Shown: piece after piece, positions 1 through 64,000 of the stretch
Position numbering within the stretch: position 1 is the stretch's first letter
Layout: the number at the start of each line of letters is the position of its first letter
Source: an uncultured Clostridia bacterium
GTDB taxonomy: Bacteria; Bacillota; Clostridia; Lachnospirales; CAG-274
Length of the DNA: 64,000 nt
Assembly: GCA_947632615.1 (NCBI GenBank)
Contig: CANRPW010000004.1
Location: 1 to 64,000 of the forward strand
Reading direction: 5' to 3'
The notes under the pieces: generated by a model
The model's input: only the letters and a program-made list of their open reading frames with translations
The model's database searches: none
What the model was told of the DNA's origin: nothing
Translations under genes and position numbers: made by a program

Positions 1-2
1 CC

Positions 3-539
3 CCCGCGGCGCCACGCTCAGGCTGCCTAAAGGCAGCCTGAGCGTGGCGCCGCGGGTCGGGGTCTATTATAAACCTCGTCTAAAGGTTATGTAAGAGGGA
101 TCAGATACACTTTTGGTTGGTTTTTCTGTAATATTGTCGAATTATGTTTTGATATTTCGGTTCGATGGAAAGTGTCGCTCGGGGCAATGGGTGGAATGGG
201 ACGGGCTTGCCCGTCCCATTCCACCCATTGCCCCGACCCGCGGCGCCTCACTCGGGCTGCCTAAAGGCAGCCCGAGTGAGGCGCTGTGGTACGTGGTCTT
301 TTATAAACCTTTTCTAAAGGTTATGTAAAAGGGGACAGATACACTTTTGGTTAGTTTTTTTGTAATATTGTCGAATTATGTTTTGACATTTCGGTTCGGA
401 GAGAATTGTCGCTCGGGGGAAATGATGAAAGGGAGAGGGCAAGCCCTCTCCCTTTCATCATTTCCCCCGACCCGCGGCGCCACGCTCAGGCTGCCAAAGG
501 CAGCCTGAGCGTGGCGCTGTGGTACGTGGTCATTTATTG
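3..539. repeat. 234-bp tandem repeat array with paired long hairpins
   Basis: Copies span 3-236 and 237-470, with a third starting at 471 and running into the end of trpS. Each copy has hairpin A, an AT-rich spacer of about 125 bp, then hairpin B. Hairpin A arms are 3-27/32-56 (25 bp, perfect), 243-261/266-284 and 477-495/499-517 (19 bp each, extended by G-T pairs). Hairpin B arms are 179-206/209-236 and 413-440/443-470 (28 bp each, perfect, 2-nt loop). Arm sequences differ between copies but stay fully self-complementary, while the spacer is nearly constant. The spacer resembles the end of trpS: the run from tttataaacc to aatattgtcga at about 298-374 matches about 567-639 in order and spacing. 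No protein is supported here. Confidence 0.9.
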
Positions 540-1544
540 TTATGTTCTTGGAAGAAAACCGAGCTTTTTATAAACCTTGCCTAAAGTTCTGTAGGCGATC
601 TTAGAGGCTCTTTCGGCTCCGTCCTTTATAATATTGTCGATATAAGTCTTGTCCTTGAGGATCTCATCATATTTAGCCTTGAGCGGGCGCAGGTCTTCAA
701 CTACTGCTTCGGCAACGGCTCCCTTGAAAGCGCCATAGCCCATGCCTGCAAATTCCTTTTCGGCTTCTTCTACGGTCTTGCCTGTTACGGCACAATAAAT
801 GTTTAAAAGGTTTGTTATGCCGGGCTTGTCTTCAGCTGCCTTTATTGTATTGTCTGAGTCTGTTACGGCACGTTTGATCTTATTTGCTATCTGATTTATG
901 TCATCATTTAAGAATATTACGTTGTTGGCATTGGCGCTTTCAGACTTAGACATTTTTCTTGTAGGCTCTTGCAGACCCATTATTCTTGCACCCACCTTGC
1001 CTATATAGGCTTCGGGCACTGTGAACACATCGCCATAAAGATTGTTAAATCTTTCTGCCACATCTCTTGTAAGCTCTAAGTGCTGGCGCTGATCCTCCCC
1101 TACGGGAACAAGATCTGCCTTATAAAGCAGAATATCGGCTGCCATAAGGCAGGGATAAGTAAGCAGACCTGCATTTATATTGGCTTGATGCTTTGATGAC
1201 TTGTCTTTAAACTGTGTCATTCTGTTAAGCTCGCCTATATATGTGTAGCAGTTCATCACCCATGCAAGCTCGGCATGAGCGGAAACATGAGATTGTGCAA
1301 AGACTATATTTTTTCCTTCATTGTCAAGACCTAACGCAAGGAGCAAAGCGAGCATCTGACGGGAGTTTTTCCTAAGATCAGCGGGATTTTGCCTTACGGT
1401 AAGAGTATGAAGATCGGCTATGGCATATATACAATTATATTCCTTGGCCATTTTCGCCCAGTTTTTAAAAGCTCCAAGATAATTTCCCAGAGTAGGGTCG
1501 CCGGAGGGCTGAACAAAGCTTAAAATAGTTTTATTTTCTGACAT
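540..1544 (-). CDS. trpS: tryptophan--tRNA ligase
   Basis: Cytosolic class I aminoacyl-tRNA synthetase that charges tRNA-Trp. The protein has 334 residues, the usual bacterial length. The ATP-binding signature near the N-terminus is SGDPTLGNYLG and the second signature is RKMSKS near residue 198; the GEDQRQHLELTRD stretch typical of TrpRS lies between them. The start is ATG at 1544, preceded by GAGGTG five bases upstream. It is a single gene, divergent from pheA. No T-box leader is visible in the 190 bp between them. Its 3' end abuts the hairpin array, and the array spacer looks like a degenerate copy of this 3' end. Confidence 0.97.
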   Translation of the reverse strand: MSENKTILSFVQPSGDPTLGNYLGAFKNWAKMAKEYNCIYAIADLHTLTVRQNPADLRKNSRQMLALLLALGLDNEGKNIVFAQSHVSAHAELAWVMNCYTYIGELNRMTQFKDKSSKHQANINAGLLTYPCLMAADILLYKADLVPVGEDQRQHLELTRDVAERFNNLYGDVFTVPEAYIGKVGARIMGLQEPTRKMSKSESANANNVIFLNDDINQIANKIKRAVTDSDNTIKAAEDKPGITNLLNIYCAVTGKTVEEAEKEFAGMGYGAFKGAVAEAVVEDLRPLKAKYDEILKDKTYIDNIIKDGAERASKIAYRTLGKVYKKLGFLPRT

Positions 1545-1676
1545 TTTTTCACCTCAGTTGAGTAAAGTTATATTATAATAAGCCCTGATATTGTAGGGCA
1601 ATTGTTAGCATCTTTTAAAATTATATTACTTTAACGCTAAAATTGCAATAGATGGGCAGAAAATTTGTAGAAATTA

Positions 1677-1705
1677 TTGTAAACCAAGTTGGATTGTGAT
1701 AAAAT
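1677..1705 (+). promoter_or_regulatory. putative sigma-A promoter of the pheA operon
   Basis: A -35 box TTGTAA (1677-1682), a 17-bp spacer and a -10 box TAAAAT (1700-1705) lie about 30 bp before the pheA start. Assigned by eye from spacing and consensus. Confidence 0.5.
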
Positions 1706-1735
1706 AAAACTAACTTGATTTTCGGAGGTTGTATT

Positions 1736-2557
1736 ATGAAGTATGGTTTTTTGGGTCCTTTAGGCACTTTTTCTCACAGTGCGGCAGCTTATTTTGCCGG
1801 AAGTGAGCAGCTTGTGCCCTACCCTTCGATATATAAGGCTCTTTCGGCAGTTAATGACGGAGAGGCAGACTTTGCCGTTGTCCCGGTGGAAAATTCTACA
1901 GAAGGCTCTGTAAATGCTACCATAGATGCGCTTATATTTGATTTTTCTCTTTTTATAGATGCTCAGCTGAATATGCCTATAGAAGAAGGCTTGTTTGCAA
2001 AAACCAAGCTTGAACTTTCCGAAATAAAAAAGGTGCTTTCTCATCCTCAGGCATTGGCTCAGTGCGCAGTTTTTATAAGAGAAAACCTGCCGGAGGCTGA
2101 GGTCATTTCCGTTGCCTCCACAAGCGAGGCAATGAGGGTAGTTGCAAACTCCGATGAGCCCATAGCCGCCATAGGAAACAAGTTCTCAGCCCCTCTTTAC
2201 GGACTTGAGACCCTCAGAGAAAGGATACAAGACAGCAATAAAAATTTCACCCGCTTTGCTCTTGTCAGAAAGGATGCGCCAAAGGAAGCCGGCGAAAGAA
2301 CAAAAACAACGGTCTCTTTTTCAGTATCCAACGAGCCCGGCTGTCTTTTTAAAATACTCAGCATATTCTCAATATATGACGTCAATATGACAAAGCTGAT
2401 ATCAAGGCCTATGAGGGATAAGCCGGAAGAATATGTTTTCTTTGTAGATCTTGAAAACGACGATCTTAAAGATATAGCGGACGCTCTTACAATGGTAAAA
2501 AGAAAGACATCTTTCTATAAGCTTTTAGGCTCATATAATATATATGATTTAAGATAA
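1736..2557 (+). CDS. pheA: prephenate dehydratase
   Basis: Converts prephenate to phenylpyruvate in phenylalanine synthesis. It is a stand-alone dehydratase of 273 residues with no chorismate mutase domain. The catalytic domain (about 1-180) begins YGFLGPLGTFSH and carries the conserved Thr-Arg-Phe triad in NFTRFALV. A C-terminal ACT domain (about 195-270, NEPGCLFKIL) is the expected phenylalanine sensor; the usual ESRP motif reads ISRP. I chose ATG 1736 because GGAGG at 1724-1728 sits seven bases upstream; an in-frame TTG at 1715 lies before that site. It is first in a run with the GdpP-like gene, rplI and dnaB. Confidence 0.94.
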   Translation: MKYGFLGPLGTFSHSAAAYFAGSEQLVPYPSIYKALSAVNDGEADFAVVPVENSTEGSVNATIDALIFDFSLFIDAQLNMPIEEGLFAKTKLELSEIKKVLSHPQALAQCAVFIRENLPEAEVISVASTSEAMRVVANSDEPIAAIGNKFSAPLYGLETLRERIQDSNKNFTRFALVRKDAPKEAGERTKTTVSFSVSNEPGCLFKILSIFSIYDVNMTKLISRPMRDKPEEYVFFVDLENDDLKDIADALTMVKRKTSFYKLLGSYNIYDLR

Positions 2558-2581
2558 TATAATTTTGGAGGTTTTTAAAAT

Positions 2582-4279
2582 ATGGAATTACATTCCGTGC
2601 CCTTTCCATGGGTTTGTGCCGACAAAAATTTGAATATAATGGCTTCCAACGACAGGTTTTCCGAAGAGTTTTTTAATGACAGACGGGAAATAAAGCTGTT
2701 GGGGTTAAAGGATCTGTGTCCCGGGTATGACCCTGCAAAGCTTAAGCAGATATGCCGCATTGCAGGTCATATATATATGGTATCTACAGCCAAGGAAAAA
2801 GACTGCTATAATGTGTTCTTCGACAGAATTATTCAAGACAGTGCCGATATAGCCATAGGTCTGATATTTATAGACAACCTGACAGACTGCCTTGAAAATG
2901 TTGAAGAGAAAAGACGGGGCGTTATAAAGGTCATATTAGAAAACAAAATAAACGATTATTTTCAGGCTGACGGCGGAGTAGTCAGAAGCTTTGAAAGTGA
3001 CAAATATCTTATAATTCTTACAAGCGCTATTTTAGACAAATGCAGGCTTAATAAATTTTCCCTTTTGGAAAACGTAAAGCAGATAGACTGCGGTGAAGGC
3101 TTTTCCATCACCTTAAGCATAGGGCTGGGTATAAACGGTAAGACCCTCAAAGAGTCGCTTGAATATGCCAAAACTGCCATCGAACTGTCTCTCAGCCGAG
3201 GGGGAGACCAGGCAGTGGTTAAAGACGGCGAGGCTTATGAATATTATGGAGGAAAGACCTCGTCTGTTAAAGGCAATTCAAGAGTAAGAGCAAGGGCTAA
3301 GGCATACGCCCTGACCGATCTTATAAGCGAGTGCTCCAACATACTTGTTATGGGGCACAAAAACGGCGATTTTGACAGTTTAGGCGCTTGCGTAGGTATA
3401 TGTAAAATAGCAAGAACCTTCGGAAAAGCGTATAATATAGTTTGGGGTAATGTTTCCTCATCAGTCTCGCCTCTTTATGACAGACTTGCCGAAGACAAAA
3501 ACTATAAAGACTGTTTTATAAAGCCTGAGGATGCAGAGGGTTATGTAAAAAATAAGACTCTTCTTGTAATAGTAGACTGCCATGTGGCAGCCTACAGCGA
3601 AAATCCCCAGCTTATAGAAAAGGTGAAGAAGTTTGTGGTGTTCGACCATCACCGCAAGGTGCCTGAGGCAATATCGGGTTTCGTTCTTTCTTATCTTGAG
3701 CCTCGCGCATCATCTGCAAGCGAGCTTATATGCGAAATGTTTAAATATATGTCGAGAAACTTCAGACTTACAAGCCTTGAGGCTGAGGCTATGCTTGCGG
3801 GAATAATGCTTGACACAAAGCAGTTTACAGTAAAGACCTCTGTTCAGACCTTTGAAGCGGCATCATTTCTTAAAAAACAGGGAGCAGACACCATAAAGGT
3901 AAAGCTCATGTTTAAGGAAACCGTAAAGACCTATTTAGACAGGATAGAAGCAATAAGAAACTGCAAGATAATAAATGAAAATATGGCAATAACAGTGTGC
4001 AGCGACAGCTGTGAAAACCCACTGCTGACAGCTGCCACAACTGCCGACGAGCTGCTTAAGATCTCCGATATAGAGGCATCATTTGTGCTTGCCAAGGTGG
4101 GAGATTATATAAATATAAGCATGAGAAGCTTAGGTAATATAAACACCTCGCGTATTGCCGAAAAGCTTGGGGGCGGCGGACATTTTGAGACCGCAGCGGC
4201 TCAGCTTCAGACAACAGACGTAAATGAGGCGCTTGATAAACTGAAGGAAAAAATAGATGAATATTTAAAGGAGGAATAA
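2582..4279 (+). CDS. GdpP-like DHH/DHHA1 cyclic-dinucleotide phosphodiesterase lacking membrane helices
   Basis: Family members hydrolyse c-di-AMP. The order is a short PAS-like segment (about 1-75), a degenerate GGDEF-like domain (about 95-225, no intact GGDEF motif), a DHH domain from about residue 255 ([12 protein letters not shown], later DHHRK) and DHHA1 ending near 530 ([10 protein letters not shown]). Canonical GdpP is about 650 residues with two N-terminal transmembrane helices. Here the protein has 565 residues and starts directly in the PAS-like part, so it should be cytosolic. Start ATG 2582 follows GGAGG at the usual distance. It sits 24 bp after pheA and 4 bp before rplI, the usual Firmicute position of gdpP. 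Activity on c-di-AMP is inferred from family and synteny. Confidence 0.88.
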
Positions 4280-4283
4280 AAGG

Positions 4284-4736
4284 GTGAAGGTAATATTACT
4301 TGATGACGTTAAAAACGTAGGAAAAAAGGGACAGGTAATAAATGCGAGCGACGGATATGCAAGAAATCACCTGTTTCCCAAGGGACTTGCCGTTGAAGCA
4401 AACAAAGCTAATATGAATGCCCTTGACAAGAAGAACAAGGCTATGGAAGCCAAGCTTGAGGCAGAATATCAGGAGGCGCTTAAGCTTAAAGATGATATTG
4501 AAAAGCTCACCGTTGATATAAATGTGAAAACGGGCACAAGCGGCAGAATTTTCGGCTCAGTAACAGGTAAGGAAATTGCTCAGGCTCTTAAAGCCCAAAA
4601 GGGAATAGAGGTAGACAGAAGAAAAATAGTTATTACCGAGCAAATAAAGAATATAGGAGAAAACACTGTTGATATAAAGCTGCACACTAAGGTCACAGCA
4701 AAGCTTAAGCTGAATATAGTGGGCAGCCAAGGGTAA
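4284..4736 (+). CDS. rplI: 50S ribosomal protein L9
   Basis: Large-subunit ribosomal protein of 150 residues, normal length. The N-terminal domain starts [16 protein letters not shown] and contains [13 protein letters not shown], the family signature. A long charged helix follows, then the C-terminal domain. The start codon is GTG at 4284, with AAGGAGG ending ten bases upstream. It is four bases after the GdpP-like gene and six before dnaB. Confidence 0.97.
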
Positions 4737-4742
4737 ATAAAT

Positions 4743-6143
4743 ATGGCTGATGAAAACGAAAACATTTTAATAAAAAGGATACCCCCAAGCGACATAGAAG
4801 CAGAGCAGGCTGTTTTGGGATGTATGTTTTTTGATATTGACGGCATAAGAGCAGCTGTTGACATGCTGCGTGCCTCTGATTTTTACCGTCCCAACAATCA
4901 GTCTGTTTTTGCTGCAATTCAGGAGCTTTTTAACAGCGGCGAGGTCGTTGATCTTGTTACCGTTAAAAACAAGCTTGAAGAAAAGGGTCAGCTGGATCAG
5001 GCAGGCGGAGTAGAATATCTCATAGGTCTTACAGATCTGGTGGGCACCAGCGCAAACTGCCGCAAATATGCTGAAATAGTATCAGGCAAGTCATTGCTTC
5101 GCCGTCTTATAAGAGCAAGCGGAGAAATACAGGAGCAAAGCTATGAGGGTCGCGACAGCGTAGACAACATACTTACAGATGCCGAAAAGAAAATTTTTGA
5201 CATTGTAACAGACAGGCGCAGCGAGGACTTCATATCTATAAGAGAACTTATAAGCAAGTCGGTAGCTGATATAGAGCAGGCAGCAAAGCGAAACTCCCGA
5301 ATTACGGGCGTGCCTACAGGCTTTATAGACTTTGACTATAAAACAGCAGGTCTTCAGAATTCTGACCTTGTACTTATAGCCGCAAGACCATCTATGGGTA
5401 AAACTGCCTTTGCGCTGAACATTGCTCAATATGCCGCTGTAAAAAAGAACATACCCACGGCTATTTTCAGTCTTGAAATGTCTGCGGGTCAGCTTGTAAA
5501 CCGCTTTATAAGCAGCGAAGCAAGAGTAGAGTCGGGCAAGCTGCGTACAGGCAGGCTTGAAAACGACGACTGGATGAAGGTTCTTGACGCTATAGGCGAG
5601 ATATCCGGCTCTCCAATATATATTGATGATACCTCGATCACTCCTATGGACATAAGGGCCAAATGCCGAAAGCTGAAGCTTGAACACGGGCTGGGGCTTA
5701 TTGTAATAGACTATCTGCAGCTTATGAGCATGGGTCAGAGCGGTCGTCGAAGCGACTCTATGCAGCAGGAGGTTGCGCTGATATCAAAATCTCTTAAACA
5801 GATAGCCAAAGAGCTTGACGTACCTGTAATAGCACTGTCACAGCTTAGCCGTGCCAACGAAAGCCGTAAGGACAAACGCCCCATGCTTTCCGACTTGAGA
5901 GATTCGGGAGCCATAGAGCAGGATGCCGATATAGTTTGTTTCCTCTACAGGCAGGAGTATTATGAGCCTGAAAATATGGACGTAAAGGGCAAGGCAGAGG
6001 TAATTATAGCAAAGCACAGAAACGGCTCTGTGGGAACTATAATGCTTAAATGGCTGGGCATGTATACAAGATTTGAAAATCTCGAACAGGAAAACACTTA
6101 TATGCCTGCACCTAAAAAAGATGACATACCTTTTGAACAATAA
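4743..6143 (+). CDS. dnaB: replicative DNA helicase DnaB
   Basis: Hexameric 5'-3' helicase of the replication fork, 466 residues. The N-terminal DnaB domain begins IPPSDIEAEQAVLG. The RecA-like motor domain has Walker A ARPSMGKTAFA near residue 215 and Walker B-like LIVIDYLQLM; the C-terminal QLSRANESRKDKRP region carries the arginine-finger part. No intein is present. It is the last gene of the pheA-gdpP-rplI-dnaB run and is followed by a terminator hairpin. Confidence 0.97.
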   Translation: MADENENILIKRIPPSDIEAEQAVLGCMFFDIDGIRAAVDMLRASDFYRPNNQSVFAAIQELFNSGEVVDLVTVKNKLEEKGQLDQAGGVEYLIGLTDLVGTSANCRKYAEIVSGKSLLRRLIRASGEIQEQSYEGRDSVDNILTDAEKKIFDIVTDRRSEDFISIRELISKSVADIEQAAKRNSRITGVPTGFIDFDYKTAGLQNSDLVLIAARPSMGKTAFALNIAQYAAVKKNIPTAIFSLEMSAGQLVNRFISSEARVESGKLRTGRLENDDWMKVLDAIGEISGSPIYIDDTSITPMDIRAKCRKLKLEHGLGLIVIDYLQLMSMGQSGRRSDSMQQEVALISKSLKQIAKELDVPVIALSQLSRANESRKDKRPMLSDLRDSGAIEQDADIVCFLYRQEYYEPENMDVKGKAEVIIAKHRNGSVGTIMLKWLGMYTRFENLEQENTYMPAPKKDDIPFEQ

Positions 6144-6144
6144 A

Positions 6145-6175
6145 AAAACGGCTTGGCTTTATAGCCTTGCCGTTT
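6145..6175. terminator. terminator after dnaB
   Basis: The stem ACGGC..GGC / GCC..GCCGT lies directly after the dnaB stop codon, with A-rich and T-rich flanks. It can serve both dnaB and the convergent ferredoxin gene. Confidence 0.75.
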
Positions 6176-6209
6176 AATATTTTAATTATATGCGCTTCTA
6201 AGCTTAAAA

Positions 6210-6380
6210 TTAAGCCTGTGAAGGAGCGCCAACCGGACAAGCACCTTCGCATGCACCGCAGTCAAGACAAGCTGACTCGTCGATTACATACTTACCGTCA
6301 CCCTCAGAAATGCAGCCTGCGGGACAACCTTCAGCACAAGCACCGCACATAATGCAGTCATCAGAAATTACATATGCCAT
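6210..6380 (-). CDS. 2[4Fe-4S] clostridial-type ferredoxin
   Basis: A 56-residue electron carrier. Two cluster motifs are visible, CIMCGACAEGCP and CLDCGACEGACP, each CxxCxxCxxxCP, in the pseudo-twofold arrangement of clostridial ferredoxin. The start ATG at 6380 is preceded by AGGAGG about eight bases upstream. Stand-alone gene, convergent with dnaB. It probably serves low-potential electron transfer in anaerobic metabolism; the specific partner is not shown by context. Confidence 0.95.
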   Translation of the reverse strand: MAYVISDDCIMCGACAEGCPAGCISEGDGKYVIDESACLDCGACEGACPVGAPSQA

Positions 6381-6543
6381 TACGCACACCTCCTGTAATT
6401 AGATTAAAAAGATTAGATTTCTCTTGCTTTATATATATTCTATTACAAAAACTATAAAATTTCAAGAGGAAAATTTAAATAATAATATAATTAGCCCCGT
6501 CTAACCGTATATTTATTGACAATTTGGAAATAATAAATAGGTT

Positions 6544-6595
6544 GCCTGCCACCTTTTTGCATCACCCTACGGGATGATGTAAAAAGGCGGCAGCC
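6544..6595. repeat. imperfect 24-bp hairpin
   Basis: The two arms on either side of a TACG loop (6568-6571) pair over about 24 positions with three mismatches. It sits directly before a much longer hairpin, an arrangement like the A/B hairpin pairs at 1-539. Confidence 0.75.
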
Positions 6596-6600
6596 GGGGG

Positions 6601-6684
6601 AGGGCGGGGCGAAGGGGCGAGGATGAGCAAATGAGGCGGACTCCGCCGCCTCATTTGCTCATCCTCGCCCCTTCGCCCCGCCCT
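6601..6684. repeat. 39-bp perfect inverted repeat
   Basis: Arms 6601-6639 and 6646-6684 are perfectly complementary over 39 bp around a 6-nt centre. They are purine- and GC-rich on the left, like the B hairpins at the window start. No T-run follows, so it is not a standard terminator. The remaining sequence from 6381 to 6739 holds the ferredoxin upstream region and no gene that I can see. Confidence 0.9.
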
Positions 6685-6739
6685 TCGGTTTCCCGTGGGG
6701 TTTATGGCAAATTCTTAAAATTAAAAAGGAGTGTTTAAA

Positions 6740-8122
6740 ATGATAAATAAAAAAATTATTACGGAAATTCTTGAAATACCCCTTGCGGCAGGAGCCGATT
6801 TTTCAGAGGTCTTTATAGAAAGGCGAAATAACATATCTCTTTCGCTTTTAAACGGAAAAACTCAAAGTGCAAACTCCGGCATAGACAGCGGATTAGGGCT
6901 CAGGATAATAAACGGAGATATGGTCATATATTCATATACAAACGATCTTAGCGAAAAAAGCCTTATAAGACTTGCCAAAGAAACGGCTCAGGCAGTAAAG
7001 GGCGGCGAGGTCTCTCACATAATGCCGTTTATAAACAAAGATATAGAAAACAAACACAAGGCTCTTATTATGCCCTTTGGAGTATCCAAGTCGGTTATAT
7101 ACGATAAGCTGAAAAGCGGCTGTATGGCAGCCCTTGATTATGATGAAAGCGTAACAGAGGTAACAACGGGACTTTCCTCTTACGAGCAGGACATATTAAT
7201 ATATAATTCTCAAGGGTTAGAAGCAAAAGACAAGCGTGTGAGAACCCGTCTTACCGTAAATGCCGTAGCAAACGGCGGCGGCGAAAAGCAGACCGGGTAT
7301 TTCGGTCCCGGGGCAATGCAGGGCTTTGAATTTGCCGAAAATTTTGATTTTGACGCTCTTTGTCGAAATGCCTCGGAAAGCGCCGTTAAAATGTTAAGCG
7401 CGGGCTATGCTCCCGGCGGCAAGTTTCCTGTGGTAATAGACGGTGGCTTTGGTGGCGTTCTTTTCCACGAGGCATGCGGACACGGGCTCGAAGCTATTGC
7501 CATTGCAAAGAATACCTCTGTATTTGCAGGCAAGTTGGGCGAGATGGTAGCAAGCCCCAAGGTCACTGCAATAGACGACGGAACCGTACCCTTTAGCTGG
7601 GGCTCTCTCAATATTGACGACGAGGGTGAGAAAACAACTAAAAACATACTCATAGAAAACGGAAGGCTCAAAAATTATATGGTTGATAATTTTTATGGCA
7701 AAAAGCTGGGTCTTAAATCAACAGGCGCTTGCCGCAGACAGTCTTATATGCTTGCGCCCGTTCCCAGAATGACGAACACTTATATAGCAGGAGGAAACGA
7801 TAAAAGAGATGACATTATTTCGTCTGTGGACTACGGCATTTATTGCAAAAATATGGGCGGAGGCTCAGTAAGCCCTGCCACGGGAGAATTTAATTTTGCC
7901 GTAAACGAAGCCTATATGATAAGAAACGGCAAGATCGCCGAGCCTGTGAGAGGAGCTTCTCTTATAGGTCGTGGAGATGAAATACTTAAGCAAATAGAAA
8001 TGGTATCTCCAAAAGAAAGCCTTGCCTGCGGCATGTGTGGAGCATCGTCAGGCTCTATACCCGTATGTGTGGGACAGCCCATGATAAAGGTTTCGGAAAT
8101 GACAGTGGGAGGTAAAGCATAA
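6740..8122 (+). CDS. tldD: metalloprotease TldD
   Basis: Zinc-metalloprotease subunit of the TldD/TldE complex, which trims peptides and matures some RiPP leader-containing peptides in known systems. It has 460 residues. The metal-binding signature HEACGHGLEA lies near residue 238, and the C-terminal part holds CGMCGASSGSIPVCVGQP. I chose ATG 6740 because AAGGAG sits about eight bases upstream; an in-frame GTG at 6731 overlaps that site. The stop overlaps the tldE start by one base (TAATG), so the two are translationally coupled. Confidence 0.95.
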   Translation: MINKKIITEILEIPLAAGADFSEVFIERRNNISLSLLNGKTQSANSGIDSGLGLRIINGDMVIYSYTNDLSEKSLIRLAKETAQAVKGGEVSHIMPFINKDIENKHKALIMPFGVSKSVIYDKLKSGCMAALDYDESVTEVTTGLSSYEQDILIYNSQGLEAKDKRVRTRLTVNAVANGGGEKQTGYFGPGAMQGFEFAENFDFDALCRNASESAVKMLSAGYAPGGKFPVVIDGGFGGVLFHEACGHGLEAIAIAKNTSVFAGKLGEMVASPKVTAIDDGTVPFSWGSLNIDDEGEKTTKNILIENGRLKNYMVDNFYGKKLGLKSTGACRRQSYMLAPVPRMTNTYIAGGNDKRDDIISSVDYGIYCKNMGGGSVSPATGEFNFAVNEAYMIRNGKIAEPVRGASLIGRGDEILKQIEMVSPKESLACGMCGASSGSIPVCVGQPMIKVSEMTVGGKA

Positions 8123-9465
8123 TGGATATAAATGAATTTAAGAATACATTATTTGAAAAGGCAAAGGAAGCCGGCTTTGAAGACTATGAAATGTACGGCG
8201 CCATTACCCAAAACTTCAGCGTAAATATATTTAAAGGAGAAATAGAAAAATACAGAAAAAGCACCTCGGGCGGAGTTAGCTTCAGAGGGCGCAAAGACGG
8301 AAAAACAGGCTATTTTTATACCGAAGACATTTCAGCTGAGGCGGCAGATATTGCCGTAAAGCAGGCTCTTGAAAATGCCCGTGTAATGAGCAGTGAGGAG
8401 GATGAGGAAATTTTTGAAGGCAGCAAAAGCTATCCCGATATAAAAACCTACGACCCTACCCTTGACAATTTTTCAGACGACAAAAAAATAGAGCTTGCAA
8501 AGGATATGGAAAAAAGGGCGTATGCCTTTTCGGATAAAATAGAGCTTGTAACAAGCTCCACTGTAGCCACAGGCGGCGGCGAAGTATTTATATGCAATTC
8601 TAAAGGGCTTGATTTAAGCTATAAATCAAATGTGATCATGGCTCTTGTTTCCGTGCTCGCCTCAGACGGCGATAAAAAGAAAACAGGCGGCGAGATAGCT
8701 GCCTCTATGGACTATAAGGACATCGACCCTCAAAAAGTAGTAGATAAGGCGTGCCACGAAGCCATCGACCATCTGAATTCTGCCTCTATGAAGGGCTATA
8801 CGGGAAGGGTAATATTCAAAAACGAAGCTTTTATAGATCTTCTTCAGACCTTTTCATCCAGCTTTTACGGCGAGCTTGCTCAAAAGGGGCTTTCCCTTCT
8901 AAAGGGTAAGGAGGGCAGCCAAATAGCCTCAGAAGCCATAACCATAGTTGACGACCCTCTCCTTGAAAAAGGCTATGCCTCCGTCCCCTTCGACAGCGAG
9001 GGCGTGGCATCGTATAACAAAACAGTTGTGGAAAACGGCGTACTCAAAACCCTTCTTTACAACCTCAAATCGGCACGCAAAGCAGGCACTCACTCAACGG
9101 GAAACGGCTTTAAAGGCTCTTACAAAGGCTCTGTGTCTACCTCCGGCACAAATTTTTATATCAAAAAAGGAAGCTCATCATATGACGAGCTTGTAAAAAG
9201 CCTCAAAGACGGCGTTGTAATAACAGAGCTTAGCGGACTTCACGCAGGAGCAAACCCCATCACAGGAGATTTTTCCCTTTTGTGCCAAGGCTTTCTTGTA
9301 GAAAACGGAAAAGTGACCCGCCCGGTGGATCAGATAATCTGCGCAGGAAACTTCTTCAAGGTATTATCTGACACCCAAGCCGTGGGAAGCGACCTTGAAT
9401 TTTCGGTCAGCGGCATAGGCTCGCCCTCACTTTTGGTGGATAACATATCAATTTCGGGACAGTAA
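8122..9465 (+). CDS. tldE: TldE/PmbA subunit of the TldD/E protease
   Basis: Second half of the TldD/TldE heterodimer, 447 residues. It shares the TldD fold but lacks the HExxxH metal site, as is normal for TldE; the C-terminal region AGANPITGDFSLLCQGFLVENG is typical of PmbA/TldE and is split here only by description (AGANPITGDFS then LLCQGFLVENG). It starts within the tldD stop codon. A maturation role for peptides made elsewhere in this genome is possible, but no precursor lies beside it. Confidence 0.93.
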   Translation: MDINEFKNTLFEKAKEAGFEDYEMYGAITQNFSVNIFKGEIEKYRKSTSGGVSFRGRKDGKTGYFYTEDISAEAADIAVKQALENARVMSSEEDEEIFEGSKSYPDIKTYDPTLDNFSDDKKIELAKDMEKRAYAFSDKIELVTSSTVATGGGEVFICNSKGLDLSYKSNVIMALVSVLASDGDKKKTGGEIAASMDYKDIDPQKVVDKACHEAIDHLNSASMKGYTGRVIFKNEAFIDLLQTFSSSFYGELAQKGLSLLKGKEGSQIASEAITIVDDPLLEKGYASVPFDSEGVASYNKTVVENGVLKTLLYNLKSARKAGTHSTGNGFKGSYKGSVSTSGTNFYIKKGSSSYDELVKSLKDGVVITELSGLHAGANPITGDFSLLCQGFLVENGKVTRPVDQIICAGNFFKVLSDTQAVGSDLEFSVSGIGSPSLLVDNISISGQ

Positions 9466-9482
9466 AAAACTGGGGCAGCCTA

Positions 9483-9827
9483 TTGGGGTCTACCCACGCG
9501 TTGGGAACTCTAACCCATATTGAATTGCCAACTCAAGGGCGTAGCGCGCCTGCAGACCACGTGTTGGGAACTCTGTCCCATGTTGAATTGCCTACTCAAG
9601 GGCGTAGCGCGCCTGCCCCAGACCAAGCATTGGGAACTCTGTCCCATGTTGAATTGCCTACTCAAGGGCGTAGCGCGCCTGCCCCAGACCACGTGTTGGG
9701 AACTCTATCCCTTGTTGAATTGCCTACTCAAGGACGTAGCGCGCCTGCAGACCACGTGTTAGGAACTCTATCCCTTGTTGAATTGCCTACTCAAGGGCGT
9801 AGCGCGCCTTATCCATCCATATTTTAA
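9483..9827. repeat. 63/66-bp tandem repeat, five units, open in frame
   Basis: The core GTAGCGCGCC recurs at 9541, 9604, 9670, 9736 and 9799, spacings 63, 66, 66 and 63. The 3-bp difference is TGCCCCAGACC versus TGCAGACC. All spacings are multiples of three, so the plus strand reads as a 114-codon frame of 21- or 22-residue repeats (LGTLSHVELPTQGRSAP), and parts of other frames are open too. There is no convincing ribosome binding site or known domain. I annotate it as DNA repeat rather than gene. It lies between tldE and the end of the convergent MmcQ-EVE gene. Confidence 0.85.
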
Positions 9828-9841
9828 AATAACTATTATGA

Positions 9842-10579
9842 TTATTTTAGATCCTCGCTTAAATTTTTTGGTATTCCTCTTGGTCCTCTTACTGCAAATA
9901 TGCCATAATCTTTACCTAAGACAGCAAATGTAAATTCGTGGGGGTCATAGCGCTTAAGAAGCTTTATCTTCATTATGCCTGACATGCGTACCTCTCCGTT
10001 ATCAAAGCTAAAAGGTATGTCCGTTTCTGTCACAAGGCATTTATATAGTATTGCCGATATGGGAGCTCCAAAATACATAAAAACCGTGTCCCCCGCCTTG
10101 ATGCCCTTGCCCTGCTTCCAATTTATTTCGTCTGAAGCTTCAAAAGCTGCCTGCACATCATAATATTTTGGGTTGGCAGGTATGAGCCAATCCTTAGGGG
10201 GTCTTAGCTTAAGCCTTGTTTCCTTAGATGCCGTGGCAAGATAGCTCTCCTCCAGCCATCTGCATATTTCCTCAAATTCCACAGTCCCGTCTAACAGAAC
10301 GGATATCCAATTTCCCCTGCTTATATGATAGCCCCTGAAATATCCCGGCTGCTGCACAAGAATATCAGCCATAAAGGGATCGTTCATTTTCAGATTGACA
10401 ATATACACCTCTTCCGAGCTGTCAAGCCCCAGCTTATTTTTGGGCACATTCATAAAAAGGGCAAACCACTTTTGGTTGTCGCCGTGGCGGAAGGCTTCAT
10501 AACCGGGAAACCGCCTCCAAAGTCGTTCCGGCTTTACACTGTATTTCTTTTCTATAAACTCAAATAGCTTTTCTTTCAT
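9842..10579 (-). CDS. MmcQ/YjbR-like and EVE-like fusion protein
   Basis: A 245-residue cytosolic protein. The N-terminal half (about 1-120) resembles MmcQ/YjbR (DUF419) proteins, with KKYSVKPERLWRRFPGYEAF and RGNWISVLLDG. The C-terminal half (about 130-245) resembles EVE/PUA-type domains (WLIPANPKYYDVQAAF, then INWKQGKGIKAGDTVFMY), which bind modified bases in other proteins. Its ATG overlaps the dinB stop by four bases (ATGA), so it is co-translated with DNA polymerase IV and may belong to a DNA-damage response. That function is inference. Confidence 0.8.
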   Translation of the reverse strand: MKEKLFEFIEKKYSVKPERLWRRFPGYEAFRHGDNQKWFALFMNVPKNKLGLDSSEEVYIVNLKMNDPFMADILVQQPGYFRGYHISRGNWISVLLDGTVEFEEICRWLEESYLATASKETRLKLRPPKDWLIPANPKYYDVQAAFEASDEINWKQGKGIKAGDTVFMYFGAPISAILYKCLVTETDIPFSFDNGEVRMSGIMKIKLLKRYDPHEFTFAVLGKDYGIFAVRGPRGIPKNLSEDLK

Positions 10580-11784
10580 AAGTGTTTCCTCATATATTCA
10601 ACTGTTCTGTAAAGTGTATTTTTTTGATATATTTTATCCAAATGCCCTGCAAAATCAAGCTTATAGCGCTTCTGAAACCTGTTCAGCACTTCCTTCAGCT
10701 TTTCATTGCGTTCATTTTCAATATCCTTATAATAATCATCTAAGGTAAGCTGTCTTTCCTTTTCGTCTGAAATATTGTATATGCTTACTCCTATAAGCCT
10801 TACAGGCAGCTTTTCTACATTTTCAAGCAACCGGGCAGCCTCCTGCCAAATGGGAACGGCAGAGTCTGTAGTCGGTATTATGCGGGAGCGTGTTATGCTT
10901 TTCATATTAAAATAAGTCAGCTTTAATGTCACGCCCTTTCCGTAAAGCCCATATCTTTTTGCTCTGCGCTCCACACTTATGGCAAGCAAAAACAGAACAT
11001 CCTTTAAAAAATCGTAATTATTTACATCTTCCTGAAAGGTGACCTCTCTGCCTATAGATTTAGCATCCTGTGGGCGATAGGGCGTTACCTTGCGCTCGTC
11101 TATGCCAAATGCCAGCTTTGTTATCCATTCTCCCTGCTTTCCGAGAAGCTGTATCACCATATCCTTATTTTCCTGCACGTCCTTAACTGTATGTATGCCA
11201 AAGGAATATAGCTTTTTTGCCGTCATTTCTCCCACGGTGTAAAGGGAGCGCACGTCACGGTCCCTCATAAGCTCCACAAACACCTCGGGGGTAGGTATTT
11301 CAAAATATCCGTCAGGCTTGTTTTCTTCACTTGCGGTTTTTGCTGCCGTCTTAGAATAAGCCACCCCTACCGAGCAGGTAAGCCCCAACTCCTCCTTAAT
11401 GCGCCGTTTGACAGTCATTGCCACCTGTCTTGCTTCTTCCATATTTTTCACCTTAGGGGTAACATCCAGATAGGCTTCATCTAAGGCTATTCTTTCAACG
11501 GCTGCTGCATAGGTGTTCCAGATTTTATTTAGCTGCCCTGACACAGCTTTATACTTATCCATATTAGGGTGCATATAAATGCCCTTAGGACAACGGTGGT
11601 AGGCTTCTTTTATATTCATAGCCGAGCGCACCCCATACCTTCTGGCTTCATAGCTGCAAGTGGCGACTACACCCCTCTCCCCGGGCAGACTGCCTATAAT
11701 AAGGGGTTTCCCTCTGAGGGCAGGGTTGTCCCTCATTTCCACAGAGGCATAAAAAGCATCCATATCCACATGAATTACAACCAT
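10576..11784 (-). CDS. dinB: DNA polymerase IV (Y-family)
   Basis: Error-prone translesion polymerase, 402 residues. The palm begins VIHVDMDAFYASVE, carrying the first catalytic aspartate, and the second acidic cluster is ALDEAYLDVT. Helix-hairpin-helix residues (VGEMTAKKLYSFGI) and the little-finger domain follow. Start ATG 11784 follows GGAGGG. It overlaps the MmcQ-EVE gene, and the 3-methyladenine glycosylase gene lies 27 bp upstream on the same strand, giving a DNA repair and damage-tolerance cluster. Confidence 0.95.
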   Translation of the reverse strand: MVVIHVDMDAFYASVEMRDNPALRGKPLIIGSLPGERGVVATCSYEARRYGVRSAMNIKEAYHRCPKGIYMHPNMDKYKAVSGQLNKIWNTYAAAVERIALDEAYLDVTPKVKNMEEARQVAMTVKRRIKEELGLTCSVGVAYSKTAAKTASEENKPDGYFEIPTPEVFVELMRDRDVRSLYTVGEMTAKKLYSFGIHTVKDVQENKDMVIQLLGKQGEWITKLAFGIDERKVTPYRPQDAKSIGREVTFQEDVNNYDFLKDVLFLLAISVERRAKRYGLYGKGVTLKLTYFNMKSITRSRIIPTTDSAVPIWQEAARLLENVEKLPVRLIGVSIYNISDEKERQLTLDDYYKDIENERNEKLKEVLNRFQKRYKLDFAGHLDKIYQKNTLYRTVEYMRKHL

Positions 11785-11811
11785 ATCTGCCCTCCTCGTT
11801 GAAATTTAGTC

Positions 11812-12420
11812 TTACCTGACCTCTTTGTCAGGCTTCATTTTTACTGTAGGGTTTGTTTCATTTATTTTTTTATAGCAGGGACAGTCCCCTGCATGGTCGT
11901 TTATAATGCCGCAAGCCTGCAAATGAGAATATATAGTTATAGCCCCCACATATTTAAAACCTCTTTTTTTCATATCCTTGCTTATGCGCTCAGACAGCCC
12001 GTTGCTTACGGGGATATTCCCCCGGTCGTGTCCGTCATACAAAATAGTTCTGCCTTTGGTATAGCCCCATATATAATCGCAAAAGCTGCCAAACTCCTCT
12101 CGCACCTTCAAATAACATATTGCATTATTTATAACCGCCCTGATCTTCCTTTCAGACCTTATCATACCTTCAGTATTAATTATCCTCTCTACATCGTCAT
12201 CACCAAAATCGGCTATCTTGTCATATTCAAAATTTTCAAAGCATTTTCTGAAAATCTCACGCTTTTTCATCATAAGCCCCCAAGAAAGCCCACATTGCAG
12301 ACACTCCAAGGTCAGGTGCTCAAACATCTGCCTGTCGTCATTATGTACAGGTACGCCCCACTCGCAGTCATGATATATCCTGTCCCTTTCGCTTGTAAAA
12401 AACACATTACAATGTCCCAT
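11812..12420 (-). CDS. tag: DNA-3-methyladenine glycosylase I
   Basis: Base-excision repair enzyme that removes 3-methyladenine, 202 residues. Family landmarks are YHDCEWGVPVHNDDRQMFE and LQCGLSWGLMMKKRE, plus the C-terminal zinc-site region ending CPCYK. I chose ATG 12420 because AGGAGG lies six bases upstream and the protein then begins MGHCNVFFTSERDRIYHDCE. The frame stays open upstream to 12525, but that extension is a transporter remnant (next entry). Confidence 0.93.
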   Translation of the reverse strand: MGHCNVFFTSERDRIYHDCEWGVPVHNDDRQMFEHLTLECLQCGLSWGLMMKKREIFRKCFENFEYDKIADFGDDDVERIINTEGMIRSERKIRAVINNAICYLKVREEFGSFCDYIWGYTKGRTILYDGHDRGNIPVSNGLSERISKDMKKRGFKYVGAITIYSHLQACGIINDHAGDCPCYKKINETNPTVKMKPDKEVR

Positions 12421-12439
12421 ATCACACCTCCTATATGCC

Positions 12440-12525
12440 GCCATTTCTGCCACATTATATAACAGCTGCACAAGCTGTGCCAAAATAAGCGGTATGGCTT
12501 GAGATATGATCCTTAGAAAAATCAT
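12440..12525 (-). pseudogene. N-terminal scrap of a MATE-family transporter
   Basis: The translation RIISQAIPLILAQLVQLLYN matches the first transmembrane helix of MATE efflux proteins (compare LPVILSTAAQSLYNIVD in the gene at 13,625). The resemblance stops after about 25 codons and the frame then runs into tag. It is most likely the residue of a transporter gene deleted when tag came to its present position. Confidence 0.55.
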
Positions 12526-12835
12526 TCGTCAACCTACCGACCTTCTCTTAAATTTTTTATATCACATCTTGTATTATATCACGCATTTATAGTTGTGTCT
12601 AATATTTGTATAAAGAGTTGTTTTCTGAACATTTTTCAAAATTTATATTAAATACATCGCAAAAAATGGCACTTGAACGGCTTATCAATAAGAAACTTGA
12701 GGAAAATAGCAAGAAAAATGCCACAAAGAAAATATAACAAAAAGCAACCAAGATTGTTCTTAGCCGTTTTGCACAATTTTTTGCTTAAAACTTTGTATAA
12801 CTTTCCAGTATCAAATCAAAATTAAATGAATAAAA
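12526..12835. other. AT-rich intergenic stretch
   Basis: I see no convincing gene. A 23-codon frame at 12,666-12,737 (plus strand, lysine-rich) has no ribosome binding site and no recognisable family. Confidence 0.6.
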
Positions 12836-12869
12836 GTCATTAACTTATATTCAATGACTGTGATATAAT
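12836..12869 (+). promoter_or_regulatory. putative promoter and operator of the tetR gene
   Basis: The inverted repeat GTCATT (12836-12841) / AATGAC (12853-12858) lies just upstream of a -10 box TATAAT (12864-12869). The placement suits autoregulation by the TetR-type product downstream. No strong -35 box is visible. Confidence 0.4.
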
Positions 12870-12895
12870 GAAATCGTAAAACAGGAAGTGGTAAT

Positions 12896-13491
12896 GTGAC
12901 AAACAGACAACTTGCCGCTATAGAAACCAAAAAAAGCTTATTGAAGCGGCAAAAAATATAATATGCGAAAAAGGATTGATAAACACATCGATCGGGGAGA
13001 TAACAAAAGCCTGCGGTGTATCAAACGGCACATTTTATACCTACTTTAAGCGTAAGAAAGATATTGTTTTTGCACTGGGCAACTATATGTACCAAGAACT
13101 TTATGAGCAGGCTATGGAATATGAAGGCGGGATAACAGAACGTCTTGTATTCTATATGACCCGTTTTGCCGAATATACCGAGAAAAGCAGCCTGAAACTG
13201 TGTCAGGAATGGGTGCGCAACGCTGTTGACCCGGATATTTCTCCCGAAGGAAAAAACAAACTGTGTGCGGATATCACAGCAATTAAGGGGCTGCTTGTAA
13301 GTGCAGTTCAAAATGGCGAACTTAAAAATGATACTTCGGTGGAATTGCTTGCAGAAACTCTTACCGATATTCTTTACGGTCAAATGCTTTGTTGGGATAT
13401 CTCCGGCGGGGCATACAGCTTTGGAGAACGCACAGGTAAATTCTGCGAAAATTTTTTAAGGTCGATAATAACCCCCTATTTAAAAAAATAA
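12896..13491 (+). pseudogene. TetR/AcrR-family regulator, frameshifted
   Basis: From GTG 12896 the frame reads MTNRQLAAIETKK and is lost in a run of seven A residues (12931-12937). Adding one A restores a continuous TetR protein: KLIEAAKNIICEKGLINTS, then the helix-turn-helix ITKACGVSNGTFYTYFKRK. The C-terminal ligand domain is intact to 13491. Translation could restart only at weak internal codons, which would lose the first DNA-binding helix. It is followed by a broken MATE transporter, the usual TetR target, so the pair was probably a drug-efflux module. A single-base sequencing or assembly error in the A-run is the alternative. Confidence 0.8.
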
Positions 13492-13624
13492 TAGCGGTTA
13501 TGGACAAAATATCGCATCATTCTACAGAAACAGTGATAATTGGCTGACAGCGTTACAGAGGATTGAAAATTCTGCTTCCATACTCACTGTTATCATAATG
13601 TGTGAAAACTCGAGGAGGATCAAT

Positions 13625-14166
13625 ATGGAAACAAACACCGAAAACAAAATGGGCACAAAGCCTGTATGGTCGCTGCTTCTGACCATGGCTTTGCCTGTTA
13701 TATTATCCACCGCCGCTCAGTCCCTATACAATATCGTAGACGGCATTTTCGTTTCCATGCTGGGTGAAGACGCTATGGCGGCAATCACCTTTGCGGGTCC
13801 CTGCACAAAGGTACTGATCGCCCTGGGAACGGGCATAGCCGTGGCAGACCGTACCTGAGTGCGCAGACCAATAGTTCTGCCATTTTAGAGGGCGGCGTGG
13901 CATACCTCACTGTATACCTTGGGTTGGGTATCGGAACAATCGGTCAGTTAGTCTTTGAACGTATGCTCATTTCCACAGGCAAGACCGTTTACAGCATGAT
14001 TTCCCAAGCCATCGGTGCGATCCTTAACCTTATTCTGGATCCGGTGCTGATCTTTACCGCCGGCATGGGGATCACCGGGGCGGCAGTGGTAGGCTTCGCA
14101 TTGATGCTGCGTTTTTACAGAAAAGACATTAAAATTGCTATAGGGGAGCGATCCTGTGTATGCTGA
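13625..14166 (+). pseudogene. MATE-family multidrug efflux transporter, internally deleted
   Basis: The start ATG 13625 has GAGGAGGATC upstream. The first 78 codons are normal MATE (WSLLLTMALPVILSTAAQS, then YNIVDGIFVSMLGEDAM) and end at a stop at 13858. After about 40 bp the homology resumes mid-protein (LTVYLGLGIGTIGQL, then GAILNLILDPVLIFTAGM), skips again and ends near RFYRKDIKIAI. A full MATE protein has about 450 residues; fewer than 180 codons remain, so at least two deletions occurred. Confidence 0.85.
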
Positions 14167-14244
14167 AACAGACTATAACGAAAAATAACTTTGGATCATC
14201 GAAAAAATGATCGCCAAACCAAAAAGAAAAAGGAGGAAAATTTT

Positions 14245-15387
14245 ATGGCAAAAGGACCTTTAGGATTTGGATGGATGCGCCTTCCGCAGTTGTCCCAAGA
14301 ATCTACGGACATTGATTATGAGCAGGTGAACCGAATGGTTGACCTGTATCTGAATTCAGGATTTGATTATTTTGATACCAGCTATGTTTATCACGATGGC
14401 GTCAGTGAGACAGCTATCAATAAGTGTCTTGTCAGTCGTCATCCGAGAGAGAGCTTTCGTCTGGCATCAAAGCTTCCGGTTTTCACGATCACGGAAGAAA
14501 AACAGGTGGAACAGATTTTCTCTTAACAGCTTAAAAAATGCGGGGTGGATTACTTTGATTATTATCTGCTCCACAATGTGAATGGCATTTTTTATAATCG
14601 GATCATTTCCCGGTGCCACATGTTTGAGCATATGCAGAAATGGAAAGAGGAAGGAAAAATTCGGCACATCGCATTTTCTTTCCATGATTCGGCAGATGTG
14701 CCGGATAAGGTGCTGAGTGAGCATCCTGAAGTCGAAGCGGTGCAGATTGCCCTCAATTATATTGACTGGAACGCATATTTTGTCCAAGCAAAAGCCTGTT
14801 ATGATGTGATCCGAAAACATGGCAGACAAATGATCGTCATGGAGCCGGTAAAAGGCGGTATGCTTGCAAAAGTGCCAAAAGAGGCAGAAAAGCTCATGAA
14901 GGAAATTCATCCCGATGCTTCGCCCGCATCATGGGCAATTCGTTTTGCGGCAGGTCTTGACGGTGTTCTTACAGTTTTGTCCGGCATGTCTACACTTGAA
15001 CAGGTAGAAGATAATGTCTCCTTTATGAAAGATTTTCAGCCGCTTAACGACAGGGAAAAAGAAATTTTAACAGAAACTGCAAGGCTTTACCGTATGTCTG
15101 GTATTGCAAAGACAGCAGATTTTACGCCTTATGAAGCAATAAATCCCAAAGGGATCTCTGCTGCGGCTATACTTGACTGTTATAATAGCTGTATGCTTCA
15201 ACCGGTGCCAACATTTGGTGCAGAACACAACTATTTTACTTCCGAGAAAGCAAAGCACGGGCTGGGAAAGGATGATGTCTGTATTCCGGGAAAAGTTATC
15301 TTGGCTGATGGAACAGATGCTACGGAACTTATCCATGAAGCAGAAAAATTTTTGAATGACAGCGCATTTGCACAATATGACGTTTGA
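14245..15387 (+). pseudogene. aldo/keto reductase with one in-frame stop
   Basis: A strong AGGAGG and ATG 14245 open a frame reading GPLGFGWMRLPQL. The conserved active-site Asp and Tyr are in FDTSYVYHDG, and Lys in ASKLPVF. A TAA at 14524-14526 interrupts it. Reading continues in the same frame to 15387 (VDYFDYYLLHNVNG, then FAAGLDGVLTVLSGM), so the stop is a point change. The expected length is 380 codons. The last 75 residues lack the CxxCxxC ferredoxin tail common in related clostridial reductases. It is the third broken gene in a row. Confidence 0.88.
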
Positions 15388-15435
15388 GTATTAAATAGCC
15401 TTGAAATGATATAGCTGAATAGAAATTGCTGATTA

Positions 15436-15474
15436 AGAGGTCGGGAGAATTGTAAAGTTCTCCCGACCTCTCAC
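15436..15474. terminator. terminator between convergent units
   Basis: The perfect stem AGAGGTCGGGAGAA / TTCTCCCGACCTCT has a short loop. It lies between the reductase relic and the end of the minus-strand ACGX-sirtuin operon and may terminate both. Confidence 0.75.
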
Positions 15475-15537
15475 ATCACCGTGCATACCGTTCGGCACAG
15501 ATCCTTAGTTTTTGCACACTTGCAGACGAACGCTGCT

Positions 15538-16416
15538 TCATACTTTCTCTGTTCCGCACTTTCCGCAGTCTGAGCAGCCGTTGCATATAAGCCTGCTTCC
15601 GCAGCGGTCACAGGCTTGTCTGTAGTGGGGTATGTATAGCTTTTCCTTTATTTCCATACCAAAACGGTCGGTCAATTTCCACTCTATGGGCTTTCCTTCA
15701 AAATTCATGCCCGATTTATATGCCATTTCGCTTTGGAGCTGCTTTTTGGGCAGACGATAGGTTTTTCCGTCCTTTATAAAAACCGTCCCCGTTTCTATAA
15801 AGCAAAATGTTATGTTGTGAAAAACACACTCTTCCCTGAGCGCCTTCACCCATTCAAAATTGCAGGGTCTTGCCCCGTCATAGTTTTCGCCGCCGCAGAT
15901 GACCTGTTCTATCTGTCCGTCGCCTAAATATTTTTCAATACTGACGGGCCCTATAAACGGGGCACACATAATGCCCTTATGTTTAAAAGGAAGCTCCAGC
16001 AAAACGGGTATACGCTCATCAGCTCTTTTTTGATTTTCGCAGGTAACATTAAAAAACACATTTTCCCAGCCGTCACCCCAGTCCTTAGGCAAGCAGTTTT
16101 TCACACGCTGAGGTCTTTTTGTGAGCAGAAAGAATTTTACATCCGGCCGCATACGCATAAGTTCCCAGGCTTCATCACGCCAACTGTCTGCTTCAGCCAA
16201 AAAGAAATCAGAAGACATACACACTCTTATCAGCTCTCCGCTTTTTATTTTATATTCTCCTGTTCTGTTTTTTTGTATGGGATAGTTAAAGCCCTTGGTT
16301 TTGTAAATGTCAGCCCCGTTTCTGTTTCTTACACGGTCTAAAAAATACATATAGCAGTGACGGCAGCCCTCGCTGCATTTCACGCAGCCGTGCCACGGAT
16401 TCCAAATATCGTGCAT
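15538..16416 (-). CDS. DUF5131 (phage Gp37/Gp68-like) protein
   Basis: A 292-residue protein. It begins MHDIWNPWHGCVKCSEGCRHC; the CSEGCRHCY segment is a Cx3Cx2C motif like that of radical SAM enzymes. Family members contain LLTKRPQR and EQVICGGENYDGARP, both visible here. The last 45 residues form a cysteine-rich tail (CDRCGSRLICNGCSDCGKCG) that probably binds zinc or a cluster. No reaction is established for the family. It starts four bases after the sirtuin gene with GAGGTG before the ATG, so it is the distal gene of the same operon. Confidence 0.8.
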   Translation of the reverse strand: MHDIWNPWHGCVKCSEGCRHCYMYFLDRVRNRNGADIYKTKGFNYPIQKNRTGEYKIKSGELIRVCMSSDFFLAEADSWRDEAWELMRMRPDVKFFLLTKRPQRVKNCLPKDWGDGWENVFFNVTCENQKRADERIPVLLELPFKHKGIMCAPFIGPVSIEKYLGDGQIEQVICGGENYDGARPCNFEWVKALREECVFHNITFCFIETGTVFIKDGKTYRLPKKQLQSEMAYKSGMNFEGKPIEWKLTDRFGMEIKEKLYIPHYRQACDRCGSRLICNGCSDCGKCGTEKV

Positions 16417-16420
16417 AATA

Positions 16421-17269
16421 TCACCTCAGGTCGTTTAATACTTTTCCTATATCTTCGTCAATACATATTGACTGCCCTTCAATTTCCTTCGGGCAAAGGG
16501 CATCGCCGTAATTTATACATACATAAGTCGCTTTTCTGTTCTGCGCCGTCATGCGCCAAAAGGGATATTTTATTATAACAGGCGTATTATAGCCCACCCC
16601 AAGCTCTAAAAACAGAATATGCCCATCTATATGTGTTTGCAAAAAGCTTTCATAGAGGTTTGCAGCCCTATGCCAGCCCTCATCCTCAACAAATTTATCG
16701 TCGGAGCGAAGGTTCATAGTCATTGGTCTGCCGCAGTTGGGGCAGACAGGCAGCAGCTCTGATGGAATGTGCATATCTTTTTGCCTCTCCAGCATGCTGC
16801 GTATGATATTTTCATTATCATAAGTTTCCTGAGTACAGGGCACAGAGCACTGAAACAGACCATAGTCCCCTTGAGTATAAAAAAGCCTGTTTTTATCCAC
16901 CCCTGCCTTCTGAAAACAATGGTCTACATTTGTGGTGATAATGAAGTAGTCTTTGTTTTTTATAATATCCAACACCTGTCCATACACAGGTTTGGGAGCA
17001 TCTTTATAACGATTTATAAATATATAACGGCTCCAGTACGCCCAATACTCTTCCGGGGTGTCATAAGTATAAAATCCTCCCGAATACATATCGTGAAAGC
17101 CATATTTTTTCTCAAAATCCGCAAAATATTTGTGAAACCTCTCCCCCGAATAAGTAAAACCCCCGGAGGCGGAAAGCCCTGCACCTGCCCCTACTACAAC
17201 AGCATCTGCCCCAGCCATAGCCTCCTTCAGTCGCTTTAAATTATCCCAGTAGGCTTCTGTAGATCTCAT
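16421..17269 (-). CDS. class M sirtuin (SirTM-type protein ADP-ribosyltransferase)
   Basis: NAD-dependent Sir2 fold, 282 residues. The NAD-binding loop is VVGAGAGLSASGGFTYSGE and the next signature is TTNVDH. At the place of the catalytic histidine the protein reads YTQGDYG, and NLRSDDKF supplies the arginine seen in class M sirtuins, which are ADP-ribosyltransferases rather than deacylases. The zinc site CSVPC..CPNCG is present. ATG 17269 has GAGG six bases upstream; an in-frame ATG at 17290 lies before it. It overlaps the end of the macrodomain gene by 29 bp, the pairing known for SirTM operons. Known SirTM substrates are lipoylated GcvH-L proteins; neither GcvH-L nor LplA2 is encoded here. 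Confidence 0.88.
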   Translation of the reverse strand: MRSTEAYWDNLKRLKEAMAGADAVVVGAGAGLSASGGFTYSGERFHKYFADFEKKYGFHDMYSGGFYTYDTPEEYWAYWSRYIFINRYKDAPKPVYGQVLDIIKNKDYFIITTNVDHCFQKAGVDKNRLFYTQGDYGLFQCSVPCTQETYDNENIIRSMLERQKDMHIPSELLPVCPNCGRPMTMNLRSDDKFVEDEGWHRAANLYESFLQTHIDGHILFLELGVGYNTPVIIKYPFWRMTAQNRKATYVCINYGDALCPKEIEGQSICIDEDIGKVLNDLR

Positions 17270-18002
17270 AGTCGACCTCTTTAAAAACATTGAATATCAC
17301 CTCTATATCACCCTTGCATTTTCTCACGGTATCTACGGCTATTTCCGCCGCCAACTCATTGGGAAAGTGAAATTCCCCTGTTGATATACAGCAAAAAGCC
17401 ACGCTGTTTATGCCGTTTTCCTTAGCAAGCTCCAAGCAGGAGCGATAGCAGGAAGCCAGCAGCTCTCTGTCATTTTTATTAACGCTGCCATATATGATAG
17501 GGCCAACCGTGTGCAGCACATATTTGCAGGGCAAGTTGTAGGCAGGGGTGAGCTTTGCCCCTCCCGTTTTTTCCTCGTGCCCCTGTTTTTTCATTATTTC
17601 GGCACATTTAAGCCTGAGCTGTACCCCTGCATACGTATGAATACAGTTGTCTATGCAGGCGTGGCAGGGCACATAACACCCCGTCATACCGGAGTTTGCG
17701 GCATTTACAATGGCATCACATCTGAGTGTTGTTATATCCCCCTGCCAAAGGTAAATGCCGTCTTCTATGGGAATAAGCCCGTCAATATCCGTAATGCCCT
17801 TTTTAGCCGTTTCTTCCTTTAAATATTCGTCCTGCACCCTTATAAAATCTTCGTCTATGGGTAAGGGTCGTCTGACATTCATAAGTGAGCGCAGCAGCCT
17901 TTTCTGCTCCCCTTCGCCTGAGGGAACGGAAAGCTCTCTGTACCTTGAATTTTCATCTATCAATTTTTGTATAAGATAAATTCGTCTTTCTGTCTGAGTC
18001 AT
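17241..18002 (-). CDS. zinc-containing macrodomain ADP-ribosyl hydrolase
   Basis: A 253-residue protein. An N-terminal helical part (about 1-75) precedes a macrodomain with GDITTLRCDAIVNAANS. The stretch GCYVPCHACIDNCIHTYAG replaces the usual glycine-rich loop; its Cys-His-Cys residues are the zinc ligands of Zn-macrodomains linked to sirtuins. These enzymes remove ADP-ribose that the partner sirtuin adds. The start at 18002 is four bases after the flavin/ferredoxin gene. The partnership with the overlapping sirtuin is inferred from family knowledge and gene order. Confidence 0.9.
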   Translation of the reverse strand: MTQTERRIYLIQKLIDENSRYRELSVPSGEGEQKRLLRSLMNVRRPLPIDEDFIRVQDEYLKEETAKKGITDIDGLIPIEDGIYLWQGDITTLRCDAIVNAANSGMTGCYVPCHACIDNCIHTYAGVQLRLKCAEIMKKQGHEEKTGGAKLTPAYNLPCKYVLHTVGPIIYGSVNKNDRELLASCYRSCLELAKENGINSVAFCCISTGEFHFPNELAAEIAVDTVRKCKGDIEVIFNVFKEVDYEIYRSLLG

Positions 18003-18006
18003 GTTA

Positions 18007-18621
18007 TCATCTCTTTTCTATAGCCTTTGCAGGGCAGACATCAAAGCAGTTTCCGCAGTGCAGGCAGTGATTTTGCAAAATATTATATGGCTCTCCCTCT
18101 TCAATACACCTCTGAGGGCAGCTTTTAAGGCACTTGCCGCAGCCTATGCACTTATCTGTTATGTAATAGCCCTTTTTCTCTATATTTCCATCTCCTATAG
18201 TGTAAAAATCTCTGAAAATAGGATTTACGCCAAGGTTAAAATACTCAATATTGGCATTTTTTATTTCAAATACAATGCCTGCCATTTTTCTTGTATCATC
18301 CGGGTAGACATTGTAAAGATAGGGCTGCTCGGCAAAAATTATGTCTATCCACTTTTCCTGCTCGTCCTCTGCTATGACCTCAGCCTTAGCCGACAGTCTT
18401 ATCATTTCTTTATATTTAGTATACCCCAACACCTGCACACGTCCATCGGTCATAAGCTCCTCGCAAAAGGCTTTCCCCTTTGCCGTAAAAAATATCATAC
18501 GCTCAGGCTCATAGTGTATAGCTGAAATATTGCGTATTTGGGGCGCGCCGTTTTTATCCACCGTAGCAAAAGCCAACACGCCTACATATTCTAATTTTTT
18601 AAGACAGGTTTTAGCATCCAT
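18007..18621 (-). CDS. PNPOx-like flavin split-barrel protein fused to 2[4Fe-4S] ferredoxin
   Basis: A 204-residue redox protein. Residues about 1-125 form a pyridoxamine-phosphate-oxidase-like FMN barrel (VLAFATVDKNGAPQIRNISA). The C-terminus has two cluster motifs, CIGCGKCLKSCP and CLHCGNCFDVCP. It can pass electrons between FMN and iron-sulfur centres. In this operon it may supply electrons to the radical SAM enzyme or to the nitroreductase-like protein; that is inference. It starts 16 bp after the nitroreductase gene. Confidence 0.88.
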   Translation of the reverse strand: MDAKTCLKKLEYVGVLAFATVDKNGAPQIRNISAIHYEPERMIFFTAKGKAFCEELMTDGRVQVLGYTKYKEMIRLSAKAEVIAEDEQEKWIDIIFAEQPYLYNVYPDDTRKMAGIVFEIKNANIEYFNLGVNPIFRDFYTIGDGNIEKKGYYITDKCIGCGKCLKSCPQRCIEEGEPYNILQNHCLHCGNCFDVCPAKAIEKR

Positions 18622-18637
18622 TTTTATTCCTCTCCCA

Positions 18638-19222
18638 TTAAAATCTCAAAATTCGTCCGTCCCTGCGGGGCTTAGAGGTGGGGTGGTCATCTCCGCCTTT
18701 TGGGTAGCCCAGCAAAAGCTGCATTACTGCAAAATAGTCTGTGCATATTTCCCATTTTTTGAGTATTTCCTGTCCGTAAGGGTCGGCAAAGGCTGTCCAC
18801 CCCTGACCTATATAGCAGGAGCCTACCCCTAAAGAGTCTGCCATAAGCATCATATTTTCCGCTGCACAGGCGCAGTCTTCCCCGGCAAACAGGAAATTTT
18901 TAGGCGCAAAAAATGTAATTACAGTTGGTGCATTGTAAAAGGCATTTTTGAGGTTTGGGTCGTCTGCTATGCTTGGCTGCTGCTTAGATACATAGGCTGT
19001 GGCAGTAGCCATTTTAGGTTTAGAATTTGCACGCTTTATCTTTCCGAGCCTTTCGTTTACAGCTCTGTCCTGACAGACGGCAAACAACACTCCCTGTCTG
19101 CCCCCTGCGCTGGGAGCGTAAAGCCCCGCTTCCAAAATCTGCTGCAATGCTTCTTCTTCAATTTGTCTTTCGTCAAACCGCCTTATAGCACGGCGGTGCT
19201 TCATAAGCTCCAATAATTCCAT
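18638..19222 (-). CDS. nitroreductase-family flavoprotein
   Basis: FMN-dependent oxidoreductase, 194 residues. It starts MELLELMKHRRAIRRFDERQ, carrying the RRSIRxF-like FMN signature, then LYAPSAGGRQ and a C-terminal SLGVGSCYIG and LLLGYP. I chose ATG 19222, which overlaps the radical SAM stop by one base (TAATG) and has GAAGGA upstream; an in-frame ATG lies at 19243. Nitroreductase-fold enzymes act as dehydrogenases on some RiPPs, which makes it a candidate second tailoring enzyme. Its substrate here is unknown. Confidence 0.88.
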   Translation of the reverse strand: MELLELMKHRRAIRRFDERQIEEEALQQILEAGLYAPSAGGRQGVLFAVCQDRAVNERLGKIKRANSKPKMATATAYVSKQQPSIADDPNLKNAFYNAPTVITFFAPKNFLFAGEDCACAAENMMLMADSLGVGSCYIGQGWTAFADPYGQEILKKWEICTDYFAVMQLLLGYPKGGDDHPTSKPRRDGRILRF

Positions 19223-20256
19223 TATACCACATCCTTCCAACATTGTGGGTCTTCACTGTAAAAACTTCCGTTTGTTCCCTTAGCTACCGCAGGGCAGCCC
19301 CTACACCAAGCCTTTAGCTCACACCTGCCGCATTTTTTAAATTTGTCATACTCTCTGTATTTTTCCATCTCGCACACCCACACGTCAGCAAGCCTGTCGG
19401 TAAACACATTGCCTACCTTGCTGTCTGCCACACGGCGGCAGGCGTAAACGTCGCCTGTAGGCAAAATAGTGATGTGGCAGTTTCCGCAATTGCAGCCGCC
19501 ATATATAATACCCTCTTCTGCATCTGGTGGTATTTTAAACTCACCCATTTCGTATTCGTACAACGTCCAGAGATGGTCTTTTTTATTGAAATAAGTCTTG
19601 CAGCCCTCGGCTTCATATTTCTTGAATTTTTTGTCACAGACTGCAAGCAATTCTCTATATTCCCGAGGTGTCATAGAAGCATCAAGGTCGCCGCCGCTAG
19701 GTACATATCTTGAAAAAGCAAACACTGCTGCCCCTGCCTTTACCACCTCATCAATAATGCCCGGCACTTCCATACGGTTGGTTTTTGACACCGTTGTCAT
19801 AATTACACTGCGTATGCCTGCACGGTTTATGCAGTCTATTTTTTCAAGAGTACAGTCATAAGAGCCGGGCTTTCTGAACCAGTCGTGTGTTTCCTTAAGC
19901 CCGTCAAGAGACAACTGATATTTTTCGCAGCCGTAAAATTTAAGCTCCCGACATACCCAATCGTTCAGATGGAAAGGGTTTCCCAAAATAGTAAAGGGCA
20001 CACTGTGCTTGCGGAGAAGCTCCAAAAGCTGCCAAAAATCAGGGTGGAGAATAGGATCGCCGCCTGTTATGTAAAAATAGGGAAGCCTGTCATACATTTC
20101 ACAAAAGTCAAGGCAGTTATAAAATGTTGTTTCCATTTGATCCCGGCTCATGGAGTCGGGTTTTTTGCAAACATCCCCCGAAAAAATATAGCAATGCTTA
20201 CACCTTTGGTCACATTCGTCGGTTATGTGCCACTGAAAAGAAAAATACTGCTTCAT
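19222..20256 (-). CDS. radical SAM/SPASM peptide maturase, ACGX-type
   Basis: A 344-residue radical SAM enzyme. The [4Fe-4S]-SAM motif is CDQRCKHC at residues 15-22, followed by the glycine-rich YITGGDPILHPDFW. The SPASM domain (about 240-344) has GGCNCGNCHITILPTGDVYA and CGRCELKAWCRGCP, ligands for auxiliary clusters. The opening KQYFSFQWHITDECDQ resembles maturases of the ACGX-repeat peptide system. I chose ATG 20256 because GTGAGG lies eight bases before it. It follows the ACGX peptide gene directly, so it should modify that peptide, probably at its cysteines. The exact linkage is unknown. Confidence 0.9.
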   Translation of the reverse strand: MKQYFSFQWHITDECDQRCKHCYIFSGDVCKKPDSMSRDQMETTFYNCLDFCEMYDRLPYFYITGGDPILHPDFWQLLELLRKHSVPFTILGNPFHLNDWVCRELKFYGCEKYQLSLDGLKETHDWFRKPGSYDCTLEKIDCINRAGIRSVIMTTVSKTNRMEVPGIIDEVVKAGAAVFAFSRYVPSGGDLDASMTPREYRELLAVCDKKFKKYEAEGCKTYFNKKDHLWTLYEYEMGEFKIPPDAEEGIIYGGCNCGNCHITILPTGDVYACRRVADSKVGNVFTDRLADVWVCEMEKYREYDKFKKCGRCELKAWCRGCPAVAKGTNGSFYSEDPQCWKDVV

Positions 20257-20341
20257 ACTAAACATCCTCACTTTATATAAAAATCGGTTTTGCCGAATAA
20301 TTTACAAAAGTCCCCGATAAGAACCTCTCCCATCGGGAACC

Positions 20342-20360
20342 GGGATAAATTATTTATCCC
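20342..20360 (-). promoter_or_regulatory. stem-loop at the 3' end of the ACGX peptide gene
   Basis: GGGATAAA and TTTATCCC form an 8-bp perfect stem with the peptide stop codon in and beside the loop. A second short stem CCCGAT/ATCGGG lies at 20313-20337. No T-run follows. It may stabilise the peptide message or cut read-through into the maturase, giving more peptide than enzyme. Confidence 0.5.
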
Positions 20361-20493
20361 CTGCGCCGCATGCAGAGCCGCAAGCTGCGGGCTTTTCATC
20401 AGGCTTATCACCTGCACCGCAAGCTGAGCCGCAAGCTGCTGCCGGTGCAGCCTCTGACTTCTTATTCCAGCCAAAAAGATCAGTAAGTGCCAT
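20350..20493 (-). CDS. ACGX-repeat RiPP precursor peptide
   Basis: A 47-residue peptide. The leader is MALTDLFGWNKKSEAAPA; the core holds two copies of ACGSACGAGDK separated by PDEKPA, giving four ACGx units and four cysteines in all. AGGAGG sits ahead of ATG 20493. It is immediately followed by the radical SAM/SPASM gene. Short ACGx-repeat peptides beside such enzymes form a recognised class of predicted ribosomally made, modified peptides; the mature product is not known to me. The near-identical repeats suggest that the core expanded by duplication. Confidence 0.88.
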   Translation of the reverse strand: MALTDLFGWNKKSEAAPAAACGSACGAGDKPDEKPAACGSACGAGDK

Positions 20494-20545
20494 AATCGCC
20501 CCTCCTTTTAAATATTCAAAAGGCTTAATGCCCTCTGTATTTTTT

Positions 20546-20584
20546 ATTGTAAATATAATTTATAACCCGCACAAGTACGCACTT
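20546..20584 (-). promoter_or_regulatory. putative promoter and operator of the ACGX-sirtuin operon
   Basis: On the minus strand a -35 TTGTGC (20574-20569), 17 bp and a -10 TACAAT (20551-20546) precede the peptide gene. A near-palindrome AAGTACGCACTT (20573-20584) overlaps the -35 edge. This GTAC-type half-site arrangement is common for HxlR/YodB-like regulators, and such a gene lies divergently. Confidence 0.45.
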
Positions 20585-20635
20585 TTTTATTGGGATAGTC
20601 ACCTTTTTGTAACCATTCTTCTGTATAAAAGGCTG

Positions 20636-20679
20636 TTGCAACATTCAACATTTAGCAGTATAATATGAATGTAACATTC
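20636..20679 (+). promoter_or_regulatory. putative promoter and palindrome ahead of hxlR-type gene
   Basis: -35 TTGCAA (20636-20641), 17 bp, -10 TATAAT (20659-20664), then the perfect palindrome GAATGTAACATTC (20667-20679) just downstream of the -10. This is a suitable autoregulatory site. Confidence 0.5.
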
Positions 20680-20704
20680 TTTAATGATGTAATGGAGGTG
20701 CACT

Positions 20705-21034
20705 ATGAAAACGAAAGCCGAGCTAATACCCGAATGTCCCGTAGCTACCACCGTTTCTCTTATAGGCAACAAGTGGAAGCTTTTAATAATAAGAAATCTG
20801 TTAGAGCGCCCCTGGCGTTTTAACGAGCTTCAGAGAAATTTAGACGGCATAAGCCAGAAGGTGCTTACAGACAGTCTGCGCTCTATGGAAGCCGACGGCA
20901 TAATCACCCGTACGGTATATGCCGAAGTGCCCCCAAGAGTAGAATACGCTCTGTCGGAGCTGGGAGAGTCTTTAAAGCCCATACTTGACGTAATGAAGGA
21001 GTGGGGCGAAAGCTATAAGGCAGCAAATTTATAA
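20705..21034 (+). CDS. HxlR-family transcriptional regulator
   Basis: A 109-residue winged-helix protein. The family core is IGNKWKLLIIRNLLERPWRF, then ELQRNLDGISQKVLTDSLR and the wing. A single cysteine at residue 11 (PECPVATT) lies where redox-sensing members such as YodB and HypR have theirs. It is transcribed divergently from the ACGX-sirtuin operon across 211 bp that holds candidate operators, so it probably controls that operon in response to electrophiles or redox state. That control is inferred. Confidence 0.9.
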   Translation: MKTKAELIPECPVATTVSLIGNKWKLLIIRNLLERPWRFNELQRNLDGISQKVLTDSLRSMEADGIITRTVYAEVPPRVEYALSELGESLKPILDVMKEWGESYKAANL

Positions 21035-21044
21035 TATATTAAAA

Positions 21045-21087
21045 CAGCCGCTTCTGTTTGTTAAACAACGGAAGCGACTGCTTTTTT
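21045..21087. terminator. bidirectional terminator between hxlR-type gene and ptsI
   Basis: The stem is built from CAGCCGCTTCTGTTT and AAACAACGGAAGCGACTGC, followed by a T-run on the plus strand. It lies between two convergent genes. Confidence 0.75.
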
Positions 21088-22706
21088 TATTTTGTGGATG
21101 ATTCTCTTATCTTCTTTCTTACGGGAAGCACTCTTGATGATGAAACCGAAAGCTCGTCTACGCCCATTTTCATAAAGCGCTCTGTAAGCTCTAAGTCTGA
21201 GCCAAGCTCGCCGCAGATGCCTGCCCAAATACCTGCTGCATGTGCATTTTTGCATACAAGCTCTATAAGGCGAAGCACTGCCTCGTGGTGAGTGTCTGCT
21301 ATTGACTCTAACTTTGCGTTCTGCCTGTCTACCGCAAGAGTATATTGTGTTAGGTCGTTAGTGCCTATTGAGAAGAAGTCAACCAACTTTGCCAGCTTAT
21401 CGCTTATAATAGCAGCTGCGGGAGTTTCTATCATTATGCCTTCTTCTATGTTTTCGTCAAAGGGTATGCCCTCCGACTTAAGCTCTGCCTTGACTGCCCT
21501 TGAAATTTCCTTTATCTGCATAACTTCATTTTCCGAAATTATCATAGGATACATAATTGCAATATTGCCATAAGCACTGGCACGAAGCAAGGCTCTCAGC
21601 TGTGTCTTAAAAATATCCGGCTGCTGAAGGCAAATTCTGATGGCTCTATAGCCCAGTGCCGGGTTGTCTTCCTTGCCTAAGTTGAAATATTCAACCTGCT
21701 TGTCAGCGCCTATATCGAGAGTCCTTATAATTACCTTCTTGCCTGCCATCATCTGAGCCACCTTGCGGTATGCTTCAAACTGCTGCTCCTCTGTGGGGAA
21801 GTCGTCAGACTCTAAATATAAAAACTCGCTTCTGAAAAGACCTATACCCTTTGCATCATTTTTAAGCACGTCAGCCACATCACCTACGCCGCCTATGTTG
21901 GCATAGAGCTTAATGTGCTTGCCGTCAAGAGTTACGTCCTCTTGTCCCTTAAGGGCAGCAAGAAGCGCCTTTTCCTCTTTCTGCTTCTCAAGCTTTTCCT
22001 CATACTCTGCAAGTGTAGCCTCATCGGGGTCGATTATAAGTATGCCCTTGTTTCCGTCTACTATGCCCTGCTTGCCTGCCCATTCCTTTTCAATATCAAC
22101 GCCTATAAGGGCAGGAATGTCCATATTTCTTGCAAGTATGGCTGTGTGAGAATTTGATGAGCCAAGTCTTGTTACGAAGGAAAGAAGGTTTGCCTTGTCC
22201 ATCTGTACCGTTTCACTTGGGGCAAGGTCTTCTGCTATTAATATAACAGGCTCTTTGGGGGCGTTGTCGTTCCCGCCGCCCATAAGTACGTTAAGCACTC
22301 TTTCTGAGATGTCCTTCATATCGGCGGCTCTTGCCTTGAAGTATTCGTCCTCCATAGCCGCAAACATATCCGAAAGGTTGTCGCCTGTTCTTGCAACGGC
22401 ATATTCTGCGTTTACATTCTCCGTTTCGATTATGTTTATAACAGAGTCGTTAAAGTCATCGTCTGCCAGAAGCATCTGATGTACCTCAAATATAGCGGCG
22501 TTTTCTTCGCCAACTTCCTTAAGCGCCTTTTCGTAAATCTCACCAAGCTGCTCAAGGGCTGTTTCCTTAGCAGCCTCATATCTTGCCTTTTCGGCTTCAA
22601 GGTCCGCAGGCTTTTCTCTTCTTACCTGTCCCTTGTCTTTAGAGTAGAAGAATATCTTGCCTATGGCTACGCCCTTGACTATGGCTTTACCCTTAAATTT
22701 AGCCAT
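21087..22706 (-). CDS. ptsI: PTS enzyme I (phosphoenolpyruvate-protein phosphotransferase)
   Basis: Cytosolic enzyme that moves phosphate from PEP to HPr, 539 residues. The active-site histidine lies in SSNSHTAILARNMDIPAL. The C-terminal PEP-binding barrel has FRSEFLYLE, IRTLDIGADKQ and the signature DFFSIGTNDLTQYTLAVDR. It is the last gene of the sucrose operon, 18 bp after ptsH. Having general PTS genes inside a sugar-specific operon suggests that PTS capacity is induced together with sucrose uptake. Confidence 0.95.
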   Translation of the reverse strand: MAKFKGKAIVKGVAIGKIFFYSKDKGQVRREKPADLEAEKARYEAAKETALEQLGEIYEKALKEVGEENAAIFEVHQMLLADDDFNDSVINIIETENVNAEYAVARTGDNLSDMFAAMEDEYFKARAADMKDISERVLNVLMGGGNDNAPKEPVILIAEDLAPSETVQMDKANLLSFVTRLGSSNSHTAILARNMDIPALIGVDIEKEWAGKQGIVDGNKGILIIDPDEATLAEYEEKLEKQKEEKALLAALKGQEDVTLDGKHIKLYANIGGVGDVADVLKNDAKGIGLFRSEFLYLESDDFPTEEQQFEAYRKVAQMMAGKKVIIRTLDIGADKQVEYFNLGKEDNPALGYRAIRICLQQPDIFKTQLRALLRASAYGNIAIMYPMIISENEVMQIKEISRAVKAELKSEGIPFDENIEEGIMIETPAAAIISDKLAKLVDFFSIGTNDLTQYTLAVDRQNAKLESIADTHHEAVLRLIELVCKNAHAAGIWAGICGELGSDLELTERFMKMGVDELSVSSSRVLPVRKKIRESSTK

Positions 22707-22724
22707 AAAAAATCCCTCTCTTTC

Positions 22725-22982
22725 TCAAAGATTGTCTTTAAAGAACTTCTCCAATACATCGACAGCATTTGCTTCGTCGCCGCCATCAATACTGACAACT
22801 ATCTCCTGACCGCACTTGATGCCAAGACCCATAAGGGCAATAAGCTTTGATGCGTCTGCGCTTTTTCCGTTTGCTTCAATAGTTACCTTGCTTCCCGATG
22901 CCTTTGCAGCCTTTGCAAGAAGTCCTGCGGGTCTTGCGTGGATGCCTACGGGGTCTGTGATTTTGTAAGTAAAAGATTTCAT
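22725..22982 (-). CDS. ptsH: HPr phosphocarrier protein
   Basis: An 85-residue phosphocarrier. The phosphorylated histidine is His15 in GIHARPAG. The position equivalent to regulatory Ser46 of Bacillus HPr aligns with lysine in SADASKLIALMGLG, with a serine one residue earlier, so HPr-kinase/CcpA signalling through this protein is doubtful. The same DASKLIALMGLGIK-like sequence occurs in many clostridial HPr proteins of sugar operons. Start ATG 22982 follows an AGGAGG-type site. The gene lies 30 bp after the fructokinase gene. Confidence 0.94.
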   Translation of the reverse strand: MKSFTYKITDPVGIHARPAGLLAKAAKASGSKVTIEANGKSADASKLIALMGLGIKCGQEIVVSIDGGDEANAVDVLEKFFKDNL

Positions 22983-23012
22983 GTTTGTTTCCTCCTTAAT
23001 TTATAATATATT

Positions 23013-23960
23013 TTATAATAACCTGTCGGGGTATGAGGCAATAGCGCCTCTTCTTGTTACGCTTACTGCGCAAAATTTATTGGCAAAGGTAATGGCTTCA
23101 AAGAGTATATCTATAGGGCAGCTTTCCATATTTTTAAGATCTACCCCCATTTCGGATATCTTATATAAAAACGAGCCTATAAAGCCGTCCCCTGCCCCTG
23201 TGGTGTCTATTGCCTTTACCTTTATGGGCTTGGTTGTGGCAAAGTCATTTTTTCTCCACACCTCTGCGCCCTTTGCGCCTTTGGTGTATACTACTATTTT
23301 TGTGTTTCCTTTAAAAAGAATGTCCTTGGCTTCTTCTATAGTCTTTTTGCCTGTTATAAACTCTATTTCTTCGTCAGAAATTTTGACTATGTGAGCCTTT
23401 GGCATAAATTCCAATACAGTTTTCTTAAGGGCGGCCGTGTCATTCACAAGCTGAGGTCTTAGGTTTGGGTCGAAGCTTACCAGCATATTGTTCTTAAGCG
23501 CCAGCTCTATTGCCCTTCTGTGCGCCCCCTTCATAGGGAAGTCGCCAAGGGACACCGAGCAGAAGTGAAGCATATCGGCATCTTCAAACCATTCTTCTCT
23601 TATGTCCTTTTCACTAAGCAGCATATCAGCCCCGGGCTTTCTGTAGAATGAAAATTCTCTGTTGCCGTCCTCCTTTAAAGCCACAAAGGCAAGGCTTGTG
23701 TTTGCCTCCCTTGTGCGCTTTATATAAGAGCTGCCAACGCCGTATTTTTTAAATTCGTCAACTATTTTGTCACCGAAGGGATCAGCGCCCAGCTGAGTTA
23801 TAAACTCGCTTTTGCCCCCAAGCCTTGTAAAAGCACCGCACACATTTGCAGGCGCGCCCCCTACATTTGCATAAAAGGCAGGCACGTCTTTAATTGGCTT
23901 TCCCGCTTCCGACGGTATAAAATCTATAAGAGCCTCACCTATGGCAATCAGCTTTTTCAT
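23013..23960 (-). CDS. scrK: fructokinase (PfkB family)
   Basis: Phosphorylates the fructose released when sucrose-6-phosphate is hydrolysed. It has 315 residues. PfkB signatures are visible: GGAPANVCGAFTRLGG near residue 32 and DTTGAGDGFIGSFLY near 255, the latter with the catalytic aspartate. Start ATG 23960 has GGAGGT upstream and overlaps the end of scrB by 26 bp, so translation is coupled. The substrate assignment rests on operon context. Confidence 0.92.
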   Translation of the reverse strand: MKKLIAIGEALIDFIPSEAGKPIKDVPAFYANVGGAPANVCGAFTRLGGKSEFITQLGADPFGDKIVDEFKKYGVGSSYIKRTREANTSLAFVALKEDGNREFSFYRKPGADMLLSEKDIREEWFEDADMLHFCSVSLGDFPMKGAHRRAIELALKNNMLVSFDPNLRPQLVNDTAALKKTVLEFMPKAHIVKISDEEIEFITGKKTIEEAKDILFKGNTKIVVYTKGAKGAEVWRKNDFATTKPIKVKAIDTTGAGDGFIGSFLYKISEMGVDLKNMESCPIDILFEAITFANKFCAVSVTRRGAIASYPDRLL

Positions 23961-25335
23961 AATCTACCTCCATGGAATTCATGTCAAAAACATTTATACT
24001 TCCGCAGCTTATGCTGCATTTTTTGCTGTCTGTATAATACATGGTGGTCATAACATACTCGCCGTCATTTATATATACCTCAACTACCGATCTGTCTAAA
24101 AGTATTCGCACACTTTCAAGACTTTCAAGCCTTAGCTTTCTTATGCTCCTGCCGAAACTGTCCATTATCATTTCAAATACCCCATCTTCGTATTTAAGCA
24201 AAACACTTTCTCGGATAGAGGCTTCAAAATCCCCTTTGATATTTGTCACAATAATGTCAGCTCTTTCCGTTTCAAAGGCTTCCCACGGCTTTACTGTTCT
24301 TTCATTTGTTCTTAGGGCTTCAAGCTCACTTGCGGGGGTCTGATAAACCTTGCCGTTTTTGTACTTAAGCACCCTTGGCACGGTAAGGCAGTTTTGCCAA
24401 CCTTTCTCCGTGGTAGGGTTTACGTTATCCGAGTCGGGCATACCGACCCAGCCTATGAGTATTCTTCTGCCCTTTTCATCCTCAAAGGTCTGCGGGGCAT
24501 AAAAATCAAAACCGTAGTCCCACTCTTCAAAGCCCGCGGGAGTAAAATCGTCAAAAATGCTTTTATCCGTTAAAAAATATCCGCTCTGATATATGTTCTG
24601 ATAGCGGTATTCTTCGCTTTTAAGCCCCTGAGGCGAAACGGAGATAACCGTCACATCTCCGAGCTTAAATACGTCAGGGCACTCCCACATATAGCCGAAA
24701 GGCTCTTTGGTTGTGACTTCCTTTAAAAATCTCCAACCCTTATCGATATTTTCACTTTCATATATGAGCAGTGTACCCTTGTCAGAGAGCTTTCTTCCTC
24801 CAAGAGCCATATAATACTTATCTTCCTTCCACACCTTAGGATCTCTTATGTGACAGGTGTAGTCAGCGGGGTAGTCCTCATTGGTGAGCAGCAGCTTTTT
24901 TGAAAAATCGCTGTCGTTTGCATAGACTACATTGGAGTCTCTGCCGTCTGTTATATAGTCATAGTCCCCGGGGTGCTTTACATTACCCGTATAGAACAAA
25001 TGCACTTTGCCGTCCTCTGCCAGCCCCGAGCCTGAATAGACACCGTTTTTGTCCCATTCTGTATCGGGAGCTAAAGGCACGCCCATATATTTCCACTTTA
25101 TAAGGCTCTCCCCTTTATACCATCCCCAAAATTTTTCTCCGCCGTTTACGTTTGTGGGAGAATACTGAAAAAATACGTTATATTCCCCGTTATTTTGACA
25201 AAGTCCGTTGGGGTCGTTGAGCCATCCCACGGGAGGCATCAGGTGAAAGCCCTGACGCCTGCCGTCTTTATTTACTTGGGGAATAGCCTTTTCCGCATAC
25301 TTTATTCTGTTTAAGATACTTTCTCTTGAGTCCAT
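23935..25335 (-). CDS. scrB: sucrose-6-phosphate hydrolase (GH32)
   Basis: Cleaves sucrose-6-phosphate to glucose-6-phosphate and fructose in the cytosol. It has 466 residues from ATG 25335. GH32 motifs are in order: WLNDPNG (nucleophile aspartate), FYTGN, RDPKV and WECPDVF (acid/base glutamate). A C-terminal beta-sandwich follows (LDRSVVEVYIN). There is no signal peptide, as expected for a PTS-coupled enzyme. The start is uncertain; ATG 25341 is also possible, and 25335 has AAGGG at the better spacing. It lies 16 bp after scrA. Confidence 0.93.
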   Translation of the reverse strand: MDSRESILNRIKYAEKAIPQVNKDGRRQGFHLMPPVGWLNDPNGLCQNNGEYNVFFQYSPTNVNGGEKFWGWYKGESLIKWKYMGVPLAPDTEWDKNGVYSGSGLAEDGKVHLFYTGNVKHPGDYDYITDGRDSNVVYANDSDFSKKLLLTNEDYPADYTCHIRDPKVWKEDKYYMALGGRKLSDKGTLLIYESENIDKGWRFLKEVTTKEPFGYMWECPDVFKLGDVTVISVSPQGLKSEEYRYQNIYQSGYFLTDKSIFDDFTPAGFEEWDYGFDFYAPQTFEDEKGRRILIGWVGMPDSDNVNPTTEKGWQNCLTVPRVLKYKNGKVYQTPASELEALRTNERTVKPWEAFETERADIIVTNIKGDFEASIRESVLLKYEDGVFEMIMDSFGRSIRKLRLESLESVRILLDRSVVEVYINDGEYVMTTMYYTDSKKCSISCGSINVFDMNSMEVDYEKADCHR

Positions 25336-25351
25336 TCCCATCAACCCTTAA

Positions 25352-27253
25352 TTATTTTTCTATAGAAATAATTTTCTCCATTTTGTTGGTCTTTCCTGTT
25401 TTTTCCACCTTGAATGCAGAATAATCGTCACTGTTTGTAAGAAGAACAGCCGTAGTCGCAGAAAAGCCAGCCGCTTTGATCTTGTCTATATCAAAAGCTA
25501 TAAGCTTCTGACCCTTCTTTACCTTGTCGCCTTCCTTAACGAAAAGCTCAAAACCGTCGCCGTTCATCTGTACCGTGTCAATACCTACGTGAATGAGAAG
25601 CTCCATCTCGCCGGGGCCAGTAATGCCTACTGCGTGACGTGTGTCTGTGACTGAAGAAATTTCTCCGTCATAAGGAGCAACTACCTCTCCCACCTCAGGC
25701 TCGATGCCAACGCCGTCGCCAAGTACGCCTGATGCAAATGTTTCGTCGGGGATGGCTTCTCTTGCAATTACATTACCTGTTAAAGGCGCATATATTGTCA
25801 TATCCTGAGGCTCTGCCACGGGAGCTTCTTCCTTAACCGTTTCTTTGACCGTTTCCTTTTTTTCTGCAGGCACTTCATCCTTATAGCCAAAGAGCCATGT
25901 GAGTACGAATGCAACAACCGCCGATATAGCAAACATAGTTATATACTTAACAGGTGCGCTAAGACAAAGAAGTATGCCGAAAATACCTGTTACGCCTGTG
26001 CCTGTTGCTCCAAGCTGAGTTACCGATGCAAAGAGAGCGCCGCAAGCACCGCCTGCACAACCGCAGATAAAGGGCTTGAAATAACGAAGGTTTACACCGA
26101 AGATGGCAGGCTCTGTAATACCCATAAATGCACTGAAGGCTGAGGGAAGAGCCATAGATTTTGTTCTTGTCTGCTTTGTCTTTAAAGCAACTGCCAATGT
26201 AGCGGCACCCTGACCTACGTTAGCTGCGGATGCAAGGGGAAGCCAGTATGTAACGCCATATCTTGCAAGCTGACCTACGTCAATAACCGTGTACATGTGG
26301 TGAATACCTGCAACTACCGTAGGAGCATATAATGCGCCCATTACAAAGCTGCCTATACCGAGAGGAAGGGCTATAAGCGCCTGAATACCGTCGATAATAT
26401 GGTTTTCAATAAATACGAATACAGGACCAATTATAGAATATGTAAGATAACCCGTTACGAAAACGCTTACAAGAGGAGTTACAAAAAGGTCGAACATTTC
26501 GGGAACGATCTTATGCAGCCTCTTTTCGATAAAGCACATTACCCAGACTGCTATAATTACGGGGATAACGTGTCCCTGATAGCCTATAAGGTCTATGCTG
26601 TAAAGACCAAACCATACGCTCTGAGTTACTTTAACGCCCTCCGAAGCTACGGTCCACGCGTTCTGCAGGTCGGGGTGGATCATAATCATACCTATTACTG
26701 CGCCTAAGAAAGGATTTCCGCCGAATACCTTAGCTGCGCTGTAGGCAATGAGTATAGGCAGAAATACATAAGCTACATTACTGAAAAGCTTTGCAAATAC
26801 ATAAACGGAGCTTGTTGTGTCAAGCTGAATAAAGTTGTTGTTTACCATGAAGTTAAGGGCTTCCATTATGCCCATAAGAAAACCGCTGGCAACGATTGCA
26901 GGTATAATGGGTACGAAAATGTCGCCCAATGTCTTTATTGCTCTTTTAAATACGTTCTGCTTGGCATTTGCCGCCTGCTTTACCTCTTCCTTTGTGGCGG
27001 CAGACACTCCCGATACCTTTATAAACTCGTCATAAACCTTGTTTACAGTGCCTGTGCCTAAAATTATCTGAAGCTGACCCGAAGCAAAAAACACGCCCTT
27101 TACTCCGTCAATGTCTTCTACTGCCTTGCTGTCGCACTTGTCGTTGTCTGCTATAACAAGTCTTAATCTTGTGGCGCAGTGTGCGGCGGAAACAAGGTTT
27201 TCCTTTCCGCCGATGTTTTCATAGATTTTTTTTGCTACCAATCCATAATCCAT
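25352..27253 (-). CDS. scrA: sucrose-type PTS transporter EIIBCA
   Basis: Inner-membrane permease that imports and phosphorylates a beta-glucoside or sucrose, 633 residues. EIIB (about 1-85) has the phosphocysteine Cys26 in AAHCATRLRLV. EIIC (about 105-460) is the multi-helix membrane domain with GITEPAIFGVNLRYFKPF. A glucose-type EIIA (about 485-633) is fused at the C-terminus, its active histidine near 555 in ELLIHVGIDTV. Sucrose is inferred from the GH32 and fructokinase genes next to it. First gene of the operon; a promoter and LacI-type operator lie upstream. Confidence 0.93.
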   Translation of the reverse strand: MDYGLVAKKIYENIGGKENLVSAAHCATRLRLVIADNDKCDSKAVEDIDGVKGVFFASGQLQIILGTGTVNKVYDEFIKVSGVSAATKEEVKQAANAKQNVFKRAIKTLGDIFVPIIPAIVASGFLMGIMEALNFMVNNNFIQLDTTSSVYVFAKLFSNVAYVFLPILIAYSAAKVFGGNPFLGAVIGMIMIHPDLQNAWTVASEGVKVTQSVWFGLYSIDLIGYQGHVIPVIIAVWVMCFIEKRLHKIVPEMFDLFVTPLVSVFVTGYLTYSIIGPVFVFIENHIIDGIQALIALPLGIGSFVMGALYAPTVVAGIHHMYTVIDVGQLARYGVTYWLPLASAANVGQGAATLAVALKTKQTRTKSMALPSAFSAFMGITEPAIFGVNLRYFKPFICGCAGGACGALFASVTQLGATGTGVTGIFGILLCLSAPVKYITMFAISAVVAFVLTWLFGYKDEVPAEKKETVKETVKEEAPVAEPQDMTIYAPLTGNVIAREAIPDETFASGVLGDGVGIEPEVGEVVAPYDGEISSVTDTRHAVGITGPGEMELLIHVGIDTVQMNGDGFELFVKEGDKVKKGQKLIAFDIDKIKAAGFSATTAVLLTNSDDYSAFKVEKTGKTNKMEKIISIEK

Positions 27254-27281
27254 AAATATACCTCCTTAAAATTTGAAAATA

Positions 27282-27336
27282 TGAAATCGGTTTCACTCTA
27301 TGAATTTATTATATTCCTTATAAACACCTTTGTAAA
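27282..27336 (-). promoter_or_regulatory. scrA promoter and ScrR-type operator
   Basis: On the minus strand: -35 TTTACA (27336-27331), 17 bp, -10 TATAAT (27313-27308), then the palindrome TGAAACCGATTTCA (27295-27282) with the central CG typical of LacI-family operators. Repressor bound there would block the start of transcription. Confidence 0.75.
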
Positions 27337-27436
27337 TATGTATTTTTACATAAATATAAGGCGGTTTATTTGTGCACTATTGACAAATGTAAAAAATATG
27401 TCGCAATATAATATGTAAACGATATCATACAGAACC

Positions 27437-27480
27437 AAAAAAGAAAATATATTTATAGAAATATATTTCCTCTTTTTTTA
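27437..27480. terminator. terminator after the EF-hand gene
   Basis: The stem AAATATATTT is repeated in inverted form around ATAG, flanked by A6 and T6 runs. It separates the scrR/EF-hand unit from the scrA promoter. Confidence 0.7.
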
Positions 27481-27492
27481 AAATTATTAAGC

Positions 27493-27696
27493 TCAGTTAT
27501 CTTGTACATCGGGAGGGTCGCCCTTTTCTTTCTCTTTCTTTTTCCACTTAATGTACTCCTCTTCCATCACAAGTAATTCAAACGGATCGAATTTTCCGTC
27601 GAGGTTCAGGTCGAAAGCGGCGTCGCAAAAGCCCGTATCCTTTTTATTGTTGTCATTTTTGTTTTTCTTTCTCAATTTTATTATCTCCTGTCCCAA
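27493..27696 (-). CDS. small EF-hand-like protein
   Basis: A 67-residue hydrophilic protein with no signal peptide or membrane helix. A basic start (LRKKNKNDNNKK) is followed by DLNLDGKFDPFELLV, a single EF-hand loop with Asp/Asn/Asp/Gly/Asp and Glu at the calcium-ligand positions, then a charged helix. One loop suggests it binds calcium as a dimer or with a partner. It lies between scrR and the scrA promoter on the same strand and may be co-transcribed with scrR. Family and function are unknown to me. Confidence 0.7.
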   Translation of the reverse strand: MGQEIIKLRKKNKNDNNKKDTGFCDAAFDLNLDGKFDPFELLVMEEEYIKWKKKEKEKGDPPDVQDN

Positions 27697-27743
27697 AAAA
27701 TAAAATTTTGCAAATTTAATGCCTTGGCTGCGGGCATAGGGCT

Positions 27744-28727
27744 TTAAATAAGGGCGGAATTTCTGACTATTATTTCATAGCCCATTTTAATTTCTCTTCT
27801 TGCCTTTGTCTTTCCCTTTATCATATCCACAAGGAGCCGCCCCGCTTCAAGACCGCAGGCATCGTAGTAATAGCGCACGGTGGTAAGGGAGGGCTCTATC
27901 ATCTCTCCGAAAATGTTTCCGCCTACGCCTGCCACCATTATCTGCTCGGGTATGGCTATGCCTCTGTCCTTTAAGAGCTTTACAGCCCCTACGGCAATGT
28001 TGTCAGTTGCGCATATAATGCCCCTTACATCGGGGGCTTTTTCTATAAGCTCTTTGCAGGCTCTGTAGCCGCCCTCTATTGAGAAGTCGCTTTTTACTAT
28101 ATATTTGTCATCATATTTTATGCCCTTAGAGCCAAGAGCTGTTTTATATCCGTTTTTTCTTGAAAGACCTGCCGCCTTATCTCTTTCGGTTACGCCTATG
28201 TAGCCTATTTTGTCGGTTTTTTTAAGCATTCTTGCGGTAAGTGCCTTTACGCTGTTGAAATCATCGTGATAAACGCAGGAAACCCCGTCTATTTTCTGGG
28301 CAAGAACAACAACAGGCACATTCATTTCGGAAACAAGCCGCTTGTGCTCCCCTGTTATTACAGTGCCTATAAGTATAACTCCGTCCACAAAGTTTTCATT
28401 AAAGGCTCTGAGATATTTGATTTCATTTTTCTCATTGTTTGCAGTGTTGGCAAGCATCAGCTGAAAGCCGCCCTCTTTAATAGCATCGCTTATGCCGTCT
28501 ACCATACCGCCTATAGCCTCAGAGTTCACCCTGGGTATAATAACGCCTATTATGCCTGTTTTTTTCGTACGGAGAGTCTGAGCCTGTGTTGAGGGAACAT
28601 AGCCTGTTTCCTCTATCACTTTTTTAATTTTAGCCCTTTTTTCCTCGCTCACATAGCCGTCATTCAAATATCTCGACACCGTAGCCCTAGACACCCCAGC
28701 AAGCTCCGCAATTTCCTTAATAGTCAT
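27744..28727 (-). CDS. scrR: LacI-family repressor of the sucrose operon
   Basis: DNA-binding repressor, 327 residues. The helix-turn-helix is TIKEIAELAGVSRATVSRYL and the hinge is YVPSTQAQTLRTKK. A periplasmic-binding-protein-like sensor domain follows (GIIGVIIPRVNSEAIGG, then ICATDNIAVGAVKLL). I start at ATG 28727; an in-frame GTG at 28736 is possible. Its likely target is the palindrome at 27,282. The effector is probably a sucrose-derived sugar, by context. Confidence 0.9.
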   Translation of the reverse strand: MTIKEIAELAGVSRATVSRYLNDGYVSEEKRAKIKKVIEETGYVPSTQAQTLRTKKTGIIGVIIPRVNSEAIGGMVDGISDAIKEGGFQLMLANTANNEKNEIKYLRAFNENFVDGVILIGTVITGEHKRLVSEMNVPVVVLAQKIDGVSCVYHDDFNSVKALTARMLKKTDKIGYIGVTERDKAAGLSRKNGYKTALGSKGIKYDDKYIVKSDFSIEGGYRACKELIEKAPDVRGIICATDNIAVGAVKLLKDRGIAIPEQIMVAGVGGNIFGEMIEPSLTTVRYYYDACGLEAGRLLVDMIKGKTKARREIKMGYEIIVRNSALI

Positions 28728-28924
28728 ACTTCTCACCCAAATTCCTTATTATTTACATTTACATTATAACATAAGTCTTCAAAAACTCAAGTGGTTTAGG
28801 CACAAAATACATTCATCGGTTTTGCCCCAAGGTTTTCGGAGTGTTCATCCGGGGGCTCATAGCCCTTTGCAAAATCCGAATGTCGTCAACTGCTATATCC
28901 ATAGCCTTGTGGTAAGGCTGCCTC

Positions 28925-29461
28925 CTATATATTGTTTTTATCGGCATAGGCTTTATAAATGTCGTATGTTCTTTTATCAAAGCAGCAGAAAATAACTTCT
29001 ATAGAATAGTCTTTGTTGTCCGCCAGCCATTTTTTCACCGCCTGCACAGCGACCTCTGTGGCTTCCTTTAAAGGATACCCGTATACCCCTGTTGAAATTG
29101 CCGGAAAGGCTATGCTGTGAATGTTATACTTCGCTGCAAGCTCCAACGAATTCCTATAGCAGTCTGCCAATAGCTTAGCATCCCTCTTACTTCCCGAATA
29201 TATAGGTCCTACAGTATGTATTACCCACTTGGCAGGCAAGTTGTAGCCCTTGGTGATCTTTGCTTCTCCTGTTTCGCATCCCCCGAGAGTTCTACATTCC
29301 CTTAATAGCTCAGCTCCTGCCCTGCGGTGGATAGCACCGTCTACACCGCCTCCGCCTAAAAGGCTTTTGTTGGCAGCATTTACTATACATTCGCAGTCAA
29401 GTTTTGTAATATCATCCTGTGTGATATAAACATCCCTTTCTTCTATTTTAAGTCTTAGCAT
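28925..29461 (-). CDS. macrodomain protein (O-acetyl-ADP-ribose deacetylase type)
   Basis: A 178-residue single macrodomain of the MacroD/YmdB class. It has DITKLDCECIVNAANKSLLG, the substrate loop GGGGVDGAIHRRAG, and FPAISTGVYGYP. These enzymes remove O-acetyl groups or ADP-ribose. It has the classical glycine loop, unlike the zinc-type protein at 17,241, so the genome carries both kinds. ATG 29461 has GGAGA eight bases upstream; the ATG at 29470 lies within that site. Transcribed alone. Confidence 0.92.
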   Translation of the reverse strand: MLRLKIEERDVYITQDDITKLDCECIVNAANKSLLGGGGVDGAIHRRAGAELLRECRTLGGCETGEAKITKGYNLPAKWVIHTVGPIYSGSKRDAKLLADCYRNSLELAAKYNIHSIAFPAISTGVYGYPLKEATEVAVQAVKKWLADNKDYSIEVIFCCFDKRTYDIYKAYADKNNI

Positions 29462-29585
29462 AAAATACATCTCCTTTCATAGAGCCATTTTTTAATTAAC
29501 GCTCACCTTATATTATTTATTATAACACAAAAGTTGTAAAAAAGTATACGGACACAGAGGCTTAGACGGTTTCTGACAGTAAGTA

Positions 29586-29618
29586 AAAACCTCGATTTTT
29601 TAAAGATCGAGGTTTTTT
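29586..29618. terminator. terminator
   Basis: The stem AAAACCTCGAT / ATCGAGGTTTT is followed by T6 on the plus strand and lies between the acetyltransferase and macrodomain units. Confidence 0.8.
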
Positions 29619-29691
29619 GACTTATATATACAATTGTTTTACTGTACAGTTTTGTATTTTTTTCGTAATGATCCCACATGGGTTTGCCTTA

Positions 29692-30246
29692 CTAATCTTC
29701 TTTGAACTTATTTTTATCCAATGTTTTTATGACCTTTGCAGGATTACCCACAACAACGGCATAGTCGGGCACATCTTTTGTAACAACGCTTGCTGCGCCT
29801 ACAATGGCGTGCTTGCCAATGCTTATTCCCGGCAAAATCGTAGCCCCTGCGCCTATCCATGCACCCTTTTTGATATAAATAGTTTTGCAGGGAAGAATTG
29901 CCCTGTCGTAGGGGTCGTGATTGTTGGTAAGGAGCTGTACATTTGCAGCTATCTGCACATCGTCCTCAATTATTATGCCTCCCCTTGCCATAGCAAGTAA
30001 ATTACTGTTGATAAAAACATTTTTGCCTATCTTTATTCTTTCAAAGCATACTCCCTGAAGAGGCGGAGCAATAAAGCTGTTTTCCCCAAGATTATCTCCG
30101 AAAAGCTCCCGAAGCTTAGCAAAATATTCTTCCGTCTGAGGCATTGTGTGGTTAAGCTCAAACAAAAGCTTTGTATTTCGCGCTCCGATCGCACTGCTTT
30201 TGGGGTCTGTAATTCTTGAGTCAACTATTTCCCATGTATTATCCAA
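29692..30246 (-). CDS. sugar O-acetyltransferase (hexapeptide-repeat, LacA/Maa type)
   Basis: Acetyl-CoA-dependent acetyltransferase of 184 residues with a left-handed beta-helix. Hexapeptide repeats run from about 75 to 175 (IGKNVFINSN, AWIGAGATILPGISIGKHA, VVGNPAKVI); the catalytic histidine is probably in LLTNNHDPYDR. The start is TTG at 30246, supported by AGGAGG eight bases upstream and no better codon. It is third in a run with the DUF362 protein and the permease. The acceptor sugar is unknown. Confidence 0.88.
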   Translation of the reverse strand: MDNTWEIVDSRITDPKSSAIGARNTKLLFELNHTMPQTEEYFAKLRELFGDNLGENSFIAPPLQGVCFERIKIGKNVFINSNLLAMARGGIIIEDDVQIAANVQLLTNNHDPYDRAILPCKTIYIKKGAWIGAGATILPGISIGKHAIVGAASVVTKDVPDYAVVVGNPAKVIKTLDKNKFKED

Positions 30247-30264
30247 GTAGTTTTCCTCCTATCG

Positions 30265-31164
30265 TTATATGAGATTTACAATAATGCCGCTTATGAGGGC
30301 GGAGAGCATTACAAATGCTATGTAAAGGGCAAAATGCTTTATGCCAAGCACTATTTTAAGTGCGCCGAGATTTGTGATTTTGGTGGAAGGTCCTGTTATC
30401 ATAAATGCCGTGGCAGAGCCCATGCTCATACCGTCTGCAAGCCATTGTTGAAGTAATGGTATTGTGCCGCCGCCGCAGGCATAGAGAGGAACGCCTATTG
30501 TGGCAGCCATAAGCAAGCCGAAGCCTTCGTTGTTGACAAACAGCTTGGCAAAGGCATCAGCCGGGACATATCTTTGGAATAATGCGGAAAGTAATATGCC
30601 TACAAGGAAATAAGGTCCTGTAGCCTTTATATTCCTGCCTATGTTCTTTATAAGTCTTATAAGCATATTGGGGTGGGTATCACGGCTTGCACCCTCGGAA
30701 AAGCCGGTAAAGTCGAAAAAATGCTTATCCTTGTAAAATATCCTTATAGCAAGCCCTGCGGCAATACCGCAGAGAAAGCAGGAAATAAATCTTACGCAAA
30801 GGGCGAAATTTCCCAAAGCGGCACTGTATATAAGAAGCTGTGGATTAAGCAGAATACTGCTCATCATAAAAGCGGCTAAATAATCATCTCTCATACCCTT
30901 TTCGGAAAAGGCTGCCGCAAGGGGTATAGTGCCGTACATACAAAGAGGTGAGGCTATGCCTATAAGGCTTGCGGGGATAATGCCTATTATGCCTAAATGC
31001 TTGTTCTGTATAACGCTCATAAGAGAATGTATTTTATTTTTACCGAAAACAGATATTACCGAGCCTATTACAATACCCAGCGTCCAGTAAAAAAATATCT
31101 GTTTAAGCTGTATTTCAAAATAATACCATATATATATTATTTCACGCCTTACAATTTCCGTCAT
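30265..31164 (-). CDS. ArsP-like permease (PF03773 family)
   Basis: Integral membrane protein, 299 residues, about eight helices. The family signatures are SPLCMYGTIPLAAAFSEKGM and its second-half counterpart YACGGGTIPLLQQWL, two inverted-repeat halves that carry cysteines. Relatives include methylarsenite exporter ArsP and uncharacterised YraQ-type permeases; the substrate cannot be fixed here. It starts 24 bp after the stalk-DUF362 gene and ends 18 bp before the acetyltransferase gene. Confidence 0.82.
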   Translation of the reverse strand: MTEIVRREIIYIWYYFEIQLKQIFFYWTLGIVIGSVISVFGKNKIHSLMSVIQNKHLGIIGIIPASLIGIASPLCMYGTIPLAAAFSEKGMRDDYLAAFMMSSILLNPQLLIYSAALGNFALCVRFISCFLCGIAAGLAIRIFYKDKHFFDFTGFSEGASRDTHPNMLIRLIKNIGRNIKATGPYFLVGILLSALFQRYVPADAFAKLFVNNEGFGLLMAATIGVPLYACGGGTIPLLQQWLADGMSMGSATAFMITGPSTKITNLGALKIVLGIKHFALYIAFVMLSALISGIIVNLI

Positions 31165-31187
31165 AAAACCCCATTCTTTCCTGCCCT

Positions 31188-32663
31188 TTAATCTATACTT
31201 ACAAGCTGATATTCTCTTGAGCCTAAGCCTATTTCTTCGGCGTGTTCGAGAGTATGAAGACCGTTTCTGCTTTCTATACGGTTTACAAGAGATGCGCCGT
31301 CGCCGTCCTTTTGCTCGTAAATAAGGTCAATGCAAGCCTGATCAAGTGCAACGGGATCTGTTGAGGCAAGAATACCTATGTCGTGCATATCCGGCTCGGC
31401 AGGGTTTCCGTCGCAGTCACAGTCTACTGAAAGACGGTTCATTACGTTAATGTATACAACCTGACCGCCCTTATTGTTGAAATAATCCACAACAGCGCTT
31501 GTGGCATCACCCATAGCCTCAAGAAATGCGTCCTGTCCTGCGCCTTGCCAACTATCATGTGATACTCCGCCACTGTGAATCCATAATTTTCCTTCAGATG
31601 ACCCTACTCCTATCGACATATTTTTTATAGCTCCACCATAGCCTGCCATAGCATGACCCTTAAAATGCGCCAGTGAAATCAGTGAATCATAATTTTCAAG
31701 ATGCTCTCCCACATAATCTTCGGTTATTCTTGAAGTTCCGTTTTCAGGGGTCGGAACGGGAATAGTCATTGAGCCATCTTCGTCCATAATATCTACATTC
31801 GCAATCGCTGTGAAACCATGGTCTTCGGCAACCTGTTTATGCATTGCTGTTTCACTTCTTGAGCCGCCGTAAGCCGTGTTACACTCTACAATAGTGCCGT
31901 CCACCTTTTTAACAAGGTCGCCTATAAGCTCAGGTCTTAAATAATTGCTGGCAGGAGGCTCGCCGGTTGACATTTTCACGGCTACATTTCCCTCTGCGTT
32001 AAAGCCCAGTTTGTCATAAATCTCAACCAATGCTTCGGGAGTAATGTCCTTTGTCATATATACAACGGGAGCATTTTCATTTGCCTGTGCAGCAGATGTG
32101 TTTTGGGAAGCCGTATCATTTTCGGACATAGCTGCCTTTTCGGATATGGTTATTGTTTTTTCTCCTTCGTTCCAGTCTACATCAAAGCCAAAGCCCTCTG
32201 CTATAAATCTTATGGGTAGCATTGTTCTGCCGTTTATAATGGTAGGTGCAGTATCAAGAGTGTTTTCGGTGTCGTTAAGATAGGCTGTTTGTGAGTCTAT
32301 GACAAGCCTTATGACATCTTCGCCGTATGTGAGGGTGCTTTCCCTCGTTTCACCGTTCCAGTCAACAGTTCCGCCCATATTTTCAATTATCGCCCTTATG
32401 GGTACGAGAGTTCTCCCCGAAATTATAACGGGAGCCGTACCGCCCTCCGGGTCTATCTCCCTATCTTTGCCGTTTACTTTCATTATAGGGTTGTCTATCT
32501 TTAACGAAAGCACCTTGGGGGAAGATAAAACATTTTCCGTTTCTTCTTCTGCATATACATTGTTTTCATCGGTACTGCTGTTGTTTGCTAAAAAAACAAA
32601 ACCACCGCATACAATTGCCAAAAAAGCTATAAATATTCCTACAGTTTTTAATTTTGATCTCAT
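31188..32663 (-). CDS. stalk-domain plus DUF362 surface protein
   Basis: A 491-residue exported protein. An N-terminal helix (FIAFLAIVCGGFVFLA) acts as signal or anchor. Residues about 50-175 are a stalk (copper amine oxidase N-terminal type) domain with two repeats, ISGRTLVPIRAIIENMGG and INGRTMLPIRFIAEGFGF. The remainder is a DUF362 domain (SLAHFKGHAMAGYGGAIKNM), with cysteine-rich CDCDGNPAEPDMHDIGIL near the end. DUF362 proteins are linked to iron-sulfur or redox roles, without a proven reaction. First gene of the unit with the permease and the acetyltransferase. Confidence 0.85.
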   Translation of the reverse strand: MRSKLKTVGIFIAFLAIVCGGFVFLANNSSTDENNVYAEEETENVLSSPKVLSLKIDNPIMKVNGKDREIDPEGGTAPVIISGRTLVPIRAIIENMGGTVDWNGETRESTLTYGEDVIRLVIDSQTAYLNDTENTLDTAPTIINGRTMLPIRFIAEGFGFDVDWNEGEKTITISEKAAMSENDTASQNTSAAQANENAPVVYMTKDITPEALVEIYDKLGFNAEGNVAVKMSTGEPPASNYLRPELIGDLVKKVDGTIVECNTAYGGSRSETAMHKQVAEDHGFTAIANVDIMDEDGSMTIPVPTPENGTSRITEDYVGEHLENYDSLISLAHFKGHAMAGYGGAIKNMSIGVGSSEGKLWIHSGGVSHDSWQGAGQDAFLEAMGDATSAVVDYFNNKGGQVVYINVMNRLSVDCDCDGNPAEPDMHDIGILASTDPVALDQACIDLIYEQKDGDGASLVNRIESRNGLHTLEHAEEIGLGSREYQLVSID

Positions 32664-32863
32664 AATATCCCTCCTGTTCCTGATATCCTTATAATAACAT
32701 TATAGTGCCTGTTACCTTATATTTCAAATACCTGTTTTGTATTTATATATATGCCCAAAAGGCATATTATAAAATCAATAAAAGCTTTTGGGTATGCTGC
32801 TATGCGCTAAACGCAAACCGTAGAGCCAAGACAGCCCGAAGCAGGCGGCGTCACACCAAAAGC

Positions 32864-32896
32864 AAACGACCTTTTTTACCCTGCAAAAGATCGTTT
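32864..32896. terminator. terminator after the VanX-like gene
   Basis: The stem AAACGA/TCGTTT is extended by a paired T/A block. It lies 25 bp after the minus-strand stop at 32921. The rest of 32,664-32,920 holds no gene that I can see. Confidence 0.6.
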
Positions 32897-32920
32897 TACT
32901 ATCCGGCTTATATTATATGC

Positions 32921-33676
32921 TTATTCCGAAACCTGATCTTCATTCACGGGGAAGTCAAAGTATACATCGGGGTAAGGCTCATTTTCAAGGGTGAAATGCC
33001 ACCATTCAGTATCAAGGGGCTTGAAGTTGTTTTCCACCATTATATCCCTCAGTATGTTCCTGTTGTTTATCTGCTCCTCCGTAAGCCCGTCAGTATAGTC
33101 GGGGTGTGAAAGCTCGCCGAAGTAGTCAAATACTCCGCCCATATCCACTTCCTTGCCTGTGCTCATATCAAAGAGCGTCAGATCAACAGTGCTGCCTCTG
33201 CTGTGTCCCGACTTTTCGGCAATATAGCCCTGATCAAACAATACGGACTTGTTAAGCTCAGGATAAAAATAGTCCTTCATACGAGTATCATCCACATCCT
33301 CAGCCCATTCAATGAAATTATTAACAGCCGTCTGGGGTCTGTAAGCATCATAGATCTTCAGCCTGTATCCAAGCTCCTTGGCATCCTCCGAAGCCGCCTT
33401 CAGAGCCTCTCCCGCCTCACGGGTTATGAGGGCACAAGGCTCTTCATAGCCATTTATCCTGTCGCCCACAAAATTATATGTGGAATAATATCTTATTTCA
33501 AGAATAGCGTCCGGCACAGCCTCGGAAACAGAAACAAAGCCCTCTGCGCTGTCAGCCGAAACGGCCTCCGAAGAGTCCTCCGTCGCTCCTGCACTGTCAG
33601 CCGAGCAGGCTGTAAATACTACTCCGCTTGCCGCTGTACATACAGCTATAAAAAAACATATTATTCTTTTTTTCAT
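32921..33676 (-). CDS. D-alanyl-D-alanine dipeptidase (VanX-like, M15D) lipoprotein
   Basis: Zinc dipeptidase that would cut D-Ala-D-Ala outside the membrane, 251 residues. A lipoprotein signal ends in the lipobox FTAC at residues 21-24. An acidic, serine-rich linker is followed by the peptidase domain with SGHSRGSTVDLTL (zinc His and Asp) and TEWWHFT (catalytic Glu, zinc His). No vanHA genes accompany it, so a peptidoglycan-turnover role is more likely than glycopeptide resistance. Confidence 0.9.
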   Translation of the reverse strand: MKKRIICFFIAVCTAASGVVFTACSADSAGATEDSSEAVSADSAEGFVSVSEAVPDAILEIRYYSTYNFVGDRINGYEEPCALITREAGEALKAASEDAKELGYRLKIYDAYRPQTAVNNFIEWAEDVDDTRMKDYFYPELNKSVLFDQGYIAEKSGHSRGSTVDLTLFDMSTGKEVDMGGVFDYFGELSHPDYTDGLTEEQINNRNILRDIMVENNFKPLDTEWWHFTLENEPYPDVYFDFPVNEDQVSE

Positions 33677-33793
33677 GATATCAGCTCCTTTTTATTGCTG
33701 CGAAGAGGCATGTACATTTCTCCCCCTCTCCTATATATATTATATCATACCTAAAATATCCAAACAATATATATCTGTGTCGGAATTAAGGAA

Positions 33794-34180
33794 TTATACC
33801 TCGATCTGAGAGGAGGAGTTTTCTGCAATCCATAGACTGCAAATGTTGTACTGTCCTATATTTTCAACCTTGTGGTAAATTTCGGGACGGGCGCTGTTGT
33901 CATTCTGCGCCTTTGCGGTACGGCTGTTGTCGTTTTCGTAGCTAAGGTTCTCATCTGTATAAGGCACTGCGGGAGCTATTTCAAATATATCGGCTTCTGC
34001 CTCCTTGGCATTTTTTCTGCCACGCCCTTTGTAATGGTTACGGTCTGTTCATCGCTGTTCCGATCTGCTTCAAGACCGAAGCCCTCAGTTATAAAACGTA
34101 TGGGAAGCATAGTTCTGCCGCCTATTTCCTCAACTACCGCAGGAACGGGAACAGTGAAGTTTTCATCAATACTTTTTTCC
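33794..34180 (-). pseudogene. relic of a stalk-domain and flavodoxin gene
   Basis: Reading leftwards from 34180, one frame gives a stalk-domain repeat (GGRTMLPIRFITEGFGLEAD). A shift near 34010 then gives flavodoxin sequence in another frame: EADIFEIAPAVPYTDENLS, then NDNSARPEIYHKVENIGQYN, ending at a stop at 33794. The flavodoxin part corresponds to DLFEIVPEVPYTDDDLN in the intact gene next door. It is a mosaic of two families common here, abutting the stop of the intact flavodoxin gene. Confidence 0.75.
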
Positions 34181-34663
34181 TCAGATGTTCAGACTGTCAA
34201 GCCATTTTTTTATTGTGTTCACATCGGTATTGCTGCTCATACGCTTTCCGTCACGCCATTTTGTATCAGATGAACAGGATCTCGCCAGAATATCATTGGT
34301 TTTTCCCATACCGCTGCCGCCCGATGTAGCAAAGGTAACAATAGTTTTACCCGAAAAATCATAGCTTTCAAGAAATGACTGTATAATTCTGGGAGCCTCA
34401 TACCACCATATAGGAAAGCCTACAAAAACAACGTCATACTGCTCCATGTCCTTTACCCTTGAGGCGATCTTAGGGCGGGAGCTTTTGTCATTCATTTCAA
34501 TACTACTGCGGCTTTTTTTATTCATCCAGTTCAGATCATCATCTGTATAAGGCACTTCGGGTACTATTTCAAATAAATCCGAATTTGCCGCTTTTGCTAC
34601 TTCAGCAGCAAGCTTTTTTGTGTTTCCGCTTGCCGAAAAATATGCCGTTAAAATTTTACTCAT
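34181..34663 (-). CDS. flavodoxin
   Basis: FMN-binding electron carrier, 160 residues. The phosphate loop is YFSASGNTKKLAAEV at the N-terminus; later FVGFPIWWYEAPRI and FATSGGSGMGKTND are the isoalloxazine-binding loops of this flavodoxin class. No signal peptide. Start ATG 34663 follows AAGGAGT. It lies between the relic and the flavin reductase gene on the same strand. The stretch upstream (34,664-34,934) is AT-rich and holds no clear gene. Confidence 0.92.
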   Translation of the reverse strand: MSKILTAYFSASGNTKKLAAEVAKAANSDLFEIVPEVPYTDDDLNWMNKKSRSSIEMNDKSSRPKIASRVKDMEQYDVVFVGFPIWWYEAPRIIQSFLESYDFSGKTIVTFATSGGSGMGKTNDILARSCSSDTKWRDGKRMSSNTDVNTIKKWLDSLNI

Positions 34664-34934
34664 AATATCATACTCCTTTTTATTATTAAACTATGTTTCC
34701 TGCCGTTACTTAAGGCGTGCATAAGCCAATTCAAAATATTATTACATTCGTATATAATATCATAAATCGACATAAAAACATAACCGACTTTCGCTTTTGC
34801 TGAGAACGCTTTTCAAGAGAACGAGCCATTTTATCTGCAAATCTGTCGCCATAATTCCGGCAGCTATAGATATATATGCTCTTTTCAGATGCTTCTTTTT
34901 GTTTTCTCCTTTAAATTACTTCATTAACGCAAAA

Positions 34935-35486
34935 TTATTCACTCTTTTTGGCAAAAGAAAGACATTTTCCGATAACATCACCTGTCCTGAGGTATTGATA
35001 TGTGGGAAATTCAAATAAAACAGGCTTTAAAGTATTATAATTGATTTTGCCCTTGTCGTCCAGATGCTCCTCTGATACATAGGTGTTGTCGATAGTGCAT
35101 ATAAAGCTCTCAAAATTCGGCGTATTGTAAATATCCACAACGCTGCATTCCATTGTAAGGGGCGATTTACTTATAACAGGCGTTCCCATTTCACCAAGCT
35201 CATAGCCAAATACCCCTGATTTATCGACCTTATTACCGCTGACAGAACCTGTATAATCGGTTTCCTTCAGCATACCTTCATCGACAATGTTAATAGACAG
35301 CTTACCTGTTTCCTTGATGCAGCCATTTATAAAATGAGGCTTCGCAAGACTTACAAGCACTCTGTCATGTCCTATTATACCTATATGCGCAACAAGCGTC
35401 CATGTAGGTTTATCATTATTCATAGCTCCGATCACGGTCACAGGCGTAGGATATAACGCAAGAACCGAACCAGTATTCTTTTTCAT
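34935..35486 (-). CDS. flavin reductase-like (FMN-binding split barrel) protein
   Basis: A 183-residue cytosolic flavoprotein. The N-terminus (ALYPTPVTVIGAMNNDKPTW) and LVSLAKPHFINGCIKETG are typical of flavin-reductase-domain proteins that bind FMN. Start ATG 35486 follows AGGAGG eight bases upstream. Its promoter holds two matching palindromes, so it is tightly regulated. Partner and substrate are not indicated. Confidence 0.85.
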   Translation of the reverse strand: MKKNTGSVLALYPTPVTVIGAMNNDKPTWTLVAHIGIIGHDRVLVSLAKPHFINGCIKETGKLSINIVDEGMLKETDYTGSVSGNKVDKSGVFGYELGEMGTPVISKSPLTMECSVVDIYNTPNFESFICTIDNTYVSEEHLDDKGKINYNTLKPVLFEFPTYQYLRTGDVIGKCLSFAKKSE

Positions 35487-35520
35487 ATTCAATTCCTCCT
35501 AATAAATAAAATTTTTATTC

Positions 35521-35570
35521 TGACATCGTGTCACTATAATTATAATAGCACCATTCTGACACCGTGTCAA
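35521..35570 (-). promoter_or_regulatory. promoter with twin palindromic operators for the flavin reductase gene
   Basis: The palindrome TGACACCGTGTCA (35557-35569) and its variant TGACATCGTGTCA (35521-35533) are 36 bp apart, start to start. On the minus strand the promoter is TTGACA (35570-35565), 17 bp, TATTAT (35547-35542), so one operator covers the -35 and the other lies just after the -10. The motif looks like a TetR- or MarR-type site; no such regulator gene is adjacent. Confidence 0.75.
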
Positions 35571-35703
35571 TACATAATTTAAAAAATTTTTTCCTTTGTG
35601 CGATATAATTTTTTATTTGACTAACTGAGATTTTTTACTCCTTGTCTGCAAATACTTACTTGATCACTTAAATATCATCATATATTTGCCACCATAGCAA
35701 AGA

Positions 35704-35869
35704 ATGTACATAACAGACAGGAATAAATTGACAGCAGGAGAAAAAAGATATATCATAAAATTAGTGAATAAAGAATATCCCGAATATAAGTGGAAAAAAG
35801 GATGGTATAAAAATGGAAAATATTTTTGATTTAATTACACGGTTACAATCAGGTGAAAAAGTAAAATGA
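35704..35869 (+). pseudogene. C-terminal toxin-tip fragment (Rhs-associated)
   Basis: Two overlapping short frames: one reads TAGEKRYIIKLVNKEYPEYK and ends at 35829, the other (from 35813) reads MENIFDLITRLQSGEKVK and ends in TGA overlapping the next start (ATGA). The composition and the coupling resemble the end of a polymorphic toxin whose core is gone. Weak by itself; supported by the same pattern at 36,736 and 38,423. Confidence 0.5.
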
Positions 35870-36336
35870 AATTCATATACATATTTATCGCTTTACTTTT
35901 TTTATTGTATTTTAAGGTGAATTTAGCCTCTGAAATAAATATTAACGATGTAAGTAAAACTGAATATAGTTCTGTAGGCAAAGACACAGCGGCTTCGTTT
36001 GCCGACGGTAAATTTGAAATTGGCAATTATTCCGGCACATATAATTTAGTTATGGTTAGATCAGAGGAAAGCAGAGTTAAAGATAGCTTATTGGAAGGAT
36101 GTTATAAATATGAATGGGTTAAAAATAAGTTTTATATCCTTTCCGAAGAAGGCGTTGCTGTCTTTGATAATGATAATCCAAAATTGAAGATATATTTAAC
36201 AATACCTAATGAAAATTATAAAAACGGACCGTTGTCAAGGTTTGTGGAAGATGAAATGGTCGAATACTTACATTCGTTTAGCGATTATACAGAAGATGAG
36301 CAAATAATTCTTAATGAATTTATTGAAGAGAAGTAA
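35866..36336 (+). CDS. secreted or membrane-anchored protein, candidate immunity protein
   Basis: A 156-residue protein of no known family. A hydrophobic N-terminal helix (YIFIALLFLLYFKVNLA) is followed by an exported domain. The C-terminus EYLHSFSDYTEDEQIILNEF matches the ends of the proteins at 37,694 and 45,500 (EYVRSFEDFTEEEQ; IDDFNDFEEDEQ), so the three are paralogues. Its start overlaps the stop of a toxin-tip fragment by ATGA. The immunity role is inferred from that position. Confidence 0.65.
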   Translation: MKFIYIFIALLFLLYFKVNLASEININDVSKTEYSSVGKDTAASFADGKFEIGNYSGTYNLVMVRSEESRVKDSLLEGCYKYEWVKNKFYILSEEGVAVFDNDNPKLKIYLTIPNENYKNGPLSRFVEDEMVEYLHSFSDYTEDEQIILNEFIEEK

Positions 36337-36368
36337 AAAGAGTAAAACTGAGCTAATAATAAACTTAT

Positions 36369-36400
36369 GGCAGCACCTTTATGGTTCTTTAGGTGCTGCC
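36369..36400. repeat. 10-bp hairpin
   Basis: GGCAGCACCT / AGGTGCTGCC with a 12-nt loop. No T-run follows. It lies between an immunity-like gene and the next Rhs fragment and may be a weak terminator or a recombination scar. Confidence 0.5.
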
Positions 36401-36739
36401 TACCACCCCATGGTTTTCACCACAACAAAACTGTAAACGGTGCCACAGGTCACCTTTGAACCTTTAGGACAGTGACAATGTTTGTTTCAAGTTAAAAACA
36501 AGCAAAGCCACACCCGAACGCTACTTCCAAAGCTACCAGCTTATAAGCGACAACTCAGACAACTACTACCTAAGAGCCGAATACTACCCCCCCCAACCGG
36601 TCGCTTCTTAACCGAAGATAAGTGGACTCAAGTTATAGGCAAATATAATGCAGCTACTACTGAAAAACAAAAAAATTACTCTTCTAAGGTTAATTTATTT
36701 AGAAAGTATATAACAAAAATTCCGAGGGAATATAAATGA
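36401..36739 (+). pseudogene. Rhs/YD-repeat fragment with toxin tip
   Basis: Broken frames spell Rhs sequence: FHHNKTVNGATG (36,410 region), then YYLRAEYYPP at about 36,560 and TGRFLTEDKWT after a frame change in an eight-C run (36,588-36,595). The YYxRxxYYxPxxGRF(L)xED signature ends Rhs cores. The tail (KYNAATTEKQKNYSSKVNLF, then RKYITKIPREYK) is the divergent toxin end; its TGA overlaps the next start (ATGA). Confidence 0.75.
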
Positions 36740-37326
36740 TAAAATTCATTAATTTTTGTACTATAATAGCTATTATACTTATGATATTATTTACAATTTA
36801 CAAAACAAACAATATTACTTTAAATATACCCGTGAAGGGCTTGGTTTCGGAAGATGTTCTTTTTGAAGACGAGCTTGAAGAGATCACGGATAAATACGGT
36901 GATTTTTTTGAGAATTATGCCCTCTCCAATATAAGATATACACGAGATGATCATATGGGGCATGTAATATATTCGTGTACTAAAAAAAATAATTATAGTA
37001 TTATTTCTCTTGAAGTTGATAATGATGTATTTACAGTAGCCAGAAAATACAGAAACAATTCAAGATTTGCAAATCTATTCTGGCGTCCTCCTATAGATTT
37101 AGATGAGCTTAATATAAATTCCAAGGAGCTGTTTGAGATAATACATGATAATGACAGCAGTTTTGAAACAAGCCGTATAAGAGAATTACTGTTGAATGAA
37201 CATCGATATTGGGATTGCCTTGCATGGGAATGTGAATATGAAACAAATGATGATCACCTTATTTCTGTAAATGCAACGACAGGTGAAATACTTGAATCAG
37301 AGCCACGGGTCAAGAATAAAAATTAA
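36736..37326 (+). CDS. membrane-anchored protein with PepSY-like end, candidate immunity protein
   Basis: A 196-residue protein. An N-terminal transmembrane helix (INFCTIIAIILMILFTIY) is followed by an extracytoplasmic domain. The last 30 residues (DHLISVNATTGEILESE) resemble PepSY repeats. No firm family match. Translational coupling (ATGA) to the preceding Rhs tip fragment suggests a cognate immunity role; that is inference. Confidence 0.62.
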   Translation: MIKFINFCTIIAIILMILFTIYKTNNITLNIPVKGLVSEDVLFEDELEEITDKYGDFFENYALSNIRYTRDDHMGHVIYSCTKKNNYSIISLEVDNDVFTVARKYRNNSRFANLFWRPPIDLDELNINSKELFEIIHDNDSSFETSRIRELLLNEHRYWDCLAWECEYETNDDHLISVNATTGEILESEPRVKNKN

Positions 37327-37365
37327 GCTAACCACAGTACTTGGCACTTCGGATAGCGACACCCA

Positions 37366-37690
37366 TTCGGATACAACGGCTTTAAACAACTGACAGCCTA
37401 CACAAGCACTGTCATCTTCTACAATGGCAAAGTAGGTATAACAACCACATACACCTACTTTGCCCATGGTTTAATAACCGTCAATGTTGTAGAAGCAGGA
37501 TACCTATGGGACGGTGACAACGTCTGTAGATAAATTTGATTTTACCGAAATTGCTACCGCAATGGGCGAAAGTGGTATAAGCATAGGGACTGTGGCAAAT
37601 GATTTTGCTATATTTTCCCAGGAAACCGGTGCCATAACACCTTTTGATATCAAATTGCATTTTTCGTATGTATATAAAAGGAGAAAATAA
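37366..37690 (+). pseudogene. Rhs/YD-repeat fragment with toxin tip
   Basis: The first frame reads Rhs core FGYNGFKQLTAYTST, TYTYFAHGL and YLWDGDNV, ending at 37533. A second frame then gives DFTEIATAMGESGISIGTVA and DFAIFSQETGAITPFDIKL and stops at 37690, four bases before the next ATG. The core is interrupted and has no start. The second part is a likely toxin tip of unknown activity. Confidence 0.75.
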
Positions 37691-37693
37691 AAA

Positions 37694-38251
37694 ATGAGGT
37701 TATATAAAAAATTATTAATTATTTGTATTGTTTTAATACTTATTATTTTTTCCATTGACGTGGGATATATCTGGGTCAATAGGGAAGCTGTCGGGGAACT
37801 AATATTTCAGAAAGTATCGGAGTCTCTTGAACCCAAAAAATTAGAAAACTATGGATATGTAACCTTTTACGATTATCAGATAGGCGATGGGAAATTTCTT
37901 ATTGAGGATTATACATACGGCAGATCTTTAACTGTTTGGAATTCAGATTTGGAAATATACGATAGGATACTTAATAACTGTAGAGATTATAAAGATAAAA
38001 AAGATAAATTTTATATTACCGCTGACAAAGGATATGCCCTGATATATGTTGATGAGAATATATGTAAAATATACCCTACCATATCTATGGAAGAACTTGA
38101 AACTATACACTATGAAAATGGCGAAACCTCATATTATCCAACCATAGTAGAGCGTGACGATGTGGAATATGTGAGATCCTTTGAGGATTTTACAGAAGAA
38201 GAACAAAAAATCTTCACCAAACTGATAAATAAACGATCTACTACGTGGTGA
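37694..38251 (+). CDS. membrane-anchored protein, candidate immunity protein (paralogue)
   Basis: A 185-residue protein with an N-terminal helix (LLIICIVLILIIFSIDVGY). The exported domain contains GKFLIEDYTYGRSLTVW, comparable to GKFEIGNYSGTYNLVMV in the protein at 35,866. The C-terminal EYVRSFEDFTEEEQKIF is the shared motif of this family. It has a GGAGA site and follows a toxin-tip fragment at four bases. Function unknown beyond the position-based guess. Confidence 0.65.
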   Translation: MRLYKKLLIICIVLILIIFSIDVGYIWVNREAVGELIFQKVSESLEPKKLENYGYVTFYDYQIGDGKFLIEDYTYGRSLTVWNSDLEIYDRILNNCRDYKDKKDKFYITADKGYALIYVDENICKIYPTISMEELETIHYENGETSYYPTIVERDDVEYVRSFEDFTEEEQKIFTKLINKRSTTW

Positions 38252-38426
38252 TGCCCACAACAGCACCAAACTTGCAGACAATTACGCCTACGATGCCTTT
38301 GGCAACTCGGAGAGCACAATGAAGTTTGGCTACTGCGACCGGCAATATGACTCTGAAACCGGTCTGTACTATCTCCATCTAAAGATGCTTATTTTAAATA
38401 TTATGGATAAAGGGGTATCAAAATGA
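38240..38426 (+). pseudogene. Rhs core-end fragment
   Basis: The frame reads DAHNSTKLADNYAYDAFGN, FGYCDRQYDSETGLYYLHLK, the classic end of an Rhs core, then a short novel tail (ILNIMDKGVSK). The stop TGA overlaps the start of the next gene (ATGA). No start codon or upstream core remains; it begins inside the end of the preceding gene. Confidence 0.8.
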
Positions 38427-38893
38427 AAAAAATTTTAGCTATTAAATTTTTAGCTATTAGTTGTTTGTTAATAATTTTAGTATTTTTTTTACCTGTTAAA
38501 TTTGCTGTTAAAGAGGAAGATTTGAAGCATGAAGATAAGGAATATTATATTGTACAACAAACGGACTACTATGATGAATGGTATATAAGCAAAAGTAATA
38601 AAAGTATAATGTATTTTAAAGGAAATACTTTTACAGACAAATTTGGTATAGGTATATTAGGAAGTAGGAAAGCATATGGTCAAGGTGTTCCATGTGTGCA
38701 AAATGAATTTGCGATTTATGGTGAATTTGTAGATTATAATAAAGAAAATGGTATGTATACATTTGACGTAAAAAAATGGGATATTATATATCCTATTGAA
38801 AGAGATAATTTTTATTCTCTTATAGCAAGTGACAAATATTTGACAATATTTGACTACCTTGAAAAGTTCTTTGGTGAATATCTTGAGCCGTAA
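38423..38893 (+). CDS. membrane-anchored protein, candidate immunity protein
   Basis: A 156-residue protein of unknown family. Its N-terminal helix is KFLAISCLLIILVFFLPV; the rest is a hydrophilic, aromatic-rich exported domain. It is coupled to an Rhs fragment by ATGA overlap. It does not share the EDEQ motif of the paralogues on either side, so immunity types here are mixed. Confidence 0.6.
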   Translation: MKKILAIKFLAISCLLIILVFFLPVKFAVKEEDLKHEDKEYYIVQQTDYYDEWYISKSNKSIMYFKGNTFTDKFGIGILGSRKAYGQGVPCVQNEFAIYGEFVDYNKENGMYTFDVKKWDIIYPIERDNFYSLIASDKYLTIFDYLEKFFGEYLEP

Positions 38894-39180
38894 ATTCACT
38901 TACAACGGTAGACAAAACAGGTATAGTGAAGCTTATACCTATGACAAGAACGATCGGTTGACCCTTATCTTTAAAATCACCGAAGATCGGCGGATAAGCA
39001 CAAAATTTTGGTGTTGCGTACGAAAATTCCGGTGGTATGTATGGCGGAACAAACTGCTCTTTGCTCGGCATTGATCTTAGGATATCTGTTACAAAATCTG
39101 ATGTAATAAATCTTTATAAAATATATGAAATAACAAAACCGATCATAGATCATATAAATAATTGTCAAAATGAGAGGTGA
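38889..39180 (+). pseudogene. Rhs YD-repeat fragment with toxin tip
   Basis: The frame from 38889 reads RKFTYNGRQNRYSEAYTYDK and NDRLTLI, a YD repeat. A shift near 39,005 gives VAYENSGGMYGGTNCSLLG and VINLYKIYEITKPIIDHIN, ending at 39180, seven bases before the next ATG. The second part is a probable toxin tip. Confidence 0.75.
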
Positions 39181-39186
39181 TATGAT

Positions 39187-39645
39187 ATGATATTATATAA
39201 AGCCGGTTTTAGTCTCAGTTGGTCTTTATTATTACATATATGTATAATTATTATTTGCTTTTATTGTTGGTACAAAAACAGCAAAAGAAAATGTGGGACA
39301 TTGTTCATTTTAGCAGTTGGCGGAGTATTACTTTCCCTTGGTTTGATTGCCAATTTATATTATACCATTTCTCCGATCATTCATTATTACTCAGGTGACT
39401 ACAAAATCGTAGAAGGGTATGTTGAAAACTTTGTTCCCTGTCCATTTTCCGGTCATGCAATGGAAACTTTTTCGATCAATGGAGTAGAATTCAGCTATGC
39501 CGACCATGTTATACAACTGGGCTACAGAAAAACATATCACCATGGTGGATATATAAGGGGAAACGGTCAACATTTAAAAATAGGTTATGTAGACTACAGT
39601 GGCGACAATGCTATCATATATATAGAAGATTTATCCGGCTCATAA
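39187..39645 (+). CDS. two-helix membrane protein, candidate immunity protein
   Basis: A 152-residue protein. Two transmembrane helices (LLLHICIIIICFYCWY; LFILAVGGVLLSLGLIANLY) are followed by an extracytoplasmic beta-rich domain reading VEGYVENFVPCPFSGHAMET, FSYADHVIQLGY and GNGQHLKIGYVDY. This GH..E.F.V.G..F.Y pattern recurs in small membrane proteins of gut Firmicutes; I know no assigned function. It has AGAGGTGAT upstream and follows an Rhs tip fragment. Confidence 0.65.
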   Translation: MILYKAGFSLSWSLLLHICIIIICFYCWYKNSKRKCGTLFILAVGGVLLSLGLIANLYYTISPIIHYYSGDYKIVEGYVENFVPCPFSGHAMETFSINGVEFSYADHVIQLGYRKTYHHGGYIRGNGQHLKIGYVDYSGDNAIIYIEDLSGS

Positions 39646-39711
39646 CATTATTGACCCCGCCCCATATTGTGATAGACTCAATAATTATTAAAAATTCGGA
39701 TACTGAAACCA

Positions 39712-39912
39712 ACAGACACCAAAACCGACCTCTGCTATCTGAGGGGCGGATGCTACGACCCTGCAATCGGCAGATTTCTCGCCGAAGATACTCACTGAGA
39801 TCCATATAATATGATTTTTGGAGATAAAGAATATTATAAAGATAGCGAAATAAAATATTCTGATGCAAAAGCTATATTGCAGTCAGCTGATTTGTTTGTC
39901 TGTTGCATATAG
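39712..39912 (+). pseudogene. Rhs core-end fragment with in-frame stop
   Basis: The frame reads DTKTDLCYLRGGCYDPAIGR, FLAEDTH, then TGA at 39796-39798 where relatives have Trp (EDTHW), then DPYNMIFGD and DAKAILQSADLFVCCI, the conserved linker after the Rhs core, and stops at 39912. It is a dead remnant; the interval 39,646-40,014 holds no other gene. Confidence 0.82.
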
Positions 39913-40014
39913 TGATATTATAGGTAAAAGTTCATTCGGAGTGTTTTTCAGAAATTGTTGCATCTTAATGAACTGATCGTTGATATAATTTTGTAGTTGT
40001 AAAGGAGAGCAATA

Positions 40015-41157
40015 ATGAAAAAATTTTTACCGGCTTTAATAGTTTTAATTCTTATTTGTGTTGTTGGAATGACTATCCACGGAAGTAATGCTGATAGATT
40101 AATTCTCATCGGCGGGAACACTGTATGCAAATATGAAGATGACAGCAAGCATATTATTAAAAAAAGTGGCTGGTCAGAGTACATAGAAAATTATATAGAT
40201 AGCAATATCAAAATTTTAGATTTGAGTAAAAGAGATCAGACATTGGAAGATTTTGTTAATTCCGAACGTATCGATCACAACTTAAAAAAGTTATCTACTA
40301 ACGATATTATTATACTTCAGCTTGAAGCCGGCGACTTTGATTCTGATTCCTTAAAAAATAATATTAGTCAACTGATTGACCTATCAAGCAATAAACAATG
40401 TAAATTATATGTAGTTCTTCCGTTTATTGAGAATATAGGTATAGATGCGAATTTAACTGATAAAATTTCTGAGGTAATGACTTTATTGGAAAAAAACAAT
40501 ATTACAATTATGAGCCCAATGCTTTTGGGATATTTATATGGTCATGATGAAAAACATGTATTATCATATTACAAAGATAAGGAGCTTGGATATGATTATG
40601 AAGGACTGAATTGCTTATATGCAGATGCAGCAGCCGGTTATATATCAAATGTTGTTTATAAAGAGAACGATTCATTTCCTCAGTCTTCATATAGAATTAC
40701 AAGGAGTATGTTTGTTGGACAGCTGATAAGATTATCTGAATGTGAACTGAAAAATGAATATGCTTTTAATGATGTTTACACGAATAATGAATTTTATGCC
40801 GAAATTGCAACTGCAAAAGCCATGAACATAATAAGCGGATATTCGGACGGAAGCTTTCATCCTGATGATGAAATAACCCTCAGTGATGCAAGTGTTATAT
40901 CTGTAAAATTATTAAAATATCTAAACGGAGGATATGACAAATTTGGTTTCTACGGTTCAGAGAGCGATCCGAAAGTTCAACAGTCAATGTCACAGTACCA
41001 AGCAGAAAAAAAGGACATAGCTGAATATGCCATACCGTATGCTTATGATTTGAGTTTATATTATGGAGCAAGTACGGTGTGGTATAGTGATAAGCTGTCA
41101 AAGAATATCTGCATCGCAGATATCTACCAACTTTTTTATGATGAGGTATATGAATAA
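40015..41157 (+). CDS. degenerate SGNH-like protein with SLH domain
   Basis: A 380-residue exported protein with signal helix FLPALIVLILICVVGMTI. The next 180 residues follow the layout of rhamnogalacturonan-acetylesterase-type SGNH hydrolases (RLILIGGNTVCKYED, GWSEYIENYI), but the expected GDS serine motif reads GGNT, so it is probably inactive. Residues about 235-310 are an SLH repeat (FNDVYTNNEFYAEIATAKAM, IISGYSDGSFHPDDEI) for cell-wall attachment, followed by a partial second one. It follows an Rhs remnant but does not look like an immunity protein. Confidence 0.68.
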   Translation: MKKFLPALIVLILICVVGMTIHGSNADRLILIGGNTVCKYEDDSKHIIKKSGWSEYIENYIDSNIKILDLSKRDQTLEDFVNSERIDHNLKKLSTNDIIILQLEAGDFDSDSLKNNISQLIDLSSNKQCKLYVVLPFIENIGIDANLTDKISEVMTLLEKNNITIMSPMLLGYLYGHDEKHVLSYYKDKELGYDYEGLNCLYADAAAGYISNVVYKENDSFPQSSYRITRSMFVGQLIRLSECELKNEYAFNDVYTNNEFYAEIATAKAMNIISGYSDGSFHPDDEITLSDASVISVKLLKYLNGGYDKFGFYGSESDPKVQQSMSQYQAEKKDIAEYAIPYAYDLSLYYGASTVWYSDKLSKNICIADIYQLFYDEVYE

Positions 41158-41160
41158 TCA

Positions 41161-41345
41161 ATAATACACCATATAACGAAAGGCAGTATTATACTCGAAA
41201 ACAACGTCAAAAGATATGAGTATGTATAACCATTATTCACCCCAAAAATCCTTATAAACATTTTAGGTATGATGTACAGACTTATGGTACTATTCCAATT
41301 CTTGGAGGAAAGGGGTACTGCAATGTCAAAAGTAACGAAACTTAA
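41161..41345 (+). pseudogene. toxin-tip fragment (probable Rhs)
   Basis: Broken frame with NTPYNERQYYTRKQRQK, a stop, then HPKNPYKHFRYDVQTYGTIP and GGKGYCNVKSNET ending at 41345. It overlaps the start of the next gene by 23 bases. No YD repeats remain, so the Rhs assignment rests on position and coupling. Confidence 0.45.
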
Positions 41346-41732
41346 ATTTATACTTTATGGAATTATATTAATTCCTTTTGCTGTTAGTATAATTCACTAT
41401 GTTTATAGTATAAGGCTTGTAGTATAAGGCTTGATGTATTTTTATCCGATTTAGATATAATGGAGAAGCTTACAGTCGGGTCTGGGGGTGGGTTTGATTT
41501 GACAAAATACACATTCGACGGAAAAGTGAACATATATCCTTTTGTGTTTTTTATGACATACTATTCTCTTTATGTGGGTACTTTTTTCTTTATCAAGATT
41601 ATTTTAGGGCTCATGTTTATACCGATAAACTTGATATTTAAACCGTACTATACTATAAAGATCCATATAGTAGATATTGTCATAGTGTTTTTGGCTTGTT
41701 TCCACCTATTGGAATTTATTCTTGGTGCTTAG
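41323..41732 (+). pseudogene. small membrane protein broken by a 14-bp tandem duplication
   Basis: ATG 41323 has GGAGGAAAGG upstream. The frame stops at 41427 because the 14-mer TAGTATAAGGCTTG is duplicated exactly (41406-41419, 41420-41433). With one copy removed the frame continues as IHYVYSIRLDVFLSDLDIME and on to 41732, giving about 131 residues with three or four helices (PFVFFMTYYSLYVGTFFFI, VDIVIVFLACFHLLEFIL). Translation might restart at ATG 41460, which would give a 90-residue C-terminal piece. Confidence 0.8.
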
Positions 41733-41790
41733 TACAAAATAGTTGATCCCGGTGATTTGAAAAATAAAAAGCAGAAAGGGTAAGTGTAAT

Positions 41791-42084
41791 ATGAAAAAAA
41801 GAATAGGCATGCTTAAAGGCTGTATAATAGCGTCATTATTAACTGTGGTAATACTTATTCCATATAGATTTTTTGCTTGGCATAACTTTTATTTTGCTGA
41901 TAGTATAGGTATAAACCAACAGATTATTACGGATTTTCAGACTTTCATGATATATCATATAGATCATATAATATTCTTAATATCTTTATTTGTTGGTTAT
42001 CATATCAAATATAGGTGTGTGAATAGCTTGGCAAAAATTTACTCCCATGTTCTTTATTTACACGAAAAAAATATAAACTGCTGA
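41791..42084 (+). CDS. small two-helix membrane protein
   Basis: A 97-residue protein. Helix one is GCIIASLLTVVILIPYRFF and helix two is DHIIFLISLFVGYHI; the ends are basic. AGAAAGGGTAAG lies upstream. Unknown family. It follows the broken membrane gene at 41,323 in the same orientation and may be its partner or another immunity remnant. Confidence 0.55.
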   Translation: MKKRIGMLKGCIIASLLTVVILIPYRFFAWHNFYFADSIGINQQIITDFQTFMIYHIDHIIFLISLFVGYHIKYRCVNSLAKIYSHVLYLHEKNINC

Positions 42085-42124
42085 CTGCATATCCTGCAGT
42101 CTGAAAAAAAAGGAGGAAACCAAA

Positions 42125-43579
42125 ATGAAGCTAAAAACATTCATAGCCGCCCTGAGTGCGGCTGCAATCATTCCGTCGGCCGTATATGCCGGAGATAATG
42201 CAAGGCTGTCCGACGCAGAAAACACACTCTTAACCTCAGAGGAAACCGCCCCGTCTGATCGGGTCACAACGGAAAGCATAATAAAAAATTTTGACAACAC
42301 TGACAAAGCGCCGGACGTTACATCGGAAATGTGTACTCCGTCTTTCTGGCAGTCAAAGAGCAGCTGCTCCGACGAAATCATTATGACACAGGCACAGATT
42401 GCGGAATTCAACCGTAAAAACTTAGAAAGCGAAGAAACCTGCATGTACAATCTGACTGAATATGAGGGAACATATGACGGGGAGCAGCTTGCCAAGCTTC
42501 AAGCCGACTTTGAATCCCCTCAGGGGCTTTATCTGAATGGAGAGCCTGTTCCCGAAAGCTATTATGAGGATATACGTGAAAATATAAGAAAGGCTCACGT
42601 GTCAAAGAAAATGCCCTATAAATTCGGCTTTGCCGTAAACAGAACGATTATGAAGTCATGCCCCTATGAGGGCTTTCTATCAGACAACCCCTCCGACCCC
42701 GAATGGGACGAACTTACTTCAACAGCCATATCCGTAAATGAGCCTCTTGTTATATTTTTTACAACTGCCGACGGAAAATTCACTTTTGTAAACAGCCGGT
42801 GCTATTCGGGCTGGGCGCCCACAGAGGATATTGGCGTATGCGAAAGCAAGGCCGAATGGGAAAGCCTTTTAAACCCCAAGGAATTTTTGGTAGTAACAGG
42901 TGAGAAGGTCTATCTTGAGCCAAGTGCCGATAAAGACCTGGACGAAAAGCTTCTGACAATGGGAACGGTTTTGCCTTTAAGTACGGGATATGACAACACA
43001 GTGGCTTACCGTATACCCTGGAACAACTATGTGGTAAAAATGCCCGCTCGTGACAAGAACGGCAGATTTTATCAGAAAGATGCCCTTATTTCCGCAAACA
43101 GGGACGTAAACGTAGGATATTTGCCCTATACCTATGCAAACGTACTGTCTCAGGCTTTCAAGTGCCTGGGAAACCGATATGGCTGGGGAGGTATGATGTA
43201 TTCTCAGGACTGTTCTGCGTTTGCACAGGAGGTATACCGCTGTTTCGGGTTTGAGCTTGCAAGAGACTCATCAAAGCAGGGATTGATGCCGACGAATGTT
43301 ATCAATATGTCGGAAATGACGGAAAAGGATAAAATGGACGTTCTCGATTCGCTGCCTGCCGGAACTATACTGATAATTCCCGGGCACGAAATGATTTATC
43401 TCGGCAAGGAAAACGGACTTTATTATGTAATAAATGATTCAGGCACATTCAGGCCGTCAGGAGATCCGAACGAGGCTATGAGATCCAGAGGCATAATAAT
43501 AAATACACTGTCGTCAGCCTTTGTAAGCAGCGGAAAAACCTGGCTTGAATGTCTGAACTATGCCGTTGTTATAAAATAA
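42125..43579 (+). CDS. secreted NlpC/P60 (C40) peptidase with SH3-like region
   Basis: Cell-wall endopeptidase, 484 residues. Signal peptide TFIAALSAAAIIPSAVYA is followed by an acidic segment. Residues about 105-330 match the N-terminal and SH3-like domains of clostridial C40 peptidases (NLTEYEGTYDGEQLAKLQ, SGWAPTEDIGVCE). The catalytic domain follows: GNRYGWGGMMYSQDCSAFAQ with the nucleophile cysteine and IPGHEMIYLG with the histidine. AGGAGG lies ahead of the ATG. It is intact and stands between Rhs fragments; it may serve peptidoglycan remodelling around them or be unrelated. Confidence 0.87.
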   Translation: MKLKTFIAALSAAAIIPSAVYAGDNARLSDAENTLLTSEETAPSDRVTTESIIKNFDNTDKAPDVTSEMCTPSFWQSKSSCSDEIIMTQAQIAEFNRKNLESEETCMYNLTEYEGTYDGEQLAKLQADFESPQGLYLNGEPVPESYYEDIRENIRKAHVSKKMPYKFGFAVNRTIMKSCPYEGFLSDNPSDPEWDELTSTAISVNEPLVIFFTTADGKFTFVNSRCYSGWAPTEDIGVCESKAEWESLLNPKEFLVVTGEKVYLEPSADKDLDEKLLTMGTVLPLSTGYDNTVAYRIPWNNYVVKMPARDKNGRFYQKDALISANRDVNVGYLPYTYANVLSQAFKCLGNRYGWGGMMYSQDCSAFAQEVYRCFGFELARDSSKQGLMPTNVINMSEMTEKDKMDVLDSLPAGTILIIPGHEMIYLGKENGLYYVINDSGTFRPSGDPNEAMRSRGIIINTLSSAFVSSGKTWLECLNYAVVIK

Positions 43580-43785
43580 GTCTGCTGTCCGGCAGGTATC
43601 CTTCTTGGCAAAAAATTATCAATGCTTATTAACTGAAAAAAACGCCGCCAAAGGCCTTGCAGATCATTACGAAGCAAAGATTTTCCTTAAGTATTTTTAT
43701 GCCTGCAGCATAGTACAAAAAAACCATCTTCTTGCTATAATCAAAAAAATACATTATGCACTTTTTTAATAAGGAGGTAGTTTTT

Positions 43786-45216
43786 ATGGTATGTAAATAC
43801 TGCGGCAAAGAGTCCGGCACAAGCGACATATGCAGCGAGTGCAGAGAAAAAATAGAAAGCTTTATGCAGAGCAGCCCTCAGCCCGGCACAGGCAGCAATC
43901 AGTCAAGCGGAGATAGTTCTCAGAACAGCAATCAGACAGGCGGATATGGTTCTCAGAACTATAGTTCATATGTACCCAAGCCAAAGTTCTTTTCTTTCCC
44001 CAGAATCCTGGCTTTTGCAGGTGTGCTGTTATATATGGTATGCCTTATAATGCCTGTTTATAACGTTACACTTCTGGACAACGCCCAGCCATACGAACAG
44101 GCTCTGCTGGAAATAAGTCCTTACTTTTTAGCCATACCTGTTGTAATGCTCTTTAATATAATATTCGATAGAGGCAGATGGATAGGCCTGCATTTCAGGG
44201 TGTTAAGATTTAAGCTGCTTATACTTTACAGCATTATAAATATGGCGACCCTTATAATGGCGCCCCCTATGTTTATAGAAATGGGCTATAATATTTCAGT
44301 CGAAAACTTTACAGGTAATTTTTATCTGGCAATATTTGCCTGTATATTATCCCTGGCTGCGCCATTTTTTGTAAGGGAAGAAAACGATATCGGCATAACA
44401 CCGATTAAGAAAAGCGATCTTTTTTGGATAATACCTGCTTTTGCCGTTCTGGTAATTATAATTTCCCTTGTATTTAAACTTAACTCCGAGGGAGAATATC
44501 TGGGTAAATTGCCGGAGGGTTATTACGATTCGGCATATGATGACGATTCATACAATTCGGACTATGACGACTATGATGACGATGACTCTTATGAGCAGAA
44601 TCAGGAAAATAACCAAGTGTCAGCGTATGACTCGGAAAGAGACCTTTACATAAAAAAATTGGAAAATGTTATTGATATGGTAAATAAAGAGCACTGTGTA
44701 TATGATATAGATAAGGACGGCACAGACGATATAATATTCAGAAGTCCCGATGATGATGAAAGCTTATTTTACTATGACAGTGATGCCACAGGCACTATAA
44801 ACGTCTATGATGTATATATGTACAGTAAGGCAGAAGGAGATTTTGTGTATTCCGGTCAGATTTCGACTATGCGTGAGGAGCTGTACGTAAGCGACTACAA
44901 CGGATTTTACGGATGGTACGACAATTTAATAAAGGCATTGTTTGTGGAGGAAGATGGGCAGTCGAGTTTTCCAATATCATCATATATTGAAAACCTATAT
45001 ATCATGTATAAATTCGACGGTTCTGAAATATATATAGACGATCAGAATATGGTTTATCAATTAAATGACGTAGGTGGATATATTTACGGAGCAGGCGATG
45101 AGCAAATCTCCGAATCAAGCTACAACTCCGCAGTATCAGAAATACGGGCAGAACCGATGGTATTTGAGGGCCCGGACAGTCACGGACAGGCGATAAATCC
45201 CCTTTTTACTCCGTGA
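43786..45216 (+). CDS. zinc-ribbon, five-helix membrane protein with extracellular domain
   Basis: A 476-residue protein. An N-terminal zinc ribbon (CKYCGKESGTSDICSEC) precedes a Ser/Gln/Gly linker. Five hydrophobic helices follow (RILAFAGVLLYMVCLIMPVY through LFWIIPAFAVLVIIISLVF), then an Asp/Tyr-rich linker (about 245-270) and a C-terminal domain with YDIDKDGTDDIIFRSPDDD, an FG-GAP/EF-like calcium loop. ATG 43786 has AAGGAGG upstream; the frame is open for another 30 bases before it. Function unknown. Confidence 0.72.
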   Translation: MVCKYCGKESGTSDICSECREKIESFMQSSPQPGTGSNQSSGDSSQNSNQTGGYGSQNYSSYVPKPKFFSFPRILAFAGVLLYMVCLIMPVYNVTLLDNAQPYEQALLEISPYFLAIPVVMLFNIIFDRGRWIGLHFRVLRFKLLILYSIINMATLIMAPPMFIEMGYNISVENFTGNFYLAIFACILSLAAPFFVREENDIGITPIKKSDLFWIIPAFAVLVIIISLVFKLNSEGEYLGKLPEGYYDSAYDDDSYNSDYDDYDDDDSYEQNQENNQVSAYDSERDLYIKKLENVIDMVNKEHCVYDIDKDGTDDIIFRSPDDDESLFYYDSDATGTINVYDVYMYSKAEGDFVYSGQISTMREELYVSDYNGFYGWYDNLIKALFVEEDGQSSFPISSYIENLYIMYKFDGSEIYIDDQNMVYQLNDVGGYIYGAGDEQISESSYNSAVSEIRAEPMVFEGPDSHGQAINPLFTP

Positions 45217-45250
45217 TATTAAATAACAGCCCCATAAAATAACAGACTTA

Positions 45251-45300
45251 AAAAAGGACGGCAGCGCCGGCATATTCAGCCGGTCTCTGTCGTCCTTTTA
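45251..45300 (+). terminator. terminator
   Basis: AAAAGGACGGCAG / CTGTCGTCCTTTT enclose an inner GCCGG/CCGGT hairpin; a T-run follows. It ends the zinc-ribbon membrane protein gene. Confidence 0.8.
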
Positions 45301-45489
45301 AACTGACGGAAACAGAACCCAAATCACATACAATGCCTTGGGCGGCATAACCCCAAAGTCCGCTCCTACGAGCATTGACACAAGTGGAAACATAACCTAT
45401 AATATAGTAAGGTACTATTTATAGACCAAAAATTGGGAATTATAAAACCTGTTAATGCAACAATAAAATTTAATGATGCTTTTAAATAG
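45301..45489 (+). pseudogene. Rhs/YD-repeat fragment with toxin-tip end
   Basis: The first frame reads TDGNRTQITYNALGGITPKS and SIDTSGNITYNIV, an Rhs core piece. A shifted frame then reads DQKLGIIKPVNATIKFNDAF and stops at 45489, eleven bases before the next ATG. No start codon. Confidence 0.75.
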
Positions 45490-45499
45490 GAGTGTATAC

Positions 45500-45990
45500 A
45501 TGACAAAAGCAATTTATAAAATTATCAAAAGTGGATCAATTATAATTGTCTTATTGTCTATAATTATTTTATGCTGTCATTATTATCTGTCTAATCACGA
45601 TCACTTGGAATATGAAATATGGTTTGATACAAAAGATTATTTTGGCAACGGAGAATATCAGATTTATAATAACCCCTCAGACAGCTATGCATTGATCAAC
45701 ATGAAATATAACGTAGCTGTCATAGATAATGTTGCAAACTATATGAAAAAAACAACAAGGTATTTTTTAAGGGTTATATGTATAATAGTTCCTATATTGG
45801 AGCTGAAACAAATATATTTTCTGTGTTAAATACAGATGATAATAAACTGAAATATTACGTTGTTGACGGTGAATATAATGACTATCTTATTCTGCATTCC
45901 GAACAGTTGATCGAGGATAATAAGCTAATAATTATTGATGATTTTAATGATTTTGAAGAAGATGAACAAAAAGAACTATTAGGCTTATAA
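45500..45990 (+). pseudogene. frameshifted paralogue of the candidate immunity family
   Basis: The N-terminal helix is SIIIVLLSIIILCCHYYL; the exported part starts GEYQIYNNPSDSYALINM. The frame is lost around the T-run at 45,762-45,768 and stops at 45829. The other frame continues GYMYNSSYIGAETNIFSVL to 45990 and ends in IDDFNDFEEDEQKELLGL, the shared C-terminal motif. One inserted base would restore about 164 residues. Confidence 0.75.
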
Positions 45991-45994
45991 TTCG

Positions 45995-46406
45995 CAAAGA
46001 ATGAAATATACATTTGACAACAACGGCAACCAAATTGCAGCTGAAAGCTATCGTGACAACAAAATATACTCTCCGAATACAGCCTACTACACCTACTTTG
46101 CCGACGGTTTAAGAACCAACAAAACCGTAAACGGTGTCGAAATTTGCTATGGGAAATTATAGTAAATTAAAGACAGAAATATTATATTGTTCTTCAAAAT
46201 ATCCTGCGTATTATAAAAATACAGATATATAGGGTAACAAATATGAACAAAAAATTATTTTGTACGGTAAATATAATATGCCAACGAATGTAATAGTAGG
46301 TTGGAAATCAAAAGAAAAGAAAGCTGCTTTTGAAGAGTTTTTGAACCGATATAATGAACGACTAAAGGGTTATAACGAGATATATAATGGATATATGAAA
46401 AGTTAG
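45995..46406 (+). pseudogene. Rhs/YD-repeat fragment with toxin tip
   Basis: The first frame reads QRMKYTFDNNGNQIAAESYR, AYYTYFADGLRTNKTVNGVE, a clear Rhs core piece, then breaks down. A later frame reads LYGKYNMPTNVIVGWKSKEK, AAFEEFLNRYNERLKGYNE and stops at 46406, ten bases before the next ATG; from ATG 46278 it is 42 codons. It is probably a toxin C-terminus. Confidence 0.75.
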
Positions 46407-46416
46407 GGGTTATATT

Positions 46417-46815
46417 ATGAAAAAAATTATCAACAAAGTGATTTTTGCAGAAGTAACTTTTATAGTCTGTTATGTTTTTATTTATGCCACTTTTGTGAAA
46501 GATTATAACGTGGAGACCTTTCGATCCGTAGGTTTGGTAATATCTTTATTGCCTGCAATATTTATATATGCGATCATGATGTTATCTGACTATTATATAA
46601 ATAAAATATTAAAACATATTAACAAAGAAAGTTTCATTCACTTTTATGAACACTTGAAGAATATATTAAAAATAATACTGACTATTATTTTAGGCATATT
46701 TATTATAAATTTATGCTTTAACTCAGAGTTCAGAGATTTATTGAATAATATTATAGAAAAGCTGTGCCGCTACTATATAGACATTGACGATCCTATAATA
46801 AACTCTCTGAAATAA
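46417..46815 (+). CDS. small membrane protein, candidate immunity protein
   Basis: A 132-residue protein with three predicted helices (FAEVTFIVCYVFIYATFV, VGLVISLLPAIFIYAIMML, KIILTIILGIFIINLCF). No known family. It follows an Rhs tip fragment at ten bases, the pattern of toxin-immunity pairs. A terminator hairpin ends the unit. Confidence 0.6.
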   Translation: MKKIINKVIFAEVTFIVCYVFIYATFVKDYNVETFRSVGLVISLLPAIFIYAIMMLSDYYINKILKHINKESFIHFYEHLKNILKIILTIILGIFIINLCFNSEFRDLLNNIIEKLCRYYIDIDDPIINSLK

Positions 46816-46887
46816 AACTGAAAAAAATAAGTTATTGTAAAATGTGTAGACAACCAAAGGATCATAGATATATAGCTCGAATAATAA

Positions 46888-46930
46888 AAAGCGGGTGCCC
46901 CGAAAGGAATGTTTCGGGGCGCTCTTTTGT
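46888..46930. terminator. bidirectional terminator
   Basis: GTGCCCCGAAA / TTTCGGGGCGC around GGAATG, followed by a T-run. It separates the Rhs region from the convergent giant SLH gene. Confidence 0.85.
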
Positions 46931-46959
46931 TCAGTGTTTTTCAGTTGTTGCACTGATTA

Positions 46960-49900
46960 TTATTTGGTTTTTTCTACAAATCTGTAGAGTATGGAGGCTG
47001 CCGCTGCTCTTGTTGTATTTCCGAGAGGATTGATCGTGCTGTTGCCCTCTCCGGAAATAAGACCGTTGCTGACTGCCCATTCCATATCTGATTTTGCCCA
47101 GTCGGAAACTGCTTTGTTGTCGCCGAATTCCGTAAGGTCTTCTGCGGGGTCAGTATCCTTGAGCACGCCTTTGAACTTAGCGTATCTGCTCATAATTGCA
47201 GCCATCTGCTCTCTTGTGATAGGTGTTTCGGGAACAAAGCTCGTTTCGGAATAGCCCATTACTATTCCGTTTGCCTCTGCCCATGCTACCGCTTCTGCAT
47301 AGTAAGCATCTTCGGGTACATCCTCAAAGGTGCTAAGTGAGGCTACCTTGGGAGAGCCCTCTGCTCTGTAGAGTATGGCTACGATCATAGCTCTTGTAAT
47401 GGGCACATAGGGAGCAAATTCGGTTTTTTCCGTTCCGCTCATAATTCCGTTTGTGTTTGCCCATTTAACTGCCTCATAATACCAAGCGCCGCTTTCAACG
47501 TCATTGAATGGATTTGCCCAGTTGTCGGCTTCTGCATTTTCTGTTTTATCTGATGAAGCGTTGTTGTCAGGTGTATTGTTTTCGTCAGGCTTGTTGTCAT
47601 CGACTTTTTCCTCTGTATTTGCTTCAGTGGACTTGTCGCTTGTGGCTTCGCTTGCTGACTCGGTGGTCTTTGTCGGAGCTTTTCCGCCTCCGCCGCCGCC
47701 ACCGCCGCCGGTGCTGCCGCCTGACGATGAAGACGAACTGTTTACAACTACTGTTACAGTAATTTCTACAGGTGCATAGTTTGTATTTTCGGGAGTGAAT
47801 ATAATCACTTCATCATGTGTGCCGGTGGTCATTTTCTTATCTCCGTCCTTGAAGGAGTATGTTCCCGCAAGGATATTTCCCTCAAGGTCTAAGAATGAGC
47901 CGCCGTCTATTGTTGCGCTGCCAAGTGTCTGACCGCTGTGTATACTTCCTGCTGTAGGCGCTTCAGACTGTATGGGCTTAGCCTGGGCTACATTTATGCT
48001 TACAGCCTTTACAAGAGTTGTTTCGCTGTAGTCATAGAAGTCAGTATCATCAGGTGTGAATACAACATCATAGGAATGTACGCCTGCCTCCGGCTTTATG
48101 CTGCCGTCTGCCCATGCGAAAGTTCCGTTTGTGTTTCCTCCGTTAAGGGCTGAGTCTGAAAGGCTCATTCCGTAGGTAATGTCTTCTGCTGTGGGGAAGA
48201 TGATCTCATTCGGTATTCCCTTTATGATTTCAAAGCTTACTTCTCTTTCCCCTGAGTAGTTGCCCTTGAAGGTTATTGTTACTGTGCCCTCTGTCATAAG
48301 GTTTTCGCCGTATGAAAGCTCATAGTCGATGCCCTCTGTAAGAGCGACCTCTCCGTCAGAAACCTCTGCCTTTGGCCTTATCTGGCTGCCTGTATATCTG
48401 TATACGGGTATATCCTCTATTGTGAGGGAGCCGCTGTCCTTAGGTGTGATCTCTATAGGACTTTCAAGAGCCGCATTTCCTGCGCTGCCTGTTGTTGTGT
48501 AGTAGTCTGCATAAGTTCCGCCAATTACTATGTCGGTTAAATCTACGGCACTGTATTTGCCCGCATTTGCCGATGAAAGGCTGCCTGATGCGGTCAATGT
48601 TATATTGTCGTCGTCTGTGTTTGTAGGTGTGAGAGTTACGCTTACGCCCTTTGTGCCGTCATAGGTTCTGCCTTCTGACTTTGTTGTGAATGTTATAGGA
48701 CGTCTTTCCATTGTTACGTTAAGAGTTGCGCTGCTGCTCTCTACGTTGTCGTTGCCGCTGTAGACGATCTCAATTGTGTTTTCGCCTATATTGAGCATCT
48801 TGTCATAGGTGTTCAGAAGAAGTGTCTGTTCTGAGCCTATTGAGCTGTAGGAATTTCCGTTTATAATTACCGTAACGTAGTCGCCCATTACGGCTGCTCC
48901 CGTTACACCTACAGTGATCTCTAAGTTATCTCCGTAAACGACTGTTGTATTTCCGGTCGCCGTTACTGTTGAAGGAGCCTTTACAATATTGAAGCTGACT
49001 GTCCTTGTGCCTGCGTAATTTCCTGTAAATGTAAGCTGGGCTGATGCCTGACCTGCATTTAAGTTGTCACTGTATGAAACAGTGTAGTCTGTATTTTCCG
49101 CAAGGGTCTTTCCAAGAGCATCATCCGTAACGGTAACTGACGGAGTAATGTCAGAGCCTGTGTATGTCTGATCGTCAATAGGTGAAACAGTAAGCTTTCC
49201 GCTGTCCTTTGCGTATATTTCAACAGGAGCTTCAAGCTGTAATACTTTGCTTCCTTCTACTGTATAATATCCATCATCTACGGTTACTTCCGAAAGATTA
49301 ACTGTTTCATAGAAGTCGGCGTCTGCTGAAGAAACTGCTGCCTTACCGCTTATGTTGGGCTTGTCGTCACCTACTGTCGCTCCTGCCGCAGGTGTAAAGT
49401 CTGCGGGCATTTCGGCGCTTCCGTCATATTCCTTTGTATGAACCGTTACATCGTAGGGCAAAGGTTTCTTTTCAAGAGTGATCTTTGCCTCTGCGCTGAA
49501 GCTTTCATTGAGGTTTGCTGTTCCGCCGTAGGCTGCCGTAAGAGTGTTTTCACCTATGAGGAGATCTCTTGAGGCTGTAGATATTTCAATTGTGGCTGTT
49601 CCGCTTATTCCGTCAGGATTATAAGTGACTACTCCGCTGCCTATAACCTTGTCGCCTGCGGAGATCTCTACAACGTCAAAGCCTAAAGCTATTGCCATTA
49701 TATTGGTCGTTTCGGCTTTTCTGACATTTGCCGTAGCTGTGAAGGTTTCGCCGTAAACAACACTTTCGGGAACCGTAAGAGCCGTAACGGAATTTGCCTT
49801 TGATATAACAAAGGTCGTTTCCTTTGTGCCTGTGTAGTTGCCCTTGAAGTTTATAGTAACACTTGCAGTACCTGCGTTTGTGTTGTCCTTGAATATAACA

Positions 49901-52900
49901 TCATAGTCCATATCCTTTACAAGGCTAAGCTCGCCAAGTTTAATTGTAAGCTGTGGCTCTATGGCGCTGCCTGTATATACCTGTGTGGGTATGGGTGTAA
50001 GCTCTGCACTGTCGGCATTTGCAGGATTTATAGTAACCTTTGCTGACTGTACCTCAGAAGCAGGTGTGTAATATTGTGCGTCGTCTCCTGTGAGTGTTAT
50101 CTCATAAAATTCTACGTTTTCATATTCTCCTGCGTTTGAGCTGGGGGCTGTTGCCTTTGCTGTTACCTTTACATTGTCTCCCGCCAAAGCGTCATCGGGG
50201 GCAAGCTCAAGCTCTATTGCTGCACTGCCGTCATAGTCCTTTTCGATCGTTTCGGGTATTGTGTAGCTTAAAGCCTTGGGAGTGATAGTAACTGTTGTTT
50301 CACTGCCCTCAGAGCCGTTTAAGTTTACGCTGCCGCCGTATACTGCCTTAACAACTGACTGTCCTGCGGGCAATATTTTGTCTGTTGTGTCGTATACGAG
50401 AGTTGCCGTACCCTCATCAGCCTTGTCTTTATCTTTGTATTCTACCACAGCCTTGCCTATGGAGGTTTCGCCTACGTAAAATTCTACAGTATCAAGAGCC
50501 GCTGTAAGGGCTATTGCTTCTATAAGACTGGGAGCCTTTACGACCTTTGCCGTAAGAGTAAGGCTCTGTCCGTATTCTGCTGAGCCGTCTTCCGCTGTAA
50601 CATTGGAGTCAGCCTTTGAGATCTCAAATTTTACTGTCTTTGAGCCTGTGAAATTGCCCTTGAAATTAACTGTCGCCTCTGCTTCTGTGCCGGCGTTTAT
50701 ATTATTGCTATAGCTTACGTCATAGTCTCTTTCCTTTACAAGCTCTATGTCGCCAAAGCTTAAGCTTACATCGGGAGTAATTTCGCTGCCCGTATAAGTC
50801 TGAGGTGCAATTTCAGCTTCAGCCGTACTTGCATCAAGAGGTTCTATCGTTACGTTTGCTGTGGGTGTTCCAGCTACCTTGTAATAATCCTTGTCGGTTC
50901 CCGTAAGCTCTGCTTCGTAGAAGGTTACGTTGTAGGGCTCTGTCTGTACATTGGGGCTGTCGGTGTCACCTATTGCCATGATCTGTACACTGTCTCCGGG
51001 GACAAGGTCGGTAGGTGTACCCTCTGCTCTTATCTCTGTTTTGCCGTCATAGGTCTTTGTAAGGCTTGGCTCAACTGTATAGTGGAGCTCTTTTGGCAGA
51101 ATGTTTACGGAAATTTCGCTGTTCTGTGCTTCAAGGTTTGAGCCACCCTCAAATACTACCCTTACGGTATTATTTCCGATAACAAAGCCGTCAGCCTTCT
51201 TTACAGTTATTGAAATTCCTGCGCTGCCCTTGTCTTTCTGCTCTGTTTCGTATTCTACATTGGCTGTGCCGAGGAGCTTTTCTCCCAGATAGAATGAAAC
51301 CGTGTCGTCGGAGGTCACGGAAATTTTGGCTGCTTCCGCTGCTCCTACGTTTACACGCAGATCAAGGGTTTCGCCGTATACTGCTTCTGCCTCGCCTGCT
51401 TCTATTGCGGTGTCGGCTTTGAGAATTTCAAATTCGGCAGGCTCTGTTGTACCTGTGTAATTTCCTTTAAATTCTACAGTAGCCTTTGCCTTTGTGCCTG
51501 TTCCCTCTGTTGCTTCTATGTTGTTTTCATACTTTACGGTATAATCTCTATCCTTTACGAAGTGAATATCCTCGTAGGTAACTGTTATATCAGGGGTGTT
51601 TCCGCCGGTCTTGTAGATCTGATCCGGTATGGGTTCGATTACCGCTGCGGATACGTCCATGGGTTTAATTGTTACCTTTGCGGACAGAGAGTCTGAGGAA
51701 AGTGTGTAATAGCCTGCGTCCTTTCCGCCTACAGTCGACTCATAGAATGTGACATTGTAGGGGTCGGAGCTTGCGTTTGCACTGTCTGTGTTGCCCTTTA
51801 CCGTTACTGTGACTTCGTCGCCCTCAAGTACTCCCACGGGAGTAAAGTTGTGGCTTACCTCTGTTTTGCCGTCATAGGTTTTTTCAAAGTCTGTTATTGA
51901 GTAGGTAATTGTCTTAGGCTCCAGCTTAAGGGAGGTATTGTTTCCCTGACTGCCGTTTAAGTTTACACTTCCGCCGTAAACCGCCGTAATAACATTTGCA
52001 CCGGGGGAGAGCTTCTTATCTGCCGTAACTGTAAGTGTGGCAGTACCCTCCGTATTCTTGGGGGCGTCTGTGTAAACCACATTGGCAGAGCCTAAAAGCT
52101 CTGTTCCCGCATAGAAACTTACCGCATCTTTGGCTGCCGTAAGAGCGATCGCCGTAATAGGTGCTTTCTTTACGTCTGCCGTAAGTGTAAGGGTCTCGCC
52201 GTAGGTCACTGTTCCGTCAGCAGGAGCAACTGTTGTGTCAGCCTTTACTATTTCAAAGTTTACCTTCTTCTGACCTGAGTGGTTTGTGCCTGTAAAGTCT
52301 ATTGTGACTGTGGCAGTACCTACGTTTGTGTTGTTGTCATAGCTGAGAGTGTAGTCCCTTATTTCGTCAAGAACCACGTCTCCGCACTTAACAACGGGCT
52401 TGGGGGTTATGGCTTCGCCTGTGTAAACCTGCTTGTCGATAGGCTCAACGCAGTCTAAATTCGTCATATCCCTTGGCTCGATAATAATATTTATGGTTGC
52501 TTCAGCTTCTTTTGAAGTGGTTGAAGCTATTGTGACAAAGGGTGAATTGTCCACAAGCTTTATAGTTACCGGTGTTTCTTTTGCATAAGTAGCCGAATCG
52601 GTTGTCTTACCTGTAAGAACGCCGTTTTGGGAAAGACTTAAGCCTGTGGGGAGATTTCCGCTTGAAACCGAGAATGTGAAGCTCTCGTTTCTTGCGTCTA
52701 TATCGTTTCCTGACGAGTCTTTGAATTTAAGTGTCGATTTAAGGTTTATGTTAACATCTGTGTTGTGAGTGATCGTTATGTCCTGAATATCCTCGGTAAA
52801 CTGCCTGTTAAATACGGGATAGAGTATTGTGTCGCCGGTTATATTATATTCACCTGAAGCAAACACGTCTACAGTTCTGCTTTGCCATCTGCACCAGTGT

Positions 52901-55755
52901 GAAAAATCTCCGTAGTCATAGGATGGTGTTGTTTCGGGCTTTGTAGCCTTTCCGTTTGTGTAGGTTGAAAAGAGTACGCCTGATGCAAGTGGATTTGTTT
53001 TGTAGTCTATCTTATATATAGGGCCTGTGCCTGTAAGATTGGGGTATTCATCCTTAGGATCGCTGTCAAGGTTCTGGTGCCAGATTGCGCCCGATGAGCT
53101 GCCTTTGTTGAGGAGATAGCCTACCTCGCCGGACTCAAAATCCTTTAATTCCTTGCCTACGATGTCTGTGCCTGTGTGCTTGTGGTCGGTACTTGTATGG
53201 GTCGTGCCGTTTAAGTAATAGCAGTTCTTGGCTGTTCCGGTACCTGCGCCCATAATGCCGCAGAGGTCTGAATTTTCGTTTTCACAGCTTACTATTCCTC
53301 TGTTGTAGCAGCTGTCTATACTACCGTTGTTTGTACCTGCTATACCGCCTGTGTGACCCTTTTCACCCAGACCGCTGTTTGTTACTGCCGCCATGCTGTA
53401 GCTGTTTACTATAACTGCGCCTCTTGCTGAAAGACCTGCAATGCCGCCTACGTTTCCGTCGCCCTTTACGGGTATATTGTTTACACAGCCTTCAATTCTG
53501 CCCTTGTTTTCAGCAACAATTCCGCCTGTGTATTCTGTGTTGTCGTGGCTTGCGTCTATTGTGCCGGTGGTTATAACAAGGTTTTTGATAGTACCTGAGT
53601 TTACACCGAAAAGACCCTGCCTTGGTATATCCTCAGCCTTTATATAAATGTCTCTTATATATTTTCCGTCGCCGTCAAAGGTTCCCGCAAATTCCTTGCC
53701 CTCGCTGCCTATGGGCTTGAAGCTGCCAAGCTCTGCGCTGCATACTGTAGAGAGGTCGATGTTTTCGGTCATCTTGAAAAACTTGCCCTTATAGTCGTTT
53801 CCTTTTTCCACAAGGGTGCTTAAATAAGCAAGAGCATCTGCATTTCCGATCTGATAGGGGTCAATAGATGTTCCGCTGCCGGGGAATACAACGCTTAATG
53901 TTATTTTAAGCTCTCCCGTTACTGTGGGGTATTTGGGATCAAGACTTATGGTTGAATAAGGCTTGTTGTCCGTTACCGTAAAGGTCAGAGGAAATTCGCC
54001 GTACTCTGTGGGAGTACCTGTGATTTTCTTTGTTTCGGGACTGTAGCTCATTCCCTTGGGGAGCTTTTCTTCCTTAAGAACTATATTAAAGTCCTCGGCG
54101 TTTATTTCCGTGCCGCTTGAAAGGGCAAGATGAGCCATAATATCTGCCTCGGCCTCCTGACCGTAGGTTACGCTTACCACATCGTCATATTCCTTGGGGT
54201 CGGTCAAAATTCTTGCATAAACGGCGTAAAGATCGGCATCCTTTGCAAGATTGTATGTGTCGCCCGCAAAAGCATTTTCATCGAGCTTTTCCTTATCTGA
54301 TGTCCAGTGGTCAAAACGCTTATACTTGGGCTTTGGCAGATTCTGCATTTCCTCATCGTTTGGCTTTGCAACGTCAGGACTTCCCTCGATTGCAAATTTT
54401 GTAAGGAAAACAGTTTCTTCTCCTCTGTCATTGGTGGCTAAAAATCTGAGCCTGTATACGTCCTTTACGTCTCCTTGGCTTGAAGCTCTGAGAACGGGAT
54501 TTCCGTCAAGCTGTCCCCAAACCTTTTCAGTGTTTGAGTTCTGAAGTGTCCAAGCGATCTCGCCTGAAGAAAGCTTATCTTCTGTAGCTTCCACAGGGCT
54601 TAAATTTTTGCTGTTTTCCCCTGTGTTGGAGCCTACTCCTCTGAAGCTGCCGTTTGTTGTATAGCAGTTGTTTTTGGTGTCTGCTCCGTTTGTGCTGAGG
54701 GTGCTGCTGCCTGCTATTGCGCCTACTCTTGCGAGCTTGTCGCCCTCGCTTACTTTTGAAGTCTCGTTAATTATGCCTGTGTTATAACAGCTTATTATGT
54801 CGTTGTCGTAGTTATAGCCCACAATACCGCCTGCATAGGCGCAGCTGCTGTATTGGGCTACATCGGTGGTTATTGCTCCGCTGTTATAGCAGTTTTTGAT
54901 AGCGTGTTTTCCCTCGGGCTTTGCGGCTGTGCCTGCAATACCGCCCACAAAATTACCTGAGGGTACTACAGAGACAGCTATTACATTCAGGGTGCCCTCA
55001 TTCCGACATAGTGTTATATCAGTGTCTATGGAGCCGCCTACAATGCCGCCCACATGACCGCCGTTTGCGGTTACGCTGCCTTTGAAGGAGCAGTTTTCGA
55101 TTTTACTGTTTTTTGCTTCACCCACAATACCGCCTGCAATGGGGAAATAATTTTTCACATCGCCTGAGTCCGCATTAATGCTTATAGAGCCTGATACATT
55201 CAGATTTTTGATTGTAGCTCCGCTCGTATAAGCGAAAAGACCGCCTGCTCTGTTTGTCTGCTTCCAGATGGTCTGCTGCTGCTCCGGTGAAAGCTCTGTG
55301 GTGGCCTCTGAAGTAGACTCGGTTTTGGGCTCATAGGCAAAGGTAGCATTTTGGTTAAGACCGCTTATTGTATTGCCGCCGCCGTCAAAGGTGCCCTTGA
55401 AGCTCTTTACACGAAAACCTGCGTTTTGCTCGTTTTCGCTGTAATAGCTTCTGTAAAGACCTATGGGAAGATCCCAAGGCTTTTTAACCTCAACATTTGT
55501 CATAAGCTTTACGACCTTGCCCTCAAAGTTAATTCCCGAGTTTACCTCGTCACGGAATTTGAAAAGGTCGTCCTCGTTGTTGATTTGGTAAGGACTTGCC
55601 TCATCACCGTTTCCCGTAAGGTTTGAATAATCATCTGCCATAGCCTCAACGGGGGCGATAGGAACTGCCCGTGTCAGACTGCCCGGCAAAAGCCCAAACA
55701 CCATTGCCGCAGACAGTGACAAAGCGGTTATCCTCCTTAAAAAGTTTTTTGACAT
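46960..55755 (-). CDS. giant SLH-anchored surface protein with six ~270-residue repeats
   Basis: A 2,931-residue exported protein with signal peptide (ITALSLSAAMVFGLLPGSL). Residues about 170-380 and 640-900 carry GLUG-type repeats (YAGGIVGYNYDNDIISCYN, HTGGIAGTNNGSIDSCYN), with Ig-like modules near 515-615 and 1000-1100. From about 1100 to 2520 there are six MBG-type modules (QVYTGEAITPKP, QTYTGSEITPD, QVYTGSAIEPQ and others), spaced about 270 residues and separated by YDG-type domains (KTYDGKTEV). A nine-glycine run at about 2685 and an acidic Asn/Asp/Glu linker lead to three SLH domains (about 2745-2931). The start has GGAGGAG upstream. Likely an adhesin or cell-surface scaffold; it lacks catalytic motifs that I recognise. 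Confidence 0.88.
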   Translation of the reverse strand: MSKNFLRRITALSLSAAMVFGLLPGSLTRAVPIAPVEAMADDYSNLTGNGDEASPYQINNEDDLFKFRDEVNSGINFEGKVVKLMTNVEVKKPWDLPIGLYRSYYSENEQNAGFRVKSFKGTFDGGGNTISGLNQNATFAYEPKTESTSEATTELSPEQQQTIWKQTNRAGGLFAYTSGATIKNLNVSGSISINADSGDVKNYFPIAGGIVGEAKNSKIENCSFKGSVTANGGHVGGIVGGSIDTDITLCRNEGTLNVIAVSVVPSGNFVGGIAGTAAKPEGKHAIKNCYNSGAITTDVAQYSSCAYAGGIVGYNYDNDIISCYNTGIINETSKVSEGDKLARVGAIAGSSTLSTNGADTKNNCYTTNGSFRGVGSNTGENSKNLSPVEATEDKLSSGEIAWTLQNSNTEKVWGQLDGNPVLRASSQGDVKDVYRLRFLATNDRGEETVFLTKFAIEGSPDVAKPNDEEMQNLPKPKYKRFDHWTSDKEKLDENAFAGDTYNLAKDADLYAVYARILTDPKEYDDVVSVTYGQEAEADIMAHLALSSGTEINAEDFNIVLKEEKLPKGMSYSPETKKITGTPTEYGEFPLTFTVTDNKPYSTISLDPKYPTVTGELKITLSVVFPGSGTSIDPYQIGNADALAYLSTLVEKGNDYKGKFFKMTENIDLSTVCSAELGSFKPIGSEGKEFAGTFDGDGKYIRDIYIKAEDIPRQGLFGVNSGTIKNLVITTGTIDASHDNTEYTGGIVAENKGRIEGCVNNIPVKGDGNVGGIAGLSARGAVIVNSYSMAAVTNSGLGEKGHTGGIAGTNNGSIDSCYNRGIVSCENENSDLCGIMGAGTGTAKNCYYLNGTTHTSTDHKHTGTDIVGKELKDFESGEVGYLLNKGSSSGAIWHQNLDSDPKDEYPNLTGTGPIYKIDYKTNPLASGVLFSTYTNGKATKPETTPSYDYGDFSHWCRWQSRTVDVFASGEYNITGDTILYPVFNRQFTEDIQDITITHNTDVNINLKSTLKFKDSSGNDIDARNESFTFSVSSGNLPTGLSLSQNGVLTGKTTDSATYAKETPVTIKLVDNSPFVTIASTTSKEAEATINIIIEPRDMTNLDCVEPIDKQVYTGEAITPKPVVKCGDVVLDEIRDYTLSYDNNTNVGTATVTIDFTGTNHSGQKKVNFEIVKADTTVAPADGTVTYGETLTLTADVKKAPITAIALTAAKDAVSFYAGTELLGSANVVYTDAPKNTEGTATLTVTADKKLSPGANVITAVYGGSVNLNGSQGNNTSLKLEPKTITYSITDFEKTYDGKTEVSHNFTPVGVLEGDEVTVTVKGNTDSANASSDPYNVTFYESTVGGKDAGYYTLSSDSLSAKVTIKPMDVSAAVIEPIPDQIYKTGGNTPDITVTYEDIHFVKDRDYTVKYENNIEATEGTGTKAKATVEFKGNYTGTTEPAEFEILKADTAIEAGEAEAVYGETLDLRVNVGAAEAAKISVTSDDTVSFYLGEKLLGTANVEYETEQKDKGSAGISITVKKADGFVIGNNTVRVVFEGGSNLEAQNSEISVNILPKELHYTVEPSLTKTYDGKTEIRAEGTPTDLVPGDSVQIMAIGDTDSPNVQTEPYNVTFYEAELTGTDKDYYKVAGTPTANVTIEPLDASTAEAEIAPQTYTGSEITPDVSLSFGDIELVKERDYDVSYSNNINAGTEAEATVNFKGNFTGSKTVKFEISKADSNVTAEDGSAEYGQSLTLTAKVVKAPSLIEAIALTAALDTVEFYVGETSIGKAVVEYKDKDKADEGTATLVYDTTDKILPAGQSVVKAVYGGSVNLNGSEGSETTVTITPKALSYTIPETIEKDYDGSAAIELELAPDDALAGDNVKVTAKATAPSSNAGEYENVEFYEITLTGDDAQYYTPASEVQSAKVTINPANADSAELTPIPTQVYTGSAIEPQLTIKLGELSLVKDMDYDVIFKDNTNAGTASVTINFKGNYTGTKETTFVISKANSVTALTVPESVVYGETFTATANVRKAETTNIMAIALGFDVVEISAGDKVIGSGVVTYNPDGISGTATIEISTASRDLLIGENTLTAAYGGTANLNESFSAEAKITLEKKPLPYDVTVHTKEYDGSAEMPADFTPAAGATVGDDKPNISGKAAVSSADADFYETVNLSEVTVDDGYYTVEGSKVLQLEAPVEIYAKDSGKLTVSPIDDQTYTGSDITPSVTVTDDALGKTLAENTDYTVSYSDNLNAGQASAQLTFTGNYAGTRTVSFNIVKAPSTVTATGNTTVVYGDNLEITVGVTGAAVMGDYVTVIINGNSYSSIGSEQTLLLNTYDKMLNIGENTIEIVYSGNDNVESSSATLNVTMERRPITFTTKSEGRTYDGTKGVSVTLTPTNTDDDNITLTASGSLSSANAGKYSAVDLTDIVIGGTYADYYTTTGSAGNAALESPIEITPKDSGSLTIEDIPVYRYTGSQIRPKAEVSDGEVALTEGIDYELSYGENLMTEGTVTITFKGNYSGEREVSFEIIKGIPNEIIFPTAEDITYGMSLSDSALNGGNTNGTFAWADGSIKPEAGVHSYDVVFTPDDTDFYDYSETTLVKAVSINVAQAKPIQSEAPTAGSIHSGQTLGSATIDGGSFLDLEGNILAGTYSFKDGDKKMTTGTHDEVIIFTPENTNYAPVEITVTVVVNSSSSSSGGSTGGGGGGGGGKAPTKTTESASEATSDKSTEANTEEKVDDNKPDENNTPDNNASSDKTENAEADNWANPFNDVESGAWYYEAVKWANTNGIMSGTEKTEFAPYVPITRAMIVAILYRAEGSPKVASLSTFEDVPEDAYYAEAVAWAEANGIVMGYSETSFVPETPITREQMAAIMSRYAKFKGVLKDTDPAEDLTEFGDNKAVSDWAKSDMEWAVSNGLISGEGNSTINPLGNTTRAAAASILYRFVEKTK

Positions 55756-55791
55756 TTTTTCTCCTCCTTTTTTAATTTCAACCGAAAAAAG

Positions 55792-55873
55792 GACGCCTGA
55801 TAGGAGCTTAAAGGTATATAAAATATCATAACGGTCTCCATACCCCGAAGAGACCCACTCTTACCATAGCGTC
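55792..55873 (-). ncRNA. possible structured 5' leader of the SLH gene
   Basis: On the minus strand GACGC (55873-55869) can pair with GCGTC (55796-55792) to close an 82-nt region, the latter followed by CTTTTTT. Inside, GGTCTC/GAGACC (55855-55833) forms a firm hairpin and GGTA/TACC a further short helix. The closing stem next to a T-run resembles an attenuator or riboswitch expression platform, but I cannot match it to a known class. The rest of 55,756-56,211 is AT-rich and holds no gene that I can see. Confidence 0.4.
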
Positions 55874-56211
55874 TTTATATTCGTAGAAAATGTTTACAAT
55901 TGTGGATATCGACAAAATTTAAAAATTTTGTACAAATTCATTATATCACATATTTTTAGCCTTGTAAATCAAAATTATAAAAATAGATTATATTTTTTTG
56001 TTTAAGACCAAATGCTCGGTTACACCTTGCCAAAGGCAGCTTTAATATATAAAAAATTCAGTAAAATTTTCTTGATTTTTAGTGCTGTTTATATATTTAT
56101 ACTGTATAATGTAAATTATAGGAAGTAATTATAATATGATTTCGGACAAGCCGGTGCATAAGGGTTTTATTCCCGTTCAAAGGCAGATAATATGTGAAAT
56201 GAGGCTATATT

Positions 56212-57096
56212 ATGCAAAAATTCAAAATTCCCGAGGAGAAAAAGATAAGAGTTATATTGGACACAGACGTTAAAAACGAGGTGGACGATCAGTTTGCCAT
56301 AGTACAGGCGGTTCTGACTGAGGCCTTTGATATAAGGGGTATAATTCCGGCTCATTTTGGCAGCGAAAAATCTAAAACAAGTCAGAAGGACAGTTATGAC
56401 GAGGCGGTTCTTGTGCTTGAAAAAATGAATATGCGAGATAAAATAAAACTGTATAACGGAGCCGAAAGGGCTATTGAAAATGAAACGACACCAATCAACA
56501 GTCAGGGGGCAGAGCTTATAATTAATGAAGCTATGAAAGATGACAAAAGACCCCTTTTTATTTCATTTTTAGGCCCTCTTACAGATATGGCATCCGCCCT
56601 TCTTTTAAAGCCCGAAATAGCCGAAAGAGATATTACCGTAATTTGGATAGGCGGAAGAGACTATCCCATAGGCGGTTGGGAGTACAACCTGAATAACGAT
56701 ATTGCCGCTGCCAATGTTGTTTTTAAGTCAAAGGTCAGGCTGTGGCAGGTGCCAAGAAATGTCTACCGTATGATGCCCGTATCCTTTGCGGAATTATATG
56801 ACAGGGTATACCCTTACGGCGAAATAGGCAAATATCTCTGTGAAAATGTGATCGCTTTTAACAATGCCGCCCCTTCCCGACCTGCCGAATACAGAATTTT
56901 GGGAGACTCCCCGTCTGTAGGGCTTATGATGTATGAAGACTGCGGAGAATGGAGTGAAATGCCTGCTCCCGAATTTGACAAGGATATGAAATATATACAT
57001 AACGACAAAAACAGACCCATACGAGTTTATAAAAATATAAACTCCCGCTTTATATTGGAGGACTTATATGCAAAGCTAAGGCTCGCCTATAAATAA
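56212..57096 (+). CDS. nucleoside hydrolase-like protein
   Basis: A 294-residue protein of the inosine-uridine nucleoside hydrolase fold, which splits N-glycosidic bonds of ribonucleosides. The calcium-binding N-terminal aspartates are in VILDTDVKNEVDDQFAI, a variant of the usual DTDPGxDD; LGPLTDMASAL and NLNNDIAAANVV are the later family landmarks with the second metal aspartate. No signal peptide. It precedes a secreted GH95 enzyme by 82 bp on the same strand. The real substrate is uncertain because DTDVKNEVDD departs from the canonical motif. Confidence 0.85.
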   Translation: MQKFKIPEEKKIRVILDTDVKNEVDDQFAIVQAVLTEAFDIRGIIPAHFGSEKSKTSQKDSYDEAVLVLEKMNMRDKIKLYNGAERAIENETTPINSQGAELIINEAMKDDKRPLFISFLGPLTDMASALLLKPEIAERDITVIWIGGRDYPIGGWEYNLNNDIAAANVVFKSKVRLWQVPRNVYRMMPVSFAELYDRVYPYGEIGKYLCENVIAFNNAAPSRPAEYRILGDSPSVGLMMYEDCGEWSEMPAPEFDKDMKYIHNDKNRPIRVYKNINSRFILEDLYAKLRLAYK

Positions 57097-57178
57097 GTAT
57101 ATATTGACCCTGCCATAATGTCACACTTTATAATTTACATATAAAACAATTAACTTTATAAAGAGAAGGAGGATTTTT

Positions 57179-60163
57179 ATGAAATCTAAACAAACTTTAA
57201 GTCTTGCGCTTGCTGTTGTTATAGCCGGCGGGGCAAGCCTTTCCCTTCCCGGGGAGGTGTTTGGAAAAACCTATGACAGCGAGACCGTTATTTGGTCGGA
57301 TATGCCCCTTGAGGACGGCTTTTGGGAGATGGACCCTAATCTGGACAGAAAAGAAACCTATTATGATAAAAACGGCAATACTGTTATAAACCCCTATAAG
57401 TCTGAGGGCGACGACAGCATATTTATTAATTCTGAATATTATGAATATCTGTGGACAAAGGGTCTGCCCATAGGCAACGGCAGACTGGGAGCTATGGTTA
57501 TGGGAGCTATCGACAAAGAGGTCATACAGGTAAACGAAGATACCGTTTGGACAGGCTCGCCTTATGTTGATAAAGACGGAAATCTTACCGGCGGCTCACG
57601 AAAGGACGGCTGGAAGGTCTACAGGGGAGAAAATGAGGACGGAACTCCCGCCGATATAGGCACAAAAGAAAATACAGTTTCTTATGAATCTCTGCATATA
57701 GACAATACTCCCGATTTAAGCTTTGATAAAAACGACAAGGAGAGTATAAAGGAGTTTGAAGAAAAGGCAAAAGAAGCTGTGGAATACAGAAAAAATCTGG
57801 ATACTTATGTTGAAAGCAGCTTTCTTGGAGAGCCTGTGAAGCAAAAGGCTTATCAGTCCTTTGTGGAGGCCTTTCTGGACTTCGGTCAGGACAGTAAAAA
57901 GGCTGAAAACTTCAGCAAAAGCCTTGATATGGAGCAGGCCGTTGCCACAGTGGAATATGACTATAACAATGTACACTACACAAGAGAGAGCTTTGCAAGC
58001 TATCCTGATCAGGTCGTTGCAACAAAAGTAACAGCGGACAAGAAAAACTGTCTTAGCTTTTCGGCGGAGCTTCACACCTTTCATAATGACGAAAACTGCG
58101 CTCCGGCATGGAGGAAGATATCCGACAATGAGATCGCTCTTACCGCAAAGGTAAAAGACGGCACAAAAGAGGGCGAGGTAGGAAACGAGAGCAAAATTAA
58201 ATTTGAGGCAAGGCTCATTGTCCGCAGCAGTGACGGAAAAATAAGCGTAAGCCCCGATGCAAAGAAAATTTATGTAACCAACGGAAGCGATGCCGAAATT
58301 TATATAGTGGGCGCCTCAAACTATGTAAATTTCAAAACCCTTGATGACAGCAAGCCCGAAAAAGACTGCAATACATACAGTGCAAACGTGCTTTCAAAGA
58401 CCTATGACGAAATGAGGGCAGCGCATATTGCCGACTATAAGGCTCTGTTTGACAGAACCTCCCTCACCGTAGAAAACAACAGCAATACAGCCTTCGGAGA
58501 AATTCCTACAGCCGAGAGAAACCGTATAACCCTGCCGGACGGCACAAACGGCTACAATCTTTTTGACTCGGACGAAAGGCTTAAATCAACCTTTTCCGAG
58601 GGGGACAATTCTCTTGCCGTACTTGCCTTTAATTTTGGAAAATACCTGATCATAGAAGGCTCAAGAGAGGGTTCTCAGCCCCTCAATCTTCAGGGTGTTT
58701 GGAACTCCACAAACAGCCCTTCATGGAACGGTAAATTCACAATAAACATAAACACGGAGATGAACTACTGGGCAGAAAACATACTTGACCTCTCCGAATG
58801 TGAAAAGCCCCTTCTGGAGTCTATAAAGGAGCTTGCAGAGTCGGGTTATATAACGGCAAAAGAACAGTACGGTATAACCGACAGCGATGGAGTATACGAT
58901 CCGGGGGATGCTTGGGTAATGCACCATAACTTTGACCTGTGGAAGGGCACACAGCCCATAGACAATGCCACCGCAGGGGTATGGCCTGTAGGCGGAGCCT
59001 GGCTTTTGGATCACGTATGGGAATATTACAGCTTTAATAATGACAAGGAATATTTGAATGAATTTTATCCTCTTATAAAAGGAGCTTGCAGATTTTTCAC
59101 ACAGTTTTTGGTTGTTGATGAAAAAACAGGCTATCTGATTACGGCGGCATCTGTTTCTCCCGAACACGGCGGAATACAGCCCGGCCCTGCTATGGATACT
59201 CAATTAATAAGAAATCTCTATGATATAACATTAAAGGCAAGAGATATTATTGGCGATAATACAGATAATGAGCTTTTTGACAAAATGGAGGAACAGCTTG
59301 GAATAAAGGGAAACGGACCTGTTATTGCTCCCGATATAATTGATGAGGGCGGCTTTATAAGCGAATGGACAAGGGGCGATGTTTCCTACGATTTGCAGAA
59401 GAACAAGTCCGAGGACGTTCCCTCATGGACCCTTAACGAATACGAAAGAAATCCCGACGGCAGCTTTGCAACAGATGAAAAGGGAAACAAAATCGTTAAG
59501 GAACAGTATGATATGAAATATCACGGAGCAGTAAACAACGACAGCCACAAGCATTGTTCTCACCTTTGGGAGCTTTATCCCGGCAGAGCAGTCAGCCCCT
59601 TTGACAGCGACACAACACTGTTTAACGCATATAAGAAAACGGCAATAGCAAAGGAAACGGCAGGTCAGGGCTGGGGACTTGCCTGGAGAACAAATCTAAG
59701 GGCAAGATGTCTTGACGGAGAAGGAGCATATCAAATGGTAGAACAGCTCCTTACAACAAGAATGTCTCCCGATATGTTCGACCAGCACCCCAACTTCCAG
59801 ATAGACGGAAACTACGGTCTTACTGCGGGCATAGCCGAAATGCTTCTCCAAAGTCATGACGGAGGAATAACCCTTCTGCCCGCACTTCCCGCAGAATGGT
59901 CAAGGGGCGAATACAAAGGCTTTAAAGCAAGAGGCGGTTACGGCGTATCTGTAAACTGGGAAAATTCCAAAGTAAAAACTGCCAAAATAACCTCAGAAAA
60001 TGGCGGCAGCCTTACCCTGAGGGCAAAGGGTCTTTCATCAATGACCATAACCGACTCAAAGGGCAATATAATAACAGCCCAAAACCTTGGCACGACCGAA
60101 GGCTTTGACATCATCACCTTCGACACGGTAAAGGGCGAAACATATACATTAAGCGGCCATTAA
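57179..60163 (+). CDS. secreted GH95-family glycoside hydrolase (alpha-L-fucosidase type)
   Basis: A 994-residue exported enzyme. Signal peptide (LALAVVIAGGASLSLPGEVF) is followed by the N-terminal beta domain with WTKGLPIGNGRLGAMVMGAI and IQVNEDTVWTGSP, the GH95 opening. The catalytic (alpha/alpha)6 barrel contains NLQGVWNSTNSPSWNGKFT, NTEMNYWAENILDLSECEKP and ASVSPEHGG. GH95 enzymes remove alpha-1,2-fucose (some act on galactose) from host or plant glycans. AAGGAGGA lies before the ATG. No cell-wall anchor is visible. Confidence 0.92.
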   Translation: MKSKQTLSLALAVVIAGGASLSLPGEVFGKTYDSETVIWSDMPLEDGFWEMDPNLDRKETYYDKNGNTVINPYKSEGDDSIFINSEYYEYLWTKGLPIGNGRLGAMVMGAIDKEVIQVNEDTVWTGSPYVDKDGNLTGGSRKDGWKVYRGENEDGTPADIGTKENTVSYESLHIDNTPDLSFDKNDKESIKEFEEKAKEAVEYRKNLDTYVESSFLGEPVKQKAYQSFVEAFLDFGQDSKKAENFSKSLDMEQAVATVEYDYNNVHYTRESFASYPDQVVATKVTADKKNCLSFSAELHTFHNDENCAPAWRKISDNEIALTAKVKDGTKEGEVGNESKIKFEARLIVRSSDGKISVSPDAKKIYVTNGSDAEIYIVGASNYVNFKTLDDSKPEKDCNTYSANVLSKTYDEMRAAHIADYKALFDRTSLTVENNSNTAFGEIPTAERNRITLPDGTNGYNLFDSDERLKSTFSEGDNSLAVLAFNFGKYLIIEGSREGSQPLNLQGVWNSTNSPSWNGKFTININTEMNYWAENILDLSECEKPLLESIKELAESGYITAKEQYGITDSDGVYDPGDAWVMHHNFDLWKGTQPIDNATAGVWPVGGAWLLDHVWEYYSFNNDKEYLNEFYPLIKGACRFFTQFLVVDEKTGYLITAASVSPEHGGIQPGPAMDTQLIRNLYDITLKARDIIGDNTDNELFDKMEEQLGIKGNGPVIAPDIIDEGGFISEWTRGDVSYDLQKNKSEDVPSWTLNEYERNPDGSFATDEKGNKIVKEQYDMKYHGAVNNDSHKHCSHLWELYPGRAVSPFDSDTTLFNAYKKTAIAKETAGQGWGLAWRTNLRARCLDGEGAYQMVEQLLTTRMSPDMFDQHPNFQIDGNYGLTAGIAEMLLQSHDGGITLLPALPAEWSRGEYKGFKARGGYGVSVNWENSKVKTAKITSENGGSLTLRAKGLSSMTITDSKGNIITAQNLGTTEGFDIITFDTVKGETYTLSGH

Positions 60164-60280
60164 TAACACAATGTATAAATAAAGGTTTTAACATATACCC
60201 CTCCCCGTTCTGCTCCTAGGCTGATACCCTCACATATTTCAAAAACTCCCGGAATTATTTTGCACTGACATTGTATCGGA

Positions 60281-60323
60281 CAGTACGTACGCACGGAATG
60301 TTATATTTCATACGTACGTACTG
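60281..60323. promoter_or_regulatory. 11-bp inverted repeat, candidate operator
   Basis: CAGTACGTACG (60281-60291) and CGTACGTACTG (60313-60323) are perfect inverted arms 21 bp apart, each containing the palindrome GTACGTAC. They lie about 110 bp before the DUF2752 gene. The remainder of 60,164-60,434 holds no gene that I can see. Confidence 0.6.
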
Positions 60324-60434
60324 ATATTAATTAATATTATTGACAAATCAGCAATTATTATAGTATTATTATGGTACAATGTTAAAAAACTTAGGGTTTT
60401 CCGGCGTTTATAATTTACACGGAGGAAGATTTCC

Positions 60435-60797
60435 TTGAGAAAAATATACTGCGCAAAAAAGAAAATTACAGCTTTAATATTTTTTTTGGTTATCGTGCTT
60501 TTATGGGTAAACTTTATTGGCTTCTGTCCAATAAGGAAAATAACGGGCGTTATTTGTCCCGGCTGCGGTATGACAAGAGCGTGGTTGGCTTTTTTTAAGC
60601 TCGATATTTGTAATGCGTTCAGATATCATCCTATGTTCTGGGCATTACCTATATTTATTTTTTTTGCTTTATATGATTTCAGACCGTTTAATAAAGATCT
60701 GATAAATATATTGATAATTGCCGGTATGCTTATAGGTATGATACTTTGTTATGCTGTTCGACTATACCTGCATACAGAACTATATATCGTATGTTAA
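60435..60797 (+). CDS. DUF2752 membrane protein
   Basis: A 120-residue protein with three hydrophobic helices. The family signature ICPGCGMTRAWLAFFKLD follows the first helix, and AFRYHPMFWALPIFIFF the next. The start codon is TTG at 60435 with GGAGGAAG upstream. DUF2752 proteins have no assigned function. Its neighbour encodes a zinc-ribbon TM2 protein, a common companion in Firmicutes. Confidence 0.88.
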   Translation: MRKIYCAKKKITALIFFLVIVLLWVNFIGFCPIRKITGVICPGCGMTRAWLAFFKLDICNAFRYHPMFWALPIFIFFALYDFRPFNKDLINILIIAGMLIGMILCYAVRLYLHTELYIVC

Positions 60798-60872
60798 TTA
60801 AGAAAGTCTCTTCGATTTTTACATCGGTCTGAATTTCTGTAAATATATTTTTATTTTAAAGGAGGTTTATAT

Positions 60873-61295
60873 ATGTATTGTAGAAATTGCGGAGAACAGA
60901 TAAACCCTAATGCATCCGTATGTGTAAAATGCGGTTTCGCCAAAAACACGGGTAATTTGTATTGTCCGAATTGCGGAGAGCAAACAAATCCCGGTGCGGC
61001 GGTATGTGTTAAGTGCGGATTTTCTCTTGCCGAGCCGGAATCATCTGAATTATCCGATAAAAGCCGTATAGCAGCAGGTCTCCTTGGTATATTCTTAGGC
61101 GCTTTTGGTATACATAACTTTTACCTTGGACGTACAACCAGAGCATTGGTTCAGCTTCTGGTGTCTATAATTGGTGGTATATTTACTTGCGGCATCGCTT
61201 CAATGGCAATGGGTATCTGGGGTCTTGTTGAAGGTATCTTGATCCTTACAAATAAAGATGCAGTTGACGGCAACGGACTTAAACTCAAAGATTAA
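60873..61295 (+). CDS. double zinc-ribbon TM2-domain protein
   Basis: A 140-residue protein. Two zinc ribbons (CRNCGEQINPNASVCVKCG; CPNCGEQTNPGAAVCVKCG) appear to be an internal duplication. A TM2 domain follows (GLLGIFLGAFGIHNFYLGR, then CGIASMAMGIWGLVEGILI), two helices with a DRF-like turn. AAGGAGGT lies upstream. Function unknown. It probably forms a unit with the DUF2752 gene. Confidence 0.9.
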   Translation: MYCRNCGEQINPNASVCVKCGFAKNTGNLYCPNCGEQTNPGAAVCVKCGFSLAEPESSELSDKSRIAAGLLGIFLGAFGIHNFYLGRTTRALVQLLVSIIGGIFTCGIASMAMGIWGLVEGILILTNKDAVDGNGLKLKD

Positions 61296-61324
61296 CGGTC
61301 TTAAAAATTTATAATTATAAAAAC

Positions 61325-61369
61325 AAGGCGGAGCCGTGCTTTCCTAAAAACAACGGTTTCCGCCTTTTT
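61325..61369 (+). terminator. terminator after the TM2 gene
   Basis: AAGGCGGA / TCCGCCTT stem with an inner CCG/CGG extension, followed by T5. Confidence 0.8.
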
Positions 61370-61480
61370 ATCACTTATTTTCCAAACGGATGCAGAAAAA
61401 TCAGGTAGGGGGTAAATTTCAAAAATACTCTGTTAAACATTTTCGCTATACAGCCACCGGCATTAATAACGTAATGTATA

Positions 61481-61516
61481 AATAGAGGTAATATCGCATT
61501 GATATCACCTCTATTT
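61481..61516. terminator. terminator-like hairpin
   Basis: AATAGAGGTAATATC / GATATCACCTCTATT around GCATT, T-run on the plus side. The bases just before it (about 61,457-61,490) echo the end of the GH95 gene at 60,154-60,187. The rest of 61,296-61,627 holds no gene. Confidence 0.75.
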
Positions 61517-61627
61517 TATTAAGTCTGATTACAATAGTAATATTCAAGACTAAAATTTTTTGGCTTCACAGGCTTCATTTTCCTGTGTAGTCATTCCGGC
61601 ACATCTTATGAGTGCGAATATCCTTTA

Positions 61628-62314
61628 TTATGACCATGTTATAAAATGAGCATTTCTCACAGCTATTTTCCATTCGCCGTTTACCTTTACATATTCGTCC
61701 TCATATCGCACATCGGAGGTTGAAACCGTTTCGCCGTTGTCAAGAGTAACATGGGAATAGCCTATTGCCGTAGCGTGGGTATCGTCTGCAAGTGTAATTA
61801 CCTGCTGACCGTTGAAATGTGAGGACTCCACATAATTTTTCATTGTTGCATCGCTTGTGGCAAATATTTCGTCATAGCCCTTATATTCTCCCGCAATGTT
61901 GTCACCCATATATATGCGCCATACTCCGTCATCGGTAAAAAGACGTGTTTGCTCGTCTATTTTGTGCTGATCCGCCAATACAGAAAACTTATCAAAAACC
62001 TCTCTTATAGCTATCTTTTCGGCAGCTTCGTCCGTGACCGCACTGCTTGAAGTCTGTTGTGTCTGTGAAAGACTTACTGTCTTTGTCTGAGCGTCCCAAT
62101 CAATATAATAGCCCAGATTTTCCGAAAAAAAGCGGAGAGGAACAAGCGTACTGCCGTTTACAATAACAGGAGCGGCGTCAAGGCTTACATCTGCGCCATC
62201 CACCTTAGCAACGCTGTTGTCTATCTGCACGGTTACATTTTCGGCTGCATATGTCTGAACCGAAAGGCAGCCAAGAATAATCAATGAAGTAATTAAAAGC
62301 ATTTTCTTTTTCAT
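61628..62314 (-). CDS. exported stalk-domain plus SnoaL-like protein
   Basis: A 228-residue protein with signal peptide (LLITSLIILGCLSVQTYA). Residues about 28-85 are one stalk repeat (VNGSTLVPLRFFSENLGYYI). The C-terminal 125 residues resemble SnoaL/NTF2-like domains (FTDDGVWRIYMGDNIAGEYK; DVRYEDEYVKVNGEWKIAVR), here on the outside of the cell. It follows the SDR gene by 17 bp. The NTF2-like pocket may bind a small molecule; substrate unknown. Confidence 0.85.
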   Translation of the reverse strand: MKKKMLLITSLIILGCLSVQTYAAENVTVQIDNSVAKVDGADVSLDAAPVIVNGSTLVPLRFFSENLGYYIDWDAQTKTVSLSQTQQTSSSAVTDEAAEKIAIREVFDKFSVLADQHKIDEQTRLFTDDGVWRIYMGDNIAGEYKGYDEIFATSDATMKNYVESSHFNGQQVITLADDTHATAIGYSHVTLDNGETVSTSDVRYEDEYVKVNGEWKIAVRNAHFITWS

Positions 62315-62331
62315 TCAAAAGCACCTCTTTC

Positions 62332-63183
62332 TTAATTAACCGTTAATTTATACTGACCTGTTCTTATTGCAGCTATTACGCCGCCGTCTATAAGCAGATC
62401 CGTGCCGTTTATAAAGCCTGAATGTTCTCCAAGAAGGAAAGCTCCCGCTTCGGCTATTTCATCGGAAGAACCTGTGCGCATAGCAGCGGAAGTATCTATC
62501 ATTCCCTGATAAGCCTCTCCCGCCGCATTAAATTCATCATAGGCAAGGGGCGTAACTATTATGCCGGGGCTTATAGTATTTATTCTTGCCCTGCGCTCTT
62601 TCCAGGTTGTTGCCGCAGCCTTCTGTGCCTGCAAGTGATTTACACGCTTTGCGATTATATAGGCTGAGCCTGAATTTTGAAATCCTACCTCTTTTATGTA
62701 TTCAATATCCATAAGCTTTTCCGTAGGCGTGTTCAATATCTCAGCTTCTACCTCATAGGGAATATTGAACATATAGCCCGTCTGACTGGATACTATAAGC
62801 CCAGCGCCGCCTTTTGCCATTACCTTGCCGAAAGCGTCAACAGCATAGCCCGTTCCCACCATATCAAGCTTAAGTATATGCCCCGGCGAGCTTTGGTTTG
62901 GCGATGCCCCTGCCGTATCCACAAAGTATTTTACATCGCCCAGGTCGGCAGCCTTCTTAGCAAAGGCCTCCACCGAAGACTTTTCCATAGCGTTTACAAC
63001 ACAGGTTTCAACAGTATAACCGCTGTAGCTTAATTCCTTTGCAGTCTTTTCAAGATTTTTCTCACTTATGTCCCCAAGCAGTATTATTCTTCCTGCTGCA
63101 AATCTTCTTATTATTGCAGTACCCATACTGCCGGCGCCAAGTAATGCAATAACCTCTTTGTTTTCGTTTAAGTCAAATTTCAT
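62332..63183 (-). CDS. short-chain dehydrogenase/reductase family oxidoreductase
   Basis: A 283-residue NAD(P)-dependent oxidoreductase. The nucleotide loop reads LLGAGSMGTAIIRRFAAG, in place of the common TGxxxGxG. The catalytic residues are SSQTGY (Ser), and Tyr/Lys in SAYIIAKRVNHLQ; the end has NTISPGIIVTP and GTDLLIDGG. It is divergent from a LysR gene 123 bp away, which probably controls it, and runs into the stalk-SnoaL gene. Confidence 0.9.
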   Translation of the reverse strand: MKFDLNENKEVIALLGAGSMGTAIIRRFAAGRIILLGDISEKNLEKTAKELSYSGYTVETCVVNAMEKSSVEAFAKKAADLGDVKYFVDTAGASPNQSSPGHILKLDMVGTGYAVDAFGKVMAKGGAGLIVSSQTGYMFNIPYEVEAEILNTPTEKLMDIEYIKEVGFQNSGSAYIIAKRVNHLQAQKAAATTWKERRARINTISPGIIVTPLAYDEFNAAGEAYQGMIDTSAAMRTGSSDEIAEAGAFLLGEHSGFINGTDLLIDGGVIAAIRTGQYKLTVN

Positions 63184-63306
63184 TATATCCTCTCCTTAAG
63201 CTATTTATTTTCCTTGTTTATAAAATAATTGTAACAAAAATACATTGAACTTTCCAATAGAAATATGTTATAATCTATTTAAAATGTTGATAGCGAGGCG
63301 AGGTAT

Positions 63307-64000
63307 ATGACCACAAAACAGATAGACTATGTTCTTGAGCTTGCAAAAACTCTGAATTTCAGCAGGGCAGCTGAAAATCTTTTTATAAGCCAGCCCTCTC
63401 TTACATATCAGATCAAGCTGCTTGAAGAAGAGGTTGGGTTTAAAATATTTGAGCGTTCAGGAAAAGGCGCTGCCTTAACGCCTGCGGGTAATTTTTTCTG
63501 CTCAAACCTTAGAAACATACGTGACGAGCTTAAAGACACGATAGAGCAAAGCCAGAACATAGGCTCAAAATATGTTGATATTCTTAATGTCTGCATACCC
63601 ATGCGTTCGTGCATATATTATCTGCCCCAAATAATGAAAGAATTTGAAAAAAATATGCCGGACATAGCTTTAAATATTTCATTTATATACGACAACAGCC
63701 GAGTTGACGGATTTTTAAAACAGGACCATGATATTCTTTTTGCAAGAGATTCCGAGCTTATGCGCTTTTCAAACATAAAAATAAATCCTCTTTATAAAAG
63801 CAAATTTTACATCATAGCAAACAAAAACGATCCTTTGGCAAAGCTTGAAATAATTACCGAAAGTGACCTCGAAGGCAGAACCTTTATGATAGGCGGCGGC
63901 TCTCCTTCGGAAATGATAGCAGTCCAGAACAGAATTATAAACAACGTATCGGTAAATACAATAAATTCTCTCAATCACGATATGTCCCTTACATATGTAG
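63307..64000 (+). CDS. LysR-family transcriptional regulator, cut by the window end
   Basis: The visible 231 codons begin MTTKQIDYVLELAKTLNFSR, with the winged-helix motif AAENLFISQPSLTYQIKLLE and the linker FERSGKGAALTPAG. The effector-binding domain starts near residue 90 and is incomplete at 64000 with no stop. It is divergent from the SDR gene, the standard LysR arrangement with its target. Confidence 0.9.
   Translation, partial: MTTKQIDYVLELAKTLNFSRAAENLFISQPSLTYQIKLLEEEVGFKIFERSGKGAALTPAGNFFCSNLRNIRDELKDTIEQSQNIGSKYVDILNVCIPMRSCIYYLPQIMKEFEKNMPDIALNISFIYDNSRVDGFLKQDHDILFARDSELMRFSNIKINPLYKSKFYIIANKNDPLAKLEIITESDLEGRTFMIGGGSPSEMIAVQNRIINNVSVNTINSLNHDMSLTYV

Follow-up and report, generated by a model that had tools for sequence, protein, structure and literature searches.

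The peptide operon considered here belongs, by its profile scores, to a system that is already named in NCBIfam, the ACGX system, represented there by the peptide family TIGR04341 (target_ACGX) and the maturase family TIGR04340 (rSAM_ACGX), on which a search of open-licence papers brought up, among those listed, no paper by title, the two family names and three related ones giving no paper at all. Three better described kinds of system resemble parts of it. As regards the peptide, the ranthipeptide pair PapA/PapB (freyrasin) likewise combines repeated Cys-X3-Asp/Glu units with a radical SAM maturase, and PapB (the rSAM/SPASM family NF047865) is described as cross-linking Cys to Asp or Glu within CX3D/E motifs (PMC9413430). 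As regards the surrounding genes, the SirTM/Zn-Macro extended operon, with its GcvH-L and LplA2, places a QG-type sirtuin beside a zinc macrodomain, accompanied by flavin oxidoreductases and by a partner that is small, modified and sulfur-bearing (PMC4518038, PMC11490716); QG in place of HG is given as the hallmark of class M sirtuins (PMC4518038), and a 2024 paper names GcvH-L as the only known SirTM target and calls targets elsewhere elusive (PMC11490716). As regards the RNA, clostridial internal terminators lying after the substrate-binding-protein genes of ABC operons are reported to lower the level of downstream transcripts, and those stems classed as Type IV are said to have hardly any U-rich regions (PMC9045158); in the cip-cel operon, stem-loops in the intergenic regions are described as determining both cleavage and stoichiometry (PMC10311766).

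The window (by which is meant the whole stretch of 64,000 nucleotides that was analysed, from an uncultured Clostridia bacterium) carries on its reverse strand an ORF at 20350–20493 (-), translated as MALTDLFGWNKKSEAAPAAACGSACGAGDKPDEKPAACGSACGAGDK, in which the leader MALTDLFGW is followed by two identical 11-residue units, ACGSACGAGDK. This 47-residue peptide scores 50.6 bits against TIGR04341, for which the curated cut-off is 28, and is the sole match to that profile in its source genome at E values up to 1. Downstream lies a radical SAM/SPASM maturase of 344 residues at 19222–20256 (-), with 582.9 bits against TIGR04340 (curated cut-off 400). An earlier note, which had taken the peptide for an ACGX precursor of 47 residues with a duplicated core, is borne out by these scores and by the translation, and the ATG at 20256 that it gave as the maturase start is the most likely one on comparison with relatives, in which an SD-like GUGAGG and an ATG are similarly placed. 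Judged on both profiles this is the ACGX system, and at the level of the families there is no difference from the NCBIfam definition; the literature searched yielded neither the RNA element nor the redox/ADP-ribosylation neighbourhood described below.

Relatives were obtained by a scan of species genomes, in which 549 loci were confirmed and the best 80 of these used; they are the closest relatives, mostly from metagenome assemblies, and they are related to one another. With the window and nine loci of its own family added the comparison covers 90 loci (together called the best-80 set in what follows), and in 86 of them an ACGX-repeat ORF lies upstream of the maturase; the four left out (L055, L061, L065 and L105) have 256 nt or less of upstream sequence and no visible peptide. 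One further locus, L073, has a gap of 24 nt, below the gap minimum, which leaves 85 for the counts of stop hairpins and best stems, the latter with gaps longer than 200 nt trimmed to 200. For want of a clear maturase ATG a further five (L038, L039, L044, L049 and L079) were dropped from later counts, and in three others (L036, L037 and L107) the peptide has no clear start. As to how widespread the system is, 10 of 48 genomes of the window's family have a maturase above the TIGR04340 cut-off, and 8 of 398 genomes in a phylum-wide sample have a TIGR04341 peptide above cut-off.

The duplication of the core is real. At the DNA level the two units differ at 5 of 33 positions, every difference being synonymous, so that the duplication cannot be a recent one. 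It carries no special meaning, however: since the 84 distinct peptides compared (relatives from the best 80 of 549) have between 2 and 14 cysteines, with a median of 6, a duplicated core is ordinary within the family. As to the likely chemistry, the spacing is that of a ranthipeptide such as PapA: in these same peptides the residue at +4 from a cysteine is Asp or Glu in 306 of 520 cases and Cys in a further 191, together accounting for 497 of the 520. This suggests, by analogy, that ACGX peptides may carry CX3D/E cross-links similar to the products of PapB. However, the window maturase scores only 67.4 bits on the PapB model NF047865, far under the cut-off of 340 and lower than its 156 bits on the SbtM model, so that the basis of the suggestion is the spacing within the peptide, and the +4 spacing is itself inherited inside homologous repeats. 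ACGX peptides also differ from PapA in having CX3C pairs and, mostly, a leader resembling MALSNLxxW, a tryptophan being found within the first 13 residues in 81 of the 84 (relatives again from the best 80 of 549). A divergent ACGX system is seen in L119, where the maturase is only 54% identical and the leader is MSDMLERVAAFG rather than MALSNLxxW; it keeps the HxlR neighbour and has an 11-bp stem in the gap between peptide and maturase.

That gap contains, in the window, two stems. The larger, P1, is an intercistronic stem-loop at 20310–20340 (-), of 13 bp (or 14 pairs in a longer fold) and lying directly before UUUUGU; its predicted folding energy is -18.3 kcal/mol, none of 200 shuffles folded as well, and it has the GC-rich stem of an intrinsic terminator. 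The smaller, P2, at 20284–20296 (-), comprises just 4 bp (UCGG/CCGA) immediately 5' of the maturase ribosome site, and its fold of -3.8 kcal/mol is weak, being equalled by 9 of 200 shuffles. The second small stem that the earlier note placed before the maturase fits P2, but the largest structure of the gap, P1, had been missed or underrated there. A generic terminator scan did not report P1 and gave instead a 5-bp alternative hairpin at 20339–20327, which overlaps the 5' arm of P1; an Rfam scan of 18000–21200 identified no known RNA family, its three matches all falling far under their gathering scores.

Stems of this kind recur. When the peptide–maturase gaps of the best-80 set were searched for their best stem, permitting G-U pairs and one mismatch, a stem of at least 9 pairs was present in 72 of 85, and in 71 of the 85 the best stem outscored all 20 base shuffles of its own gap; its median position is 17 nt past the stop codon and about 48 nt ahead of the maturase, with the proviso that not every locus has the counterpart of P1 as its best stem. 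When the same 85 gaps were folded together with 30 nt of coding sequence, z fell below -2 in 67. Stem scores of at least 24 were found in 57 of 74 ACGX gaps of this set; in control gaps, taken from the same DNA by simple ORF calls, they were found in 29 of 57 where the flanking genes converge, in 25 of 106 where they are co-directional and in 10 of 60 where they diverge. Among seven loci that had been found through the peptide and not through the maturase, six have a stem of at least 11 bp, two of the seven being near repeats of L082 and L085; in L114, one of the seven, the gap stem is no better than chance (17 of 100 shuffles were equally good).

Evidence of compensatory change comes from an alignment, A2, of 24 junctions selected by eye from 71 for a visible downstream stem, a choice that favours P2. 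In it 86.4% of the P1 and P2 cells are paired, 55 cells are changed on both sides compared with 19.5 in shuffles, and the covariation score is 0.419, where shuffles give 0.213 and slid alignments no more than 0.162. Eleven pairs show a change on both sides, a figure reached by 105 of 500 shuffles, while on the other four measures nearly all shuffles fell below the alignment. RNAalifold applied to the 24 rows of A2 recovers P1 and does not recover P2, for which both-sided changes occur in 2 of 5 aligned pairs; given this, and given that the rows were picked by eye, P2 is less secure than P1. A MAFFT alignment of the nine family loci (A3) misaligned the stems and was excluded from the pair counts. 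The model R1 was searched against the 62 loci outside its 24 rows (507,630 bases) and gave 63 matches at E values up to 1, every one of them at a junction and together covering 56 of these 62 loci (33 loci at E up to 0.01); it should be borne in mind that 18 nt of R1 belong to the end of the peptide coding sequence, which makes junctions easier for it to find. The possibility that R1 describes a dispersed repeat was also looked into, and there is no sign of this: 48 genomes of the family gave five matches at E up to 0.1, of which three are at ACGX junctions (G000, G001 and G007) and two are weak matches elsewhere (E 0.02 and 0.097), in a search that was limited to 77 candidates per genome with stricter filters and that missed the junctions in the other 7 of the 10 ACGX genomes. 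As far as comparison of sequences can establish it, then, the main element is the intercistronic stem P1, which is recurrent, shows compensatory changes and is conserved in relatives.

The hairpin to which the earlier note had given most weight is also exactly as claimed, an uninterrupted 8-bp stem at 20342–20360 (-) of the form GGGAUAAA-UAA-UUUAUCCC, in which the 3-nt loop is the stop codon itself. Its fold of -7.3 kcal/mol is modest taken alone, being equalled by 21 of 200 dinucleotide shuffles, and in the best-80 set 62 of 85 loci have no stop-enclosing stem or one of less than 6 bp; both facts would be expected if the hairpin were simply a coincidence arising from the fixed end GAY-AAR-stop. 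Against this, contiguous stems of at least 6 bp around the stop are found in 23 of the 85 loci where base shuffles lead one to expect 5.4, and stems of at least 7 bp in 15 where 1.5 are expected, although the shuffles preserve base make-up and not kinship, so that among related loci the excess should not be read as a clean probability. Stem sequences differ between lineages, and in L097 and L110 the stem has been retained through exchange of G-C and A-U pairs, with both sides changed, which also tells against coincidence; we regard that explanation as possible but rather doubtful. Stop-enclosing stems thus being enriched in a minority of relatives, the hairpin is, on sequence comparison, a recurrent helper in some loci and not the main element.

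A predicted difference in translation points the same way as the stems. In 73 of 79 loci of the best-80 set the predicted ribosome site of the peptide is stronger than that of the maturase, the median energies in these 79 being -11.7 and -8.2 kcal/mol respectively, and the corresponding values in the window are -12.7 and -8.2 kcal/mol. It is therefore probable, on the predicted structures and ribosome sites taken together, that P1 and the stronger peptide ribosome site result in an excess of peptide over maturase, and the product may be one made in quantity. The earlier note's expectation of more peptide than enzyme thus survives in substance, through the P1-type stem and the Shine–Dalgarno difference, while the role it gave the stop hairpin as main cause does not, most loci having no such stem of 6 bp or more.

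How P1 might act is a question on which two explanations have to be weighed. It could be an intrinsic terminator inside the operon that is read through in part, in which case processing would be unnecessary; the UUUUGU that follows P1 in the window is in keeping with this, and the clostridial ABC-operon terminators offer a parallel, being similarly long, GC-rich intergenic stems of low U content placed after a gene needed in excess (PMC9045158). The ACGX stems differ from these in mostly having no U-rich tail (among 73 gaps of the best-80 set only 7 have 5 or more T within the next 9 nt) and in the presence of a second small stem before the next gene, which the terminator explanation leaves unaccounted for; moreover the same source reports that a stem without a U-tract, SL-0885, gave no termination (PMC9045158). 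Alternatively, an endonuclease might cut the linker, P1 then guarding the message of the peptide and P2 that of the maturase, that is, selective RNA processing with stabilisation. Here it is the AU-rich linker, flanked by two recurrent stems, that is suggestive, as is the precedent of the cip-cel operon, where intergenic stem-loops lie between genes in unequal demand and are described as setting cleavage and stoichiometry (PMC10311766); the awkward point is P2, whose weak fold and non-recovery by RNAalifold were noted above. The T-tail comparison does not decide the matter: the same-set frequencies of a tail of at least 5 T are 13 of 52 for convergent gaps (Fisher p 0.026 relative to the 7 of 73 for ACGX) and 12 of 95 for co-directional ones, but the mean number of T after the stem is nearly equal in ACGX and convergent gaps (2.70 and 2.63), so that the means do not separate them. 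Termination and processing are for this reason weighted equally, each being in our estimation quite possible while falling somewhat short of probable. Nothing usable was found in the literature searched as regards a lantibiotic precedent for an intercistronic stem.

Turning to the neighbouring genes, an HxlR-family regulator (PF01638, 114 bits) is encoded divergently upstream at 20705–21034 (+). In the best-80 set such a gene lies divergently upstream in 71 of the 74 loci that have more than 1300 nt there, although it is not the immediate neighbour in a few (e.g. L040 and L113). The window protein has a single cysteine, Cys11, and this is present in 78 of 78 matches from the same set, an invariance that is compatible with thiol sensing while not proving it; on the RrpB model NF047364, which represents redox-sensing HxlR/MarR proteins, the protein scores 126 bits, below the cut-off of 175, and it is best described as a putative redox regulator. 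Between this gene and the peptide lies a conserved, operator-like region at 20571–20614 (-), with GGTTAC...GTGAC and the palindrome AAGTGCGTACTT, where AAAAAnGTGCGTA-like repeats occur in many relatives. Among 83 upstream regions of the best-80 set a palindromic match of the AAGTnnnnACTT type is present in 61 and GTTACn5-7GTnAC in 24, both counts being without a shuffle control; the region may be the HxlR operator. The stretch at 21087–27253 (-) is probably an ordinary sugar operon, with PtsI above cut-off and, judged by eye, ORFs resembling HPr, a sugar kinase, a glycosidase and a PTS permease.

Downstream of the maturase, on the same strand, come a nitroreductase-family flavoprotein at 18638–19243 (-) (PF00881, 88 bits) and, at 18007–18621 (-), a PNPOx-like flavin domain with two 4Fe-4S motifs (PF01243 and Fer4 families). 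Neighbourhood counts were made in those 49 named loci (out of the best 80 of 549) whose downstream sequence runs to 4.8 kb or more, and on the same strand a match to the first of these genes was found in 24 of the 49 and to the second in 36. There follow a zinc-type macrodomain at 17241–18002 (-), a predicted protein-ADP-ribose hydrolase, and a class-M type sirtuin at 16421–17290 (-). The macrodomain scores 348.5 bits on NF003163 (cut-off 272), its closest solved structures are 8rsi and 5kiv, and it has the zinc motif GCxxPxHxCIDN, which is found in 65 of 66 relatives. The sirtuin has QG for the catalytic HG, aligning with the QG of its closest solved relative, 5a3a (250 bits), and the macrodomain adjoins it; as a class-M sirtuin it would be a putative ADP-ribosyltransferase. 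Of its relatives, 68 of 76 have the QG pattern, with no match at that place in the other eight. The next gene of the same-strand run, at 15538–16416 (-), encodes a DUF5131 protein (PF07505, 140 bits) and is of uncertain operon membership, as it is found downstream on the same strand in only 3 of the 49 loci; a DUF5131 protein also adjoins the sirtuins of L161, L162, L165 and L168, stretches in which there is no maturase match.

Whether the sirtuin and macrodomain have anything to do with the peptide is the least certain part of the picture, and the contrary view, that the pair is a functionally unconnected neighbour, seems to us evenly poised. In favour of a connection, a sirtuin lies downstream on the same strand in 33 of the 49 loci (29 having both macrodomain and sirtuin), and in the phylum sample 7 of 8 ACGX genomes, compared with 12 of 390 others, match the sirtuin at E up to 1e-30 (some of the matches only 31–34% identical), the sirtuin lying within 5 kb of ACGX on the same contig in 5 of the 8. 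Within the window's own family, on the other hand, there is no excess, a sirtuin being present in 6 of the 10 genomes with ACGX and in 17 of the other 38 (Fisher p 0.49), even if it is close by on the same contig in 4 of these ACGX genomes; and the linkage label must change at least 10 times on the SirTM tree, bearing in mind that the labels were set by hand and that some of the “not linked” rows are on short contigs. Standalone sets also exist: L147, L159, L171, L173 and L176 have distant (32–37% identical) flavin/ferredoxin, macrodomain and sirtuin genes, with no ACGX maturase match in their available stretches, and such sets are possibly an older module that ACGX later joined. Taken as sequence evidence these results make the link frequent and not obligatory. 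A further consideration on the side of a connection is that the whole source genome, 98.3% complete, has no match to GCV_H (PF01597), so that the GcvH-L of the extended operon has no counterpart there; with GcvH-L named in the 2024 paper as the sole known target, the ACGX peptide becomes a candidate target worth testing, and simply that. Were the parallel to hold, the partner would, hypothetically, be the cysteine-repeat peptide, and the radical SAM enzyme would replace the lipoyl ligase.

A more elaborate proposal can be built on this, in which the modified peptide serves as a redox carrier inside the cell and is ADP-ribosylated by the class-M sirtuin (or regulates it), the zinc macrodomain taking the mark off again, the whole being a counterpart of GcvH-L with a cross-linked cysteine peptide in place of lipoate, the hairpins supplying the carrier in excess over the maturase and a thiol-switched HxlR repressor in control. 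We think this unlikely as a complete account, the peptide being a hypothetical sirtuin target. Open-licence papers yielded nothing that brings together any three of macrodomain, sirtuin, radical SAM, HxlR and Cys-rich peptide and, among the papers listed, no title linking radical SAM, ADP-ribosylation, sirtuin and RiPP. As improbable as the redox-carrier proposal is a secreted antimicrobial, i.e. a sactipeptide or ranthipeptide bacteriocin, as might be thought of for a radical SAM/SPASM maturase with a short precursor and for a family many of whose members come, as their record titles indicate, from gut and rumen samples: a Pfam scan of nine window proteins found no exporter, peptidase or leader-protease family among them, and the neighbours are instead the putative redox regulator and the flavin and ADP-ribose genes.

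The explanation that we favour overall, and hold to be reasonably probable, is that of an ACGX peptide whose message ends in a conserved RNA element within a redox operon. Family membership, recurrence of the RNA element with its compensatory changes, the predicted Shine–Dalgarno difference and the gene neighbourhood are the observations within it, and the expression ratio, chemistry, regulation and function of the operon are what we infer. On this explanation P1, aided in some lineages by the stop-codon hairpin, would end the peptide message, either by halting part of the transcripts as an internal terminator with a poor U-tract, or by marking the message for processing and stabilising its 3' end once the AU-rich linker has been cut, with P2 capping the 5' side of the maturase message; by either route the short peptide message would exceed that of the maturase, and the weaker maturase ribosome site would widen the difference. 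The radical SAM enzyme would modify the repeated cysteines, most plausibly to CX3D/E thioethers from Cys to Asp or Glu as in PapA/PapB, and the HxlR protein, as a thiol-redox regulator, would switch the operon. The modified peptide would most likely stay inside the cell and take part in a redox or electrophile-stress response, together with the flavin enzymes and the sirtuin/macrodomain ADP-ribosylation pair.

What this would mean for the family can be put in two testable forms. Across this family of gut peptide operons the conserved intercistronic element may be what sets the stoichiometry of precursor to maturase, and the locus may offer a way to ask what class-M sirtuins without GcvH-L act on.
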